Origin: Clostridia bacterium
GTDB lineage: Bacteria > Bacillota > TC1 > UBA5767
Assembly: GCA_030625965.1 (NCBI GenBank)
Contig: DAOUPV010000003.1
Span: 38,744 to 102,743, forward strand
Reading direction: 5' to 3'
Length of the DNA: 64,000 nucleotides
The first letter of the stretch is position 1, and the number at the start of each line of letters is the position of its first letter. The translations under genes and the position numbers were made by a program. The notes below the pieces were generated by a model, which worked only from the letters and a program-made list of their open reading frames with translations, made no database searches and was not told the origin of the DNA. Positions 1-64,000 of this stretch are shown here, in pieces.

Positions 1-5
1 CAGAC

Positions 6-2117
6 ATGACTGCTGATGACTTGAAAGAAGTCGTGGAACGCTTCAAGGCGATCTATAAAGAGCAGATGAACGAGGACTTCCCGCAAGATCCCAAATTGCA
101 GTTGATGGAAGCCATCACCGCTGTATTCAGATCATGGGACAATCCCAGAGCTGTCATCTACAGAAGAATGAGCGATATCCCGGCCAGCTGGGGTACTGCA
201 GTTAATGTACAGCAGATGGTTTTCGGTAACATGGGTGATGATTCAGGTACTGGTGTAGCCTTTACCAGAAACCCAGCTACCGGGGAGAAGTTGATTTATG
301 GTGAGTACCTGATCAACGCTCAAGGTGAGGACGTTGTTGCTGGTATCCGTACGCCCAAGCCTATTTCTACTTTGGAAGAAGATATGCCGGTAGTATACAA
401 GGAATTCATGACCATCGCTACCGACCTGGAAAACCACTACAAAGATATGCAGGATATGGAGTTCACCATTGAAAAAGGTACTCTTTACTTCCTGCAGACC
501 AGAAACGGAAAGAGAACCGCTGCTGCGGCTCTGCAGATTGCTGTTGACTTGGTTGAAGAGAAAATGCTCACACCTGAAGAGGCTATCCTGAAGGTTGAGC
601 CCAAACAATTGGATCAGCTTCTGCACCCGGCTTTCGATGAAGATGCTTTGGAAGCAGGCGAAGTGATCGCTACTGGTTTGGCCGCGTCTCCTGGTGCTGC
701 ATCCGGTAAAGTCTACTTCACCGCTGAAGATGCTAAGAATGCTAATGAAGCCGGCGAAAGAGTCATCCTGGTACGTTTGGAGACTTCTCCTGAGGACATC
801 GAAGGTATGGCAGCCGCTGAAGGTATCCTGACGGTTCGTGGCGGCATGACCTCCCACGCAGCTGTAGTGGCCCGTGGTATGGGTACCTGCTGTGTATCCG
901 GTTGTGGAGAACTGACTGTTGACGAAGACAAAAAAATATTCAGCGTAGGCGGAAAAACCTACAAGGAAGGTGACCAAATTTCCTTGGACGGTTCTACTGG
1001 TAAGATCTACGGCGAAGCCATCAAGACGGTTGAACCTGAGATTTCCGGTAACTTCGCTACTTTCATGGCCTGGGCTGATGCAGTTCGTACCCTGAAAGTA
1101 AGAACCAACGCTGATACGCCGCAAGACGCCAGAAATGCTGTCGAATTCGGCGCAGAAGGTATCGGCCTTTGCCGTACCGAGCATATGTTCTTCGAAGAAG
1201 ACAGAATTGCTGAAGTAAGAAAAATGATCCTGGCTTCCAATGAGGAAGAAAGAAGAGTAGCATTGGATAAATTACTTCCGATGCAAAGAGGCGACTTTGA
1301 AGGCATCTATGAAGCGATGGAAGAAAGACCAGTGACCGTACGCCTGCTGGATCCCCCATTGCATGAATTCCTGCCTCACGATGCGGATTCTATCGCCGAG
1401 CTGGCTAAGGAAATGGGACTCAGCGCAGAGGCTTTGCAGGCCAAAGTAGACATGCTGCACGAGTTCAATCCCATGATGGGCCACCGTGGTTGCCGTTTGG
1501 CCGTTACCTATCCTGAGATTGCTGAAATGCAAGCCAGAGCCATCATTGAAGCGGCTATCGCGGTAAAAGCAAGCAAGGGCTACGACATCGTTCCTGAAAT
1601 CATGATTCCGCTAGTTGGCGAAATCAAAGAACTGAAGTACGTAAAGGATATCGTGGTAGAAACTGCGGATTCCATCATTGCTGAAAAAGGCTCAGATCTC
1701 AAGTACATGGTAGGAACCATGATCGAGATTCCTAGAGCTGCTCTGACCGCGGATGAAATTGCCAAGGAAGCCGAGTTCTTCTCCTTTGGTACCAATGACT
1801 TGACCCAGATGACTTTCGGTTTCTCCCGTGACGATGCTGGTAACTTCTTGGACGATTACTACAAAAAGAAAATCTTTGAGTCGGATCCGTTTGCAAGACT
1901 TGACCAGACCGGCGTAGGCCAACTCGTTGAAATGGCGTGTGAGAAAGGTAAAATGACCAGACCGGACATCAAGCTCGGTATCTGTGGAGAGCATGGTGGA
2001 GATCCTTCTTCCATCGATTTCTGCTACCGTATTGGTTTGGACTACGTGTCATGCTCACCGTTCAGAGTACCTATCGCAAGATTGGCTGCAGCACATGCAG
2101 TACTGAACAACAAATAG
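6..2117 (+). CDS. ppdK: Pyruvate, phosphate dikinase (5' truncated by window edge)
   Basis: 703 aa with the phosphohistidine motif GGMTSHAAVVARGMGTCCVSGC and a C-terminal PEP-binding TIM barrel (GTNDLTQMTFGFSRDD, GICGEHGG). Frame is open to the window start, so the first M is probably internal. Confidence 0.97.
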   Translation: MTADDLKEVVERFKAIYKEQMNEDFPQDPKLQLMEAITAVFRSWDNPRAVIYRRMSDIPASWGTAVNVQQMVFGNMGDDSGTGVAFTRNPATGEKLIYGEYLINAQGEDVVAGIRTPKPISTLEEDMPVVYKEFMTIATDLENHYKDMQDMEFTIEKGTLYFLQTRNGKRTAAAALQIAVDLVEEKMLTPEEAILKVEPKQLDQLLHPAFDEDALEAGEVIATGLAASPGAASGKVYFTAEDAKNANEAGERVILVRLETSPEDIEGMAAAEGILTVRGGMTSHAAVVARGMGTCCVSGCGELTVDEDKKIFSVGGKTYKEGDQISLDGSTGKIYGEAIKTVEPEISGNFATFMAWADAVRTLKVRTNADTPQDARNAVEFGAEGIGLCRTEHMFFEEDRIAEVRKMILASNEEERRVALDKLLPMQRGDFEGIYEAMEERPVTVRLLDPPLHEFLPHDADSIAELAKEMGLSAEALQAKVDMLHEFNPMMGHRGCRLAVTYPEIAEMQARAIIEAAIAVKASKGYDIVPEIMIPLVGEIKELKYVKDIVVETADSIIAEKGSDLKYMVGTMIEIPRAALTADEIAKEAEFFSFGTNDLTQMTFGFSRDDAGNFLDDYYKKKIFESDPFARLDQTGVGQLVEMACEKGKMTRPDIKLGICGEHGGDPSSIDFCYRIGLDYVSCSPFRVPIARLAAAHAVLNNK

Positions 2118-2150
2118 ACGTTTGTTTTTCGTCTGATAAAGATGATACAA

Positions 2151-2181
2151 TGAGGATGGATATTCCATCCTCATTTTTTTT
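2151..2181 (+). terminator. Rho-independent terminator after ppdK
   Basis: tgaggatgga-tat-tccatcctca followed by a T-run. Confidence 0.9.
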
Positions 2182-2205
2182 ATTTTAAAGACTAAGGGAG
2201 TCACC

Positions 2206-3207
2206 ATGTTATATAGAGAACGCTGGGAAAATATTGAAGAGCAGATACTAAGCGACAGAGCCTGTCGCAGCAAAAATAGCCTGGGTAGAGTGCGCGCGGA
2301 AGAGCCTTGTGAGATCCGTACAGCCTTTCAGAGGGACCGTGACCGTATCGTGCATGCCAAGTCCTTCCGGAGACTAAAACACAAGACTCAGGTGTTCATA
2401 TCGCCGGGTGGGGACCATTTCCGTACCAGGTTGACGCATACCTTGGAGGTATCACAGATCGCCAGGACAATCGCCAGAAGTCTGTGTTTGAATGAGGACC
2501 TGGTAGAAGCCATCGCCTTGGGACACGACCTGGGGCACACACCCTTTGGACACGCCGGCGAATCAGTTTTGGCGGACCTGTTGACTGGGGGATTCAAGCA
2601 TAACGAACAGAGCCTTAGAATCGTCGAGGTGCTGGAGAACAACGGCAGGGGATTAAACCTGACTGTCGAGGTAAGAGATGGTATCTTGAACCATACCGGA
2701 CCGGACCTTCCGATGACCTTGGAGGGACAGATTGTCAAGATCGCTGACCGGATAGCCTATGTCAATCATGATATCGACGATGCCCTAAGGGCCAACATCA
2801 TAACCATCGAAGAAATTCCACAAGGTTGTCTGGCAATCCTAGGTAGCTCCCATAGTGCCAGAATTGATACCATGGTCAGAAATATGATTGAGACTAGTCA
2901 GGGTGAGGGCCAGATTCAGATGAGCGAAATGGTCGGTGGTGCCATGAACGACTTGAGGACCTATCTTTTTAATCATGTCTATGTCGGTTCTTCCGCCAAG
3001 ACAGAGGATGTCAAGGTGCGCCGGCTGCTTATGGAACTGTTCCAGCACTACCTGGATAATCCTGATGAGATGCCAGCGGAATACCGTGGCCCGGAGGAGA
3101 CGAAAGAACGCCGTGTTACCGACTATATCTCCGGTATGAGCGATTCCTATGCGACCCAGATCTACATGTCACTGTTCATACCGACCGGATACCCCTTAAA
3201 AGGATAA
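2206..3207 (+). CDS. dgt: dGTP triphosphohydrolase-like HD-domain protein
   Basis: RDRDRIVHAKSFRRLKHKTQVF, RLTHTLEVSQIARTIAR and HDLGHTPFGHAGE are dGTPase HD motifs. Confidence 0.93.
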   Translation: MLYRERWENIEEQILSDRACRSKNSLGRVRAEEPCEIRTAFQRDRDRIVHAKSFRRLKHKTQVFISPGGDHFRTRLTHTLEVSQIARTIARSLCLNEDLVEAIALGHDLGHTPFGHAGESVLADLLTGGFKHNEQSLRIVEVLENNGRGLNLTVEVRDGILNHTGPDLPMTLEGQIVKIADRIAYVNHDIDDALRANIITIEEIPQGCLAILGSSHSARIDTMVRNMIETSQGEGQIQMSEMVGGAMNDLRTYLFNHVYVGSSAKTEDVKVRRLLMELFQHYLDNPDEMPAEYRGPEETKERRVTDYISGMSDSYATQIYMSLFIPTGYPLKG

Positions 3208-3209
3208 AA

Positions 3210-5015
3210 ATGAAAATACTACTTACTACTTTCAATGCCAAATATGTGCACAGCTCCCTGTCTCTTTATTCCCTGCGGGCCAATGTGCCTGAGGAGTACA
3301 ATGTCCAGCTGCTGGAGCTGACCATCAATATGCCCTTCATGTCCTGCCTGTCCGAGGTGGCAGCTAGGGAACCGGATATCCTTATGTTTTCCACCTATAT
3401 CTGGAACAGGGAACGAACACTTGAATTTGTGAGAGAAATCCGCAAAATCCTGCCCGATATCCGTATCTTTCTAGGAGGCCCGGAGGCTACTGGCCAAGGA
3501 GTGCAGATCCTGGAGGAGCACTCGGATATTGAAGGGATATTTATGGGTGAAGGGGAAGAAACTTTTAGGGAATTTACGGAAAGAATCTTAGCTGGAAACT
3601 CGCTTACGGGTATAAAAGGACTGCTATTGCGTGACCGACAGTTTACACCAAGGGGCTATCTCGATTTGGATAGCCTGAATTTTCCATACCGTGATGAGGA
3701 TTTGGAGGCCAACCAGGAAAAGCTCATATACTATGAGTCAAGCCGGGGATGTCCTTTTTCTTGTGCTTATTGTCTCTCATCTCTGGAAAAACGGACCAGA
3801 TACAAGAGTCTGGAAATCGTATATGCGGAACTGGAAAGGTTATTGCTCTATAAACCCCAGACCATCAAATTTGTCGATCGGACCTTCAATCTGAACAGTG
3901 ATAGAACCAAATCAGTGCTGCGCTTCATCCGCAAGCTAGCTCCGGAAGGTACTTGTTTTCATTTTGAGGTCAGTGCGGACCTTTTTGATGAAGAAACGAT
4001 GGATATATTGGCAGAGATGCCAGTGGGCCTGGTGCAATTGGAAGTCGGACTCCAGAGCACCAATCCGGAAACACTCGAACACTGCAAACGTAAGACCAAT
4101 GTGGAGAAGATTCGCCAAAACCTGCTCAGGTTGGTGGAACGGGAGAATATCCATATCCATCTTGACCTGATAGCGGGTCTGCCGGCGGAAGACTACACAT
4201 CTTTCAGGTCTTCTCTTTCCGAGGCATTGGCCATGAGACCACATATGCTGCAGCTGGGATTCCTGAAATTGCTTCCAGGTTCAGCGTTGTCTGCCGATAG
4301 GGAGAAATACGGTATCGTGGCCACGGATACACCACCCTATGAGGTGTTGAGTACAGAAGTGTTGAGTTTTGAGGATTTGTGCCGCTTAAAGAAGGCAGAG
4401 CGTGCCATAGACGGTTTCTATAACAGCAATATCATGCGCAACCTGATGCATGTGATACCGCCAATCTACCCCGGTGGTTCCATGCAGTTCTTTCTCGACC
4501 TGGATGAGCATTACCAGAAGGAGAAGGTAGGCAAGCACAAGGGGATGGTCCGCCGGTTCCATGCAGTCTGGAACATGATTGACGAAACTGGAAGATGCGC
4601 AGACCAGGAACTCCTTAGAGACCTATTGTTGTTCGATTACTGTCTCATGGATTATAAGAAGTTCATTCCGGATTTCTTTTTGGTTGAACATGATAGCCAG
4701 ACGCAACTTTCGGAGGCTCTATCAGCGAACGGAGAATTGCTCAGACAGGTCCATGCACTGACGAACAACAAAACCATGAAGGAAACCTATAAGTTTACCC
4801 GCTTAGTGAGTATATCGCAGCAAAGCTATCGACATCTGCAGAAACGACCAATGCTGTTCGAAGGCGATGAAGCCGGGGAGGGGCAGATTCGAGAGGACAT
4901 CAAGGAGAGCCTGAGACCTATCTGGGAATCGGACGGGTCAAGGAACATTCTGCTGCTCGATTATGGGATTACGAGAGGTATTTTCGGGGTACCACGGATC
5001 TTGACTATTAAGTGA
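3210..5015 (+). CDS. B12-binding-domain radical SAM protein (DUF4080-type)
   Basis: N-terminal cobalamin-binding-like fold, radical SAM CxxxCxxC in SSRGCPFSCAYCLSS, 601 aa. Confidence 0.88.
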   Translation: MKILLTTFNAKYVHSSLSLYSLRANVPEEYNVQLLELTINMPFMSCLSEVAAREPDILMFSTYIWNRERTLEFVREIRKILPDIRIFLGGPEATGQGVQILEEHSDIEGIFMGEGEETFREFTERILAGNSLTGIKGLLLRDRQFTPRGYLDLDSLNFPYRDEDLEANQEKLIYYESSRGCPFSCAYCLSSLEKRTRYKSLEIVYAELERLLLYKPQTIKFVDRTFNLNSDRTKSVLRFIRKLAPEGTCFHFEVSADLFDEETMDILAEMPVGLVQLEVGLQSTNPETLEHCKRKTNVEKIRQNLLRLVERENIHIHLDLIAGLPAEDYTSFRSSLSEALAMRPHMLQLGFLKLLPGSALSADREKYGIVATDTPPYEVLSTEVLSFEDLCRLKKAERAIDGFYNSNIMRNLMHVIPPIYPGGSMQFFLDLDEHYQKEKVGKHKGMVRRFHAVWNMIDETGRCADQELLRDLLLFDYCLMDYKKFIPDFFLVEHDSQTQLSEALSANGELLRQVHALTNNKTMKETYKFTRLVSISQQSYRHLQKRPMLFEGDEAGEGQIREDIKESLRPIWESDGSRNILLLDYGITRGIFGVPRILTIK

Positions 5016-5024
5016 TACTTTAGG

Positions 5025-5053
5025 TTGACAAGCGGACAGACAGGTGTTATTAT
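5025..5053 (+). promoter_or_regulatory. Sigma-A type promoter of the Rrf2/nifS/nifU operon
   Basis: TTGACA (5025-5030), 17-bp spacer, TATTAT (5048-5053). Confidence 0.75.
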
Positions 5054-5095
5054 CTTTCTATACCCAAGTAAAACAGTTGGAAATGAGGCCGATTC

Positions 5096-5494
5096 ATGAA
5101 AATAACAACCAAAGGAAGATATGGACTACGTGCCATGGTAGAACTGGCCCGCAATTATAAGGAGAGAGAATACCAGTCACTCAGATCGATATCCGAGAAC
5201 CAGAACATACCAGAGAATTACCTGGAACGCTTGCTGGCAAAATTGCGTAAGGCCGAGCTGATTGAGACCCACAGGGGAACCCAAGGAGGCTACCGGTTGA
5301 TTCGGGAGCCGGCGGATGTCAGTGTGCTGGAAATCCTATTGGCAGTCGATGAACCACTTTATCTGGTAGAATGCACCAAGAACGCTACGGCTTGCCCTCA
5401 GTATGATCGGTGTCCCAGCAATGTGGTTTGGTCCAAGATGGCCAAGGAGATGCAACGTGTAGCCCGGGAAACGACTTTAAAGGAATTGCTTTAG
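5096..5494 (+). CDS. Rrf2 family transcriptional regulator (IscR/CymR-like)
   Basis: [18 protein letters not shown] start and winged-HTH; Cys cluster [14 protein letters not shown]; upstream of nifS/iscU. Confidence 0.9.
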
Positions 5495-5510
5495 ACAAGG
5501 AGAGAACATC

Positions 5511-6686
5511 ATGAAAGAAATATATATGGACAATGCTGCAACGACCAGGGTGTCCGAGCGGGTGATTAAGAAAGCGCCGGAGATACTTAGGGATACTTAC
5601 CATAATCCATCCAGCATCTACCGTGGAGCCCAGATGGCCAAAGCGGAGATAGAGAAGGTGCGGGAAGATTTGGCCAAGAGCCTGAATGCGAATCCGAAAG
5701 AAATCTATTTCACCTCGGGAGGAACTGAAAGCGACAACTGGGCAATTCGAGGTGTAGCAGAGAAGAAGGGGCAGGGACATATCATTACCAGCTCCATAGA
5801 GCATCATGCGGTGCTGCATACTTGTGAGTATCTGGAAAAGCAAGGCTTTAGCGTCAGCTATCTGCCCGTGGATGACAAAGGACTGGTCAGCATTGAGGAT
5901 GTCGCAAAAGAGATCCGGGATGATACCATCCTGATTAGTATCATGTACGCCAACAATGAGATCGGAACGGTTCAACCGATTGCCGAGATCGGACGTTTAG
6001 CCAGAGATAAGGACATACTTTTCCATACGGATGCAGTTCAGGCATTTGGTAAGCTGGACATAGATGTAAATTTGGAGAATATTGATCTGCTGTCCCTATC
6101 GGCACATAAGCTGCACGGTTTGAAGGGGACGGGAGCTCTTTATGTACGGAAAGGGATCAGATTGGAGAACCTAATCCAGGGCGGTGCCCAAGAGAAAAAG
6201 AAACGCGCCGGAACAGAGAACGTAATGGGCATCCTTGCACTGGGCGAAGCCATGCGGGAAAGCTACGAAGAGCGTGATGAGAAGAACCGCGTAGTAAGAG
6301 GATGGCGTGAGCATCTGATCGATACATTGCTGGCGGAAATTCCCTACAGCCGTTTGAATGGCGACCGGGAGAAAAGGTTGCCTGGCAATGTGAATATTTC
6401 ATTCCGGTTCATTGAAGGGGAGTCACTCCTGATGTTGCTAGAGAAGGAAGGAATATTGGCTTCCAGCGGTTCTGCTTGTACTTCGGGTTCGCTGGACCCC
6501 AGCCATGTGTTGCTGGCCATCGGACTTCCGCATGAAATCGCACACGGTTCGCTGAGGATCAGCTTGGATTATACAGAAAACGATGAGGGGCAGATTGAAC
6601 ATCTGATCAGTGTGTTACCCGGTATCGTGGAACGACTTAGAAATCTATCGCCTCTGTATGAGGATTATCTGAAGGGAGAAAATTAA
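5511..6686 (+). CDS. nifS: Cysteine desulfurase (NifS/IscS family)
   Basis: [29 protein letters not shown] (PLP Lys), [17 protein letters not shown] (active Cys loop). Confidence 0.96.
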
Positions 6687-7118
6687 ATGTACAGCGATAA
6701 AGTAATGGACCATTTCGACCATCCGCGCAATGCGGGTATTCTAGAAGATGCCGATGCGGTAGGAACGGTCGGCAATGCAAAATGCGGTGACATCATGAGG
6801 ATCTATCTGAATATCGAGGACGATATCATCGAGGATGTAAGTTTCAAGACATTCGGCTGCGGAGCTGCGGTTGCGACCAGCAGCATGGCCACTGAACTGA
6901 TTAAAGGAAAGAGCGTGGAAGAGGCTTTGACGATTACCAACAGCGCGGTCATGGAAGCGCTGGACGGCCTGCCACCCAACAAGGTGCATTGCAGTCTGTT
7001 GGCGGAAGAAGCGATCAACGCAGCTATTTATGATTATGCAGAAAAACATGACAAGACTTACCCAGGTTTGCATGAACCGGTGGAAGATATTCATGAAGAA
7101 GATGACGATGATGAGTAA
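6687..7118 (+). CDS. Fe-S cluster scaffold protein, NifU/IscU N-terminal type
   Basis: MYSDKVMDHFDHPRNAGIL, NAKCGDIM, FKTFGCGAAVATSSM, HCSLLAEEAI. Confidence 0.95.
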   Translation: MYSDKVMDHFDHPRNAGILEDADAVGTVGNAKCGDIMRIYLNIEDDIIEDVSFKTFGCGAAVATSSMATELIKGKSVEEALTITNSAVMEALDGLPPNKVHCSLLAEEAINAAIYDYAEKHDKTYPGLHEPVEDIHEEDDDDE

Positions 7119-7123
7119 TAGTC

Positions 7124-7155
7124 AGTCCCGGAGATTTTTCTCCGGGACTTTTGTT
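7124..7155 (+). terminator. Rho-independent terminator after the nifU-like gene
   Basis: agtcccggaga-tttt-tctccgggact followed by ttttgtt. Confidence 0.9.
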
Positions 7156-7246
7156 GACCTTTGCTATGGAAAAACCTAAACTGATAGAGGAAAATCAGGT
7201 TTCATCTCGAATTATAGTGGGGATAGACCAAAAGAAAGGAAACACC

Positions 7247-9034
7247 ATGGCATATTACGGGCAGGATGCGGTTGAAGATATACGGGCGGCAGTCGACATA
7301 GTGGACTTGATCGGTGAATATGTATCCCTGAAAAAGAAAGGGAAGCATTTCGTCGCCTTATGTCCTTTTCATAGCGAAAAGACACCGTCTTTTTCGGTGA
7401 ACCGGGAAAAGCAGATTTATTACTGCTTTGGCTGTCAGAATGGTGGAGACATATATAACTTTCTGATGGAATATGAGCATCTGGATTTTACGGAGGCTTT
7501 GGAGAAACTGGCGGATAGAGCCGGTATCGAGTTGGTTCCCGAGAAAGGTTCCAGCCGGGGGAACAAGAAGGACCAGACGTTGCTCGCAATCAATCTTGAA
7601 GTGGCACGCTATTTTTATGCTTGTTTTTCAGAACCCAAGGGCAAGGAGGCATTGGCCTACTTGATCGGCAGAGATGTGAATGTCGAGACCAGGAAGCGAT
7701 TCAAGATTGGGTTTGCTCCTGCTGGTTGGGACGATTTGATCGAACATCTGATGCAAAAGCAGTTTTTACCGAAGGATATGGCGCGGGCTGGAATCGCCAA
7801 CACCAAGAATGATATTAAGTACTATGCCAGGTTCCGAAACCGCCTGATGTTCCCAATTGAGAACGTTAAGGGAGAAATCATCGGTTTTGGTGGTAGGATC
7901 CTGGGCGAAGGGGATCCCAAATATCTAAACAGTCCGGAAACGCCGATGTTCCTAAAAAAGCACAACCTATATGCTATCAATCTGGCACTCGCAGAAATGA
8001 AAAGGACTTCCACGGCTCTGCTGATGGAAGGATACATGGACGTGGTCATGAGTCACCAGTACGGATTCACCAACGCGGTGGCATCCTTGGGAACCGCATT
8101 TACCAAGGAACAGGCTGCGCTCTTGTCCCGCTATGTGCAGGAAGTGGTGCTGGTTTATGATTCTGATGCCGCGGGAAGAAAAGCCACGATACGCGCCGCA
8201 GAAGCATTTGAAGAATCGGACATACTGGTCCGAGTAGCGGATCTTGGAGAAGAGAAGGACCCTGACGATTTCATCAAGAAGAAGGGTCAGGAAGCCTTTG
8301 ACCAAGTTATCCACCGTGCATTGCCTTTCTATGAATATCTCCTTTCGTTGGGTATCAGGCGATGCAATCTGGATGATATTGAGCAAAAAGTGGCCTTGAG
8401 TACCAAGCTTATACCGTATCTTGCCAGGATGCGAAATGCAGTGAAAATGTCTGAGTACATAAAATTGACTGCCAAAAAACTGGATATCAGTGAGGAAAGC
8501 CTTCAATTTGAAATTAAAAAGGCCAGGAGCAGTGATCGATTAGAGGAACGCAAAGAACAACGTCGAATAGAAAGAAGAGAAGAACGGGTGGCGAAGAAAA
8601 CCGACACGGTAAACCGGGCCGGTGCCAAAGGAGAAGCGGAACTTTTGAATCTTTGTATGCGCGACCTGTCCATCTACAGTGAGCTGAGCGGCCAGATCAC
8701 AGACATAGGATTCAGCGGGACGTTAACCGACCGGTGTTTTACTCTGTTACAGGATTTGGATAAGCAGAAACAGTTGAGTGTTCACACGTTGTTGGAAAAA
8801 CTATCTGAAGAAGAGAAGAAAAGTGTGCTATCCATCACTATGGACGAAAAAAACCCTCTGAATCTGGCTACAGCCAAAGCCTGGATTGAGGTCCTAAAAA
8901 AAGGATCTATCAAGAGGGAAATGGAAGAAACAAGAAAAAATATCGAATTTCTTGAAAAAGAAGGAAATAACACCGGGCTGCTAGAATTAGAAAAGAGATT
9001 CCAATCTTTACATGAAGAGTTAAATAGAATATAA
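7247..9034 (+). CDS. dnaG: DNA primase
   Basis: Zinc finger CPFHSEKTPSFSVNREKQIYYCFGC, TOPRIM EGYMDVVMSHQYG and VYDSDAAG. The ATG at 7247 with upstream aaagaaagga is preferred over the 7151 ORF start, which lies in the terminator. Confidence 0.96.
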   Translation: MAYYGQDAVEDIRAAVDIVDLIGEYVSLKKKGKHFVALCPFHSEKTPSFSVNREKQIYYCFGCQNGGDIYNFLMEYEHLDFTEALEKLADRAGIELVPEKGSSRGNKKDQTLLAINLEVARYFYACFSEPKGKEALAYLIGRDVNVETRKRFKIGFAPAGWDDLIEHLMQKQFLPKDMARAGIANTKNDIKYYARFRNRLMFPIENVKGEIIGFGGRILGEGDPKYLNSPETPMFLKKHNLYAINLALAEMKRTSTALLMEGYMDVVMSHQYGFTNAVASLGTAFTKEQAALLSRYVQEVVLVYDSDAAGRKATIRAAEAFEESDILVRVADLGEEKDPDDFIKKKGQEAFDQVIHRALPFYEYLLSLGIRRCNLDDIEQKVALSTKLIPYLARMRNAVKMSEYIKLTAKKLDISEESLQFEIKKARSSDRLEERKEQRRIERREERVAKKTDTVNRAGAKGEAELLNLCMRDLSIYSELSGQITDIGFSGTLTDRCFTLLQDLDKQKQLSVHTLLEKLSEEEKKSVLSITMDEKNPLNLATAKAWIEVLKKGSIKREMEETRKNIEFLEKEGNNTGLLELEKRFQSLHEELNRI

Positions 9035-9067
9035 TGTAAAATTGTACGGGAATAAAGGGGGGATAAA

Positions 9068-10204
9068 ATGGCAACGAAAAAAGAAAAGGTTGTGGTTGAA
9101 GAAAAGAAAACCCCTATCGTGGAAGAAATTGACGAGAGAATTAAAGTGCTGGAAGAAGAAGGCAAGGAAACCGGTAAAATTACTTACGCAACGGTAGGTG
9201 AGGTTTTTGACGAATTCAAGCTGGAACCTTCACACATGAAATACATTATGGAAGAACTGGATAAGGTGAAAATCAAAATCGTCAAAGGCGAAGATGCAGT
9301 TGAAGCCGTTGAGGAGGATGAGCCGGTTGGAAAGCCGGCTATTGATCTATCTATTCCGGAGGGTGTCGGCATCGATGATCCTGTCCGTATGTATTTGAAG
9401 GAAATCGGCAGGGTGCCTTTGCTTTCGGCTCAAGATGAAGTTACTTTGGCCAAACGTATGGAAGCTGGAGGCGGCGACGGCGAATTGGCCAAAAAGGAAC
9501 TGGCGGAAGCCAACCTGAGGCTGGTCGTCAGTATCGCCAAGCGATACGTAGGACGGGGCATGCTGTTCCTGGACCTGATTCAGGAAGGCAATCTCGGACT
9601 CATCAAAGCGGTAGAAAAATTCGACTACACTAAAGGATACAAGTTCAGTACCTATGCTACCTGGTGGATTCGCCAGGCCATCACAAGAGCCATCGCCGAT
9701 CAGGCGAGAACCATCCGTATACCGGTGCATATGGTTGAGACCATCAACAAATTGATCCGGGTACAACGTCAGCTGCTCCAGGAATTGGGTCGCGAACCGA
9801 GCCATGAGGAAGTAGCCGCGGAAATGGACCTGACTGTGGAGAAGGTACGTGAGATCACTAAGATTTCACAAGAGCCGGTTTCACTCGAAACACCCATCGG
9901 GGAAGAGGAAGACAGTCATCTGGGAGATTTCATTCCAGACGAAGATGCGCCAGCACCACCTGATGCGGCCAGTTTCCTGCTATTGAAGGAACAGTTGGAG
10001 GAAGTATTGTACTCTTTGACACCACGTGAGGAGAAAGTTCTTCGCTTGCGTTTTGGATTGGATGATGGAAGACAGAGCACGTTGGAGGAAGTCGGACAGA
10101 AGTTCGGAGTTACCAGAGAACGTATTCGTCAGATCGAGGCAAAAGCGCTGAGAAAACTCAGACATCCAAGCCGTTCGAAAAAGCTGAAAGACTACTTAGA
10201 ATAG
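9068..10204 (+). CDS. rpoD: RNA polymerase primary sigma factor
   Basis: Regions 2.3/2.4 [39 protein letters not shown] and region 4 [32 protein letters not shown]. Confidence 0.98.
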
Positions 10205-10215
10205 TAGGTTATTTG

Positions 10216-10238
10216 AAGGGACCTCGGTCCCTTTTTTT
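10216..10238 (+). terminator. Terminator after rpoD
   Basis: aagggacc-tc-ggtccctt followed by a T-run. Confidence 0.85.
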
Positions 10239-10319
10239 CTGCTTGAATACAGAGGTTTTATGTGTCTTTATTTATGGATGATTTGCGCCTGGAAAAATTG
10301 AATTTTTTTTAGATTATTG

Positions 10320-10348
10320 TTGACATGGCATAGCACACTGGGTATAAT
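10320..10348 (+). promoter_or_regulatory. Consensus promoter of the tRNA operon
   Basis: TTGACA (10320-10325), 17 bp, TATAAT (10343-10348). Confidence 0.88.
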
Positions 10349-10375
10349 AAGTCTTGTCGTTAGGGGCAACAACAT

Positions 10376-10451
10376 TCCTCGATAGCTCAATTGGTAGAGC
10401 AATCGGCTGTTAACCGATAGGTTGTAAGTTCGAGTCTTACTCGAGGAGCCA
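10376..10451 (+). tRNA. tRNA-Asn (GTT)
   Basis: Cloverleaf: acceptor TCCTCGA/TCGAGGA, anticodon loop CTGTTAACC, T-loop TTCGAGT, encoded CCA. Confidence 0.96.
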
Positions 10452-10459
10452 CATTTTTT

Positions 10460-10536
10460 GGGCCCATAGCTCAGTTGGTTAGAGCTACCGGCTCATAACC
10501 GGTAGGTCCCAGGTTCGAGTCCTGGTGGGCCCACCA
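10460..10536 (+). tRNA. tRNA-Met (CAT)
   Basis: Acceptor GGGCCCA/TGGGCCC, anticodon loop CTCATAA, TTCGAGT, encoded CCA. Elongator Met is assumed; a CAT tRNA-Ile2 is not strictly excluded. Confidence 0.92.
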
Positions 10537-10550
10537 TAACGACATATCAA

Positions 10551-10625
10551 GGCCCGTTGGTCAAGCGGTTAAGACACCGCCCTTTCACGGCGGTATCAGG
10601 GGTTCGATTCCCCTACGGGTCACCA
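10551..10625 (+). tRNA. tRNA-Glu (TTC)
   Basis: Acceptor GGCCCGT/ACGGGTC, anticodon loop CTTTCAC, TTCGATT, encoded CCA. Confidence 0.95.
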
Positions 10626-10630
10626 TATAC

Positions 10631-10706
<76 letters not shown>

Positions 10707-10731
10707 ACCCCGTTTATACGGGGTTTTTTTT
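10707..10731 (+). terminator. Terminator after the tRNA cluster
   Basis: aaccccg-tttata-cggggtt followed by a T-run. Confidence 0.9.
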
Positions 10732-10749
10732 GTATAGAAACGGAGGAAT

Positions 10750-11451
10750 ATGATGCAGAAGATCAGCAGACGTCTGGAGACCATCGCCAGCATGCTAACA
10801 AAGGGAGATGTCGTTGTCGATGTAGGCACTGATCATGCTTACCTGCTCATAGTTCTGATGGAAGAGCATAAATTCACTAGAGCCATCGGTGTCGATGTGC
10901 ACCGGGGGCCGTATGAGGCTGCTATAGAAAATGTAGGTGCCAGTGAATATAAAGATAGCATCGAGATCCGCCTGGGAGACGGTCTGGGACCTGTAACTGC
11001 TGAAGAGATGGACAGAGTGGCCATCGCTGGCATGGGCGGATATACGATATGCAAGATTCTAAAGGAGTACCCGGAAAAAACCAGCAGGATAAATCAATTG
11101 GTTTTGCAGCCTCAGAGCTCGCCAGAGAGGGTGCGGAAACTGCTCTTTGAGTTGGGATTCGGCATAACCCAGGAACGCCTTTTGAAGGAAGATGGAAAGC
11201 TATATGTAGTCATATCTGCCTTGCGTGATGCCGGTATTCAGCAGCCATCTTGGGAAAATCTGCAAATCGGTCCTTATTTACTTGAAAACGGGTCTGAATA
11301 TTTAGTAGAATATATAGGAGATATGTTACATCATAAACAGTTTGTCCTAAACTCGATCAGAATGGCCAAAAAAGAGGAACTCGAAAAGATCAAAGGCTTG
11401 GAAGATGAGCTGGAACGGCTGAGAAAGCTGAAAAAACGGTATGATAATTAA
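10750..11451 (+). CDS. trmK: tRNA (adenine22-N1)-methyltransferase TrmK
   Basis: Rossmann motif VVDVGTDHAYLLIVL and MGGYTICKIL; location downstream of rpoD is conserved in Firmicutes. Confidence 0.92.
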   Translation: MMQKISRRLETIASMLTKGDVVVDVGTDHAYLLIVLMEEHKFTRAIGVDVHRGPYEAAIENVGASEYKDSIEIRLGDGLGPVTAEEMDRVAIAGMGGYTICKILKEYPEKTSRINQLVLQPQSSPERVRKLLFELGFGITQERLLKEDGKLYVVISALRDAGIQQPSWENLQIGPYLLENGSEYLVEYIGDMLHHKQFVLNSIRMAKKEELEKIKGLEDELERLRKLKKRYDN

Positions 11452-12538
11452 AGATGTAGTTAGTACGATTGAAGGAATCGCTCCAAAGCACTTGAAGGAA
11501 TCCTGGGACCATGTCGGCCTGATGTTAGGCGATATTGAACAGGAGATCGGAAGTGCTCTATTTGCGATGGACGTAACGGAAGAGATTGTTGACGAAGCAG
11601 TCCATGGTGGATACTCATTGATCGTAACCCATCATCCGTTCATTTTTGATGCTCTACAGAGCATCGATTACGCAACATGTAAAGGCAGGATGATCCGCAC
11701 GCTGATCAAGCACGACATAGCGGTCTACAGCGCCCATACCAATTTCGATGCCGCAGAATGCGGCGTGAGTGAAGCGCTGGCGAACCTTCTGGGACTTGTG
11801 AACCTAGAAAAGATGGGAAAATCTCCGCTGAATGCCTGTAAACTGGTATTCTTCATACCGACCGGAGACAAGGAAAGAGTTCTGACAAGTCTGTTTGAGG
11901 CAGGTGCCGGAACTTTTGATAAGTATGAAAACGCATCGTTCTCCATGCAGGGCCAGGGTTCTTTCAAACCGGGCGAGAACGCCAATCCGGCTATCGGTGA
12001 GCCGGGAGAGCAGGTTTACGTGGATGAGTACCGTGTTGAACTGCTTGTACCTAAGAACAGATTGGAACAGGTACTGACGGCGCTGTTTGATAACCACCCT
12101 TATGAAGAGGTGGCCTACGATGTCTATGAACTGTCCAACCGGAATCAGAATACGGGTATTGGACTTGTAGGTTCACTTGAAAATGAAATGACATTGATGT
12201 CTTTGGCGGGAGTCATAAAAGAAAGACTCCGTCTAACATATATACGCATCGTAGGTGATGCCGAACAAGCAATAACCAAGGTTGCAATCTGCGCAGGAGC
12301 TGGTAAACAGTATTACCGAAAATCCCAGGAAATGGGTGCTCAAGTGCTGATTACAGGAGATGTGGATTACCATACGGCACTGGATTGCCAGGCAGCCGGT
12401 ATGTGTCTGATTGATGCGACGCATTTTGCTACGGAAAGGCCTGCCATGGAATGGTTGTGCCAGTACGTCGGTGAGACGAACTCTATTCCGTGCGCATTTT
12501 CAGATTTCAGCCAAGACGCGATTAAGATCTTAGAGTAG
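11441..12538 (+). CDS. Nif3-like dinuclear metal center hexameric protein
   Basis: VTHHPFIFDA, YSAHTNFDAAECGVSEALA and VLITGDVDYHTALD metal ligands; 365 aa with YqfO-type insertion. Confidence 0.93.
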   Translation: MIIKDVVSTIEGIAPKHLKESWDHVGLMLGDIEQEIGSALFAMDVTEEIVDEAVHGGYSLIVTHHPFIFDALQSIDYATCKGRMIRTLIKHDIAVYSAHTNFDAAECGVSEALANLLGLVNLEKMGKSPLNACKLVFFIPTGDKERVLTSLFEAGAGTFDKYENASFSMQGQGSFKPGENANPAIGEPGEQVYVDEYRVELLVPKNRLEQVLTALFDNHPYEEVAYDVYELSNRNQNTGIGLVGSLENEMTLMSLAGVIKERLRLTYIRIVGDAEQAITKVAICAGAGKQYYRKSQEMGAQVLITGDVDYHTALDCQAAGMCLIDATHFATERPAMEWLCQYVGETNSIPCAFSDFSQDAIKILE

Positions 12539-12576
12539 GGATGTCCTACTCTTTTGTTTTCAAGCGGGGTGAGAAA

Positions 12577-13287
12577 ATGAACTATAACCAATTGTACGAG
12601 CTTCAGTGTATGCGCATCCGTCGGGAAGCTATGGAAAAAAGCTATCCCAGAGAAAGAGAGATGAAACTCCGTAGACGCAAGAAAGAATTGCTTACGGAAA
12701 AGCAGGACCTCATCCTTTTGGAAGAAAAGTTAAGATGCCAGATGAAGGATATCCACAGGTTGCAGGATGAAAAACAGACCATCGTGGAAGAGATCAGCAA
12801 GATCAATGAGGATCTCTATTCCAATCGCTTCACGGCAAAGGAATTGACCAGCATGCAGAACCGGCTGGAAAATCTGGAATCGACGCTCGCCAATCGCAAA
12901 GCCAGGATAGAAAAAGAGAATACTCAGCTAATGTCCAAGAAGTCAGGCCTCAAGGATCGGAAGAATGGTCTGGTCGACCGCATGAAGGACTATCAAGGCA
13001 AAGTGGAGGAATACCTGCAGGAGAGAAATCGCCTGTTGGAAAAACTGAAGCAGCTTGATGAACAGATTGTGGAGTTCGTCGGACAGCTAGGTGAGGAAGA
13101 GCGGGGATTCTACGACAATGAGAATACCAAGTTTGGCATTCAGATGTTGAGCATACTGAAAAAGGGCAGATTCTGTTCCAGCTGCAGCATGCTTTTGGAG
13201 ACGGATACCATTGGTGCGGTCAAGGCCAACCAGGGTGGTGTGCGTTGCCAGAGCTGTGATCGGGTAATCTATAATCTGGAAGAGTAA
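12577..13287 (+). CDS. Coiled-coil C4-type zinc ribbon protein
   Basis: Long heptad-rich coiled coil plus C-terminal CSSCSMLL...CQSCDRVIYN. RBS ggggtgag precedes the ATG at 12577. Confidence 0.85.
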   Translation: MNYNQLYELQCMRIRREAMEKSYPREREMKLRRRKKELLTEKQDLILLEEKLRCQMKDIHRLQDEKQTIVEEISKINEDLYSNRFTAKELTSMQNRLENLESTLANRKARIEKENTQLMSKKSGLKDRKNGLVDRMKDYQGKVEEYLQERNRLLEKLKQLDEQIVEFVGQLGEEERGFYDNENTKFGIQMLSILKKGRFCSSCSMLLETDTIGAVKANQGGVRCQSCDRVIYNLEE

Positions 13288-13339
13288 TCCTTTACATAGC
13301 GATAATATGTTATACTGTATATAGCATAAGGAGAAATTT

Positions 13340-13603
13340 ATGCAAATCAAACTACGTCTGCTGGGTTTTTTCCAGATGATGTTGGGCACGATGTACCTTG
13401 ATGTGGAACTCCCGCCGGATAGTACGGCGCACGATCTTTGGCAGGAGTTGGTTGGTCGTTATGTCCAGCTACAAAAGGAGGATATGAGTAAAATTGCGGG
13501 AATGTCCCTGAACGGTGAATACAAGTATGTTCAGGACTGGCCCGATGTTTTATTGCAGGATGGAGATGAGGTGGATCTCCTGACCCAAATGGGTGGTGGC
13601 TAA
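13340..13603 (+). CDS. MoaD/ThiS-family sulfur carrier-like protein
   Basis: 87 aa beta-grasp type, C-terminal DEVDLLTQMGGG; directly upstream of AOR. Confidence 0.88.
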   Translation: MQIKLRLLGFFQMMLGTMYLDVELPPDSTAHDLWQELVGRYVQLQKEDMSKIAGMSLNGEYKYVQDWPDVLLQDGDEVDLLTQMGGG

Positions 13604-13616
13604 AAGGGGGAAAAAG

Positions 13617-15521
13617 ATGGGAAAAACTGCTTGGATCGACCTGGCTGGCAAGACCGTTACTGTTCAGGAAACCGATCCTCAACTGATATTGGATTATGTA
13701 GGTAGCAGAGGTATTGCTGCCAAGATACTGTATGACCATGTAGGGACAGAGGTTAAACCTTTCGATCCGGAGAATCTGCTGATATTTTCTACTGGTCCAT
13801 TCACGGGTACGCCGTGGCCGTCCGCTGCCCGTTATACGGTAACCGCAAAATCGCCGGCAACAGGTGCATACGGTTACTCAAACAGCTCCGGCTTCTTCGG
13901 ACCGGAAATGAAAAAGGCCGGATACGATGTGCTGATTTTCGATGGAAAATCAGAAGAACCGGTCTATGTGATGATTGAAGACGATACGATTGAAATACTT
14001 GATGCCAGTGAGTATTGGGGTAAGGAAACCGGAGAAGTGGAGAAGACGCTTCGGGAAACCTATACTGGTAGCCGTGTGGCCTCAATCGGTCCGGCCGGAG
14101 AGAATTTGGTCTCTTGTGCTTCCGTGATCAACGATTATGGGCGTGCAGCCGGTAGAACGGGGATGGGCGCGGTCATGGGCGATAAGAAGCTGAAAGCCGT
14201 AGTCGTGAAATCCACTGAAAAGAAGCCTACCAACAAGAATTTCATGAATGTAGTCCGTCGGGTTACTCCTTTGGTAAAAGACCACCCAGGAGCCAAGGAC
14301 TACACAGAATGGGGCACAGTTATCCTGCTGAACTACAAGAACAAGGGTGGTGACAACCCGGCCAAGAACCATGCCTATGGACAGTTCCCGTTCGGTGATG
14401 AACTCAATGCCCAGGCAATCAAGAAATATACAAAAAAAACTGGCGGATGCTATGCTTGTTCCATCAAGTGTGCCCGTTTTACTGAAGTGAAGGACGGGCC
14501 ATTTAAGACACCGCTCCAGGAAGGTCCGGAGTATGAGACAGCCAATGCGTTGGGACCCAACGTCTGGAACAAGAATCCGGAGTTGCTCATCTACTGCAAC
14601 AAGCTATGCAACGAGATGGGCATCGATACCATATCGGTCGGTGTGATGATCGCCTTCGCCATGGAGGCTAAAGAGAAAGGCCTGCTGACGGATGATAACT
14701 ACAATCTGGAGTGGGGCGATGCAGACACCATCAAGGGCTTGATCGAGGACATTGCTAAGCGCCACGGAAAAGTGGGCCAGCTTCTGGCCGACGGTGTAAA
14801 GAATGCAGGGGAAACCTTGGGCGGCGGAGCCGAAGATTTCGCGTTGCATTGCAAGAATGTGGAAATCCCCAGACAGGATGGACGTGTTCTGAAGGGAATG
14901 GCCCTAGGCCACGCAACTTCCAACCGGGGTGCAGACCATCTGTACGCCTTGGCGACCATCGACCTGACCGGAAACATGGACGTGGTAAGCAAGGTGCCTG
15001 AACTGGCGGCCTGCGGACCGGAACTGATGGATACAACCAAGGAAGATTACAAGGCTGTCATGGTGCGCTGGACAGAGGTCTGTAACGCACTGGCGGATGC
15101 TCTGGGCATCTGCAAATTCGCCTTTACTGAAACCTATGCCATCATGCCGAAGGACCTGGCTGAAGGATTGCGTGCACTGGGCATTGATATGACCGAGGAA
15201 GCACTGTTCCGAGCGGGCCAGCGGATTATTAATCTGGAGCGTATGTACAACGTACGACATGGCTTCAGAAAGATAGATGACATGTTGCCCAAGCGGTTCC
15301 TCGAAGAGCCTTTGGATGTCTACGTACACCCTGAAGACATCGAAAAGGTTTCCAGAGACGAAGCTGAACTGGTTCATAAAGGACTCATGGTGGACCTGGA
15401 ACCTATGCTGGATGAGTATTACAAGCTTGGTAAATGGGATGAGGAAGGGATTCCCAGCGAAGAGCGTTTACGCGAGCTGGGATTGGACGAATGCCTAAAA
15501 GACCTGCCACAAGGCAAATAA
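13617..15521 (+). CDS. Aldehyde:ferredoxin oxidoreductase (tungsten pterin enzyme)
   Basis: LAGKTVTVQETDPQ N-terminus, GFFGPEMKKAGYDVLIFDGKSEEPVYVMI, ASIGPAGENLVSCASVINDYGRAAGRTGMGAVMGDKKLKAVVV, TGGCYACSIKCARF. ATG at 13617 after aaaaggggg. Confidence 0.95.
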   Translation: MGKTAWIDLAGKTVTVQETDPQLILDYVGSRGIAAKILYDHVGTEVKPFDPENLLIFSTGPFTGTPWPSAARYTVTAKSPATGAYGYSNSSGFFGPEMKKAGYDVLIFDGKSEEPVYVMIEDDTIEILDASEYWGKETGEVEKTLRETYTGSRVASIGPAGENLVSCASVINDYGRAAGRTGMGAVMGDKKLKAVVVKSTEKKPTNKNFMNVVRRVTPLVKDHPGAKDYTEWGTVILLNYKNKGGDNPAKNHAYGQFPFGDELNAQAIKKYTKKTGGCYACSIKCARFTEVKDGPFKTPLQEGPEYETANALGPNVWNKNPELLIYCNKLCNEMGIDTISVGVMIAFAMEAKEKGLLTDDNYNLEWGDADTIKGLIEDIAKRHGKVGQLLADGVKNAGETLGGGAEDFALHCKNVEIPRQDGRVLKGMALGHATSNRGADHLYALATIDLTGNMDVVSKVPELAACGPELMDTTKEDYKAVMVRWTEVCNALADALGICKFAFTETYAIMPKDLAEGLRALGIDMTEEALFRAGQRIINLERMYNVRHGFRKIDDMLPKRFLEEPLDVYVHPEDIEKVSRDEAELVHKGLMVDLEPMLDEYYKLGKWDEEGIPSEERLRELGLDECLKDLPQGK

Positions 15522-15534
15522 TATACAACTGACG

Positions 15535-15575
15535 AAATGGCTATCTTCAGATAGCCATTTTATTTTTCATTTCTT
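15535..15575 (+). terminator. Terminator after AOR
   Basis: aaatggctatc-ttca-gatagccattt then ttattttt. Confidence 0.88.
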
Positions 15576-15647
15576 TAGAATTGAAATGGTTCTTGGACTT
15601 GTAAAAGACTTGGTTCTCAACTATAATTCAGTAGTGGCAAAGGAGGG

Positions 15648-16055
15648 ATGAAAATGAACATAGCTTTTTTTCTGTTGCCGAAAAACGACGTGATTGTTTT
15701 AGATAAGGATTCGACCATAAGACAAGCTCTGGAAAAGATGGAATATCACGGGTATACCGCGGTTCCGGTAATTGATGAGGAAGGCAGATATGTCAATACC
15801 TTGACAGAAGGTGACATTCTCTGGAAAATCAAGAAGACCAGGGGGCTTAATTTCGATACGACCAGTAAGTATTTCATCAAGGATATCGAACGCAGACGCA
15901 AAATCAAGGCCGTTTCCATCAATTCCGATATGATGGACCTGTTGGAATTGGTTAAGGGACAGAACTTTGTGCCAGTGGTGGACGATCAGGATGTTTTTAT
16001 CGGTATAGTTAGAAGAAGCGAGATTATCTCGTATTATTTCGATCAGATAAAATAG
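15648..16055 (+). CDS. CBS domain-containing protein
   Basis: Two CBS repeats (STIRQALEKMEYHGYTAVPVIDEEGRYVNTLTEGDIL ... FVPVVDDQDVFIGIVRRSEII). Confidence 0.88.
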   Translation: MKMNIAFFLLPKNDVIVLDKDSTIRQALEKMEYHGYTAVPVIDEEGRYVNTLTEGDILWKIKKTRGLNFDTTSKYFIKDIERRRKIKAVSINSDMMDLLELVKGQNFVPVVDDQDVFIGIVRRSEIISYYFDQIK

Positions 16056-16063
16056 GTGAGAAG

Positions 16064-17239
16064 ATGAATATATTTGAAGAATCAGTATTAGTACACAAGA
16101 AGTATAAGGGTAAAATTGCCATCAAGAGCAAGATGCCCCTTGAGAACAGTAAGGATCTGAGTCTAGCTTACACACCTGGTGTGGCAGAGCCTTGTCGGGA
16201 AATCGCCAAGGACGAGATGCTAGCTTACGAGTATACCAGCAAGGGTAATCTGGTAGCCATCGTCAGCGACGGTACTGCAGTCTTGGGATTGGGTGATATC
16301 GGCGGGCAGGCGAGCATGCCTGTCATGGAGGGGAAAGCCATCCTCTTCAAAGAGTTCGGCGATGTCGATGCGTTCCCAATCTGTCTTTCAACCAAAGATC
16401 CGGATGAAATCGTAGCTGTCGTCAAGGCGATTGCCCCTACATTCGGAGGTATCAATATCGAGGATATATCTGCCCCGGCCTGCTTCGAAATCGAACGCAG
16501 ACTAAAGGCTGAGTTATCGATACCGGTATTCCATGACGATCAGCATGGTACGGCCGTGGTAACCCTGGCAGCCCTGATCAATTCCCTTCGAGTCATTGAA
16601 AAGGACATGAATGACGTAAAAATCGTAATCAACGGTGCCGGTGCTGCCGGTATCGCGATTGCCAAGCTGCTATTGCAGGAAGGTGCTGAGCATCTGGTCT
16701 TGTGTGACCGTAGCGGTATCTTGTATGTGGACAGACCGGAAGGCATGAACGAGGCCAAGACCGAGATTGCGACCAGGACCAACAAAGAAAACCTGCGAGG
16801 CGGACTTGCGGAAGCTATGAAAGGTTCCGATGTATTCATCGGGGTATCTTCTAAGGATGTCGTTTCCGAGGAAATGGCTGCTTCGATGAATGATTGCTCC
16901 ATCGTGATGGCCATGGCCAATCCGGATCCGGAAATAACCCCGGCGCTGGCTAAAAAGGCGGGTGCTTGCATCGTGTGTACTGGACGTAGCGACTATCCCA
17001 ACCAGGTGAACAATGTATTGGCTTTCCCGGGAATTTTCAGAGGTGCACTTGATGTGATGGCAACGGATATCAACGAGGAAATGAAGGTGGCGGCAGCTCA
17101 TGCCATCGCCGACATGGTAAAACCGGAGCAACTGTCCGCTGATTATGTAATTCCTGAGGCACTGAATAAGGAAATCGGAATTGTGGTCGGTGAGAAGGTG
17201 GCCGAGGCAGCTATAAAGAGTGGTGTAGCTAGAAAATAA
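16064..17239 (+). CDS. NAD(P)-dependent malic enzyme
   Basis: LSLAYTPGVAEPCREIAKD, VFHDDQHGTAVVTLAAL, INGAGAAGIAIAKLLL, GRSDYPNQVNNVLAFPGIFRGALD. Confidence 0.96.
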   Translation: MNIFEESVLVHKKYKGKIAIKSKMPLENSKDLSLAYTPGVAEPCREIAKDEMLAYEYTSKGNLVAIVSDGTAVLGLGDIGGQASMPVMEGKAILFKEFGDVDAFPICLSTKDPDEIVAVVKAIAPTFGGINIEDISAPACFEIERRLKAELSIPVFHDDQHGTAVVTLAALINSLRVIEKDMNDVKIVINGAGAAGIAIAKLLLQEGAEHLVLCDRSGILYVDRPEGMNEAKTEIATRTNKENLRGGLAEAMKGSDVFIGVSSKDVVSEEMAASMNDCSIVMAMANPDPEITPALAKKAGACIVCTGRSDYPNQVNNVLAFPGIFRGALDVMATDINEEMKVAAAHAIADMVKPEQLSADYVIPEALNKEIGIVVGEKVAEAAIKSGVARK

Positions 17240-17240
17240 A

Positions 17241-17272
17241 AAATAGCTGGTTCCTAGGAACCAGCTTTTTCT
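17241..17272. terminator. Bidirectional terminator between convergent genes
   Basis: Perfect palindrome agctggttcctaggaaccagct (17245-17266) flanked by A-run and T-run. Confidence 0.88.
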
Positions 17273-17277
17273 TTAAA

Positions 17278-17646
17278 TTATTTCATTTTTTCAGGATTGG
17301 TGCGGAATGGTCTGCAAGTGGCAGCTCTAGTGGTATAAGTGCCTTTCAGATCATATTTGTCGGAAAGCATTGCAATCACATCGTAAGTAGTTTTCTGTGC
17401 TGCTTCAATATCCACTTCACCAAAAGAGTCAGTGTTTTTGTTTTTTGGGTAATAGCAGGTGGCATAAACTTCAGACGAGTCTTTGGCTACATCGAAGACG
17501 CTATCTTGGATGACCAGGAAAACACCGCCTATAAGACAAGTGCCGGAAGGTAGGAAATTTCTGTCAATAGTGAACTCGAAATCAATGTTTTCAACAGAGT
17601 TCAGGTTATTAGAGCAAACGAAATTAATGAGATACTTCTGTTTCAT
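17278..17646 (-). CDS. Hypothetical protein, 122 aa
   Basis: Minus-strand ORF with its own RBS (aaaggaga, reverse strand), promoter-like TTGCAT-17-TATAAT and shared bidirectional terminator. No family recognised. Confidence 0.75.
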   Translation of the reverse strand: MKQKYLINFVCSNNLNSVENIDFEFTIDRNFLPSGTCLIGGVFLVIQDSVFDVAKDSSEVYATCYYPKNKNTDSFGEVDIEAAQKTTYDVIAMLSDKYDLKGTYTTRAATCRPFRTNPEKMK

Positions 17647-17711
17647 ATGAATCTCCTTTCAGATTATAATTCATTATAACGAGAAAGCTAGTTCAATGCA
17701 AACTAAAAGGG

Positions 17712-18320
17712 GTGAGGAAGATCAGCAAAGATTCATACAGAACCGTTGATAAGGAATGCGAATCCCGCCTGGTCATCGAACGGTCTGAATTTATTGCCAA
17801 AGTTAAGCGTGTGAAACGGGAAGACGAGGCTAAGGAATGGATCAAATCCATAAAAACCGAGCACCGGGATGCGACCCACAACTGCAGCGCCTATGTAATA
17901 GGTGTTGACAGGGAGCATCAATTCTACGATGACAACGGAGAACCTCACGGTACGGCTGGACGACCCATCCTGGGCGCCATTGATTCACTGGAGCTGACCA
18001 ATGTGGCCGTGGTGGTCACCAGACATTTCGGTGGCAAGAAGTTGGGTGTGCGTGGACTGATCGAGGCTTACGGGCAGGTTGCCCATGATGCACTGGTGGC
18101 AAGTGACCCCGTTATCGTGCTCATCACTAGGGAAGTCCATATCAAGGCGGATTACAAGCATGTGGACCGGATCCATTATCTGATTCAGGAAAACGGTGCC
18201 AAAATACTGGGTGAGACGTTCCTGGTTGACGTAGAGATAAAGGTTGCCATTGTTAGAAACCAAGCAGAGGATTTTGCGGGATGTATCAAAGCGTTTGCCA
18301 AAGAAGTAACCGTCATATAG
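17712..18320 (+). CDS. YigZ/IMPACT family protein
   Basis: SEFIAKVKRVKREDEAKEWI, DDNGEPHGTAGRPIL, VVTRHFGGKKLGVRGLIEAYG; GTG start after ggggtg. Confidence 0.93.
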   Translation: MRKISKDSYRTVDKECESRLVIERSEFIAKVKRVKREDEAKEWIKSIKTEHRDATHNCSAYVIGVDREHQFYDDNGEPHGTAGRPILGAIDSLELTNVAVVVTRHFGGKKLGVRGLIEAYGQVAHDALVASDPVIVLITREVHIKADYKHVDRIHYLIQENGAKILGETFLVDVEIKVAIVRNQAEDFAGCIKAFAKEVTVI

Positions 18321-18358
18321 AATAGGTCTAGAATTGTCCGATTGCAGGAGACCAAGAC

Positions 18359-19057
18359 ATGTACTATACTAATAAAGATATAATCCGGTATGAAGGCGGT
18401 GCCTTCACCGAAGTGTGCGATAAAGTGATCATGGAGGATGAAATCGAGGTGCTCTGTGGCCAGGACTTGCTGGGTCGATATCCCTGCACCGACAAGGAGC
18501 GGGACCTGTTGGCTCTGGGACTGGCCTACAGCCATGGCTATCAGGTGGACGCAGAGACTCCAGCACAGGTGGCGGGAAAACGTGTTCAGCTGCCTGAATT
18601 GGCGCTGCGTAGCAATATTGGAGTAATCATCCAATCTGATTTATCTTATGAAGCGGAGCTCCTATTGGAGAATATGCAGCAGTTAAGGGATATGCCCGGT
18701 CTGTTCACGGAAACCGGCGGAACCCATAACGGCGCATTGATCTATCGGGGAGAGCTGAAGATATGGTCGGAAGACATCAGCCGGCATTGCATGGTAGACA
18801 AGCTGATCGGGGCGGCCCTGCGTAACAATTGGGCATTTTCTGAGTTGGCCATATTGCTCAGTTGTCGTGTTTCGGATAGCATCATAAAAAAGCTTATAGT
18901 AGCGGGTATGCCCATCGTGGTCTCCATGTCTGCCGTTACAGACAAGGCCATTGAGATGGCATCAACCCAGGGAGTGACATTAGCCGGTTTCGCACGTGGG
19001 AAACGGATGAATATATATACTGGAAAAAGGATAGGAAAAGGTGAGGAACGTGATTAA
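18359..19057 (+). CDS. FdhD-family sulfurtransferase-like protein lacking the canonical CxxC
   Basis: C-terminal FdhD signature TETGGTHNGALIYRGELKIWSEDISRHCMVDKLIGAAL ... CRVSDSIIKKLIVAGMPIVVSMSAVTDKAIEMASTQGVTLAGFARGKRMNIYT. Position of the CGxCG loop reads RSNIGVII. Confidence 0.82.
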   Translation: MYYTNKDIIRYEGGAFTEVCDKVIMEDEIEVLCGQDLLGRYPCTDKERDLLALGLAYSHGYQVDAETPAQVAGKRVQLPELALRSNIGVIIQSDLSYEAELLLENMQQLRDMPGLFTETGGTHNGALIYRGELKIWSEDISRHCMVDKLIGAALRNNWAFSELAILLSCRVSDSIIKKLIVAGMPIVVSMSAVTDKAIEMASTQGVTLAGFARGKRMNIYTGKRIGKGEERD

Positions 19058-19406
19058 AGATATAGCTAAGGAACTGGCGGATGCCATTGTGGGTTCCAAG
19101 GAGTACGCCGAATACAAAAAGGCCAGAACGGACCTGGAAAAGGATGAAGAGAACTTTGAAATTCTAGAAGAGCTTCGTCAAAGACAATGGGAAATACAGC
19201 TGGATGCCATGATTGGCAAGGATGCACCGTTTGTAGAAATGGAAGAAGTGGATGAGATTTATTCCAGTGTTGTGGATAATGAAAAAATCAACCAGTTCCT
19301 TATGGCGGAATACCGTTTTACCAAGGTGCTGACTGAAGTGCAGAATATTTTACTCGAGTCTATCGAGTCGACCAAAAAGAACAACGAGAATATGTCGTTG
19401 CATTAG
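19041..19406 (+). CDS. YlbF/YmcA family protein
   Basis: Small all-helical protein, ADAIVGSKEYAEYKKARTDLEKDEE ... EYRFTKVLTEVQNIL; GTG start. Confidence 0.8.
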   Translation: MRNVIKDIAKELADAIVGSKEYAEYKKARTDLEKDEENFEILEELRQRQWEIQLDAMIGKDAPFVEMEEVDEIYSSVVDNEKINQFLMAEYRFTKVLTEVQNILLESIESTKKNNENMSLH

Positions 19407-19415
19407 GAGAAGAAG

Positions 19416-20039
19416 ATGTTTAAATTATTTCGTAATAAAAAGGTCATGAAGCTGATTGTCGGTTTTGTGGCTCTTTCATTTCTAGGCGGGTTTGTAGGTT
19501 CCTTTGCGGTACGTTCCTTGGGTCAGCTCGATGAACCGGAACCGCAGGAAAATGACTTCGCGGAACAGCTTTCAGATATGATAGACCAGATGGAAGATGA
19601 TCTGGTATATTATACTTCTGCTACTGAAGTGGATCCGGACAATGTTGACAACTACATACTGCTGGGAGACACCTATTACGATATCGCCGGACTCAGAAGC
19701 GGTTATTACGGTGAAGACGTGACAGATTATCTGCAGCAGGCAAGGGATAGCTACACGACTGCTTATGAACTCGATGCGAGCAGGAAGAATCTGATGCTGT
19801 CCATCGCCATGGTGGAAACGGCGCTCAGCGACTTCACAGAGGCCTCATCCTACTACGAATCTTTCCTGGCGGAATATCCGGAATCATTCGAAGCCAATGC
19901 ACTCTATACCCAGATGCTGGCGTTGTCTGAAGAAACGGACCAGGCTCAGGAGTGGCTAGCGAAAACTAAGGAACTGGCAATCAGTGACGAGGAACTTGAT
20001 ATCGTGGAACAGTTGGACGGGATAGTCAATCCTTCCTAA
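19416..20039 (+). CDS. Membrane-anchored tetratricopeptide repeat protein
   Basis: N-terminal TM (VMKLIVGFVALSFLGGFVGSF) and TPR-like repeats (NYILLGDTYYDIAGL..., SYYESFLAEYPESFEANALYTQMLAL). Confidence 0.8.
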   Translation: MFKLFRNKKVMKLIVGFVALSFLGGFVGSFAVRSLGQLDEPEPQENDFAEQLSDMIDQMEDDLVYYTSATEVDPDNVDNYILLGDTYYDIAGLRSGYYGEDVTDYLQQARDSYTTAYELDASRKNLMLSIAMVETALSDFTEASSYYESFLAEYPESFEANALYTQMLALSEETDQAQEWLAKTKELAISDEELDIVEQLDGIVNPS

Positions 20040-20054
20040 TGAGGTGAAGATAAG

Positions 20055-22214
20055 TTGGAAAAAATCGGGAAACGTATACCTATCGATGATGCGAGAGTAA
20101 AAACGACTGGCAAAGCTACCTATGTGGACGATCTACGTCTGCCGGGCATGCTTCATGCTGTCTTGCTGCTCTCGGAAGAAGTCCATGCCGAACTGATCAG
20201 CGTGGACGCGGACAAGGCATTAGCAATGGAGGGTGTCAGGGCGGTTTTTAGTTTTTTCAACACGCCGGATACGCTGTATAACGGTGCTGCACCATTCGAT
20301 ACGGAAGATTTCCCTGCACAGGAAAGACTGTTTTCCAAGCGAATACGGCACCAGGGTGACCGCATTGCCATGGTTGTGGCGGATAGCAAGAAACAGGCGT
20401 TGGCAGCGGCCAAACAGGTGCGTTGCCAGTTAAAGACATTGCCAAGCGTCCTTAATATGGAGGAGTCTCTGCAGGAAGATGCTCCTCAGGTAGATCCAGA
20501 CGGGAATCTGCAGGCGCGTTGCGAGATGATGAGTGGAGATTTGGTTGAAGCAGAAAATTTGGCGGACGGGGTATTCAAGACCCGGATGCTGGTCCCGTCT
20601 TACCATCAGGCCGCCATGGAACCGCATGGCGTCGTAGCGGACTGCGACGAGCTGGGCGGTGTCATAGTCTATTCTCCGACCCAGAACATCTTTTCAGCAC
20701 GCATGATCTGTGCCAAGGTCCTGGGTATCAGCGAAGCCCAGGTACGGGTAGTACAGTCTACCATGGGTGGATCTTTCGGCTCCAAACTGGAAATCATTCT
20801 GGAACCGCTTTGCGCCTACGCTTCCTACCAACTGAAGCGTCCGGTGAAGCTGGTCCTGAACCGAAAACAGACTATGAAGGCCAGCAGACGGAGCTATGGT
20901 ATCCTAGCGGATATCCGAAGTTTCGTTCATGATGGCAAATGGATCGGATTGGATATAGATATCCTGGTAGATGCGGGCGGTTATTGCTCCAGTGGGCAGG
21001 ATTTCATCTGGGCCATGAGTGCAAAACCGTTCCGTCTATATGATATACCCCATGTCAGGTACCGCGCGGCCTCGGTCCTGACCAACAAGACCACCGCCTC
21101 GGCCATGAGGGGATATGGCTCGACGCAGTTGATTACTGCGCTGGAACATCATGTGGATGCTCTGGCGAAACACCTGTCAACAGATCCTGGCGACTGGCGC
21201 AGGCGCTATGCCTTTGGGCCTGACGGTAAGGACCTAAGGGACGGGAAGACATTCGGCAGCATCGGTCTTTGGGATTGCATTGATGAAGGAAAAAGGAAAT
21301 TCAACTGGCCATTGGGAGTAAGGACTGAAGATGAGCAGTACTGGTATGGCGCCTCGTTGGCCTTGGGAATCCATGGCAATGGCATGTACCCTGTTCATAC
21401 CGACTTGACGACCATGGGCCTGAAAATGAATATGGATGGAAGTCTGGTCCTTAATACGGGAACCGTGGACATGGGGACCGGAGCCAATACCAGCTTTCGT
21501 ATGATCGTAGCTGAAGTGATGGGCGTACCGCTTGAGAAAGTAGGCATGCAGCGCGGAGATACGACAGCGTGTCCGTATGATCTGGGTTGTTACGCCAGCC
21601 GGAGCATCTATGTGGCAGGGAATGCTGCCCTCAAGGTTGCCTCATCCATGAGGAAACGGATCGAGCAGGAAACCGGGCGAACGCTGGAAGACGTTAATCT
21701 TGGCGAGTTTGCGTTACAAGCATTCCGCAGGGATGCACGTGACATCTATTGCCAGGAAACATACGTATCCAATGCGGATCCCATGAGCTACGCCGCGCAT
21801 TTCGCCCGAGTCCGGGTGGACAAGCATACTTTGGAGGTGCAGGTGCTCGACTATCTGGCTGCACACGATATCGGCAGAGCGATCAATCCGATGAGCTTGG
21901 AAGGGCAGATCGAGGGCGCAGTGCAGATGGGTATCGGCATGGCACTCAAGGAGGGCCTCAGATTTGACCCGGATGGCAAGCTTTTGAACAGTAGCTTCAA
22001 GAACTATCCGTTGATCAAGGCGGTAGAGATGCCGAAGATCAGTGTGAAAATGATTGAATCAGAGGAAACGACAGGACCTTTCGGAGCCAAGAGCATCGGG
22101 GAAATTGCAGCTGTGCCGGTGGTGGCGGCTGTGACCAATGCGGTTTCCGTAGCTTTGGACATGACAATCAATGAATTGCCTATTAATGAAATAACAGCTA
22201 GGAGAGACAGATGA
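20055..22214 (+). CDS. Xanthine dehydrogenase-type molybdopterin-binding subunit
   Basis: 719 aa; IGKRIPIDDARVKTTGKATYVDDLRLPGMLHAVLL, GGSFGSKLE, AMRGYGSTQ, GPFGAKSIGEIAAVPVVAAVTNAV. TTG start. Confidence 0.9.
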   Translation: MEKIGKRIPIDDARVKTTGKATYVDDLRLPGMLHAVLLLSEEVHAELISVDADKALAMEGVRAVFSFFNTPDTLYNGAAPFDTEDFPAQERLFSKRIRHQGDRIAMVVADSKKQALAAAKQVRCQLKTLPSVLNMEESLQEDAPQVDPDGNLQARCEMMSGDLVEAENLADGVFKTRMLVPSYHQAAMEPHGVVADCDELGGVIVYSPTQNIFSARMICAKVLGISEAQVRVVQSTMGGSFGSKLEIILEPLCAYASYQLKRPVKLVLNRKQTMKASRRSYGILADIRSFVHDGKWIGLDIDILVDAGGYCSSGQDFIWAMSAKPFRLYDIPHVRYRAASVLTNKTTASAMRGYGSTQLITALEHHVDALAKHLSTDPGDWRRRYAFGPDGKDLRDGKTFGSIGLWDCIDEGKRKFNWPLGVRTEDEQYWYGASLALGIHGNGMYPVHTDLTTMGLKMNMDGSLVLNTGTVDMGTGANTSFRMIVAEVMGVPLEKVGMQRGDTTACPYDLGCYASRSIYVAGNAALKVASSMRKRIEQETGRTLEDVNLGEFALQAFRRDARDIYCQETYVSNADPMSYAAHFARVRVDKHTLEVQVLDYLAAHDIGRAINPMSLEGQIEGAVQMGIGMALKEGLRFDPDGKLLNSSFKNYPLIKAVEMPKISVKMIESEETTGPFGAKSIGEIAAVPVVAAVTNAVSVALDMTINELPINEITARRDR

Positions 22215-22768
22215 GTGAATGGATTGTTAACGCGGTAACAGGATTACCTGTGGAATGGAGAGTATTCTTTCTTTCCATGTTGCCGATCACAGAGCTAAGG
22301 GTGGCTATACCGCTCGGAATCGCCTGGGGTATACCCCCGCTGATCAACTACTGCTATGCGGTGGCCGGAAACATTCTGCCGGTTTTGCCGATCCTGGTAT
22401 TCCTGGATCCGGCCATCAGGATTCTTTCAAAGAATGCGACCATGAAGCGCCTGATCGACAGGATTCTAGATTCGGCCGAGCAGAAGAAGGAGCGCTATGA
22501 GAGGTATGAGATCTTCGGCTTGACGATTTTCGTCAGCATACCGGCTCCCGGCACCGGTGCCTGGACGGGCACCTTGATCGCCTATCTTCTTCGGGTCAAC
22601 CGATTGAAAGCATTTTTAGCGATTTCCTTGGGTGTATTGCTGGTGGGTGTGTTGATGACCGCTGTATCCATGGGAATCTTATCCCTGTCCAGCGAACACA
22701 TGCTTCTGGCAGCGGGAGCCGCTGTCACGGTGGTGGCATTCGGGATCTGGCATCAATCAAGAAAGTAA
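22211..22768 (+). CDS. Small multidrug export-type integral membrane protein (COG2426-like)
   Basis: LSMLPITELRVAIPLGIAWGIPP and FGLTIFVSIPAPGTGAWTGTLIAYLL; several TM helices. Confidence 0.85.
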   Translation: MSEWIVNAVTGLPVEWRVFFLSMLPITELRVAIPLGIAWGIPPLINYCYAVAGNILPVLPILVFLDPAIRILSKNATMKRLIDRILDSAEQKKERYERYEIFGLTIFVSIPAPGTGAWTGTLIAYLLRVNRLKAFLAISLGVLLVGVLMTAVSMGILSLSSEHMLLAAGAAVTVVAFGIWHQSRK

Positions 22769-22799
22769 TGTTTGTAACACATTTTATACGGGGTGAGGG

Positions 22800-22829
22800 A
22801 CATAGGCTTGTAGCCTATGTCTTTTTTTA
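22800..22829 (+). terminator. Terminator upstream of the dcw cluster
   Basis: acataggc-ttgta-gcctatgt followed by a T-run. Confidence 0.88.
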
Positions 22830-22861
22830 TGTTTTTTTCACGATTTAGAAGGACTTTTTTA

Positions 22862-22930
22862 GTGGGCATAGAAATAATACATGTGGTACAAAGTGGGGGG
22901 AAGTAGTATAATATTGGTAGAAAGTGGGGT
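22862..22930 (+). promoter_or_regulatory. mraZ promoter/operator region with GTGGG-type repeats
   Basis: GTGGG/GTGGT at 22862, 22883, 22893 and 22924 around a TATAAT at 22907-22912. Confidence 0.6.
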
Positions 22931-22936
22931 GGTAAG

Positions 22937-23374
22937 ATGTTTATTGGTGAATATCAGCATAGTCTTGACAGCAAAAACAGAATTATCATTCCAGCTAAAT
23001 TCCGGGAAGGCCTGGGAAACCACTTCGTGATGACCAAAGGGATGGACAACTCCTTGTTCGTTTATCCCATGAAGGAATGGAGCATCATTGAAGAAAAATT
23101 AAAATCTCTTTCTTTTACCAAGAAGAATGTCAGGGACTTCCACAGGATGTTCTTCTCCGGCGCCATCGAGTGTGAGCTCGACAAACAGGGCCGGGTCACG
23201 ATTTCCTCAAATCTTATAAAACACGCAGAGATGTTAAAAGACGCCACCATTATTGGGGTTTCTACAAGAGTCGAGATATGGGCTACCGAAAACTGGGATA
23301 CTTACAACCAGTCGGAGAGCATGGATTACGACTCCCTATCGGAAAAAATGTCCGAGTTTAATCTTAACCTATAA
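22937..23374 (+). CDS. mraZ: Transcriptional regulator MraZ
   Basis: [50 protein letters not shown]; first gene of dcw cluster. Confidence 0.97.
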
Positions 23375-23385
23375 AGGAGAATTCG

Positions 23386-24327
23386 ATGTTTCAACATACG
23401 ACAGTACTCTTGCATGAGACAGTGGATATGCTGGAAGTCAGGGAAGGTGGAATTTATGTGGATTGCACCTTGGGCGGCGGAGGCCATTCGGCGCTTATCC
23501 TCGAGAAATTGAATGGCAGCGGTAGACTGATCGGAGTGGATCAGGATCAGACCGCAATTGAAAACGCCAGCGAGCGTTTTAAAGATAATCCGAATTTCCA
23601 GGCAGTACGTTCCAATTTCAGACAGTTGGACGAGGCTCTTGCGGAATTGGGCATAGACTTAGTGGACGGATTCCTGTTCGATCTGGGTGTATCCTCACCA
23701 CAACTCGACCAGGGAGAACGGGGCTTCAGCTACCACACGGATGCGCCGCTGGACATGCGAATGGACAGGCGTCAGGAACTGGATGCCAAGGCCGTTGTAA
23801 ACAACTACACAATGGAAGAACTGACAGATATCATCTACCGTTATGGTGAAGAACGCTGGGCTAAGCGCATCGCAGAATTCATCGTACAAGAGAGGGCAGA
23901 AAAACCCATAGAAACCACGGGAGAACTGGTCACGGTAATCAAGAAGGCCATCCCCAAGAAGGTCAGACAGGAGGGGGGCCATCCGGGCAGAAAAACCTTC
24001 CAAGCGCTGCGTATAGCCGTGAATGACGAACTGGGAGCGTTGGAAATCGCTCTAGATAAGGCCGTCGAACATCTGGCACCGAAGGGTAGAATCAGCGTCA
24101 TCACTTTCCATTCCCTGGAAGACAGGCTGATCAAGGAATTTTTCAAGAAACAGATGAAGGGCTGTACCTGCCCGCCGGACTTTCCGATATGTGTCTGTGG
24201 CAACAAACCGAAGCTTAGAATAGTGAATAGGAAACCGATCGAACCATCCGCTGAAGAGCTGGAAGACAACCGCAGGGCGCGTAGCGCCAAGTTGCGGGGA
24301 GCAGAAAGGATCGTATCTGATGACTAA
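23386..24327 (+). CDS. rsmH: 16S rRNA (cytosine1402-N4)-methyltransferase
   Basis: [59 protein letters not shown]. Confidence 0.98.
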
Positions 24328-24805
24328 GAGAGCCAAGGGCAAACATGATGCCCCGAAAAGGAAGATCGCCAAATCCAGATCAGCTCATTCTGTCATCTTG
24401 CGCAACAAGCTAAAGTCGGATACCTTGTTTTTCGTGCTCTTGACATTTGTCCTCTGTTTTTTCTATCTGGGTAGTATCGGAATCGTGGATGCCAGGAATC
24501 AGGAGCAGTCCTACCTGCAGAGCGAGATTGAACGCATCGAGACGGAAAACGACCGTCTACGCTTGGAAATCGGGTATCTGGATTCATTAGAAATCGTAGA
24601 ACAGCGTGCGACCGAAGAAATGAGCATGCTACAACCGGGCAACGATCAGTGCATACTGATTAGTATGGCATCTGTGACATTGGAGCAGTCAGGGGTAGCA
24701 AACTATCCATCATTGGCGGAAATCAGTGGAAATGGACAGGAAATCCCATTGGTATCTGGTGCGCAACAATCAATCAGTGATATACTGTTGAGGTGGAATT
24801 TTTAA
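24320..24805 (+). CDS. FtsL/DivIC-like cell division protein
   Basis: Single TM followed by coiled coil ([24 protein letters not shown]) between rsmH and a PBP gene. Confidence 0.82.
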
Positions 24806-24818
24806 GGAGTAACGATGG

Positions 24819-26945
24819 ATGCGCCGAAAGATTGACAGGATTACAATTGCCACTGTTGCATTTATATTGTTGTTTTGTATTCTCCTCTACCGTCTGGTAG
24901 ATTTACAGATCATTCAAGGGCAGTCCTTCAGGGAAACTGCCCTTAATAATCGTCTAAAGGAAGTGACTGTAGAATCCAACCGGGGAGATATCTACGATCG
25001 TGACATGAATCTTTTGGCCACCAGCACCTTCGGGGAATCGGTGGCCGTCTTTCCAGCGGAAATCAACGAAAGCAAGTACAGCGTGCAGCAAATTTCAGCA
25101 ACGCTTTCGGAGTTGCTGGGAATGGAAGAAGAGTCAGTTTTCAAGAAACTGACCAGCAACTCAAGCTTCGTATGGCTGAAACGTAAAATTCCTTTTGAGA
25201 CAGGTCCCCGGATCGAGGCGTATGATTTTCCGGGCATAGAACTTTTTGAAGAGGCGCAACGCTATTATCCCAAAGGAAAAATCGCGTCACAGACGTTGGG
25301 TTTTGCCGGTCTGGATAACCAGGGTCTCTCTGGATTGGAATTGACCTACGATGATTTGCTGGTCGGAAAACCAGGTAAGATTACCATCGAAACGGATTCG
25401 CTCAACCGGGAAATCCCGGAAACGGTCCATTTCTATGAGGAACCGACGCAGGGCGTCAATCTGATGCTGAGCATCGACTCCAATCTGCAGTACCACGTTG
25501 AAAAACGTGCCGCCGAGCTCTTAATCGGCGCTGAAGCGGAAAAGGTGACCATTCTGGTCATGAATATCAAGACAGGGGAAATACTGGCCATGGCCGGCAT
25601 GCCTGACTTCGATCCGGCAGACTATGGAAACTACCCTGCGGAAAGCTGGCTCAACCCGGCGGTTCAGCAGGTATACGAACCGGGATCTACCTTTAAGCTG
25701 ATGTCCGCTGCGGCCATGCTGGACGGAACCAGTTTGGAGATTGATGACCATTTCTATTGCGATGGTTTTGCTAGTGTAGGCGGACTGAGCATCAAGTGCT
25801 GGCGCTATTACAGACCCCATGGAGATGAGACCTTCATGCAGGCTTTGGGAAATTCCTGCAACCCGGTATTCGTTGAAGCGGCGCTCAGGACCAAAGCGCA
25901 GGATGAAGACCTGCTATATGATTATTATGAGGCACTGGGCTTCGGACAGAAGACCACGATGAAATATGCCGCCCAGGCGGCGGGCATCATGCCCGAAGAC
26001 AATCGGAACATCTATGTGGCTACCTCGGCTATCGGCCAGGGTATCGCAGTCACACCGGTGCAACTGGCTGCCGCTGTTGCCACCATCATAGGAGACGGTA
26101 CCAAGATCGAACCAGTGTTGGTCAAAGCCATTCTGGATGAGGATGGCCATGTAATCGAAGAGCGTAGCGGCCGTACAGGAAAGACCATCATCCAGCCGGA
26201 GACGGTGATGGAGATGAGGGAGATGATGGAGTATACGGTGACTGACGCGACAGGCACCAACGGTGCAATCAAAGGCTACCGTACTGGCGGCAAGACTGGA
26301 ACGGCTCAGAAACCGTCGGAATACGGCGGATACTACAAAGATAAGTTCATCTGTTCTTTTGTAGGCGTGGCCCCGATGGAGGATCCGACCGTGGTGAGCA
26401 TCGTTATCGTGGATGCACCTTCGGACCCCGATGCGTCTGGCGGCAAGACAGCAGCCCCGACCAGTGCCAAGGTGTTGGAGCAGGCGCTAAAGAATCTAGG
26501 CATCGAACCGGACTACCAGCAGATCTTTGCAACAGAGGACGAACCGCAAACGGAATCTACGGAATCCGAGATAGTTTATGTAACAGTGCCTGAAATGATT
26601 GGAGAAAACGTGGAGGTTGCGGCTTCCACTCTCATACAGATGGGTCTAGAGCCTGAATACCTGGGAGAAGGCAATATTGTCACCTACCAGGCTCCGGCTA
26701 TGGGGACCCAAGTTGAGGAAGGGGCCATCGTACAGCTGACCCTGACTCACATCGATGCATTCGAGAAGAAGATCATCGTGCCTGACTTGAAAGGCCTAAG
26801 GGTCTACCAGGCCATGGACAAGTTGAAGAAGGAAAATTTAATGATCTCTGTAGTGGGAGAAGGTGTTGTGATGGAGCAAGAACCCTTGGCTGGTACGTTG
26901 GCACCCAGAGGTTCAACCGTCATCGTGACATGCGGAAAGGAGTAG
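24819..26945 (+). CDS. Division-type penicillin-binding transpeptidase with PASTA domains (FtsI/SpoVD-like)
   Basis: PBP dimer domain, YEPGSTFKLMSAAAML, SxN GNSCNPVF, KTGTAQKPS; C-terminal PASTA (VTVPEMIGENVEVAASTLIQMGL, VPDLKGLRVYQAMDKL). Confidence 0.95.
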   Translation: MRRKIDRITIATVAFILLFCILLYRLVDLQIIQGQSFRETALNNRLKEVTVESNRGDIYDRDMNLLATSTFGESVAVFPAEINESKYSVQQISATLSELLGMEEESVFKKLTSNSSFVWLKRKIPFETGPRIEAYDFPGIELFEEAQRYYPKGKIASQTLGFAGLDNQGLSGLELTYDDLLVGKPGKITIETDSLNREIPETVHFYEEPTQGVNLMLSIDSNLQYHVEKRAAELLIGAEAEKVTILVMNIKTGEILAMAGMPDFDPADYGNYPAESWLNPAVQQVYEPGSTFKLMSAAAMLDGTSLEIDDHFYCDGFASVGGLSIKCWRYYRPHGDETFMQALGNSCNPVFVEAALRTKAQDEDLLYDYYEALGFGQKTTMKYAAQAAGIMPEDNRNIYVATSAIGQGIAVTPVQLAAAVATIIGDGTKIEPVLVKAILDEDGHVIEERSGRTGKTIIQPETVMEMREMMEYTVTDATGTNGAIKGYRTGGKTGTAQKPSEYGGYYKDKFICSFVGVAPMEDPTVVSIVIVDAPSDPDASGGKTAAPTSAKVLEQALKNLGIEPDYQQIFATEDEPQTESTESEIVYVTVPEMIGENVEVAASTLIQMGLEPEYLGEGNIVTYQAPAMGTQVEEGAIVQLTLTHIDAFEKKIIVPDLKGLRVYQAMDKLKKENLMISVVGEGVVMEQEPLAGTLAPRGSTVIVTCGKE

Positions 26946-26951
26946 CATAAT

Positions 26952-28436
26952 ATGAAACTCGACCAACTTCTTAAAAATTTAGAGCAAAAAACAATACGTG
27001 GAAGCGCAAACCCTGAAATTAAGGGCATCACCTACGATTCCAGATCGGTCAGTGAAGGCTACCTTTTTGTAGCCATCAAGGGACTGGAACTTGACGGCCA
27101 TGATTACATAGAGAATGCGATTAAACAGGGCGCGACAGTAATCCTGGGAGAAGATGAGGAAAAACTGAGGTCCTGCAGTGCCGATATGTGCCTGCATACA
27201 GCAGACGCAAGAAAAGCGTTGGCAGTCCTGGCCGGTACCTTCTACGGAAATCCTTCTCAGAGTCTGGGACTGATCGGGGTGACTGGAACCAATGGGAAAA
27301 CCTCGACCACCATGCTCCTGAAGACCATACTGCGCAGCGCGGGCCATAAGACTGGCCTGTTCGGTACCATTGAAAATACTTTGGATGATGAAATCTTGCC
27401 GGCTAGTCATACTACCCCGGAATCACGGGATCTGCAGGAAATGCTGGGGGTGCTTGTGGATAAGGGCGCTGACTATGCTGTTATGGAGGTTTCAAGCCAT
27501 GCGTTGGCCCTGGACCGGGTCTACGGTTGTGACTTCAGAGCCGGGGTCTTCACCAACCTGACCCAGGATCATCTGGATTTCCATCCGGATATGGAAGACT
27601 ACTTCCAAGCCAAACTGCGGTTATTCCGTCAGATCGACGAGCTGGAAGCATCGGAACCCCAAGGGCGCTACCTGGTGCTGAATAGCGACGATCCCTATTC
27701 CAAGAAGATCGCCAATACCGTATCCTGTAAGGTGCTGTACTATGGCATCCATAAGAAATCCGACTATATGGCCAAAAACATTAGGGTCGGGTTGAACGGT
27801 ATCTACTTTGAAATGACACATCCAGGTGGCACCTTGGAGATGCATCTGAGGATGACCGGAGAGTTTACGGTATATAATTGTCTAGCCGCTGTGGCGATAG
27901 CTCTTGAAGAGGGCATCGAAACTGATATAATTAGGAATGCGTTGGCGGAGACCAAGGTTCCCGGCCGGTTTGAACCCGTCCAGGAAGGGCAGGATTTCGC
28001 CGTGGTGGTGGACTATGCCCACACACCTGACAGTCTGCAGAATGCCATCCGGACCGCAAGGCAAGTGGCGGTGAACCGGGTGATTACCATATTTGGATGT
28101 GGTGGAGACCGCGACCGGAGCAAGAGGCCCATCATGGGGCAGATCGGCACCGAGGAGAGCGACTATTCCATCATCACCTCAGACAATCCCAGGACGGAAG
28201 ATCCTTCAGCAATCATAAAGGATGTCCTAGCAGGAGCAGTAGAAGACAAGAACAAGTATGAAAGCATCACTGACCGCAGAAAGGCCATCCAGAAGGGCAT
28301 CGCCATGGCCAAGAAAGGTGACCTAGTACTCATCGCCGGAAAAGGGCATGAGGACTACCAGATCATAGGTGCTAAAAAATATCCCTTCAGCGATCTGCTG
28401 GTTGCCAGGGAAGCCATCAAGGAGAGAGATGAATAG
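26952..28436 (+). CDS. murE: UDP-N-acetylmuramoyl-tripeptide synthetase MurE
   Basis: GVTGTNGKTSTTMLLKTIL, SSHALALDRVYGCDF, DNPRTEDP, AGKGHEDYQI. DNPR motif suggests the meso-DAP-adding type. Confidence 0.97.
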   Translation: MKLDQLLKNLEQKTIRGSANPEIKGITYDSRSVSEGYLFVAIKGLELDGHDYIENAIKQGATVILGEDEEKLRSCSADMCLHTADARKALAVLAGTFYGNPSQSLGLIGVTGTNGKTSTTMLLKTILRSAGHKTGLFGTIENTLDDEILPASHTTPESRDLQEMLGVLVDKGADYAVMEVSSHALALDRVYGCDFRAGVFTNLTQDHLDFHPDMEDYFQAKLRLFRQIDELEASEPQGRYLVLNSDDPYSKKIANTVSCKVLYYGIHKKSDYMAKNIRVGLNGIYFEMTHPGGTLEMHLRMTGEFTVYNCLAAVAIALEEGIETDIIRNALAETKVPGRFEPVQEGQDFAVVVDYAHTPDSLQNAIRTARQVAVNRVITIFGCGGDRDRSKRPIMGQIGTEESDYSIITSDNPRTEDPSAIIKDVLAGAVEDKNKYESITDRRKAIQKGIAMAKKGDLVLIAGKGHEDYQIIGAKKYPFSDLLVAREAIKERDE

Positions 28437-29832
28437 AGAACGGATCATAGGCACCGTGCGAGAAATCGCACAGGTGCTGGAGCAGGAAAATATCGAAGCA
28501 TATGGGGATGACAACGTCAATGCGGTTGTCACAGACAGTAGGGCTGTTAGACCACAAGCCCTCTTTTTTGCTATCAGAGGAGAACGGACTGACGGACACA
28601 TATACCTGCAGGATGTTTTCAAGATGGGGGCTGCGGCCGCCGTCGTGGAAAAGGGACATCCTTACCTAGAAGAGCTATCCGGCTATGATGGACAGCTGAT
28701 TGAGGTTCCGGATGTGATTGAAGCCATGCAGAAATTGGCAGCCTGGTATCGGGATAAATTTGAAATACCAGTAGTCGCTGTGACCGGATCAAGCGGCAAG
28801 ACCACGACCAAGGATATGGTACGGGATGTGCTGGCCCAGGCCTTTGAAGTCCAGGCCAATCCAGGAAGCTTCAACAATGAGATCGGCCTGCCTCTTACGG
28901 TGCTGGATCTTACTCCGGAGCATCAGGTGCTGGTGCTCGAAATGGGCATGAGGGGTTTGGGTCAGATCAGGTCTCTATGCGAGATTGCGAAACCGGGTAT
29001 CGGAATCATCACCAACATAGGTGTAACCCACCTGGAATTGCTGAAGACCGAAGACAATATATTTCAGGCCAAGACTGAATTGCTGGAGGCCATACCTGAG
29101 GACGGTCTGTGCATTCTGAACGCACAGGACAGATGGACCCCGAGGGCGAAAGAAAAATGCAAGGCCAAAGCGCTGACCTATGGATTCTCGAAAGAAGATA
29201 CCATCCATGCGGAGAATCTAGTGCAGCAGGGGACGGATACGGTCTTCCAGGTCTACTATATGGATCAAAGCGTGAGCTGCCGTTTGCCGCTTTTGGGTGA
29301 ACACAATGTGCTGGACGCGTTGAGTGCCATGCTGGTCGGTTTGAGTCTGGGCATGGACCTGGCAACATGCGTGCTTGGGATCGAAAACCTTGTTCTTAGT
29401 GATAAACGCCTCAAATACCAGAAAGGTATCAAGGGCAGCCTAATCATAAACGATTGCTATAATGCCAATCCCGACTCGATGAAAGCCTCATTGAGCATCC
29501 TAGAGAAACATGAAGGCCGCACGGTGGCCGTGCTTGGAGATATGCTGGAGCTGGGAGAAATCGAACAGGAAGCACACAGAAAAATCGGAGAATTGGCGGC
29601 CGACCAGGGCGTAGCCCTGCTGATCGGTGTAGGACCGCTAGCCAAGGATATTGTGGGTGGCGCCAACAGCAGGCAAGCTGGCATGGCGGTGCATTTCGAG
29701 GACAATCCGACTGCAGCTTCGTATCTGGGAGAGCACATTGAAGAAGGAGATACCATACTGGTGAAAGGTTCGAGAGCCATGAAGCTGGAAGAAGTGATAG
29801 AAAGAATTCTGGATGAGGATGATCATGAATAA
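28429..29832 (+). CDS. murF: UDP-N-acetylmuramoyl-tripeptide-D-alanyl-D-alanine ligase MurF
   Basis: VTGSSGKTTTKDMV, NNEIGLPLTVL, NDCYNANPDSMKASL; ATG at 28429 overlaps murE stop. Confidence 0.97.
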   Translation: MNRERIIGTVREIAQVLEQENIEAYGDDNVNAVVTDSRAVRPQALFFAIRGERTDGHIYLQDVFKMGAAAAVVEKGHPYLEELSGYDGQLIEVPDVIEAMQKLAAWYRDKFEIPVVAVTGSSGKTTTKDMVRDVLAQAFEVQANPGSFNNEIGLPLTVLDLTPEHQVLVLEMGMRGLGQIRSLCEIAKPGIGIITNIGVTHLELLKTEDNIFQAKTELLEAIPEDGLCILNAQDRWTPRAKEKCKAKALTYGFSKEDTIHAENLVQQGTDTVFQVYYMDQSVSCRLPLLGEHNVLDALSAMLVGLSLGMDLATCVLGIENLVLSDKRLKYQKGIKGSLIINDCYNANPDSMKASLSILEKHEGRTVAVLGDMLELGEIEQEAHRKIGELAADQGVALLIGVGPLAKDIVGGANSRQAGMAVHFEDNPTAASYLGEHIEEGDTILVKGSRAMKLEEVIERILDEDDHE

Positions 29833-30781
29833 CCTAGAGCTGACAAGTTGTCTGATCGCCGCTGCCATAACCTTGTTTTTGGCTTTGGCAGCAGGAAAAG
29901 TACTTATACCGTTTCTTACCCGTTTGAAATTCGGACAGGAGATTCGCCAGGATGGGCCCCAGGCCCATTTGAAGAAGGCTGGAACCCCGACTATGGGCGG
30001 CTTCATCTTCATTCTGCCCATCGTACTGGTGACGCTGGGCATCTGCTGGCAACAGCTGATCCCCATGATGGGATTCCTGGGTTTTGCAGCCTTGGGCTTT
30101 GCTGATGATTATCTGAAGATCCGCAAGAAAGAAAACGAGGGGTTGACCCCAGCACAGAAATTCACGGGACAGATGATTCTGGCGGTGCTGGTTTCATTGG
30201 CACTGGCAGGTCAGTCATCGGACTATGTCTATCTGTTCAGCCGGACTTGGGTAGTGGATTCTTTCTGGATCAAATTACCCATCGACGTACTGGTCCTGTT
30301 GGCCGTCCCCAACGCACTCAACCTGACGGATGGATTGGATGGACTGGCAGCAACCAGCAGTCTTCCCGTATTCCTGACGATGGCCCTGATGGCCAGCAGT
30401 TTCGGGCAATTGCAGGTGGTGGGTGTAAGCATCATTGCTATCGGCGCCCTTCTAGGGTTTCTGTTCTACAACCGGCATCCGGCAAAGGTCTTCATGGGCG
30501 ATACCGGATCGTTGGCGCTGGGCGGTCTGATCGGCATAATGGCCATCCAGCTGGGATTGGAACTGATGCTAATCATTATATGCGGATTGTTCGTGCTGGA
30601 GACCCTGTCGGTCATTCTTCAGGTTTCTTACTTCAAGTATAGCGGAGGAAAGCGACTCTTCCTGATGAGCCCCATTCACCATCACTTTGAATTGAAGGGT
30701 TGGACAGAGAGGAAGATCGTAAGCATATTCTCCTTGATATCGCTTGCATTCTGCCTCTTGGGTATCTTGATTTTCCTGTAA
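29813..30781 (+). CDS. mraY: Phospho-N-acetylmuramoyl-pentapeptide transferase
   Basis: GTPTMGGFIF, FADDYLK, NLTDGLDGLA, GDTGSLALGG, MSPIHHHFELKGW. Confidence 0.98.
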   Translation: MRMIMNNLELTSCLIAAAITLFLALAAGKVLIPFLTRLKFGQEIRQDGPQAHLKKAGTPTMGGFIFILPIVLVTLGICWQQLIPMMGFLGFAALGFADDYLKIRKKENEGLTPAQKFTGQMILAVLVSLALAGQSSDYVYLFSRTWVVDSFWIKLPIDVLVLLAVPNALNLTDGLDGLAATSSLPVFLTMALMASSFGQLQVVGVSIIAIGALLGFLFYNRHPAKVFMGDTGSLALGGLIGIMAIQLGLELMLIIICGLFVLETLSVILQVSYFKYSGGKRLFLMSPIHHHFELKGWTERKIVSIFSLISLAFCLLGILIFL

Positions 30782-30811
30782 CAGATCGATAAATAGGAGT
30801 TGGTTGGAATT

Positions 30812-32176
30812 ATGAAGGAACTAAACATATTGGTGCTTGGGATGGGCAAAAGCGGGGTGGCGGTAGCCAGCCTGCTAGAGCACAAAGGAGCAGTCGTAGA
30901 TCTATATGATGAGAAGGCCAGAGATGAAGCCGACCAGGCGATTCTTAACTTGGAACGGAAGAATTTGCGTCTTGTTTTCTCGGATGCCCCGTTTGATTTT
31001 GCGGGCAAAGACTATGCCTACTGTGTCATTTCCCCGGGAATCCCGTTGGACCGGCCTTTCGTAAAGAAGATAAAGTCACTCGGGATTGAGTTGGTTGGTG
31101 AAATGGAGTTGTCTGCGCGCTATTTCCCGGGACCTTATGTCGCAGTGACCGGGACGAATGGAAAATCAACCACGACAAGTCTGGTGCATCATATCCTCCG
31201 TACGGCGGGACGAAGCACCTTGCTGGCGGGTAACATCGGCGAACCGTTGTCCTCCCTGGTTGAGGAATCGACTGGAGACATGACCGGCGTGTTTGAGGTT
31301 TCCAGCTACCAACTGGAAACGGTCAAATTGTTCCATCCGGCGGTGGCGGCCATAACCAATATCACGGAAGACCATCTGGCGCGTCATAAGACCATGTCTG
31401 AGTACATCTCTCTTAAGAAGCGCGTGTTCATGAACCAGACTGACGAGGACCACACGGTCCTGAATTATGATGACGATACCCTGCGGGGGATGGCGACGGA
31501 AACCAAGGGTACAGTGCTATTTTTCAGCACGAAGGCCCAAGTGGAAGGAGCCTATCTGTCGGAGGATAGACTATATTTCAAGCGTGGCGACAGCATTAGC
31601 GTTGTGATGCCTAGGGAAGACATCAAACTTCCGGGCAGACATAATGTGGAAAATGCACTTTGCGCCATCTGTGTATGCCATGCACTTGGTATGGAGACGC
31701 AGGAGATTGCGGACGGTATCCGGAGCTTTGGTGGCGTTGAGCATAGGCAGGAAGTGGTTTGTGAGCTGGATGGAGTACTTTATGTGAACGACTCTAAAGC
31801 GACCAATTCGGATTCAACCATCATGGCCCTGAACAGCTACGAAGCAAGAATACATATTTTGCTGGGTGGAAGCCCTAAGAAAGCGGACTATTCCCTTTTG
31901 GCACGGACCATCGCAAGTAAGGGCGCGGATCCGATCCTGTTCGGCCAGACCAAGGATGAGATCGCGGCAGCACTCGAGGGTGCCGGCGTGTCCGATTACC
32001 GTTTGGCGGGCACCATGCGCGAGGCCGTAGATCTAGCCAGAGAAAATGCCGAAGAGGGCGAAATCGTACTGTTGTCACCGGCATGTCCCAGCTTTGATTT
32101 TTTCCGCAATTTCGAACATCGGGGTGAGGTGTTCAAGGAGATCATACATGAATTCGAAAAAGGAAAAGTTCAGTAA
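30812..32176 (+). CDS. murD: UDP-N-acetylmuramoylalanine-D-glutamate ligase
   Basis: VLGMGKSGVAVASLL, VTGTNGKSTTTSLV, EVSSYQLET, NDSKATNSDS. Confidence 0.97.
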   Translation: MKELNILVLGMGKSGVAVASLLEHKGAVVDLYDEKARDEADQAILNLERKNLRLVFSDAPFDFAGKDYAYCVISPGIPLDRPFVKKIKSLGIELVGEMELSARYFPGPYVAVTGTNGKSTTTSLVHHILRTAGRSTLLAGNIGEPLSSLVEESTGDMTGVFEVSSYQLETVKLFHPAVAAITNITEDHLARHKTMSEYISLKKRVFMNQTDEDHTVLNYDDDTLRGMATETKGTVLFFSTKAQVEGAYLSEDRLYFKRGDSISVVMPREDIKLPGRHNVENALCAICVCHALGMETQEIADGIRSFGGVEHRQEVVCELDGVLYVNDSKATNSDSTIMALNSYEARIHILLGGSPKKADYSLLARTIASKGADPILFGQTKDEIAAALEGAGVSDYRLAGTMREAVDLARENAEEGEIVLLSPACPSFDFFRNFEHRGEVFKEIIHEFEKGKVQ

Positions 32177-33269
32177 AAAGAATCCGGATTACCTGATGAT
32201 CCTTTCGATCTTGGTGCTGCTTATCTTTGGACTGCTGATGGTCTTTTCAGCCAGTTCTCTGGGGGGCGGCAGTCTGGGTGATGAAGGTGAGATCTTCTAC
32301 TACTTCAGCCAGCAGATGAAATGGGCTGTGCTGGGGATCGCCGTATTCTTTGCAAGCATATATATACCGTTGACCGTGGTCAAGCGACTGACACCGATCT
32401 TTACCGTGTTCGTTCTGGCAACTTTAGTTGCCGTACTATTCGTTGGTGTCGGTGCGGAACAGTATGGAGCGGCCAGATGGATGTATCTGGGTCCGGTCCG
32501 GTTCCAGCCGTCCGAGTTAGCCAAGCTGGCTGTGGTTTTCCTACTGGCGGGCTTATTCAGCAGTTGGAAGGAGAGGATCAAGAAATTCTGGCCCAACTTC
32601 CTGATCGCGGTATTTCTCATCGGAGGAATCTCGATTCTGGTGCTCATGGAGCCGGATCTGGGGACGACCTTCATGATCGCCACCACCGGTTTCTTCATGC
32701 TCTTTGTTGCAGGTGCTAATCTGTTCCAGTGGAGTCTGATCGGTATAGGCGGCCTGGCGGCAGGAATCTTCTCTGTATCTCAGAGCAGTTACCAGATGCG
32801 TCGTTGGGAAATCTACAAGGATCCCATGCTTGATCCGCTGGATGGTGGATACCAGATCATCCAAGGACTGTATGCCATCGGTTCCGGAGGCATACGCGGA
32901 CTGGGTTTGGGCAATAGCCGGCAGATCTATTGGGTGCCCCAGAAGCATACGGACTTCATCTTCACCATACTTGCGGAGGAAACGGGCCTGATCGGGGCTA
33001 GCCTGGTCGTCATCATGTTTCTAGTGTTCACCTACCGTGGTTTCATGATTGCTAAGAAAGCGCCGAGTCTTTACATGCGCTATCTGGCCATGGGGCTTAC
33101 CTACCTGATCGCCATGCAGGGCTTTGTCAACATCGCGGTTGTAACCAATCTGATACCCACGACGGGCATCACATTGCCATTCATCAGTTACGGAGGTACG
33201 TCCTTGTTGATTACCTTGGCGGCATCCGGACTGATACTTAACGTATCTAGATATACAGAGGAGATCTGA
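32148..33269 (+). CDS. ftsW: Lipid II polymerase / SEDS protein FtsW
   Basis: MVFSASS, FQPSELAKLAVVFLLA, PQKHTDFIFTILAEETGLIGA, PTTGITLPFISYGGTSLL. Start at 32148 rather than the longer ORF. Confidence 0.95.
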   Translation: MNSKKEKFSKKNPDYLMILSILVLLIFGLLMVFSASSLGGGSLGDEGEIFYYFSQQMKWAVLGIAVFFASIYIPLTVVKRLTPIFTVFVLATLVAVLFVGVGAEQYGAARWMYLGPVRFQPSELAKLAVVFLLAGLFSSWKERIKKFWPNFLIAVFLIGGISILVLMEPDLGTTFMIATTGFFMLFVAGANLFQWSLIGIGGLAAGIFSVSQSSYQMRRWEIYKDPMLDPLDGGYQIIQGLYAIGSGGIRGLGLGNSRQIYWVPQKHTDFIFTILAEETGLIGASLVVIMFLVFTYRGFMIAKKAPSLYMRYLAMGLTYLIAMQGFVNIAVVTNLIPTTGITLPFISYGGTSLLITLAASGLILNVSRYTEEI

Positions 33270-33270
33270 T

Positions 33271-34359
33271 ATGCAGCAAAGACGCATCGTGGTCACCGGG
33301 GGAGGAACCGGCGGACACATCTATCCGGCTGTTTCTATAGCGGCCGCCATTGAAAAGTTGGGCGGCTGGGAGATATGCTATCTGGGCAGCAAGGGAGGCA
33401 TGGAGGAGAGGATAGTCAGCAATCTGGGCTATCGCTTTCTACCTGTAGCCGCTGCCGGTGTGATGAAAATGAGTATGAGGAAACAGCTGGCGGCACTACG
33501 TCAGTCGGCAATCGGCATTAGAGAGGCCAGGGCCATTCTGAAACAGGAACGTCCCAAGTTGATCTTCGCCACCGGCGGTTATGTGAGTCTGCCGGTGATC
33601 GTAGCCGGATGGACGTTGGGCATACCGGTGGTGCTGCATGAGCAGAATGCCTTCCCAGGTTTGGTCAACAGGCTGGGCAGCCTGTTTTCCAGGAATATCT
33701 GCGTAACCTTTATGGAGAGCAAACCTCACTTCTGGAAGAAGCGTGGGATCGTGCACACAGGCCTGCCCGTACGGGCTGCCTTCAGCGAGGAAGTTCAGAG
33801 CTTTGATAGGGAAGATACAGACAAGATCACCATTCTGGTTTCTGGTGGTAGTCAGGGTGCCAAAGCCATCAACGATGTGGTCATCGAAGCCTCGGATGAA
33901 CTGATCAAGGAGGGTTACCGCCTGATCGTCCTGACGGGTGAGAGGAATTTCGAATCGGTCACAGAACAAGTGCGGGAGCGTTTCACGGGCCAGGTGCCGG
34001 ACTCGATTTCACTTATTTCTTTCAGTGATGATATGCCGAAACTGATGCGTGGGGCTGATCTGGTGATATCCAGGGCTGGAGCTTCATTTCTGGCCGAGAT
34101 GAATGCCGTGGGATTGACCGGCATTCTCATCCCGTTTCCTCATGCAGCCTCAGACCACCAGCGATTCAATGCGGAAGCGGAATCTCTAGCCGGTGCGGCG
34201 CTGGTGCTGGAGGAAAAAAATCTTGACGTGAAGCAGTTGCTCAGCACAGTTCGCTCCTTTGACCGTGAGACCATCGAGCGGATGTCCGTATCCTCCATGG
34301 CCTATGCCAAGGGGAATGCCGTAGACAGGATCCTGGAGGTCCTGAAGCCATATCTATAA
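33271..34359 (+). CDS. murG: MurG N-acetylglucosaminyltransferase
   Basis: VTGGGTGGHIYPAVSIA, HEQNAFPGLVNR, SGGSQGAKAIND, SRAGASFLAEM. Confidence 0.98.
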   Translation: MQQRRIVVTGGGTGGHIYPAVSIAAAIEKLGGWEICYLGSKGGMEERIVSNLGYRFLPVAAAGVMKMSMRKQLAALRQSAIGIREARAILKQERPKLIFATGGYVSLPVIVAGWTLGIPVVLHEQNAFPGLVNRLGSLFSRNICVTFMESKPHFWKKRGIVHTGLPVRAAFSEEVQSFDREDTDKITILVSGGSQGAKAINDVVIEASDELIKEGYRLIVLTGERNFESVTEQVRERFTGQVPDSISLISFSDDMPKLMRGADLVISRAGASFLAEMNAVGLTGILIPFPHAASDHQRFNAEAESLAGAALVLEEKNLDVKQLLSTVRSFDRETIERMSVSSMAYAKGNAVDRILEVLKPYL

Positions 34360-34370
34360 CAGGAGTAGCT

Positions 34371-36599
34371 ATGAAGACCTGGTTTTATATCGGAATTGGT
34401 GGTTGCGGCATGGCCGCGCTAGCCAAAATATATTTAGAAAAACAAGATATCGTCCGTGGATCGGATATGATGGATTCCCCGGTAGTGGAGCGCTTGCGAA
34501 AGCAGGGGGCTTCTATTCATATCGGTCATGATGCGGAGCATATCGAAACGGATATCGATTATGTGGTCGTATCCACCGCCATCCGGGAGAGCAATCCGGA
34601 ATACCAGCGAGCGATAGAGCTGGGTATACCGGTACTGCACCGTTCCCAGGCGCTGGAAATGCTGACCAGGGAAAAGAAGTCGGTGAACATCGCCGGCTCC
34701 CACGGTAAGACCACCACCAGTTCCATGCTGAGCTCGTTGCTATTGCAGTCGCAGATGGATCCCACCTGTGTGGTAGGGGGTTACATGGAGCGCATGCAGG
34801 GCAATGGCACTTATGGCAGGGACGAATATATGGTGGCGGAGGCGGACGAGTCCGATGGATCCTTCCTGAACCTTCGTTCCCACGTGGCTGTCGTGACCAA
34901 CATCGAGGATGACCATCTGGAACATTACGGCAGCATGGAGAACATGGAGCGGGCTTTCCTGCGTTTTCTCATGGCTACAGACGAGAATGGCGCAGTGGTG
35001 TTGGGTATCGACTGTCCTCGGGTAAGAAAACTGGCTCAGGGACTTAAGGGAGAGATTACCTTCGCCCTGAATGAACCGGCCGACTATATGGCTGGCAACG
35101 TGCATTACGAGAATGGCAGGCAAGTATTCGATGTACTGCATGAAGGGCAGGTCGAAGCCACCTTGTCGATCCATATGCCGGGTCGCCACAATGTGTTGAA
35201 CGCGTTATGCACCTTCGCCTGTGCCAGATACCTAGGGCTCACAGCGGAGGAAATCCGGGAATATTTCTGGAACTACCAGGGTGTCGGAAGACGATTCCAG
35301 CTGAAGGGGGAAGTCGGCGGCATCACAGTAGTCGACGACTATGCCCATCATCCATCGGAGATCCGGTCCCTTCTGGAAGGGGCTAGGGAGAGCGGTTACA
35401 GACGCATAATTGGATTATTCCAGCCACATCGCTATACTAGGACCAAGCAGTTGATGCAGGAATTTGCAGATGTGCTGATACTCTGTGATACAGCCTATGT
35501 CTGCGATATCTATTCGGCGGGTGAGGATCCGATCGATGGAATCCACAGCAGCAGACTGGTGGAACGAGCTGGCTCACCGAATGTACGCTATATCGGAGAT
35601 ATCAACGAGATGGCCATGGCGGCCGTCAAGGAAGCAGAACCGGGTGACCTGATACTGACCATCGGTGCTGGCAACATCACGGATATGGCAGAGGCCATAT
35701 TGGCCAATTTAGAGTTCAGACAGGAGACCGGATTAAGACCTGGTATCGCGGAGCTGGCATCACGCAACAGCTGGCATGTCGGCGGTAGGAGTGCGATTTT
35801 CCTGGAACCGGAGAATGAAGAGGAATTGATCGACTTTAGCAGTCAGGTCCAGGAGGACTGGGTCTTTCTAGGCAACGGATCGAACATACTCTTTTCGGAT
35901 GAATTACTGAAAAGACCGCTGCTCTATATTGGGAAGACTGTGTCTAGGGTAGCGGTGGCTGGTGATATCATAGAAGCACAAACCGGGATAACTTTGGGGC
36001 TGCTGGCCCACCGGGCGATGGAAGAGGGCCTTAGCGGTTTAGAGGAACTATCCTGCATTCCAGGCACGCTGGGCGGCGCCATCTTCATGAATGCCGGGGT
36101 GAAAGGGAAATGCATCTGGGATTTGGTAGAGCAAGTCAGGGTGGCCAGAGAAGGCCGGGTTCTGACCCTGAGTGCAGATGAGGCAGAGGCAACCTACCGG
36201 CATACCCGGTTCATGGAGGATGCGGTTCCGACTATAATCCTGAATGCCCGTCTCAAGCTGACGAGGGATGGTAAAGAGCCGATCGCTGAGCGTATGAGAG
36301 AGGCCAAAGCGTTGCGCAAGTCGCAACCTACTGGGCACAGTGCCGGCAGTACCTTCAAGAATCCGAATGGACAGAGTGCCGGCCGTTTGATTGAAGAATG
36401 CGGTTTGAAGGGCTACCGATTGGGTGGGGCTCAGATCTCTCCTATCCACGCAAACTTCATCATGAATCTGGGAGGGGCCCGGGCCAAAGACATCCGGGAA
36501 CTGATCAGGATCTGCCAGAATCGGGTGCAAGAAAAATTCGGAATTACTTTAGAAACAGAAGTGCGTCTTATCGACTATGATGATTGGAAGGGTCGATGA
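34371..36599 (+). CDS. MurC-MurB fusion (UDP-MurNAc-L-alanine ligase + UDP-MurNAc dehydrogenase)
   Basis: Residues ~1-447 MurC (GIGGCGMAALA, AGSHGKTTTSSML, DDYAHHPSEI); ~455-742 MurB (NSWHVGGRSAIFLEP, LGNGSNILFSD, IPGTLGGAIFMNAG, GHSAGSTFKNP). Continuous frame. Confidence 0.95.
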   Translation: MKTWFYIGIGGCGMAALAKIYLEKQDIVRGSDMMDSPVVERLRKQGASIHIGHDAEHIETDIDYVVVSTAIRESNPEYQRAIELGIPVLHRSQALEMLTREKKSVNIAGSHGKTTTSSMLSSLLLQSQMDPTCVVGGYMERMQGNGTYGRDEYMVAEADESDGSFLNLRSHVAVVTNIEDDHLEHYGSMENMERAFLRFLMATDENGAVVLGIDCPRVRKLAQGLKGEITFALNEPADYMAGNVHYENGRQVFDVLHEGQVEATLSIHMPGRHNVLNALCTFACARYLGLTAEEIREYFWNYQGVGRRFQLKGEVGGITVVDDYAHHPSEIRSLLEGARESGYRRIIGLFQPHRYTRTKQLMQEFADVLILCDTAYVCDIYSAGEDPIDGIHSSRLVERAGSPNVRYIGDINEMAMAAVKEAEPGDLILTIGAGNITDMAEAILANLEFRQETGLRPGIAELASRNSWHVGGRSAIFLEPENEEELIDFSSQVQEDWVFLGNGSNILFSDELLKRPLLYIGKTVSRVAVAGDIIEAQTGITLGLLAHRAMEEGLSGLEELSCIPGTLGGAIFMNAGVKGKCIWDLVEQVRVAREGRVLTLSADEAEATYRHTRFMEDAVPTIILNARLKLTRDGKEPIAERMREAKALRKSQPTGHSAGSTFKNPNGQSAGRLIEECGLKGYRLGGAQISPIHANFIMNLGGARAKDIRELIRICQNRVQEKFGITLETEVRLIDYDDWKGR

Positions 36600-36626
36600 T
36601 ATCTGATATACTAAGAGGAGGTTTGG

Positions 36627-37361
36627 ATGGGTAAGCGTAAAAGGAAGAAAAATGTCTGGCTTGCCTTTCTGATTCCGGTGACCATATTGGTGATATGGCT
36701 GGTCTTCAACCGCTATGCTGCCAACGTTTTCCAAGTCAATGAAGTACGCTTGGAAGGGGCACAACTTGTGGACCAGGAGGACCTTCTCATTCTGAGTGGC
36801 ATCGAGCAAGGTGATGCGTTGTGGAAGGTACCCGCCGGGAGCATAGAGGAGCAGTTGAAGAGTCATGTGCTGATCCGGGATGCCCTGGTGGTGCGAGTCG
36901 TACCGGACATCGTCAAAATCCGCGTCTGGGAACGGAAACCGTCTCTTCTCATGGAGAACAATGGCCGGTTCGTGATTCTGGATTCGGACGGTGTGGTCAT
37001 GGAAGTCATACGGACCTTGCCGGAAGAGCATCTACCATACTATGCGGGTTCCTCGTTGGATGAACCGGTATATCTGGGACAGAAGATTGTGGAAAAAGAG
37101 ATACAGGAAGTGCTGGGCTTTTGGCAGATGGTCCCTGAGGAGTACCAGGATCTGGTCTATGAGATCGAGCCCTTGATGAACACCTGGAACATCTATCTGC
37201 AAGACGGACTGAGGATTTCACTAGGACAGGATGAACAGCTGGATAACAAGCTGGGACTCTTGAACGGTCTGATCCACGATGACGAACTGATGGCACGCTA
37301 TCCAGAAATCCAGTATTTCGATCTGTCGGATCCGAAAAAACCTGTCGTCAAATATGAATAG
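36627..37361 (+). CDS. FtsQ/DivIB-type cell division protein
   Basis: Single N-terminal TM, POTRA-like FQVNEVRLEGAQLVDQEDLLILSGIEQGDALW; position before sbp/ftsZ. Confidence 0.88.
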   Translation: MGKRKRKKNVWLAFLIPVTILVIWLVFNRYAANVFQVNEVRLEGAQLVDQEDLLILSGIEQGDALWKVPAGSIEEQLKSHVLIRDALVVRVVPDIVKIRVWERKPSLLMENNGRFVILDSDGVVMEVIRTLPEEHLPYYAGSSLDEPVYLGQKIVEKEIQEVLGFWQMVPEEYQDLVYEIEPLMNTWNIYLQDGLRISLGQDEQLDNKLGLLNGLIHDDELMARYPEIQYFDLSDPKKPVVKYE

Positions 37362-37370
37362 AGGTAATTC

Positions 37371-37721
37371 ATGAAAAAGATCTTTATCCCCTTGCTGGGA
37401 TTGTTGGCAGGTATCCTCATCGGGACACGCTTCCCTTTGGAGATTCCGGCCTCGTTAAGCAAATATGTGGCGTTGGCCGCACTGGCTGCACTGGACACAG
37501 TAGTGGGTGGAGCGAAAGCGGGACTGCAGTCACGGTTCGACTACAAGATATTTTTGTCGGGCTTTCTGATCAACGGGCTCGTGGCGGCGTCAATCGCCTA
37601 TATGGGTGACAAGCTGGGGGTTGAGCTATATATGGCGGCCATCGTGGCATTTGGTGTCCGTATTTTCCAAAACATATCAATGATAAGAGTCGTAATTATC
37701 GAAGGAATAAGAGATAAATAG
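37371..37721 (+). CDS. Small basic membrane protein (DUF1290, Sbp-like)
   Basis: [73 protein letters not shown]. Confidence 0.9.
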
Positions 37722-37735
37722 AAAAGGAGCATATC

Positions 37736-38860
37736 ATGCTGGAATTCGAAGATGTAAGTTTTGAACAATATGCAACAATAAAGGTCGTCGGAGTCGGCGG
37801 CGGCGGATCCAACGCTATCAATCGAATGATTGAGGCCGGTCTGCAAGGGGTGGAATTCATTGCGATCAATACCGATGCGCAGGCATTGCAAATGTCTAGG
37901 GCGTCGAAGAAAATACAAATCGGACAGAAACTGACACGTGGCCTTGGCGCCGGCGCCAATCCCCAGGTGGGACTTGCAGCGGCAGAGGAAAGTAGCGACG
38001 AGATCACGAAAGCACTGCAGGGGGCCGACATGGTCTTCATCACCTGCGGTATGGGTGGAGGTACCGGAACCGGTGCTGCACCAGTCGTGGCAAAGATCAG
38101 TAGGGACTTGGGCGCGCTGACTGTCGGCGTGGCTACTAAACCGTTCCGTTTCGAGGGCAACAGAAGAGGACGTTTTGCCGAACAGGGTATTACGCATTTC
38201 CATGAAGAGGTCGACACCTTGATTACCATCAAGAATGACCGCCTACTGGAAATCGCCGATAAGAATACACCCATGACCGCGGCATTCAGTATGGCGGATG
38301 ACGTACTGCGCCAAGGTGTGCAGGGCATCTCCGACCTGATTGTGGTTCCGGCCATGATCAACCTGGACTTTGCGGATGTGCGCACCATCATGAACGAACG
38401 TGGGTCGGCCCTGATGGGTATCGGTGTGGCCCGTGGTGAGAATCGGGCTGAAACCGCAGCCAAGACGGCCATTTCCAGTAAGTTATTGGAAACCAGCATC
38501 GAAGGAGCCAAAGGCGTGTTGTTGAACATAACCGGTGGTGAGGATATGACCATCTTCGAGGTGAGCCAGATTGCTGACTTGGTTACGGAAGCTACGGATG
38601 AGGATGCCAACATCATTTTCGGAGCCCAGGTGAACCAGGACATGAATGAGGAGATCAAGGTAACGGTCATTGCGACTGGATTCAATGCTGAGGCTCATCC
38701 CATCAAGGTACCGGTAGCACCAGTTGTAGAGAAGACAGAACCGGTTGTACCGGTTGAACGCAGCACCGATGAAGAACATCTAAGATTTTCCAAGAAATCA
38801 CCGGAGAATCCTTTCGGTGAACGGAGCATAGACATTCCAGATTTTCTGGCAAATCTGTAA
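37736..38860 (+). CDS. ftsZ: Cell division protein FtsZ
   Basis: [61 protein letters not shown]-terminal [11 protein letters not shown]. Confidence 0.98.
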
Positions 38861-38875
38861 ACATGGGAGCTTATC

Positions 38876-39343
38876 ATGAAATGTATCTATTGTGGCTACG
38901 AGGATTCCAAAGTACTGGATTCCCGACCGGTCGAAGATAACCAAGCTATACGCAGAAGGCGAGAATGCCTGAAATGCTCACGTCGTTTCACTACCTACGA
39001 ACGGGTCGAGAATGTACCTTTGGTCGTAGTTAAGAAGGATGGAACCAGGGATATTTTCAACCGCAACAAGCTGTTGACCGGCTTGCTGAAGGCCTGTGAA
39101 AAACGGCAGATTTCGCTCGAAACATTGGAAAAGGCTGCTCTGGAGATCGAACGGGAGTTCATGAATGCTCCGGAACGGGAAATTAGCAGCATCAAGATTG
39201 GTGAAAAGGTCATGGAGAAGCTTAAGGATATCGATCCGGTAGCTTATGTTCGCTTTGCCTCTGTGTACCGGGAATTCAAAGATGTAGAGACATTCATGAA
39301 GGAATTGGAAAGTCTGGTTGAGAAAAGAAAAAATGAAAAATGA
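38876..39343 (+). CDS. nrdR: Transcriptional repressor NrdR
   Basis: [45 protein letters not shown] plus ATP-cone. Confidence 0.97.
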
Positions 39344-40155
39344 TACAGGAAATAACGTGTGAAGAAAATGGCTTTGCTTGGATTCAAGCTGAGCCATTGT
39401 TGCAACCAGGACTGTTGCATGGCTTTTCCACCCGTTTGGGTGGAAGCAGCCAGGAACCGTTCCGGACCTTGAACCTGGGACTCCATGTGAACGACGATCC
39501 GGATACGGTTCTTGCGAACCGTGCCGGTTGGGCCGAAGCCATGGGATTCCCTTTCGACAGGAGTATCTGGGGGGAGCAGGTCCACGGTAGTGAATCGGCC
39601 TATGTCACGGAAGAGCATTGTGGTAGAGGGGCACATTCCTTCGGGGAGACCATACCGGGAGTTGACGGATTATACACCGACCGGCCGGGCATACCTCTGA
39701 TGGCAGTGTTCGCCGACTGTGTTCCGGTATTCCTCCATGATCCCGTAAGCAGGTGCATCGGCATCGTACATGCCGGTTGGAGGGGTCTGGTAGCCCACAA
39801 CGCGGAGAAGACCATAGAACGCATGGAAGAGATTCTTGGTGCCTGGCGAGGCGATATGAGAGTATATGTCGGTCCCTGCATCGGTCAGACACGATATGGC
39901 GTCGACGAAGAGGTGAAAAACCAATTTGAACGGGCAGGATATGGAAAACATATTGCGGAACGTTCAGGATTGCATTATATTGATTTGAGGAACTGTCTTG
40001 CGGATGCTCTAGCGAGCTTCGGCGTAGTTAAGGAGAATTTGTGTGTTTCTTCCCATTGTACATATGAGGAGGAAACGCTGTTTTATTCACATAGGAGAGA
40101 CAAAGGCCGGACCGGTAGGATGGCCGGAGTCATAATGTTGGAGTTGGAGAAGTAG
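39340..40155 (+). CDS. pgeF: Laccase-domain purine nucleoside phosphorylase (YlmD/PgeF family)
   Basis: [48 protein letters not shown]. Confidence 0.95.
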
Positions 40156-40842
40156 ATGAGTATTGAAAAGAACCTGCAGGAAGTGCAGGAGAAGATAAGG
40201 CAGGCCGCAGAGCGAGCCGGTCGCGATGTGTCGGAAATCACCTTGATCGGGGTGACCAAGACCCATCCAGTGGAACCTATGCGGGAGATGATCGACCTGG
40301 GTATCATGGACCTGGGAGAGAACAAGGCCCAGGAAGTCCGGGATAAGTATCCGGAACTGGATCGGGAAGCCAATTGGCATTTCATCGGAAACCTGCAGAA
40401 GAACAAGGTCAAGTATGTGATCGACAAAGTGGGCATGATCCACTCTGTGGAGAGCGGATCGCTGGCCAAGGAGATTTCCAAAAGAGCTATCAAACTGGAA
40501 AAGGTGATGCCTGTATTGGTGGAAGTGAATATATCCGGCGAGGAAAGCAAACACGGACTGAAACCAGAGGATGTGAACGATTTTCTGACGGAAATCGAGG
40601 CTTTGGAAGGCATCAGGGTACGCGGACTGATGACCATGGCCCCGAATTATGACGATAATGAAAAAACGCGTTCGGTTTTTAAAGGATTAAAAACCTTATT
40701 TGACGAATTGAACGGGATGGGGAGAGAATTGGACGTCCTGTCGATGGGGATGAGCAACGATTATACCATCGCTATCGAAGAAGGCGCGACGCATGTGCGC
40801 GTGGGCAATGCAATTCTCGGAAAAAGGGACTATACGAAATAG
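40156..40842 (+). CDS. YggS family PLP homeostasis protein
   Basis: LIGVTKTHPVE, DLGENKAQEV, WHFIGNLQKNKVKYV, LSMGMSNDYTIAIEEGATHVRVG. Confidence 0.96.
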   Translation: MSIEKNLQEVQEKIRQAAERAGRDVSEITLIGVTKTHPVEPMREMIDLGIMDLGENKAQEVRDKYPELDREANWHFIGNLQKNKVKYVIDKVGMIHSVESGSLAKEISKRAIKLEKVMPVLVEVNISGEESKHGLKPEDVNDFLTEIEALEGIRVRGLMTMAPNYDDNEKTRSVFKGLKTLFDELNGMGRELDVLSMGMSNDYTIAIEEGATHVRVGNAILGKRDYTK

Positions 40843-40854
40843 AGGAGGCTTACG

Positions 40855-41424
40855 ATGGCTAAGATTATTGATGGAATCGCTTCTGCATTTGGAATGGAAA
40901 TTCAAGAAGTAGAGGAGAACGATGAGATGCAAGATTCAGTGTACGGTGACGTCAAGGTGCTAAGTAAAGGCAAACCCAAACAGAAGAAGAGGGTGTCCAC
41001 TGAGGCAATCAATCCTGATGTGGATCCGGATTCACCAGCAGAGGATTTCTTCCGCAACAGCCGCAAGAAGATCCATACCATGAAGCTGTTTATCGTGGAA
41101 CCGGACAACTTCGACCAGGTGCGAGAAGCCGCGGACCTGCTGAAAGAAAAACGGGCTATCATCATCAATCTGGAAGAAGTCGAGTATGAGGACGCCAGAA
41201 AGATCATTGACTTCATGTCGGGTAACATCTATGCACTTGGCGGTACGGTCCATAAGATCAGTGCTGGCATAATACTTTTCGCACCGGATACACTGGGTGT
41301 GGAGAGTCTGAAGAAGAAACAGGATGCACCGGATAAATTCCCGCCGGAAATCGAGAAGATCAAGGATCCTAAGGCCCCGGGACTGAGCGACGAAGAAGGA
41401 GACTACCAGGATTATGACAACTAA
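40855..41424 (+). CDS. sepF: Cell division protein SepF
   Basis: FIVEPDNFDQVREAADLLKEKRAIIINLEEVEYEDARKIIDFMSGNIYALGGTVHKISAGIILFAP; located between yggS and yggT. Confidence 0.95.
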   Translation: MAKIIDGIASAFGMEIQEVEENDEMQDSVYGDVKVLSKGKPKQKKRVSTEAINPDVDPDSPAEDFFRNSRKKIHTMKLFIVEPDNFDQVREAADLLKEKRAIIINLEEVEYEDARKIIDFMSGNIYALGGTVHKISAGIILFAPDTLGVESLKKKQDAPDKFPPEIEKIKDPKAPGLSDEEGDYQDYDN

Positions 41425-42214
41425 CCAAAGGATCGGTTTTATCGGAGGCGGCAAGATGGCGGAATCCATCATTGCCGGCATAACGGAACAGAAGCCGGAT
41501 CTGGAAGTATATGTATATGATATCGATGAAAACAGGCTGAGCACCCTTAAAGAGTCCTATGGCGTGACGGTGGCCCATTCGATCGAGGAATTGGCGAAAG
41601 AAGCGTCTGTTCTTCTGCTGGCCGTGAAACCCCAGGTTCTGGGCAAGGTGCTGGCGGATAACAAGGCTCATTTTACAGGAGAGCATCTGCTGATTTCTAT
41701 CGCAGCGGGTATCGCTCTTAAGGCCATGGAATCCCAGGCAGGTGAGGCGCGGGTCATCCGGGTCATGCCTAATACGCCAGCGTTGATCGGTAGAGGAGCC
41801 AGTGTTCTTTGTACCAATACCGCCCAAGAGGCGGACAAGAATCTGGCCACAGAAATCTTCTCATCCATTGGCCATGCCTACTGGATGGAGGAAAAATATT
41901 TTGATGCGGTCACAGCCCTGTCGGGCAGCGGACCTGCATATGTCTACCTATTCATCGAAGCATTGATCGATGCAGGAGTCAATCAGGGCTTGCCACGTGA
42001 CGTTGCTAGGAAACTGGCATTGGATACGGTAATCGGCAGTGCGATGATGGTGGATGCGACTGGAAAACATCCTGGAGAACTGAAAGATATGGTGACTTCA
42101 CCGGGTGGTACCACCATCCGGGGAGTAGAAACTCTGGAGGAATTGGGACTGCGCAATGCGGTGATCAAGGCGATCGCTTCTGCAGCCAAACGCTCCAAGG
42201 AATTAGGAGAATAG
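41414..42214 (+). CDS. proC: Pyrroline-5-carboxylate reductase
   Basis: IGFIGGGKMAESIIAGI, AVKPQVLGKVL, MPNTPALIGRGASVL, GSGPAYVYLFIEALIDAGV, VTSPGGTTIRGVETLE. Confidence 0.97.
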   Translation: MTTNQRIGFIGGGKMAESIIAGITEQKPDLEVYVYDIDENRLSTLKESYGVTVAHSIEELAKEASVLLLAVKPQVLGKVLADNKAHFTGEHLLISIAAGIALKAMESQAGEARVIRVMPNTPALIGRGASVLCTNTAQEADKNLATEIFSSIGHAYWMEEKYFDAVTALSGSGPAYVYLFIEALIDAGVNQGLPRDVARKLALDTVIGSAMMVDATGKHPGELKDMVTSPGGTTIRGVETLEELGLRNAVIKAIASAAKRSKELGE

Positions 42215-42215
42215 A

Positions 42216-42464
42216 ATGATAAGAGAATTTGTGAGTTTTGCATTCAGTACCTTAACGTGGATGATCATTATCCGAGCCATCTTGAGTTGGATTCCCAGCT
42301 TAAGAGACAAACAGATATACCGCAGTCTGGTAGAACTGACCGAGACCTTCATCTCACCGGTCAGAAAGTTTCTGCCGCACGGTAACAGCATGGTGGACTT
42401 TGCACCGCTGGTTACCATACTGCTCATACAGCTTCTGGAGAACCTGGTACTAAGCGTCCTCTAG
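42216..42464 (+). CDS. YggT family membrane protein
   Basis: 82 aa, MIIIRAILSWIPSLR ... FISPVRKFLPHGNSMVDFAPLVTILLIQLL. Confidence 0.93.
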   Translation: MIREFVSFAFSTLTWMIIIRAILSWIPSLRDKQIYRSLVELTETFISPVRKFLPHGNSMVDFAPLVTILLIQLLENLVLSVL

Positions 42465-43241
42465 ATGATGGACAGACGATTAAGTCACATAACAGAAGCC
42501 GAGGACAGACAGGTACTGTCCCGCATCCTTGATCAGGCGGATATGGTAGTGGACAGGAAACAGACCGTATTTACGGATTTCCTCTCACCGCTGCATGTAT
42601 CTCTGGCCCAGGATATCATTCAAGGCATCCCGGACATCCGGATGTCCGTTTGGGGTGGATACGAGGAAGCGGAACGGAAGGTGCTGGCCATCTTTCCGGA
42701 TTTTAGGGAAGATCCGACAGAATACCCGATACGCATCTACCGGGTATCTGTGAAGACAGGCAGCAAACCATTGTCGCACCGGGACTATCTGGGTTCCATC
42801 ATGGGATTGGGTATCGTAAGGGAGACAATGGGAGACATCGTGGTGATCGACGAGACCAGTGCCGCAATCATCATCCATGAGAGGATGGAAGATTATCTGA
42901 ACATGAACTTGACCAAGGTGGCCAGAGCAAACGCCAGCCTGGAACAGATTCAGGCGGTGGATTCATCCTGGATCGACTATCAAGACCGGGTCTGCACCCT
43001 GAGCAGTCTGCGGTTGGATCTGGTTCTGTCACAGGGATTCCAGATGCCGAGAAACAAGGCGGAACAGTTGATACGGGCCGATTCGGTAAAAGTTGACTGG
43101 AAGACTATGAATAAGCCGGGAGCCCAATTGAAACCGGGAAGCATGATTTCCTGCAGAGGATTTGGCAGGCTTGCTTTCATGGAGCAGACGGGTACAAGTA
43201 AAAAAGGAAAATACCAGGTAATACTGAGAAGATATCGATAG
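42465..43241 (+). CDS. YlmH-like S4-domain RNA-binding protein
   Basis: YREDYLGSIMGLGIVRETMGDI-like stretch (SHRDYLGSIMGLGIVRETMGDI) and S4 domain LRLDLVLSQGFQMPRNKAEQLIRADSVKVDWKTM. Confidence 0.93.
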   Translation: MMDRRLSHITEAEDRQVLSRILDQADMVVDRKQTVFTDFLSPLHVSLAQDIIQGIPDIRMSVWGGYEEAERKVLAIFPDFREDPTEYPIRIYRVSVKTGSKPLSHRDYLGSIMGLGIVRETMGDIVVIDETSAAIIIHERMEDYLNMNLTKVARANASLEQIQAVDSSWIDYQDRVCTLSSLRLDLVLSQGFQMPRNKAEQLIRADSVKVDWKTMNKPGAQLKPGSMISCRGFGRLAFMEQTGTSKKGKYQVILRRYR

Positions 43242-43257
43242 ATTTTGGAGGAGTACA

Positions 43258-43716
43258 ATGAATCACATCAAACCGGAAGACATTCAGAAGGCCAGTTTTC
43301 ATACAGGACCTTTGGGTTACAAGAAAGAAGAAGTAGACGGCTATTTAGAAGAGCTGGCTATTTCCATCCAAGGCATGTGGCGTGAGATCGATGAATTAAA
43401 ACTGGATGTAGCGGAGCAGGCCGAGCGGATCGACAATTACCGCAACCTGGAAGAGGACCTGAAGAACACCTTTATCCTGGCGCAGCAGTCTGCCGGAGAA
43501 ATCCGGGAGAATGCGGTCAAGGAAAGCGAACTTCTGATTAAGGAAAATGAGATGAAAGTGGAAAAGATTCTCGTGGACGGACAGAAGGAAATCGACGAGA
43601 TGGAAGCCTACTATGCGCAGCTGAAACGCAAAGTGACCAACCATAAGACCAAAATGAAGGCAGATCTTCGGACACTGCTGGACATTCTGGAAGAGGAAGC
43701 CGAAGAGCAGGAATAA
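43258..43716 (+). CDS. divIVA: DivIVA-domain protein
   Basis: IKPEDIQKASFHTGPLGYKKEEVDGYLEELA plus coiled coil. Confidence 0.92.
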   Translation: MNHIKPEDIQKASFHTGPLGYKKEEVDGYLEELAISIQGMWREIDELKLDVAEQAERIDNYRNLEEDLKNTFILAQQSAGEIRENAVKESELLIKENEMKVEKILVDGQKEIDEMEAYYAQLKRKVTNHKTKMKADLRTLLDILEEEAEEQE

Positions 43717-43734
43717 TTATCGGTAGAGAACACT

Positions 43735-43762
43735 TTGACAATATAGGCCGATGTGTTATAAT
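43735..43762 (+). promoter_or_regulatory. Promoter of ileS T-box leader
   Basis: TTGACA (43735-43740), 16 bp, TATAAT (43757-43762). Confidence 0.85.
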
Positions 43763-43784
43763 TTTTGGGTAATATGAAAGAAAA

Positions 43785-43993
43785 GCGATGATAAAGACGT
43801 ACCTGATTCAAACCCTTGAATAGCGAGTCCGGAATGGTGGAAGCCGGATCAAGAGAAACAGGGAATATCACTTTGGAGCTGAGTTCTGAACTAACAGTAA
43901 GAATTTCCGGACGGTGCCGTTATGCCGATGCACACTTAGGGTGGTACAGCGAGTAGAACTCGTCCTTTTGGGACGGGTTTATTTTTTTGAATA
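43785..43993 (+). promoter_or_regulatory. T-box leader (tRNA-Ile-responsive), upstream of ileS
   Basis: gagtccggaatggtggaagccgg stem-I element, ttggagctgagttctgaac, T-box core agggtggtacagcg (43938-43951), terminator aactcgtcc-tttt-gggacgggtt + T-run. Probable Ile specifier ATC at 43867-43869. Confidence 0.92.
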
Positions 43994-44021
43994 ATTTTCA
44001 GATCATGAAAGGGGTAATCTG

Positions 44022-46808
44022 ATGGAATACGATAAAACGATGAATTTGCCGAAAACCGACTTTCCCATGAGGGCCAACCTGCCCAAGCGGGAGCCAGAAA
44101 CACTGGCTTGGTGGGAGCAGCAGAATATCTATAAAATGGTACAGGAGAAGAACCAAGGCAAAGAGAAGTGGGTGCTGCATGACGGCCCTCCGTATGCCAA
44201 CGGTGACATTCACCTGGGAACCACATTGAACAAAATCCTGAAAGATATCATTGTGAAATACAAATCCATGAGCGGCTATGACGCACCGTACATTCCCGGT
44301 TGGGATACGCACGGTCTGCCCATCGCGCAGCAGGTTACCAAGACATTGGGCATCAACCGTCATGAAGTGGGTAGTGTAAACTTTCGGAATGAATGTGCCA
44401 AGTATGCTATGAAATTCGTAGACATCCAGCGCGATTCCTTCAAACGCCTCGGTGTGCGTGCCGATTGGGACCATCCTTATCTGACGCTGACCAAGGAATA
44501 TGAAGCTGCCCAGATCAAGGTGTTCGGCGAGATGGCAGACAAAGGCTATATCTATAAGGGATTGAAACCGGTCTACTGGTGTACTTCGTGTGAGACAGCT
44601 TTGGCTGAAGCAGAGACAGAATACCATGACCATCGTTCACCATCTATCTATGTAAAATTCAAGGTCAAGGACGGCCAAGGCAAGTTGCCGGAAGACAACA
44701 CCTACGTAGTCATCTGGACTACCACGCCCTGGACCTTGCCAGCCAACGTGGCGATCTCCTTGCACCCGGAGTATGAATATGAGCTTCTGCAGTTCGGAGA
44801 CGAGAAATATCTAATGGCCAAAGAGTTGAAAGACCTGGTCATCAAGGATTGCGAGCTGGGAGAACATACGGTAGTCGATACCTTTAAGGGTAAAGACCTG
44901 GAATTCGTGGTTACCGAGAACCCCCTGATGCAAAGGGACTCTCTGGTCATCAACGGAGATCACGTCACCTTGGAAGCCGGTACCGGATGCGTACATACCG
45001 CCCCGGGACACGGTCTTGAGGACTACGAGGTATGCCGCAAATATGACAATCTGCCTGTAATCTCACCGTTGGACAACAAGGGAGTGTTTACTGAAGAAGG
45101 CGCACAGTTCGCCGGCATGAAGGCAGAAGACGCCAACAAGGCCGTTACCATGGAACTGGAAGAGAAGAACGCGCTTCTGAAGCTGTCCTTCATCAAGCAC
45201 CAGTATCCGCATTGCTGGCGTTGCAAGACACCGCTGATGTATCGGGCGACTGAGCAGTGGTTTGCTTCCATCGAAGGATTCCGTAAGGAAGCCTTGGACG
45301 CCATCGAGAACGATGTGCAGTGGATCCCCACCTGGGGCAAGGACCGTATCTATAACATGGTGGCAGACCGTTCTGACTGGTGTATTTCCAGACAGCGGAT
45401 CTGGGGTGTACCCATCCCCATCTTCTTCTGCAAGGATTGCGGAGAGGCCATCATCGACAAAAAAGTGATAAACCATATCGAGGAACTGTTCAAACAGCAC
45501 GGATCCAACATCTGGTTCGATAAAGAAGCGGAGGAGCTTGTGCCGGAAGGACTGACCTGTCCGTCCTGTAAGAGTAGCTCGTTCCGTAAGGAAACGGACA
45601 TCATGGATGTCTGGTTCGATTCAGGATCCAGCCACGAGGCGGTCCTGATGAACCGTGAGGAACTGCAGAGACCGGCAGACCTTTATCTGGAAGGCAGTGA
45701 CCAGCACCGCGGTTGGTTCAACTCCTCCTTGTCTACATCCATTGCAACCAACGGCAAAGCGCCCTACAAGGCAGTTCTGACCCATGGTTACGTTGTGGAT
45801 GGCAAAGGCAGAAAGATGTCCAAATCCATCGGTAACGGCGTGGATCCCAAGGATGTTATCAAGCGTATGGGCGCAGACATCCTGAGACTGTGGGCTGCTT
45901 CTGCGGACTACAAGAAGGATATTTCAGCATCGGATGAAATCTTCAAGCAGATGACCGAGATGTACCGCAAAATCAGAAATACCGTGCGTTTCGCACTGGG
46001 TAACCTATATGATTACGACCCGGATCAGAACAAGGTGGATTACGATGCTTTGCAGGAGATCGACCAATATGCACTGCTCAGAATGAACCAGATGATCGAG
46101 AATGTGGAAAAAGCCTACGCAACCTATGATTTCTACATGGTGCTGCAGCATATCCACAACTACTGCGTTTTGGATCTAAGCGCCCTGTACATGGACGTGA
46201 TCAAGGACCGGGCCTATGCTTCAACCAAGGATTCTGAAGGCAGAAGAGCCGTTCAGACTGTATTGCATGAAATCGTCTACAACCTGACCGTCCTGCTGAC
46301 ACCGGTTCTGGCCTATACGACGGAAGAAATCTGGAATTACATACCCAAGAAGGCCGGAGAGCCGGTAAGTATCCAGCTTTGTGACTTCCCCGAAGTTGAT
46401 TCCAAATACACCAATGAAGCGCTGCGTGCCAAGTTCGATACGGTGCTGGAATTAAAAGAAGAGGTCAATAAGGCTCTTGAGCTGGCCAGGGAAGAGAAGA
46501 AGATCGGTAACGCATTACAGGCAGAAGTGAACCTGTACGTGGACGGCGAGCTGAAAGAGTTCGTCACAGCCTGCAAAGATGATCTGTGCACCTGGTTTAT
46601 CGTTTCTCAGGTACGCATCAAGGATCTGGCCGAGGCTCCGGCAGACGCGCTAGATGCTATGAACATGAAAGATTTGAAGTGTAAGATAGAACAAGCGAAG
46701 GGTGAAAAATGTGAACGTTGCTGGATCTACTCTGAGGAATTGGGTACCAATCCTGAGCATCCGACACTCTGCCCTCGCTGTTCAAAAGTGATTATGGAAG
46801 GGGAGTAA
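44022..46808 (+). CDS. ileS: Isoleucyl-tRNA synthetase
   Basis: DGPPYANGDIHLGTTLNKILKDI (HIGH), KMSKSIGNGVDP (KMSKS), C-terminal zinc motif CERCWIYSEELG...LCPRCSKV. Confidence 0.98.
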   Translation: MEYDKTMNLPKTDFPMRANLPKREPETLAWWEQQNIYKMVQEKNQGKEKWVLHDGPPYANGDIHLGTTLNKILKDIIVKYKSMSGYDAPYIPGWDTHGLPIAQQVTKTLGINRHEVGSVNFRNECAKYAMKFVDIQRDSFKRLGVRADWDHPYLTLTKEYEAAQIKVFGEMADKGYIYKGLKPVYWCTSCETALAEAETEYHDHRSPSIYVKFKVKDGQGKLPEDNTYVVIWTTTPWTLPANVAISLHPEYEYELLQFGDEKYLMAKELKDLVIKDCELGEHTVVDTFKGKDLEFVVTENPLMQRDSLVINGDHVTLEAGTGCVHTAPGHGLEDYEVCRKYDNLPVISPLDNKGVFTEEGAQFAGMKAEDANKAVTMELEEKNALLKLSFIKHQYPHCWRCKTPLMYRATEQWFASIEGFRKEALDAIENDVQWIPTWGKDRIYNMVADRSDWCISRQRIWGVPIPIFFCKDCGEAIIDKKVINHIEELFKQHGSNIWFDKEAEELVPEGLTCPSCKSSSFRKETDIMDVWFDSGSSHEAVLMNREELQRPADLYLEGSDQHRGWFNSSLSTSIATNGKAPYKAVLTHGYVVDGKGRKMSKSIGNGVDPKDVIKRMGADILRLWAASADYKKDISASDEIFKQMTEMYRKIRNTVRFALGNLYDYDPDQNKVDYDALQEIDQYALLRMNQMIENVEKAYATYDFYMVLQHIHNYCVLDLSALYMDVIKDRAYASTKDSEGRRAVQTVLHEIVYNLTVLLTPVLAYTTEEIWNYIPKKAGEPVSIQLCDFPEVDSKYTNEALRAKFDTVLELKEEVNKALELAREEKKIGNALQAEVNLYVDGELKEFVTACKDDLCTWFIVSQVRIKDLAEAPADALDAMNMKDLKCKIEQAKGEKCERCWIYSEELGTNPEHPTLCPRCSKVIMEGE

Positions 46809-46811
46809 AAG

Positions 46812-47390
46812 ATGAAGGAAATGAAAGTACAATTGGGCGTGAGCAATCGTCACCTCCATTTATCAAAAGAGGACATGGACGTACTGTTCGGCACTGGATC
46901 GGAACTGCACAACATCAAGGATTTAGGTCAGCCAGGACAATATGCCTGTGAAGAAATTGTAACCATCGAAGGACCCAAGGGATCCATCGGCAGAGTGCGT
47001 GTGTTGGGACCGTTCCGTTCCGCCACTCAGGTAGAGATTTCTGTTACAGATTCGTTCAAGCTGGGCATTGCCCCGGTTGTTCGGGATTCCGGCAAGTTGG
47101 ACGGCACACCAGGTATCAAGCTGATCGGACCCGAAGGGGAAGTGACCCTAGAGCAGGGAGTGATCGTAGCCGCGAGACATGTGCACTTGCACACCTCGGA
47201 AGCCCAAGAGTTTGGTGTGGGGGACAAGCAGCATGTGACCCTGATTACAGAAGATGAGACCCGCCCCATGGTATACGGAAACGTATTGGTAAGAGTGAGC
47301 GATAACTACGCTGCGGAGTTGCATTTGGATGTGGATGAGGCCAATGCTGGCCTGTTGAAGACAGGCCTGATGCTGAACCTAAGAAAATAG
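46812..47390 (+). CDS. pduL: PduL-type phosphate propanoyltransferase
   Basis: VGVSNRHLHLS-type motif (LGVSNRHLHLSKEDM), GPFRSATQVEIS, AARHVHLHTSEAQEFGV. Confidence 0.94.
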   Translation: MKEMKVQLGVSNRHLHLSKEDMDVLFGTGSELHNIKDLGQPGQYACEEIVTIEGPKGSIGRVRVLGPFRSATQVEISVTDSFKLGIAPVVRDSGKLDGTPGIKLIGPEGEVTLEQGVIVAARHVHLHTSEAQEFGVGDKQHVTLITEDETRPMVYGNVLVRVSDNYAAELHLDVDEANAGLLKTGLMLNLRK

Positions 47391-47396
47391 TTACAA

Positions 47397-47433
47397 AAGC
47401 ACTGAATTCATTCAGTGCTTTTATTTTTTTTTG
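47397..47433 (+). terminator. Terminator after pduL
   Basis: aaagcactgaa-ttca-ttcagtgctttt followed by a T-run. Confidence 0.9.
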
Positions 47434-47496
47434 TAACCTTTTCCGTATGAGTGATATCTAGATATATGATACAATAGGCGATAGAATGGAGAAGAA

Positions 47497-47949
47497 ATGA
47501 CAAGTATCTTATTGATTGCGGGCCTGCTGGCCCTTGATTTAGCATCAAAATATGTGGTGAGTCAGTGGATTCCCCTTCAGCATAGCATTCCGGTGATCAA
47601 TGGCTTGTTCCATATCACCAATGTCCACAATACCGGGGCAGCGTTCAGCATGCTTCAGGGCAAGCTCCTGCTCTTCCAGATCTTTACGGGACTGGCGGTC
47701 ATTGGACTGATGTACATGGCTTACAGCATGCGTCAGGACCGGCTCACCTATTATATCATCATGGTGACACTGGCCGGTGCTCTGGGAAACCTATACGATC
47801 GGGTGGTGTTCGGATTTGTACGGGATTTCCTGGATGTGAAGTTCTTCGCCATATTCAATGTTGCGGATATTTTCATCGTGCTGGGCATGATAGCATTGGC
47901 GGCCAGACTGCTGTATTTGGAGAAAAACAAGGAAGAGATAAGTGAATGA
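47497..47949 (+). CDS. lspA: Lipoprotein signal peptidase
   Basis: LDLASKYVV, NTGAAFSML, AGALGNLYDRVVFGFVRDFLDV, FNVADIFIVLG. Confidence 0.97.
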   Translation: MTSILLIAGLLALDLASKYVVSQWIPLQHSIPVINGLFHITNVHNTGAAFSMLQGKLLLFQIFTGLAVIGLMYMAYSMRQDRLTYYIIMVTLAGALGNLYDRVVFGFVRDFLDVKFFAIFNVADIFIVLGMIALAARLLYLEKNKEEISE

Positions 47950-48923
47950 TGAGCGATAAACTAACGAATAGTACTAAGACCGAACTGACAATAGATGAGA
48001 CAGGTGATTCCCAGCGTATAGACCGTTTTATTTCGGATGCGATTCCGGAGCTCTCCAGGCAGTATGTGGTGGAACTGATTGGAGCCGGAAACATACTGGT
48101 AGATGGTAAAAGTGTTAAGAAGAACTACAAGCTTAAGAGCGGTGTAACCGTCAGCATCGACATACCTGAACCGGAGGAATTGTCCGTGGATGCGGAAGAT
48201 ATCCCTCTGGATATTTTGTATGAGGATGCGGACGTAATCATAATCAGCAAGGGTAAAGGCATGGCGGTACATCCAGCTCCCGGCAATTATACGGGAACGT
48301 TGGTCAACGCATTGCTGTTCCATTGCAACGATCTGTCTGGTATCAACGGAAAGATGCGGCCGGGCATTGTACACCGTATCGACAAGGACACAACCGGGAT
48401 CCTGGTTGTAGCTAAGAACGATGAAGCCCATCGTAATCTGGCGGAACAGTTCAAGGGCCATACCGTGGAGCGACTCTATACCGCACTAGTCTATGACCAG
48501 ATGGAGGAGAATGCGGGCCGCATAGAGGCCCCCATCGGACGCGATCCACGAGACAGAAAGCGCATGGCTGTCAACAATAAGAATGGCAAGGCGGCTACTA
48601 CCCATTACCGGGTGATCCGTCGCTATCCGGGATTCACTTTGGTGGAGCTTAAGCTTGAAACAGGCCGTACGCACCAGATCCGGGTGCATTTGGGCTACAT
48701 CAAGCATCCTCTGGTCGGAGACTCACGCTACACCAGGCGTAAGAATCCTTTCGGGGACACAGGTCAGCAGATGCTGCACGCCGGTGTTCTGGCCTTTAAC
48801 CATCCCCGCACCGGGGAGTGGATGCGTTTTGAAGCACCACTACCTGACTATTTTCAGGAAATCATAGATCAGTGGAAGTATTTGGAGGAAAAGGAGCAGG
48901 AAGATGAAGGACTATCTGATTAG
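47946..48923 (+). CDS. rluD: RluD-family 23S rRNA pseudouridine synthase
   Basis: S4 domain then VHRIDKDTTGILVVAKND, ETGRTHQIRVHLGYIKHPLVGDSRY. Confidence 0.96.
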   Translation: MMSDKLTNSTKTELTIDETGDSQRIDRFISDAIPELSRQYVVELIGAGNILVDGKSVKKNYKLKSGVTVSIDIPEPEELSVDAEDIPLDILYEDADVIIISKGKGMAVHPAPGNYTGTLVNALLFHCNDLSGINGKMRPGIVHRIDKDTTGILVVAKNDEAHRNLAEQFKGHTVERLYTALVYDQMEENAGRIEAPIGRDPRDRKRMAVNNKNGKAATTHYRVIRRYPGFTLVELKLETGRTHQIRVHLGYIKHPLVGDSRYTRRKNPFGDTGQQMLHAGVLAFNHPRTGEWMRFEAPLPDYFQEIIDQWKYLEEKEQEDEGLSD

Positions 48924-49791
48924 TTCGACGGCCGAAGGACAGGCCAGAGCCTATGTGCTTCAATCTACCGAGATGGTCGAGCACGCACGTGTGGTCCATG
49001 ACCTGTATCCCACTTCCGCGGATGCCCTGGGTCGTGTGCTGAGCGCAACGGCATTGATGGGGCATACCCTGAAAACTCCAAATGATAGCATCACCCTCAG
49101 AGTGATGGGGGACGGGCCGCTGGGTACCATCATCGCGGTAGGTGATAAGGATTTGAAGATTCGAGGTTATGTCCAGAATCCCCATGTGAATATGCCGGTC
49201 GAGCAGTACGGCAAGTTCGCCTTCGCCAATGCAGTGGGTATTGGAAACCTGTTCATCACCAGGGACTTGGGACTCAAGGAACCGTATACTGGGAGCGTAC
49301 CCCTGACATCGGGTGAGATTGCTTCAGACATCAGCGAATACTATATGAGTAGCGAACAGATTCCCACCGCTTGCGGATTGGGTGTATATATAGAAAAGGA
49401 CGGGACTGTCCAGGGAGCAGGAGGCTTCATCGTGCAGCTACTGCCCGATGCCAGCGAGGAAATGGCTGAGCTACTGGAGAAGAACGTTCTGGCCATGCCA
49501 TCATTGAGCACTTTGTTCAAAGAGGGTAAGGGTCCGGAATACGTTCTGGAACTCTTATACAAGGACATGGAATACAAGATCAATGAGAAATTGGATGTGG
49601 TTTTCCAGTGCATCTGCAGCAAGGATAAGTATCGGGACATTTTGGGAACGCTGAAGAATGATGACATTGAGGAAATGATACTTAAGGATCATGGGGCTGA
49701 GGCGGTATGCAGTTTTTGCAATACCCGCTACAAGTTCAATGAGGAAGAACTAAGAATTATCTTGGAAGAGAAGAAAAGAGGATTAGCATGA
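48904..49791 (+). CDS. hslO: Redox-regulated chaperone Hsp33
   Basis: LGRVLSATALMGHTLK; C-terminal zinc center CICSKDK... VCSFCNTRYKF. Confidence 0.95.
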   Translation: MKDYLISSTAEGQARAYVLQSTEMVEHARVVHDLYPTSADALGRVLSATALMGHTLKTPNDSITLRVMGDGPLGTIIAVGDKDLKIRGYVQNPHVNMPVEQYGKFAFANAVGIGNLFITRDLGLKEPYTGSVPLTSGEIASDISEYYMSSEQIPTACGLGVYIEKDGTVQGAGGFIVQLLPDASEEMAELLEKNVLAMPSLSTLFKEGKGPEYVLELLYKDMEYKINEKLDVVFQCICSKDKYRDILGTLKNDDIEEMILKDHGAEAVCSFCNTRYKFNEEELRIILEEKKRGLA

Positions 49792-51548
49792 CAAGAATAA
49801 CCATCTTAAACAACGGACAGATCATTGTTGCCAAGAAGGGCAGCAACCTACTGAAAACTTTAAAGAAAAACGGCATTAAGGTAAAAAGCCCCTGCGGCGG
49901 TAAGGGAACCTGTAAGAAGTGCAAGGTGGACCTACTGATCCAACAGGGTGGACAAGAGAAATACGAGGAGATCATCACCTGTAAGTATTCCCTGGATGAG
50001 GATATACGTATCCGCATCAAGGATGAGAGCCAGTTCGTAGACAAGAAGTCTTCCCTGGTTCAGAACCAGGTGTTCAAGACCCAGGAACAGCTGAAGAAAG
50101 TTTCTTTCAAGCTGAGCAAGGCCACCTTGAAACATGAATCGTCGATCATCGATAGGATCGAGAAGGCGGTGGGCCAACCACTCAAGGTCTCCCTTGATGT
50201 AATGCATAAGATATATAAGGATATCGGCACCAATGCCTATCAGGGCTACGCTATTATTGAAGGTGAACGGTTGCTGGATATCAGCACGGAAGATATTCCC
50301 CTTTTGGGCGCGGCCATTGATATCGGAACCACCACTATGGTACTATACCTGATGGATCTGGAAACTGGTACGGTGGAAGGCATCGCCAGCGCTAGCAATC
50401 CCCAGTCGGTACATGGTGCGGACGTGATTTCCAGGATATCCTACGGCAGTGAGAGCGATGAGAACCTTATCGAGCTGCGTGACTCGGTTCAGGATGGCGT
50501 AAGAGAGCTGACGGATAGAGTACTGAATATGAACGGACACAAAGCTGAGAATATTTTCAAGGCCACTGTTTGCGGCAACACCACCATGATGCATATGTTC
50601 CTGGGGCTGGAAACCAGAAACATCGCCTTGGCGCCCTATCTGGCTACCTACAGGACCATAGAGACAATCAAGGCATCTTCCGTAGGGATGAAGTGGAATG
50701 GCGAGGCCATGCTCCATATGCTTCCCAACATCGCCGGATACATTGGCGCGGACACTATTTCGGTCATCTTGGCCAACAAGCTGGACAAGACCAAGAAGAT
50801 AATCATGGCTTTGGACCTAGGAACCAACGGTGAGTTGGCTCTGGCGGTCGGGGGTAAGGTTTATACCTGCGCAACAGCGGCGGGACCGGCGTTCGAGGGT
50901 GCTTCCATCGAGTGGGGCATGCGTGCTGACGTGGGAGCCATCGAAGCTTTGGATATCATAGACAATGAGATCGTGCTCAAGACCATCGAGAATGCGACGC
51001 CGGTAGGCATCTGCGGTTCTGGATTGATCGACGGTGTAGCCAAATTGCTTGAGGCGGGACTCATCCAGAAGACTGGTCGTGTGGCCGCTTATGAAGAGGG
51101 CCATCCCATGTCACGCTGGTTGGGTACCTTCCAGGAACAACGGGCCATCAAATTATACGAGAATCTGGAAGAACCGGAGAAGGAAGTCTGGCTGACCCAG
51201 AAGGACATTCGAGAGCTGCAACTGGCTAAGGGTGCCATGCTTGCCGGTATGAATGTACTGATGAGCCGTGCCGGGATTACGCATGAAGACCTGAAGGCCA
51301 TCTATCTGGCAGGAGCCTTCGGAAGCTATGTGGATACCAAGAGTGCTTTAGGCATCGGTATGTTCCCCAAGGTGGACCAGGATAAGATTGTAGCTGTGGG
51401 AAACAGTGCTGGGCTGGGTGCCATCATCACGCTGCTTTCACCGGAAGAAAGAAAAAGAGCCGTGAGTATTTCATCCAAGGCCAAATACATCGAACTGTCT
51501 ACGGACAAGGAGTTCAACGCTGAATTCGCCCGCTCCATGACTTTCTAG
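49788..51548 (+). CDS. 2Fe-2S ferredoxin / ASKHA-domain protein (corrinoid reductive activase-like, DUF4445)
   Basis: CGGKGTCKKCKVDLL 2Fe-2S motif then ASKHA domain AAIDIGTTTMVLYLMDLETG, ATVCGNTTMMHMFLGL, ALDLGTNGELAL, GICGSGLIDGVAKLLEAG. Confidence 0.9.
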   Translation: MTRITILNNGQIIVAKKGSNLLKTLKKNGIKVKSPCGGKGTCKKCKVDLLIQQGGQEKYEEIITCKYSLDEDIRIRIKDESQFVDKKSSLVQNQVFKTQEQLKKVSFKLSKATLKHESSIIDRIEKAVGQPLKVSLDVMHKIYKDIGTNAYQGYAIIEGERLLDISTEDIPLLGAAIDIGTTTMVLYLMDLETGTVEGIASASNPQSVHGADVISRISYGSESDENLIELRDSVQDGVRELTDRVLNMNGHKAENIFKATVCGNTTMMHMFLGLETRNIALAPYLATYRTIETIKASSVGMKWNGEAMLHMLPNIAGYIGADTISVILANKLDKTKKIIMALDLGTNGELALAVGGKVYTCATAAGPAFEGASIEWGMRADVGAIEALDIIDNEIVLKTIENATPVGICGSGLIDGVAKLLEAGLIQKTGRVAAYEEGHPMSRWLGTFQEQRAIKLYENLEEPEKEVWLTQKDIRELQLAKGAMLAGMNVLMSRAGITHEDLKAIYLAGAFGSYVDTKSALGIGMFPKVDQDKIVAVGNSAGLGAIITLLSPEERKRAVSISSKAKYIELSTDKEFNAEFARSMTF

Positions 51549-51553
51549 GGGAG

Positions 51554-51583
51554 TTGACGGTTCGGGCTTAAAAGAAGTATAAT
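51554..51583 (+). promoter_or_regulatory. Promoter of the pyr operon
   Basis: TTGACG (51554-51559), 18 bp, TATAAT (51578-51583). Confidence 0.75.
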
Positions 51584-51613
51584 TTTACAATAATTTTCTT
51601 TAATGTGGTACGG

Positions 51614-51666
51614 GATGCCAGCAAGAGAGATACGAGAGAATCTGTCTTTGGCAGATTCTTTTTTTG
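51614..51666 (+). promoter_or_regulatory. Putative pyr attenuator (terminator with alternative hairpin)
   Basis: agaatctg-tctttgg-cagattct + T-run just before pyrR; upstream tgcca can pair with tggca across a gagag-containing loop. Confidence 0.7.
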
Positions 51667-51674
51667 GAGGGCCT

Positions 51675-52217
51675 ATGTTACAAGAAAAAGCGGTAGTCAT
51701 GGATGGTGAGAAAATCCGAAAGACTCTGACACGCATCACCCATGAGATCATCGAAAAGAACAAGGAACTGGATGATCTGGTCATCGCCTGCATCAAAAGC
51801 GGCGGCAACGCCTTGGGTGAGATTATCAGGAAGAACATCAATGATATCGAAGGGAAGGAGCTCCCTTTGATCTATCTGGATACCCAGGCTTACCGGGACG
51901 ATGTGGATAAGGACATTGTCAACACGACTTTGGATATTACAGAGCCGGTGGACGGCAAGGTGGTCATCCTGGTCGATGATGTGCTCAACACGGGCCGTAC
52001 GGCACGGGCGGCGCTGGATGCGCTGAACGCTTTGGGACGACCCAGGAAAGTAGAGCTGGCGGTCCTGGTGGACCGGGGACACAGAGAGCTGCCCATCCGG
52101 GCGGATTTCGTGGGCAAGAATGTTCCGACTGCTAAAAGAGAGAATGTTGAAGTGCGAATCGAGAAGGACATGGCCAACAGCCATGTCATCATAACGGAGA
52201 GGAAAAACATTGGTTAA
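51675..52217 (+). CDS. pyrR: Bifunctional pyr operon regulator / uracil phosphoribosyltransferase
   Basis: RITHEIIEKNKELDDLVIACIKSGG, VVILVDDVLNTGRTARAALDAL. Start at ATG 51675 after ggaggg. Confidence 0.96.
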   Translation: MLQEKAVVMDGEKIRKTLTRITHEIIEKNKELDDLVIACIKSGGNALGEIIRKNINDIEGKELPLIYLDTQAYRDDVDKDIVNTTLDITEPVDGKVVILVDDVLNTGRTARAALDALNALGRPRKVELAVLVDRGHRELPIRADFVGKNVPTAKRENVEVRIEKDMANSHVIITERKNIG

Positions 52218-53502
52218 TCTACTGATAAAACAGGTCCGCTGGATCAATCCATATGAACAGACGGATGAAATCAAGGATGTATATATTCGCGAGGGTGAGA
52301 TAGCCGTTGTCGGCAACAACCTGAACCCTGACCAGGTGGAGATCATCGATGGAGATGGTCTGGTGCTCTGTCCGGGATTCATTGACATGCATGTCCATCT
52401 CAGGGAACCGGGATTCGAACACAAGGAATCCATCCTGACTGGAATGCGGGCGGCGGCACATGGCGGTTTTACAGCCATCGCACCCATGCCCAACTCCAAG
52501 CCTGCGGCCGACTCCGCCAAGACGGTCCGCTACGTGCTGGATAAAAGTGAAGACGGTCCGGTGTATGTTCTGCCGGTGGGTGCCATAACCCAGGGACTCA
52601 AGGGAGAGAAACTGACAGACATGGCGGAGCTGAAAGCTGCCGGAGTGGTTGCCTTTTCTGATGACGGCATGGCTGTCATGGATTCGGATACCATGAAGAC
52701 CGGTATGCAGATCGCCAAGGGACTGGGCGCTGTAGTCATCGACCACTGTGAGGATCTTACGCTTACCAAGAACGGGGTCATCAACAAAGGCCCGGTATCC
52801 GAACAGCTGGGTCTGCCAGGGATTCCCAGAGCAGCTGAAGACATCATGACGGCCAGGGATATCCTGCTGGCCAAAGAATATGACCTGCCGATCCATATTG
52901 CCCATGTGAGCACCAAGACATCGGCCGAGCTGATCAGGAACGCTAAAGCGCAAGGCGTGGATGTGACCGCTGAGGTTACACCGCATCATTTTGCACTCAC
53001 GGATGAATGTTTGCTCACTATGGATGCCAACTTCAAGGTCAGCCCACCACTCAGAGGGGAAGAGGACAGAGTAGCAATCGTCGAGGCCATCAAGGATGGG
53101 ACCATCGATCTTTTTGCTACAGACCATGCACCCCATAGCCAGGATGAGAAGGGTCATGGCCTGGAAAAAGCACCCAAGGGCATGATCGGTCTGGAGACCT
53201 GCTTCGGAGTCATCTACACTGAACTGGTCGCAAAGGGCGTCATCGATCTCCAGAAGGTCATCAAGATGCTGACCACAGTACCGTACGAGCGTTTCTCGCT
53301 GCCGGAGGAAACCGGCAATCCCATGGTGGGGCCGACCAATCTGGTTCTCATCGATCCGGAGCGCAAGTGGGAAGTACGACGCGAGGACTTCCATTCCAAA
53401 TCTATGAATTCACCCTTCCTGGGCAAAGTATTGCAGGGGAAGGTTATGCTGACCATAGCCGGTGGAGATCTGGCTATGCGCGACGATAACGTCACATTCT
53501 AA
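52210..53502 (+). CDS. pyrC: Dihydroorotase
   Basis: CPGFIDMHVHLREPGFEHKESI, HIAHVSTKTSAELIR, ATDHAPHSQDEK; TTG start. Confidence 0.96.
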   Translation: MVNLLIKQVRWINPYEQTDEIKDVYIREGEIAVVGNNLNPDQVEIIDGDGLVLCPGFIDMHVHLREPGFEHKESILTGMRAAAHGGFTAIAPMPNSKPAADSAKTVRYVLDKSEDGPVYVLPVGAITQGLKGEKLTDMAELKAAGVVAFSDDGMAVMDSDTMKTGMQIAKGLGAVVIDHCEDLTLTKNGVINKGPVSEQLGLPGIPRAAEDIMTARDILLAKEYDLPIHIAHVSTKTSAELIRNAKAQGVDVTAEVTPHHFALTDECLLTMDANFKVSPPLRGEEDRVAIVEAIKDGTIDLFATDHAPHSQDEKGHGLEKAPKGMIGLETCFGVIYTELVAKGVIDLQKVIKMLTTVPYERFSLPEETGNPMVGPTNLVLIDPERKWEVRREDFHSKSMNSPFLGKVLQGKVMLTIAGGDLAMRDDNVTF

Positions 53503-53513
53503 AGGAGATATCT

Positions 53514-54302
53514 ATGCCTTATGCGACTCAGGGGATTATCACTAAGAATAATCCTCTTAACCATCAGATATACCGGATGGAAATCGAATGCCCGGACATC
53601 GCCAAGGAGGCGAGTCCAGGCCAGTTCATCCAGGTGAAGAGCAGCGACGACGGTGCGCCGCTCCTTAACCGGCCCATCAGCATCGCCAGGGTTATTCCGG
53701 GCGGGCTGCAGATCATCTATGCTGTGGTGGGTACCGGAACTAGACAGCTATCAGAAAAAAGTGCAGGGGATAAGCTGTCCCTCATCGGACCGCTGGGCCA
53801 CGGATTTTCCTGGCAACCGGAGAACAAGAAGGTTCTACTGGTTGGCGGCGGCATCGGCATTGCGCCTTTGCATGCGTTGGCAGAAGGTCTGCATGGAGAC
53901 CACATAGAAGTACATACCATCCTAGGTTTCAATACCAAGGAGGACTTGTTCTCTCAGGAGCAACTGGCCCAATGGAGCAAAAAACTTTGGGTGACTACCA
54001 TGGACGGCACCTGCGGTATCCACGGACATGCCTGTACGCCTCTTGAGGGCACCGTATCCATCGAGGACTATGACCATGTCTATGCCTGCGGACCGGAGCC
54101 CATGCTGAAGGCCTTGGCCAAGATCTGCAATAGTAGACATATCCCTTGCAGCCTCTCCGTTGAGGAGTATATGGCTTGCGGTATAGGGGTCTGTCTGGGC
54201 TGCGTCCAGAAGATCCTGAATGAGGACCACGAGGAAACCTACCAGCGGGTCTGCGTTGAAGGACCTGTATTTTCCAGCAAGGAGGTGGTTTTCGATGACT
54301 GA
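53514..54302 (+). CDS. pyrK: Dihydroorotate dehydrogenase electron transfer subunit
   Basis: GQFIQVKSSDDGAPLLNRPISIA, LVGGGIGIAPLHALAE, EEYMACGIGVCLGCVQKI...RVCVEGPVF. Confidence 0.95.
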   Translation: MPYATQGIITKNNPLNHQIYRMEIECPDIAKEASPGQFIQVKSSDDGAPLLNRPISIARVIPGGLQIIYAVVGTGTRQLSEKSAGDKLSLIGPLGHGFSWQPENKKVLLVGGGIGIAPLHALAEGLHGDHIEVHTILGFNTKEDLFSQEQLAQWSKKLWVTTMDGTCGIHGHACTPLEGTVSIEDYDHVYACGPEPMLKALAKICNSRHIPCSLSVEEYMACGIGVCLGCVQKILNEDHEETYQRVCVEGPVFSSKEVVFDD

Positions 54303-55215
54303 TAAGCGAGTAGATCTGACGACCGACCTGATGGGTCTTACCCTGAAGAATCCGGTAATGACCGCTTCCGGTACCTGTGGTTCGGGCATCGAGCTGCTGC
54401 CCTATATGGACGTATCCAAGCTGGGTGCCATAGTAGGTAAGGGCACCACCTTAAATAACAAGGTAGGCAATCCGCCAGGACGACTGATGCAGACACCCGG
54501 TGGGCTACTGAACTGCATCGGACTGCAGAATCAAGGTGCGGACTATTTCCTGACTGAGATCCTGCCGGAAGTGCGCAAAGTGGATACCCATTTCTTTGCC
54601 AACATTTCAGGTAACACAGTAGAGGAGTACGGAATCTTGGCTGAGAAGCTGGATGTGGACGGTATCTCGGGCCTTGAGGTGAACATCTCGTGCCCCAACG
54701 TCAAGTCCGGAGGACTGGCCTTCGGGACGGTTCCGGAGGATGCCAGATCTGTGACCGAAGAGGTCAAGAAACGCACCGGCAAACCGGTACTGGTCAAACT
54801 TTCACCCAATGTGACGGACATCACGGCCATCGCCCAAGCGGTGGAGGAAGGCGGCGCCGACGGCATCAGCCTGATCAACACATTGCTGGGTATGAGTATA
54901 GACATTGAGACTATGAAAGCATCGTTATCCAACACCTTTGGAGGACTGTCCGGCCCGGCTGTGAAGCCTGTGGGACTGAGAATGGTCTACCAGGTATATC
55001 AGAAGGTAAAGATTCCCATCGTGGGTCTGGGTGGCATCATGAACGCCGAGGACGCCATAGAGTATCTGCTGGCCGGGGCTACGGCCATCCAGTTGGGTAC
55101 CGCCAATCTGGTGAATCCTGCAGTGGGTATAGAAGTCATTAAGGGCATCGAAGAATATATGGAGCGCAAGAACATTAGGAACATGCAGGCCTTGGTTGGC
55201 AAGGCGCATGGATAG
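54295..55215 (+). CDS. pyrD: Dihydroorotate dehydrogenase catalytic subunit (class 1B)
   Basis: LKNPVMTASGTCGSG, NISCPNVKSGGLAFG, LVKLSPNVTDI, GLGGIMNAEDAIEYLLAGATAIQLGTAN. Confidence 0.96.
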   Translation: MTDKRVDLTTDLMGLTLKNPVMTASGTCGSGIELLPYMDVSKLGAIVGKGTTLNNKVGNPPGRLMQTPGGLLNCIGLQNQGADYFLTEILPEVRKVDTHFFANISGNTVEEYGILAEKLDVDGISGLEVNISCPNVKSGGLAFGTVPEDARSVTEEVKKRTGKPVLVKLSPNVTDITAIAQAVEEGGADGISLINTLLGMSIDIETMKASLSNTFGGLSGPAVKPVGLRMVYQVYQKVKIPIVGLGGIMNAEDAIEYLLAGATAIQLGTANLVNPAVGIEVIKGIEEYMERKNIRNMQALVGKAHG

Positions 55216-55223
55216 GAGGAGAA

Positions 55224-55946
55224 ATGGCTAAGGAGAAACTCATTGTAGCACTAGACGTAGATACCATGGAAGAAGTGGAACGTTACGTCAGTCTGCTAAA
55301 GGACGAAGTAGGCATGTTCAAGATCGGCATGCAGGTGTATAACTCACTCGGTAAGGAAGTGGTCACCCGAGTGAAGGATTTGGGCGGCAAGATTTTCCTG
55401 GATCTCAAGTTGCATGACATCCCCAATACGGTGGCTCAGGCAACAAGGGTACTGACCGGCCTGGGTGTGGACATCTTCAATGTGCACGCATCCGGTGGGG
55501 AAGAGATGATGAAGAAGGCGGCCGATGCTGCCCGCGAGGAAGCGGAGCGTCTGGGTATCACTGCTCCTCTGGTCATCGCGGTGACCATCCTGACCAGCCT
55601 CTCGGATGAGGATATGAAAGCCATAGGCTATGCCGAAGAGCCGGCTCAGATGGTCAAGAAGCTAGGCATGCTATCTAAGAAGGCCGGCCTGGACGGCGTG
55701 GTCTGCTCACCCCTGGAGGCGACCCTGATCCGTGAAGCCTGCGGTGTGGATTTCATCAGTGTGACCCCAGGTGTCAGGCCTGCGGATGCCGATGTGGCTG
55801 ACCAGAAAAGAATCATGACACCCAAGAAAGCCATCGCGGCTGGATCACATTACCTGGTTGTGGGAAGACCCATCACCAAGGCAGATGATCCGGTACAGGC
55901 GGCAAGAAGCATCGTTAAGGAAATGGAGGAAGCATATGTTAACTAG
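55224..55946 (+). CDS. pyrF: Orotidine 5'-phosphate decarboxylase
   Basis: LIVALDVDTMEE, KIFLDLKLHDIPNTV, VTPGVRPADADVADQKRIMTPKKAIAAGSHYLVVGRPI. Confidence 0.96.
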   Translation: MAKEKLIVALDVDTMEEVERYVSLLKDEVGMFKIGMQVYNSLGKEVVTRVKDLGGKIFLDLKLHDIPNTVAQATRVLTGLGVDIFNVHASGGEEMMKKAADAAREEAERLGITAPLVIAVTILTSLSDEDMKAIGYAEEPAQMVKKLGMLSKKAGLDGVVCSPLEATLIREACGVDFISVTPGVRPADADVADQKRIMTPKKAIAAGSHYLVVGRPITKADDPVQAARSIVKEMEEAYVN

Positions 55947-56517
55947 AGAAGAGATAATTGAAATTTTTGAGGAATCCGAGGCACTACAGAATGGTCACTT
56001 CCGACTCACATCGGGACGTCACAGCGATCAGTACATGCAGTGCGCCCAAGTGCTCAAGTTCCCTGAATATACCGAAGCACTGTGTGAGCACATGGCAGAG
56101 TCATTCGTAGACGATGACGTGGATTTGGTGGTAGGCCCGGCCATGGGCGGCGTGACCTTGTCCTATGAGATGGCCAGACAGTTGGGTACACCCAGTCTCT
56201 TCACCGAGCGAGTGGACAACAAGATGGTCCTAAGAAGAAACTTCTTTATTCCGGAAGGTGCCAGAGTGTTGGTGACTGAGGATGTAACGACTACCGGTGG
56301 TTCGGTCATCGAAGTGATCGAGCTGGTACGCGCGGCAGGTGGTATCGTAGTGGGTACGGCCGTACTGGTGGACCGCTCTGGCGGAACACTGGATTTGGGC
56401 GTGGACAAACAGGTCAGCGCACTTACCGTAAACGTGGTCAGCTATGACGCCGACGAGTGTCCCTTGTGTAAAGATGGTATTCCCATCGTGAAACCGGGTT
56501 CCAGAAAAGCAGACTAA
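55936..56517 (+). CDS. pyrE: Orotate phosphoribosyltransferase
   Basis: GHFRLTSGRHSDQYMQCA, VVGPAMGGVTLSYEMARQLG, VLVTEDVTTTGGSVIEVIELVRAAGG. Start ATG at 55936. Confidence 0.95.
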   Translation: MLTREEIIEIFEESEALQNGHFRLTSGRHSDQYMQCAQVLKFPEYTEALCEHMAESFVDDDVDLVVGPAMGGVTLSYEMARQLGTPSLFTERVDNKMVLRRNFFIPEGARVLVTEDVTTTGGSVIEVIELVRAAGGIVVGTAVLVDRSGGTLDLGVDKQVSALTVNVVSYDADECPLCKDGIPIVKPGSRKAD

Positions 56518-56533
56518 GTAAGTAGGATTAAGA

Positions 56534-56560
56534 AAAACCCCGCAGTTGCGGGGTTTTTTG
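56534..56560 (+). terminator. Terminator of the pyr operon
   Basis: aaaccccgca-gt-tgcggggtttttt. Confidence 0.9.
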
Positions 56561-56633
56561 CATATCTGGGAGGAAAATGGATTTTAGTGGGAAATGTAGA
56601 TAGAAGAGACAATGAGGAATCCTAGGAGGTAGT

Positions 56634-57029
56634 ATGAGCATGAAAACCCTAAAAGTAAGGACTAATCAACGTGCTGAGATGTTGGATATCACGGATTTGG
56701 TGAAGGAATATTTGGAGGAGAGCGGTACCCAGGATGGGCAGATGCTGGTCTATGTGACACACACCACCTGCGGCGTCACCATCAATGAAAATGCGGATCC
56801 GGATGTCTGCACGGACCTGCTTATGGCCCTAGATAAGCTGGTACCCTGGGAGCAGGGATTTAGGCATGGGGAAGGCAACTCGGCGGCCCATCTGAAGGCC
56901 AGCCTGATGGGTTCATCCTGCACGGTACCTGTCCAGGATGGTAAGCTCCAGCTGGGTATTTGGCAGGGAATCTATCTCTGTGAGTTCGATGGACCGAGAA
57001 ATAGGAACGTGTTGCTGGATGTTCGCTAG
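56634..57029 (+). CDS. YjbQ family protein (UPF0047)
   Basis: MLVYVTHTTCGVTINENADPDV, GNSAAHLKASLMGSSCTVPV, LGIWQGIYLCEFDGPRNRNVLL. Confidence 0.93.
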   Translation: MSMKTLKVRTNQRAEMLDITDLVKEYLEESGTQDGQMLVYVTHTTCGVTINENADPDVCTDLLMALDKLVPWEQGFRHGEGNSAAHLKASLMGSSCTVPVQDGKLQLGIWQGIYLCEFDGPRNRNVLLDVR

Positions 57030-57191
57030 AAGGCCTTTAGAGTGCAGGAGGATTTACTTAAAATAAGAGAACTATAATATTGCGCGGGTATGTCTATTTT
57101 TGGTGGTTATTTTTGACTTGCAGGGCAATGGGTGTAAGAATTAGATATGGAAGGTGTGTGTGTAACTAGTTCGAGTTGGGAGGTTAAGGTG

Positions 57192-57989
57192 ATGAAAAGC
57201 AGAGTTTTAGTAGCTGCAATGATTATCTTCATGATTCTCAGTGGTGCCACCATGGTGTATGCTGAGGAACTGACAGTAGAGCCCGTAGATCTAGAACTTC
57301 AGGAATATCTTAGAACACAACTTCGGGATAAGCTCAACATAACGGATGCAGCCAGATTGCAGAAGCAGGATCGCTACAGCATGCGAGACATGGAGCAGAT
57401 CTGCTTCAACGATATAGAAGGACATTGGGGCAGGGAGCAGATTCGTTTGGCCTACTATTGGGGTCTGGCCAATGGATTTCCGGATGGATCCTTTTCTCCT
57501 AACAGTCATACCACTGGCACCCAGAGCGTACTCATGATCAGACATCTGGTGGGATGCTTTGATGCGTTGGAGTACCAGGAAACGGACGGGCAGTCAATCG
57601 ACTGGGAACTCGTTCCTACGTGGGCGTTGGATGCGATGCAGGAAAAAACCACGGAACAGATTGCCATTATGAGCCGTAATTATGGTAAAGAGAATATAAG
57701 CAGGTTGCATTTTGCGCTTATGCTAGCGAAGAGTCTTAAAATTGAGAAGATGGACTACGACCAAGCTGGGGAGTATTACTTGGATCAGGACGAGATGACC
57801 GCTGATGACCTGGGATACGTATTGGCGCTGAGAGAGATGGGGCTGATTAGCGGATCCGGCGGAAGGTTCTATCCGGAGCGGGAGATTACCAGAGCAGAAG
57901 TAGTGGTGATCCTGAACAGGGTGATCGCTCTAGCTGAAGAGGAAGCACCTGAACGCATTGAACCGGAAGAGAAGAAGGACTCCGGCTGA
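57192..57989 (+). CDS. Secreted protein with S-layer homology (SLH) domains
   Basis: Signal peptide MKSRVLVAAMIIFMILSGATMVYA; SLH-like FNDIEGHWGREQIRLAYYWGLANGFPDGSFSPNSHTTGTQSVLMI and second repeat ISGSGGRFYPEREITRAEVVVILNRVI. Confidence 0.82.
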   Translation: MKSRVLVAAMIIFMILSGATMVYAEELTVEPVDLELQEYLRTQLRDKLNITDAARLQKQDRYSMRDMEQICFNDIEGHWGREQIRLAYYWGLANGFPDGSFSPNSHTTGTQSVLMIRHLVGCFDALEYQETDGQSIDWELVPTWALDAMQEKTTEQIAIMSRNYGKENISRLHFALMLAKSLKIEKMDYDQAGEYYLDQDEMTADDLGYVLALREMGLISGSGGRFYPEREITRAEVVVILNRVIALAEEEAPERIEPEEKKDSG

Positions 57990-58259
57990 GGCAGTTGTGA
58001 TTAGCTGGTTCAGCTATACTAAATACCTAGATTCTAAGTAGACAAATTAAAGAACACCTTTATAGCCTGAAAACATCAAGGTTTCTACCAAATTCAGGTT
58101 CACTCAATGGGTGAAAGAAAATAACGAATGCAAGGCTCCATCTTCTGTGTTCTTGCTTGTGTATTGGGTAAAAACATAAGGCGGCGGAGGAGAGGGATTT
58201 GAATTACACTGCTACGAGATACATGCACGTGTAAGCGATTGAATTCATGAGGTGATTTT

Positions 58260-59543
58260 ATGTTACAAAACAAAAAATGGATGATTGGATTAGTCATATT
58301 TCTTGCAGTCGCGGCAATGACAAGCTACATTCGCTTCTTTCGGGAAGGAGAACCACCGGACACAGGACTGGAGAATGCACAGGAATACATATTGAAAAGA
58401 ATGGCGATTGAAGAAGAGCTGTCCACTTCTGCTACAATAGTTTCAAAATACAGTCAACAATTGAAAGCAGGCTTCAATTCTGAAACCATCGATTTAAAAG
58501 TGGCAATAGGGGATGAGGTCATCGAAGGTGATGTGTTGGCAATTTTGGACACAGGCAATATCGAGTTGCAGATCCTGACCAGGGAAAAACACATTGAGGA
58601 TCTGGAAGCACAGATAGACCAGCTCAAAAGGGAAGGCAAGACCCGTCTTGCCACGGCTCTTGTAAATGCAAAAGCAACCTATGAAAATTATAAAGTGACT
58701 TACGAGAAAAATTTGAAGCTGTATGAAGCGGGGGCTATCAGTCGAAACGAACTAGATGGATCGAAGTTATCAATGGATAGAGCATATAACGATTACATCT
58801 TAAATCAAAGCAATTACGCCAGTTTCGACTTTGAGGGAGAGATAGAACTCATCCGGAATCAGATAGAAATTGAAAGGGAAAATGTTGAGCAGTTGGATCT
58901 GGAAAAATCGGAAGCGACTATCAGAGCACCTTTCAATGGTGTGGTAACGAATATCTTTGTAGATGACAACCAGGCTGTCAACCCTGAGGAACCAATTGTG
59001 GAAATCATGGATCTGTCCCAACTAGAAGCGGAAGCTGAAATCAGTGAGTACGAAATAGTTAAAGTGAAAATTGGACAAACGGTTGTCATTTCAACATTAG
59101 GAGACCGGAAAAAAACCTATGAAGGTGCTGTTTCGATGATATATCCCAGTGGCATAGTAGAGGGCAGTGAAGTTTATGTTCTGGTAATTGTGGATATTAC
59201 AAATCCCGATGAAGGTTTGAAACCGGGCTTCTCGTGCACTTTGGATATCCTGTTATCCGGTAGTGAAAATGCATTGGTTGTCCCCTATGATGCCTTGAAA
59301 CGGATCAATGACGATTACTTCGTGTCCAAGCTGAATGAAGATGGCTCTATCACCGATGTCGAAGTCGAAACGGGTATAGAGAGTAACTTGATGATTGAGG
59401 TCATTAGCGATGATCTCGAAGAAGGGGATGTTGTCCTCGTCATGTCTGAGATCAAAATTGAGATCCACCAGCCGGAAGGTCCGTTCCAGGAGGAGGCTCC
59501 CGGTAGGCCCAGTGGCGGCAAGAATGGCAATGGTGGCAAATAA
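58260..59543 (+). CDS. HlyD/MacA-type efflux adaptor subunit
   Basis: N-terminal TM, lipoyl-like halves, coiled-coil hairpin, ATIRAPFNGVVTNIFVDDNQAVNPEEPIVEIMD; upstream of MacB-like ABC genes. Confidence 0.88.
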   Translation: MLQNKKWMIGLVIFLAVAAMTSYIRFFREGEPPDTGLENAQEYILKRMAIEEELSTSATIVSKYSQQLKAGFNSETIDLKVAIGDEVIEGDVLAILDTGNIELQILTREKHIEDLEAQIDQLKREGKTRLATALVNAKATYENYKVTYEKNLKLYEAGAISRNELDGSKLSMDRAYNDYILNQSNYASFDFEGEIELIRNQIEIERENVEQLDLEKSEATIRAPFNGVVTNIFVDDNQAVNPEEPIVEIMDLSQLEAEAEISEYEIVKVKIGQTVVISTLGDRKKTYEGAVSMIYPSGIVEGSEVYVLVIVDITNPDEGLKPGFSCTLDILLSGSENALVVPYDALKRINDDYFVSKLNEDGSITDVEVETGIESNLMIEVISDDLEEGDVVLVMSEIKIEIHQPEGPFQEEAPGRPSGGKNGNGGK

Positions 59544-59562
59544 CCTTCAGTAGGTGATATTG

Positions 59563-60243
59563 ATGTTAAAGGCAAAAAAACTCACAAAAATATATGGTAA
59601 AGGTGAACTTTCAGTAGAAGCTCTTAAAGACGTTGATTTTGAAGTTCATGAAGGAGAGTTTATCTCGATCATGGGTCCATCGGGATCCGGTAAGTCTACC
59701 CTTATGTACATTCTTGGTTGCCTGGATAGGCCGACCAGCGGTGAATATATACTGGATGATGTGGAAATTCAGTCTATGACACGGCGGGAGCTTGCTATCG
59801 TACGCAACAAGCAGATTGGCTTTGTGTTCCAGTCCTATAATTTACTTCCGCGGTTGAGCGCACTTAAAAATGTGGAATTGGGGATGATTTACGCAGGTGT
59901 TCCGGCTGATGAAAGGAAAAAGCGAGCCCTCGATGTACTGGAAAAAGTAGGTCTTGCCGATCGTGTAAAACATAGGCCAAATGAACTGTCTGGTGGTGAA
60001 AAGCAGCGTGTGGCTATAGCGAGAGCACTGGCCAATAATCCATCTATCATTCTAGCGGATGAACCGACCGGTAATCTGGATTCCAAATCTACGGAAGAAA
60101 TATTGGAAATCTTCAAAGCCCTTAATAGAGATGGTCGAACAATCATCATCGTGACACATGAATCAGATGTGGCGGACATCACCAAACGAAAATTGACGTT
60201 TAAAGATGGTCGCCTGATTAGAGACGAGGTGGTCGCATCATGA
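59563..60243 (+). CDS. ABC transporter ATP-binding protein (MacB/LolD type)
   Basis: Walker A GPSGSGKST, signature LSGGEKQRVAIARAL, Walker B ILADEPTGNLD. Confidence 0.95.
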   Translation: MLKAKKLTKIYGKGELSVEALKDVDFEVHEGEFISIMGPSGSGKSTLMYILGCLDRPTSGEYILDDVEIQSMTRRELAIVRNKQIGFVFQSYNLLPRLSALKNVELGMIYAGVPADERKKRALDVLEKVGLADRVKHRPNELSGGEKQRVAIARALANNPSIILADEPTGNLDSKSTEEILEIFKALNRDGRTIIIVTHESDVADITKRKLTFKDGRLIRDEVVAS

Positions 60244-61442
60244 TCCTTGTTGAAATCTTCCTCATTGCGATATCTTCCATTTGGTCTAACAAGATCAGGT
60301 CTTTCCTGACCATGCTGGGCATCATTATAGGTATTTCATCTGTTGTGACCATCATCTCCCTGGGGAATGCTACAGAGGCGGAGATAACCGGCATTCTTTC
60401 AACACTGGGTGTCAACAAGGTCACACTCTACTATGACGGTACCGAGAAGATTAGGCCGGATGACAGGCTGCACTACAACGATATGGTACTTATCATGGAC
60501 AACTTTGAGGATGAAGTGATTTCGGTGACGCCGTTGATAACCATGATGGTGAAGCTGATTGAAAATGTTGAGGAACCAGGCGTTGTCTTCAGTGGCGTTA
60601 ATGAATATAGCGGTGAATCAGACAATCTGGAACTCATTTATGGAAGATTCATCAATGAATTTGATGTTGATGGCTATAAGAAAAATGTGATCATCGACAA
60701 CGAATTATCATCTGAATTGTTCGGTGATATAGATTCCACCGGCAGGAGCATACTCGTTTCATCAGGTAAAATAACCAGTGCCTATAACATTGTCGGCGTG
60801 TACGAAAAGAAAGAATCCCTGTTTGGCGAGACCAGTGCAACCACTTATGTCCCTTATACAACCATGGATATGGTATTTAATCTCCAGGGGGAACTGGGTG
60901 GCCTGGTTGTGAATTTTTATGAGAAAATTGATGTGACGGCATACGACAGTAAAATTGTGAATTTTATTGAACGGTATAAGGGGAACGAGGGTGAGAACAA
61001 GTACGCCACCTTCAGCGCGGAAGACCAGATTGAAATGGTCTCAACGGCACTGGCTACCCTTACGATTTTCGTCAGCGCCATCGCGGCGATATCCTTACTT
61101 GTCGGCGGTATTGGCGTCATGAATATAATGTTGGTTTCCGTTACGGAAAGGACTAAGGAAATCGGCATCAGGAAGGCTATGGGCGCACAACATAAGGATA
61201 TTATGCTCCAGTTCCTGATTGAAGCGTTAATGATTTCCCTATTGGGTGGCATCGTTGGAACAACACTGGGTATTATATTCATCAATATAGCAGGCAATTT
61301 AATGGAGATTCCAGCGACCCTCAGTATTGATGCTTTGATTCTGGCCATCATATTTTCATCGTCCGTCGGTATCTTTTTCGGCATGTACCCTGCGAACAAA
61401 GCCGCATCATTGGATCCGATAGAAGCATTAAGGTACGAATAG
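60240..61442 (+). CDS. ABC transporter permease (MacB/FtsX type)
   Basis: SNKIRSFLTMLGIIIGISSVVTIISLG, GGIGVMNIMLVSVTERTKEIGIRKAMGA; large extracytoplasmic domain. Confidence 0.94.
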   Translation: MILVEIFLIAISSIWSNKIRSFLTMLGIIIGISSVVTIISLGNATEAEITGILSTLGVNKVTLYYDGTEKIRPDDRLHYNDMVLIMDNFEDEVISVTPLITMMVKLIENVEEPGVVFSGVNEYSGESDNLELIYGRFINEFDVDGYKKNVIIDNELSSELFGDIDSTGRSILVSSGKITSAYNIVGVYEKKESLFGETSATTYVPYTTMDMVFNLQGELGGLVVNFYEKIDVTAYDSKIVNFIERYKGNEGENKYATFSAEDQIEMVSTALATLTIFVSAIAAISLLVGGIGVMNIMLVSVTERTKEIGIRKAMGAQHKDIMLQFLIEALMISLLGGIVGTTLGIIFINIAGNLMEIPATLSIDALILAIIFSSSVGIFFGMYPANKAASLDPIEALRYE

Positions 61443-61498
61443 GGTCACATATGAGTTGGATGGTTTTGCAAAGAAAGTGTAGTTAATGGAGATATATT

Positions 61499-62527
61499 AT
61501 GGCAAAAAACAAATCCCAAGAAGAGGTTTCTGGTATTTCGCACGCAATACAGAAATTAATAAAGATAATTCTTTATATACTAATTCAAATCATCTTTATA
61601 CCGTTTGCAATTATTGGACTGATTGATGGTATATACAAAGAAATGGTAATCAGTAAAAAGAAAGGTGTGTCCTTTTCGGCAGGTCAAGCACTTCAATACA
61701 GATGGATTATGCATTATTTTGGCACTAGACCAGATAAACTGTCTGTTGAATTCGTTAAGAAATTTCCGTGTGAATCACATTTTGGTTTGTGGACAACCAT
61801 GGGAGCACTAATCATTTCCCAAAGACTTTTCGGCTTTACCACCAAAATGGGAAGACTTCCTAATCCTGGTAAGGAGACGCTAGGTTCAACCGCTGGGGCC
61901 AGAGTGCTTGCATTTGACAAGATTATGGAAAAGTACGTTGATGAAATGGATCAGATTGTCCTTCCTGGTGCAGGCTTTGATTTAATTGCATTGAATTTCA
62001 CAAAAAATAAAAATATGAAAGTCTTTGAACTCGACCAGTCTAAAACATTGGATATCAAAGTTGAGACATTGAAGAAAGCTGGGATAAAGCATGATTGGAT
62101 CACCTTTGTACCTGTAGATTATTCAAGGGAATCATGGGCTGTTAAATTATTGGAAGCCGGTTTTGATAAAACGAAAAAGACTTTGTTTCTTTGGGAAAGC
62201 GGTTCTTTGTTTCTAGAAGAAGATATTGCAAAAGAATCTCTTAGTGATATGGTTGATTTATGTGCTGATGGTAGTGTAGTCGCTCAGGACTTTTATTCCC
62301 AAGCATTCATATCAGGTGAAATATCAAGTATAGTTAGAAGAAACTCTAATTTGATCGGAAAAATGGGAGAACCCTGGAAGTTTGGAATAGATATGTCTAG
62401 CGATCCAAAAGAAGCAGTTAGATCATTCTTAGAAGTATGTGGATTAAAGATGGTGGACTGTATTCAATTCGGAGAAAAGATTGATATCGAACCGTTTTAC
62501 TGTGTTGTTGAGGCTAAAAAACTATAG
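61499..62527 (+). CDS. SAM-dependent methyltransferase, leucine carboxyl methyltransferase-like (TIGR00027/PPM1 type), membrane-anchored
   Basis: N-terminal hydrophobic segment; GSTAGARVLAFDKIM, QIVLPGAGFDLIALNF, VFELDQSKTLDIK, VPVDYSRESWAVKLLEAGFDKTKKTLFLWESGSLFLEE. Confidence 0.85.
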   Translation: MAKNKSQEEVSGISHAIQKLIKIILYILIQIIFIPFAIIGLIDGIYKEMVISKKKGVSFSAGQALQYRWIMHYFGTRPDKLSVEFVKKFPCESHFGLWTTMGALIISQRLFGFTTKMGRLPNPGKETLGSTAGARVLAFDKIMEKYVDEMDQIVLPGAGFDLIALNFTKNKNMKVFELDQSKTLDIKVETLKKAGIKHDWITFVPVDYSRESWAVKLLEAGFDKTKKTLFLWESGSLFLEEDIAKESLSDMVDLCADGSVVAQDFYSQAFISGEISSIVRRNSNLIGKMGEPWKFGIDMSSDPKEAVRSFLEVCGLKMVDCIQFGEKIDIEPFYCVVEAKKL

Positions 62528-62873
62528 ATAAGCAAACCTGTCTAGCTTGAAGATTTGTTGTAACACTACTAGTAATACTAAGTATAATTGTTTTTCTCAT
62601 AATAAACGCATTTTAATACGGTACGGTGAACTGTATCATAAAGGTTGCGAAATTCATATAGATATGAAGAATGTTTGCATATACAAACTGCAATTTTTTT
62701 TTAAGATAATCAGTATCTTTACTATAAGTAGAACTGCTTCAGTGAGATATGGTTCACTAGCATCAAATTTATCGATTCAGACATCATGTAGTACTTAATC
62801 GTGTACAATATAATAATATACATTACTATTGCTCCATATATATAGTATAATTATCGTATACAAGGAGGTTGTT

Positions 62874-63140
62874 ATGTCAATTATTATATGTCCAGAATGT
62901 ACAGGATAGGTTAGTAGTGAAGCAACAAGTTGTCCTCATTGTGGTTATATGCGAACAAAGAAAATTGGTTTTACAGAAAATCAATATCAGGGGAAGAAGG
63001 CAATTATTGTTGGATGAATTGCTGCGCTTTCAGGATTACTTATGATATTTATCGGACCTGCATCACTAGGTTTATTCTTGATGATTATTGGTGTAATTAT
63101 TACAGTTATTGGTAAGCTTAAGAATTGGTACCATAATTAA
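62874..63140 (+). pseudogene. Zinc-ribbon + transmembrane small protein gene interrupted by two in-frame stops
   Basis: ATG at 62874 after caaggaggt; conceptual translation MSIIICPECTG*VSSEATSCPHCGYMRTKK...KKAIIVG*IAALSGLLMIFIGPASLGLFLMIIGVIITVIGKLKNWYHN; stops TAG 62907-62909 and TGA 63015-63017, no frameshift. Confidence 0.8.
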
Positions 63141-63158
63141 GTAAAAGGACTAGAGAAT

Positions 63159-64000
63159 TGATATGCCCCCGATTTTAGGTCCAATTTCATTGTTAGTTTC
63201 GGACTAGAAATGGGTATTATCTTTATCAGCATCATGCTGAAATGGGAATTACTGTTTGAGGCGCAGGTGGTCTCCCAACCAAACTGCTATGTGGTCTAAT
63301 GGTATTGTAGTATTCAACCCAACGTCTGGTAAGCACTTGGGCTTCATACATATTACCAAACAATTCCCCATTCAGAAATTCATCCCGCATACGGGCATTG
63401 AAGCTTTCGCAATATCCATTCTCCCACGGACTTCCCGGTTCAATATATGCCGTAAGCACCCCGATACCGGAAAGCCATTTCCTAAGTTTGTTCGCGGTAA
63501 ATTCGCTGCCATTATCGCTTCTCAGATACTCAGGGCACCCTCTCACGAGCATTAGTTCCGAGAGTAGCTCTATGACATCGTTATTTCTCCAGCTGCGCCT
63601 GGGGATAGATGCCAGGCATTCATGAGTGTATTCGTCAATGATATTCAGGAAGCGTATCTTTTTACCTTCGCAGGTCTTATCTTCCACAAAATCATAACTC
63701 CAGACATGATTTCTGTGTTCCGGTCTAAGCCGGATACAGCCCCCGTCATTGAGCCATAATCTGCGTCGTTCACTCTGTTTTCTAGGTAGCTTCAAGCCTT
63801 CCTCGCGCCAGATGCGTTCTACGCGCTTATGATTGATTACTATGCCCTGGTTATTCAGCATAGCTGTAACCATGCGATAGCCCACACGACCATAGTTGCA
63901 TGCTTTCTCAATGATTTCCGCGCGGATCACATCTTCATCAGGAAGTTTCACCGGCTCGTAACGGTAGGCAGTTCGGTTCACACTCAAGACCCGGCAAGCC
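63159..64000 (-). mobile_element. IS3-family insertion sequence (partial, truncated by window end)
   Basis: Contains the OrfB DDE integrase; tentative terminal sequence tgatatgcccccgattttaggtcc at 63159. Exact end and target duplication not verified. Confidence 0.75.
63232..64000 (-). CDS. IS3-family transposase OrfB, rve/DDE integrase (5' end outside window)
   Basis: GRVGYRMVTAMLNNQG, HVWSYDFVEDKT, LRSDNGSEFTANKLRKWL, PGSPWENGYCESFNARMRDEFLNGELF, EYYNTIRPHSSLVGRPPA; frame open to the window edge (ACRVLSVNRTAYRYEP). Confidence 0.95.
   Translation of the reverse strand, partial: ACRVLSVNRTAYRYEPVKLPDEDVIRAEIIEKACNYGRVGYRMVTAMLNNQGIVINHKRVERIWREEGLKLPRKQSERRRLWLNDGGCIRLRPEHRNHVWSYDFVEDKTCEGKKIRFLNIIDEYTHECLASIPRRSWRNNDVIELLSELMLVRGCPEYLRSDNGSEFTANKLRKWLSGIGVLTAYIEPGSPWENGYCESFNARMRDEFLNGELFGNMYEAQVLTRRWVEYYNTIRPHSSLVGRPPAPQTVIPISA

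Follow-up and report, generated by a model that had tools for sequence, protein, structure and literature searches.

A genus-restricted FdhD-family protein without the cysteine loop, a candidate chaperone of selenocysteine formate dehydrogenase in Clostridia

Chaperones of formate dehydrogenase and their cysteines

The closest described relatives of the protein considered here are FdhD of E. coli and FdsC of R. capsulatus, which are cofactor chaperones of formate dehydrogenase (FDH). Groups disagree on whether FdhD acts as a persulfide sulfurtransferase or serves mainly as a chaperone of the cofactor. The E. coli cysteines were essential for FdhF in earlier work (cited in PMC6239281), and the C121A/C124A variant of FdhD and the C104A/C107A variant of FdsC bind bis-MGD and still give active FDH (PMC6239281). 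Conservation of CXXC does not extend to the whole family, and group III includes members without any cysteine (PMC6239281). The FdhD of M. maripaludis is named as Cys-less, one or no loop cysteine is found in some FdhDs, many of the bacteria concerned have minimal Fe-S (MIS) machinery, and fdhD is absent from some FDH-bearing organisms (PMC10609526). Due to the active double-Cys variants, the lack of conservation of CXXC and the Cys-less M. maripaludis protein, the persulfide role that the initial annotation assigned to the loop cysteines cannot be taken as settled.

The gene described here (the window fdhD) lies in a 64,000-nt stretch of Clostridia bacterium DNA, which was analysed as a whole and is called the window (contig DAOUPV010000003.1, positions 38,744 to 102,743). 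Its product shares with FdhD and FdsC the family profile, the fold and the family-invariant residues, whereas its client is only putative. Compared with E. coli FdhD, it is about 45 residues shorter, the Cys loop is deleted, EDxGRHN has become EDISRHC and SGR has become SCR. Like the group III proteins and the Cys-less FdhD of M. maripaludis (PMC6239281, PMC10609526), it has no loop cysteines; unlike group III, it has lost the whole loop, forms a genus-restricted branch, carries two new cysteines and belongs to an operon with yigZ, ylbF, TPR and XDH-type genes (Table 1).

Table 1. Features of the window fdhD locus and related regions. Positions are those of the window unless a genome or locus is given.
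Feature	Position	Strand	Evidence and remarks
Rrf2-like gene (assigned by eye), IscS and IscU together	5096..7118		IscS-IscU pair 11 kb upstream of the window fdhD
IscS-type cysteine desulfurase, possible sulfur donor	5511..6686	+	Pfam PF00266; paired with IscU
IscU scaffold adjoining IscS	6687..7118	+	Pfam PF01592 match at G000:C45:45430-45795; ORF
ORF of 122 aa	17278..17646	-	Same place in G001, G002 and G003; no Pfam match at E up to 0.001
yigZ-like (UPF0029) gene, directly upstream of the window fdhD	17712..18320	+	Pfam PF01205
AGGAG ribosome-binding site	18346..18350	+	ATG 8 nt downstream; read from sequence
Window fdhD	18359..19057	+	Intact ORF, 232 aa
R84-I91 (RSNIGVII), residual sequence at the Cys loop deletion	18608..18631	+	HMM-HMM alignment
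C144 codon (EDIGRHN to EDISRHC)	18788..18790	+	N in 81/83 other FdhDs; C only in the three genus members
C169 codon (SGR to SCR)	18863..18865	+	G in 78/83 other FdhDs; C shared by the three genus members and four further loop-less FdhDs
ylbF-like gene, 17 nt overlap with the fdhD end	19041..19406	+	Pfam PF06133; near yigZ across class genomes
TPR-repeat protein, same operon	19416..20039	+	Pfam TPR matches; beside ylbF only in family f1
Stand-alone XDH-type molybdopterin subunit	20055..22214	+	Pfam PF01315, PF02738, PF20256
Second IscU/NifU_N paralogue beside an XDH-type large subunit	G000:C41:5221-8471; G003:C1:1229801-1233079
AIR-synthase-adjoining loop-less FdhD regions	L161:5333-7029; L162:6658-8525; L178:6534-8419

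A conserved FdhD with a deleted loop

The window fdhD encodes a loop-less protein of the FdhD/NarQ family, which matches Pfam PF02634 (FdhD-NarQ) at 138.6 bits, against a gathering cut-off of 27.2. Orthologues are present in both other genomes available for the genus (g1), with 70% identity in G003 and 50% in G002 (Peptococcaceae bacterium UBA5767), and score 142.0 and 141.8 bits, respectively. The protein falls below the NCBIfam equivalog cut-offs (TIGR00129, 129 vs. 140.9 bits; NF001943, 131 vs. 269 bits), and the loop that holds the cysteines of the sulfurtransferase equivalog (C121/C124 in E. coli) is deleted. Its sequence matches the solved FdhD structures 4PDE and 2PW9. The same two structures are the best PDB matches of an AlphaFold model (E ~1e-13 to 1e-12, TM 0.67-0.69 by query length), which was built from the protein and one orthologue (mean pLDDT 70, pTM 0.74, for an alignment of 2 sequences only). 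A Pfam scan detected no DNA-binding or signalling domain.

The loop was located by HMM-HMM alignment, in which the three genus members were compared with 50 Cys-bearing FdhDs from Bacillota (100% probability). This alignment contains a 17-residue gap exactly over the template segment YITTGCGKGTTFYNVMD, immediately after R84, and SNIGVII aligns downstream of the gap. RSNIGVII thus marks where the two sides of a deletion meet. The initial annotation had given the position of RSNIGVII correctly but equated it with RTGCGVCG and proposed an exchange of both cysteines for Ile; this Cys-to-Ile substitution is rejected by the profile alignment. None of the five cysteines of the protein (C20, C33, C43, C144 and C169) aligns with the loop, so that no other cysteine occupies the catalytic position, and none is present between C43 and C144. 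C43 is shared with most Cys-bearing FdhDs. The motif is also absent from the orthologues in G003 and G002, of which the former has one unaligned Cys (RTQADCII). Together with the Pfam and fold matches, this bears out the proposal of an FdhD homologue without loop cysteines.

The remainder of the protein combines strict conservation with a few unusual changes. All the residues that are invariant in 83 other FdhDs are kept (E26, G120, H123, D139, R142, D147, G151, R170, K178, F211 and Y220). Five near-invariant motif residues differ (G141S, N144C, G169C, P193V and R225I), and the positions consistently changed in the genus are G141, N144, G169, E174, R190, P193 and R225. E. coli FdhD carries V, S and A at the positions of N144, G169 and P193; the N144 and G169 sites therefore both tolerate change.

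The N-terminal part diverges among the orthologues. Between the window fdhD and its G003 orthologue, pN is 0.198 and pS 0.85; as pS is saturated at this low pN, the gene has been kept by purifying selection. A pseudogene was rejected because the reading frame is intact in three genomes and pN/pS is ~0.2 vs. G003, and a missed N-terminus was rejected because of the good ribosome site and the conserved MYY[TS]N start. The divergence rate is about that of the TPR and yigZ neighbours and faster than that of AOR or malic enzyme. A search for related loci with the single protein query returned no match, and with an alignment query it returned UBA5767 only; among 399 genomes of the phylum, no match outside the genus exceeded 122 bits.

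The genome of the window (G000) contains a second FdhD on contig C87, 62% identical to the FdhD of the sister genus (G001). A second, CxxC-bearing FdhD had been suggested as something to look for; the C87 protein provides the second copy, but its loop (RSGCGRTG) has only the first Cys. It groups with the G001 FdhD, apart from the window FdhD, which makes it unlikely that the latter is a decayed duplicate of the genome's other FdhD. In sum, the window fdhD encodes a genuine FdhD that lacks the Cys loop and is under selection; its kind is ordinary, and some of its details are unusual.

Loop-less FdhDs in Bacillota

The loop Cys motif is absent from 32 of 92 FdhDs (91 from Bacillota and that of E. 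coli), as judged by a string rule that may misread some rows, in a sample ranked by similarity to the window FdhD and therefore not unbiased. In a tree built from the C-terminal domain, the state of the loop changes about 10 times, and at least three of these changes are forced by starred branches, meaning that loop loss is recurrent. Loop-less FdhDs are also already described, and the loss in the window FdhD is not new in kind. The three genus members group on a long starred branch of their own (99), whose placement with other loop-less SCR bearers is loose (83, open).

An FDH catalytic gene lies within ~6.5 kb at 7 of the 19 loop-less loci examined, including two other SCR-bearing ones (L163 and L176). 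The FdhD of L164, with an ambiguous loop, is likewise beside an FDH catalytic gene, in addition to these seven. Two starred loop-less clades show other neighbours. In a clade of five (L159, L160, L165, L171 and L172; family f16), fdhD is directly upstream of, and co-directional with, a gene for a RACo-type corrinoid activator in all five members, FdhD being located near 6.2-7.3 kb. A full-text literature search found no paper linking FdhD with RACo. In the second clade, an AIR-synthase-related gene (HypE/SelD-like domain) directly adjoins in three of five members, those read.

Operon context and candidate clients

A Sec-FDH gene with an in-frame TGA (HCAR[LT]-TGA-H[SA]PTVA) is present in 10/10 genomes of the class. 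The form found in the genus (HCARL-TGA-HSPTVAS) occurs in all three members, whose Sec-FDHs are 78-86% identical. The window FdhD or its orthologue is the only FdhD match in G003 (one contig, 99% complete) and in G002. In its loop state and the presence of Sec-FDH, the protein resembles FdhD group III, i.e., FdhDs without loop cysteines in FDH-bearing genomes (PMC6239281). The FDH of the genus resembles the G004 enzyme (58%) more than the G001 enzyme (50%), and the window FdhD scores 92 bits vs. the G004 FdhD and 60 bits vs. the G001 FdhD; these values hint, weakly, that the lineages of FDH and FdhD may go together.

The best explanation is that the window FdhD is a genus-specific, fast-evolving chaperone for the selenocysteine formate dehydrogenase, whose cofactor is sulfurated without a loop persulfide, and to this reading we assign a probability of roughly 0.55. 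Family membership and the literature suggest that the nucleotide site of its FdhD fold would hold a bis-pterin guanine dinucleotide cofactor with Mo or W. The protein would then deliver the sulfurated cofactor to the Sec-FDH of the genome, as its position as sole FdhD beside a conserved Sec-FDH in two genomes suggests. A cysteine desulfurase, for which the window offers a candidate (Table 1), may pass sulfur directly to the bound cofactor, or sulfide may be the source. Among the roles put forward by the initial annotation, that of a cofactor-binding chaperone is favoured. Against this reading, the window fdhD and the FDH gene are unlinked, the near-invariant motif residues listed above differ, the scores fall below the equivalog cut-offs, and the E. 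coli cysteines were essential for FdhF in earlier work. In the same order, five genomes (G005-G009, genus g4), up to 98% complete, contain Sec-FDH, and no FdhD was found in them; FdhD may therefore not be strictly needed in the order.

The operon itself suggests another client. The window FdhD could have taken on the maturation, as a cofactor chaperone, of the operon's XDH-type protein or of another XDH-family enzyme of the genus, which would make it the functional counterpart of XdhC, the sulfuration chaperone of the XDH family. The co-directional yigZ-fdhD-ylbF-TPR-XDH operon is tight in three of three genus members, which confirms the XDH-type neighbour that the initial annotation wished to see checked. 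Further points in favour are the changed near-invariant residues and the XDH-type subunit matches in the three genomes (24, 15 and 9 in G000, G002 and G003, respectively). The TPR and XDH-type genes join yigZ-ylbF in family f1, whereas an fdhD located between yigZ and ylbF is confined to genus g1. In the sister genus (G001), the yigZ-ylbF-TPR-XDH operon has no fdhD, and 94 nt separate yigZ from ylbF. The XDH-type subunit can therefore exist there without this FdhD, the linkage is not obligate as an XdhC-like role would have it, and the neighbourhood offers weak evidence for a partnership; the simplest history is a gain of fdhD in g1. In addition, the window FdhD is in a different Pfam family from XdhC, and every genome of the class has separate proteins of the XdhC type, which usually mature XDH. 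No XDH-type gene was found at E <1e-8 in the other loop-less FdhD neighbourhoods examined. A mono-pterin cofactor is general in XDH-family enzymes, which also counts against such a client. Recruitment to an XDH-family enzyme is thus unlikely, and a partnership with the operon's XDH-type protein is possible, with adjacency as its only indication.

The orthologues of the XDH-type subunit are 76% and 59% identical in the genus and 51% in the sister genus. The gene is conserved in four genomes of the family and has no FAD or 2Fe-2S partner genes beside it. XDH-family molybdopterin subunits are very numerous in G000, with 24 MoCoBD_1 matches in a 2.6-Mb genome.

Less likely still is that the sulfur relay was kept but moved, with C144 (RHC) and C169 (SCR), each within a conserved C-terminal-domain motif, taking over persulfide transfer or binding a metal. 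The two cysteines replace near-invariant residues and are Cys in three of three genus members, and C169 recurs in 4 of 29 other loop-less FdhDs and in none of the Cys-bearing ones. However, SCR may have arisen a single time in its bearers (support 83, open fork), so that its co-occurrence with loop loss may be a single event; outside the genus C144 is without parallel, and neither cysteine is present in most loop-less FdhDs.

The probability is lower again that the window FdhD no longer matures an enzyme and serves as a cofactor-binding regulator or storage protein, other routes supplying the sulfurated cofactor of FDH. The divergent N-terminus, the placement among housekeeping genes and the Sec-FDH of relatives without any FdhD match would fit such a role. 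So would the other loop-less clades that adjoin RACo or AIR-synthase-like genes and not FDH, as members of the FdhD family can therefore acquire other settings. But the family-invariant residues are all kept, no other FdhD was found in two of the FDH-bearing genomes, and the protein has no DNA-binding or signalling domain. A rebuilt relay, in which the loop was deleted in the genus and the new RHC and SCR cysteine pair sulfurates the cofactor, possibly for an XDH-type client, is highly improbable.

For the preferred reading, a chaperone of Sec-FDH that works without loop persulfide, the genus offers a natural test case: the loop is gone, and in two Sec-FDH genomes no other FdhD was found. Beyond the genus, the loop has been lost repeatedly in Bacillota, which suggests that its cysteines are an accessory confined to some lineages and not the core of the family.
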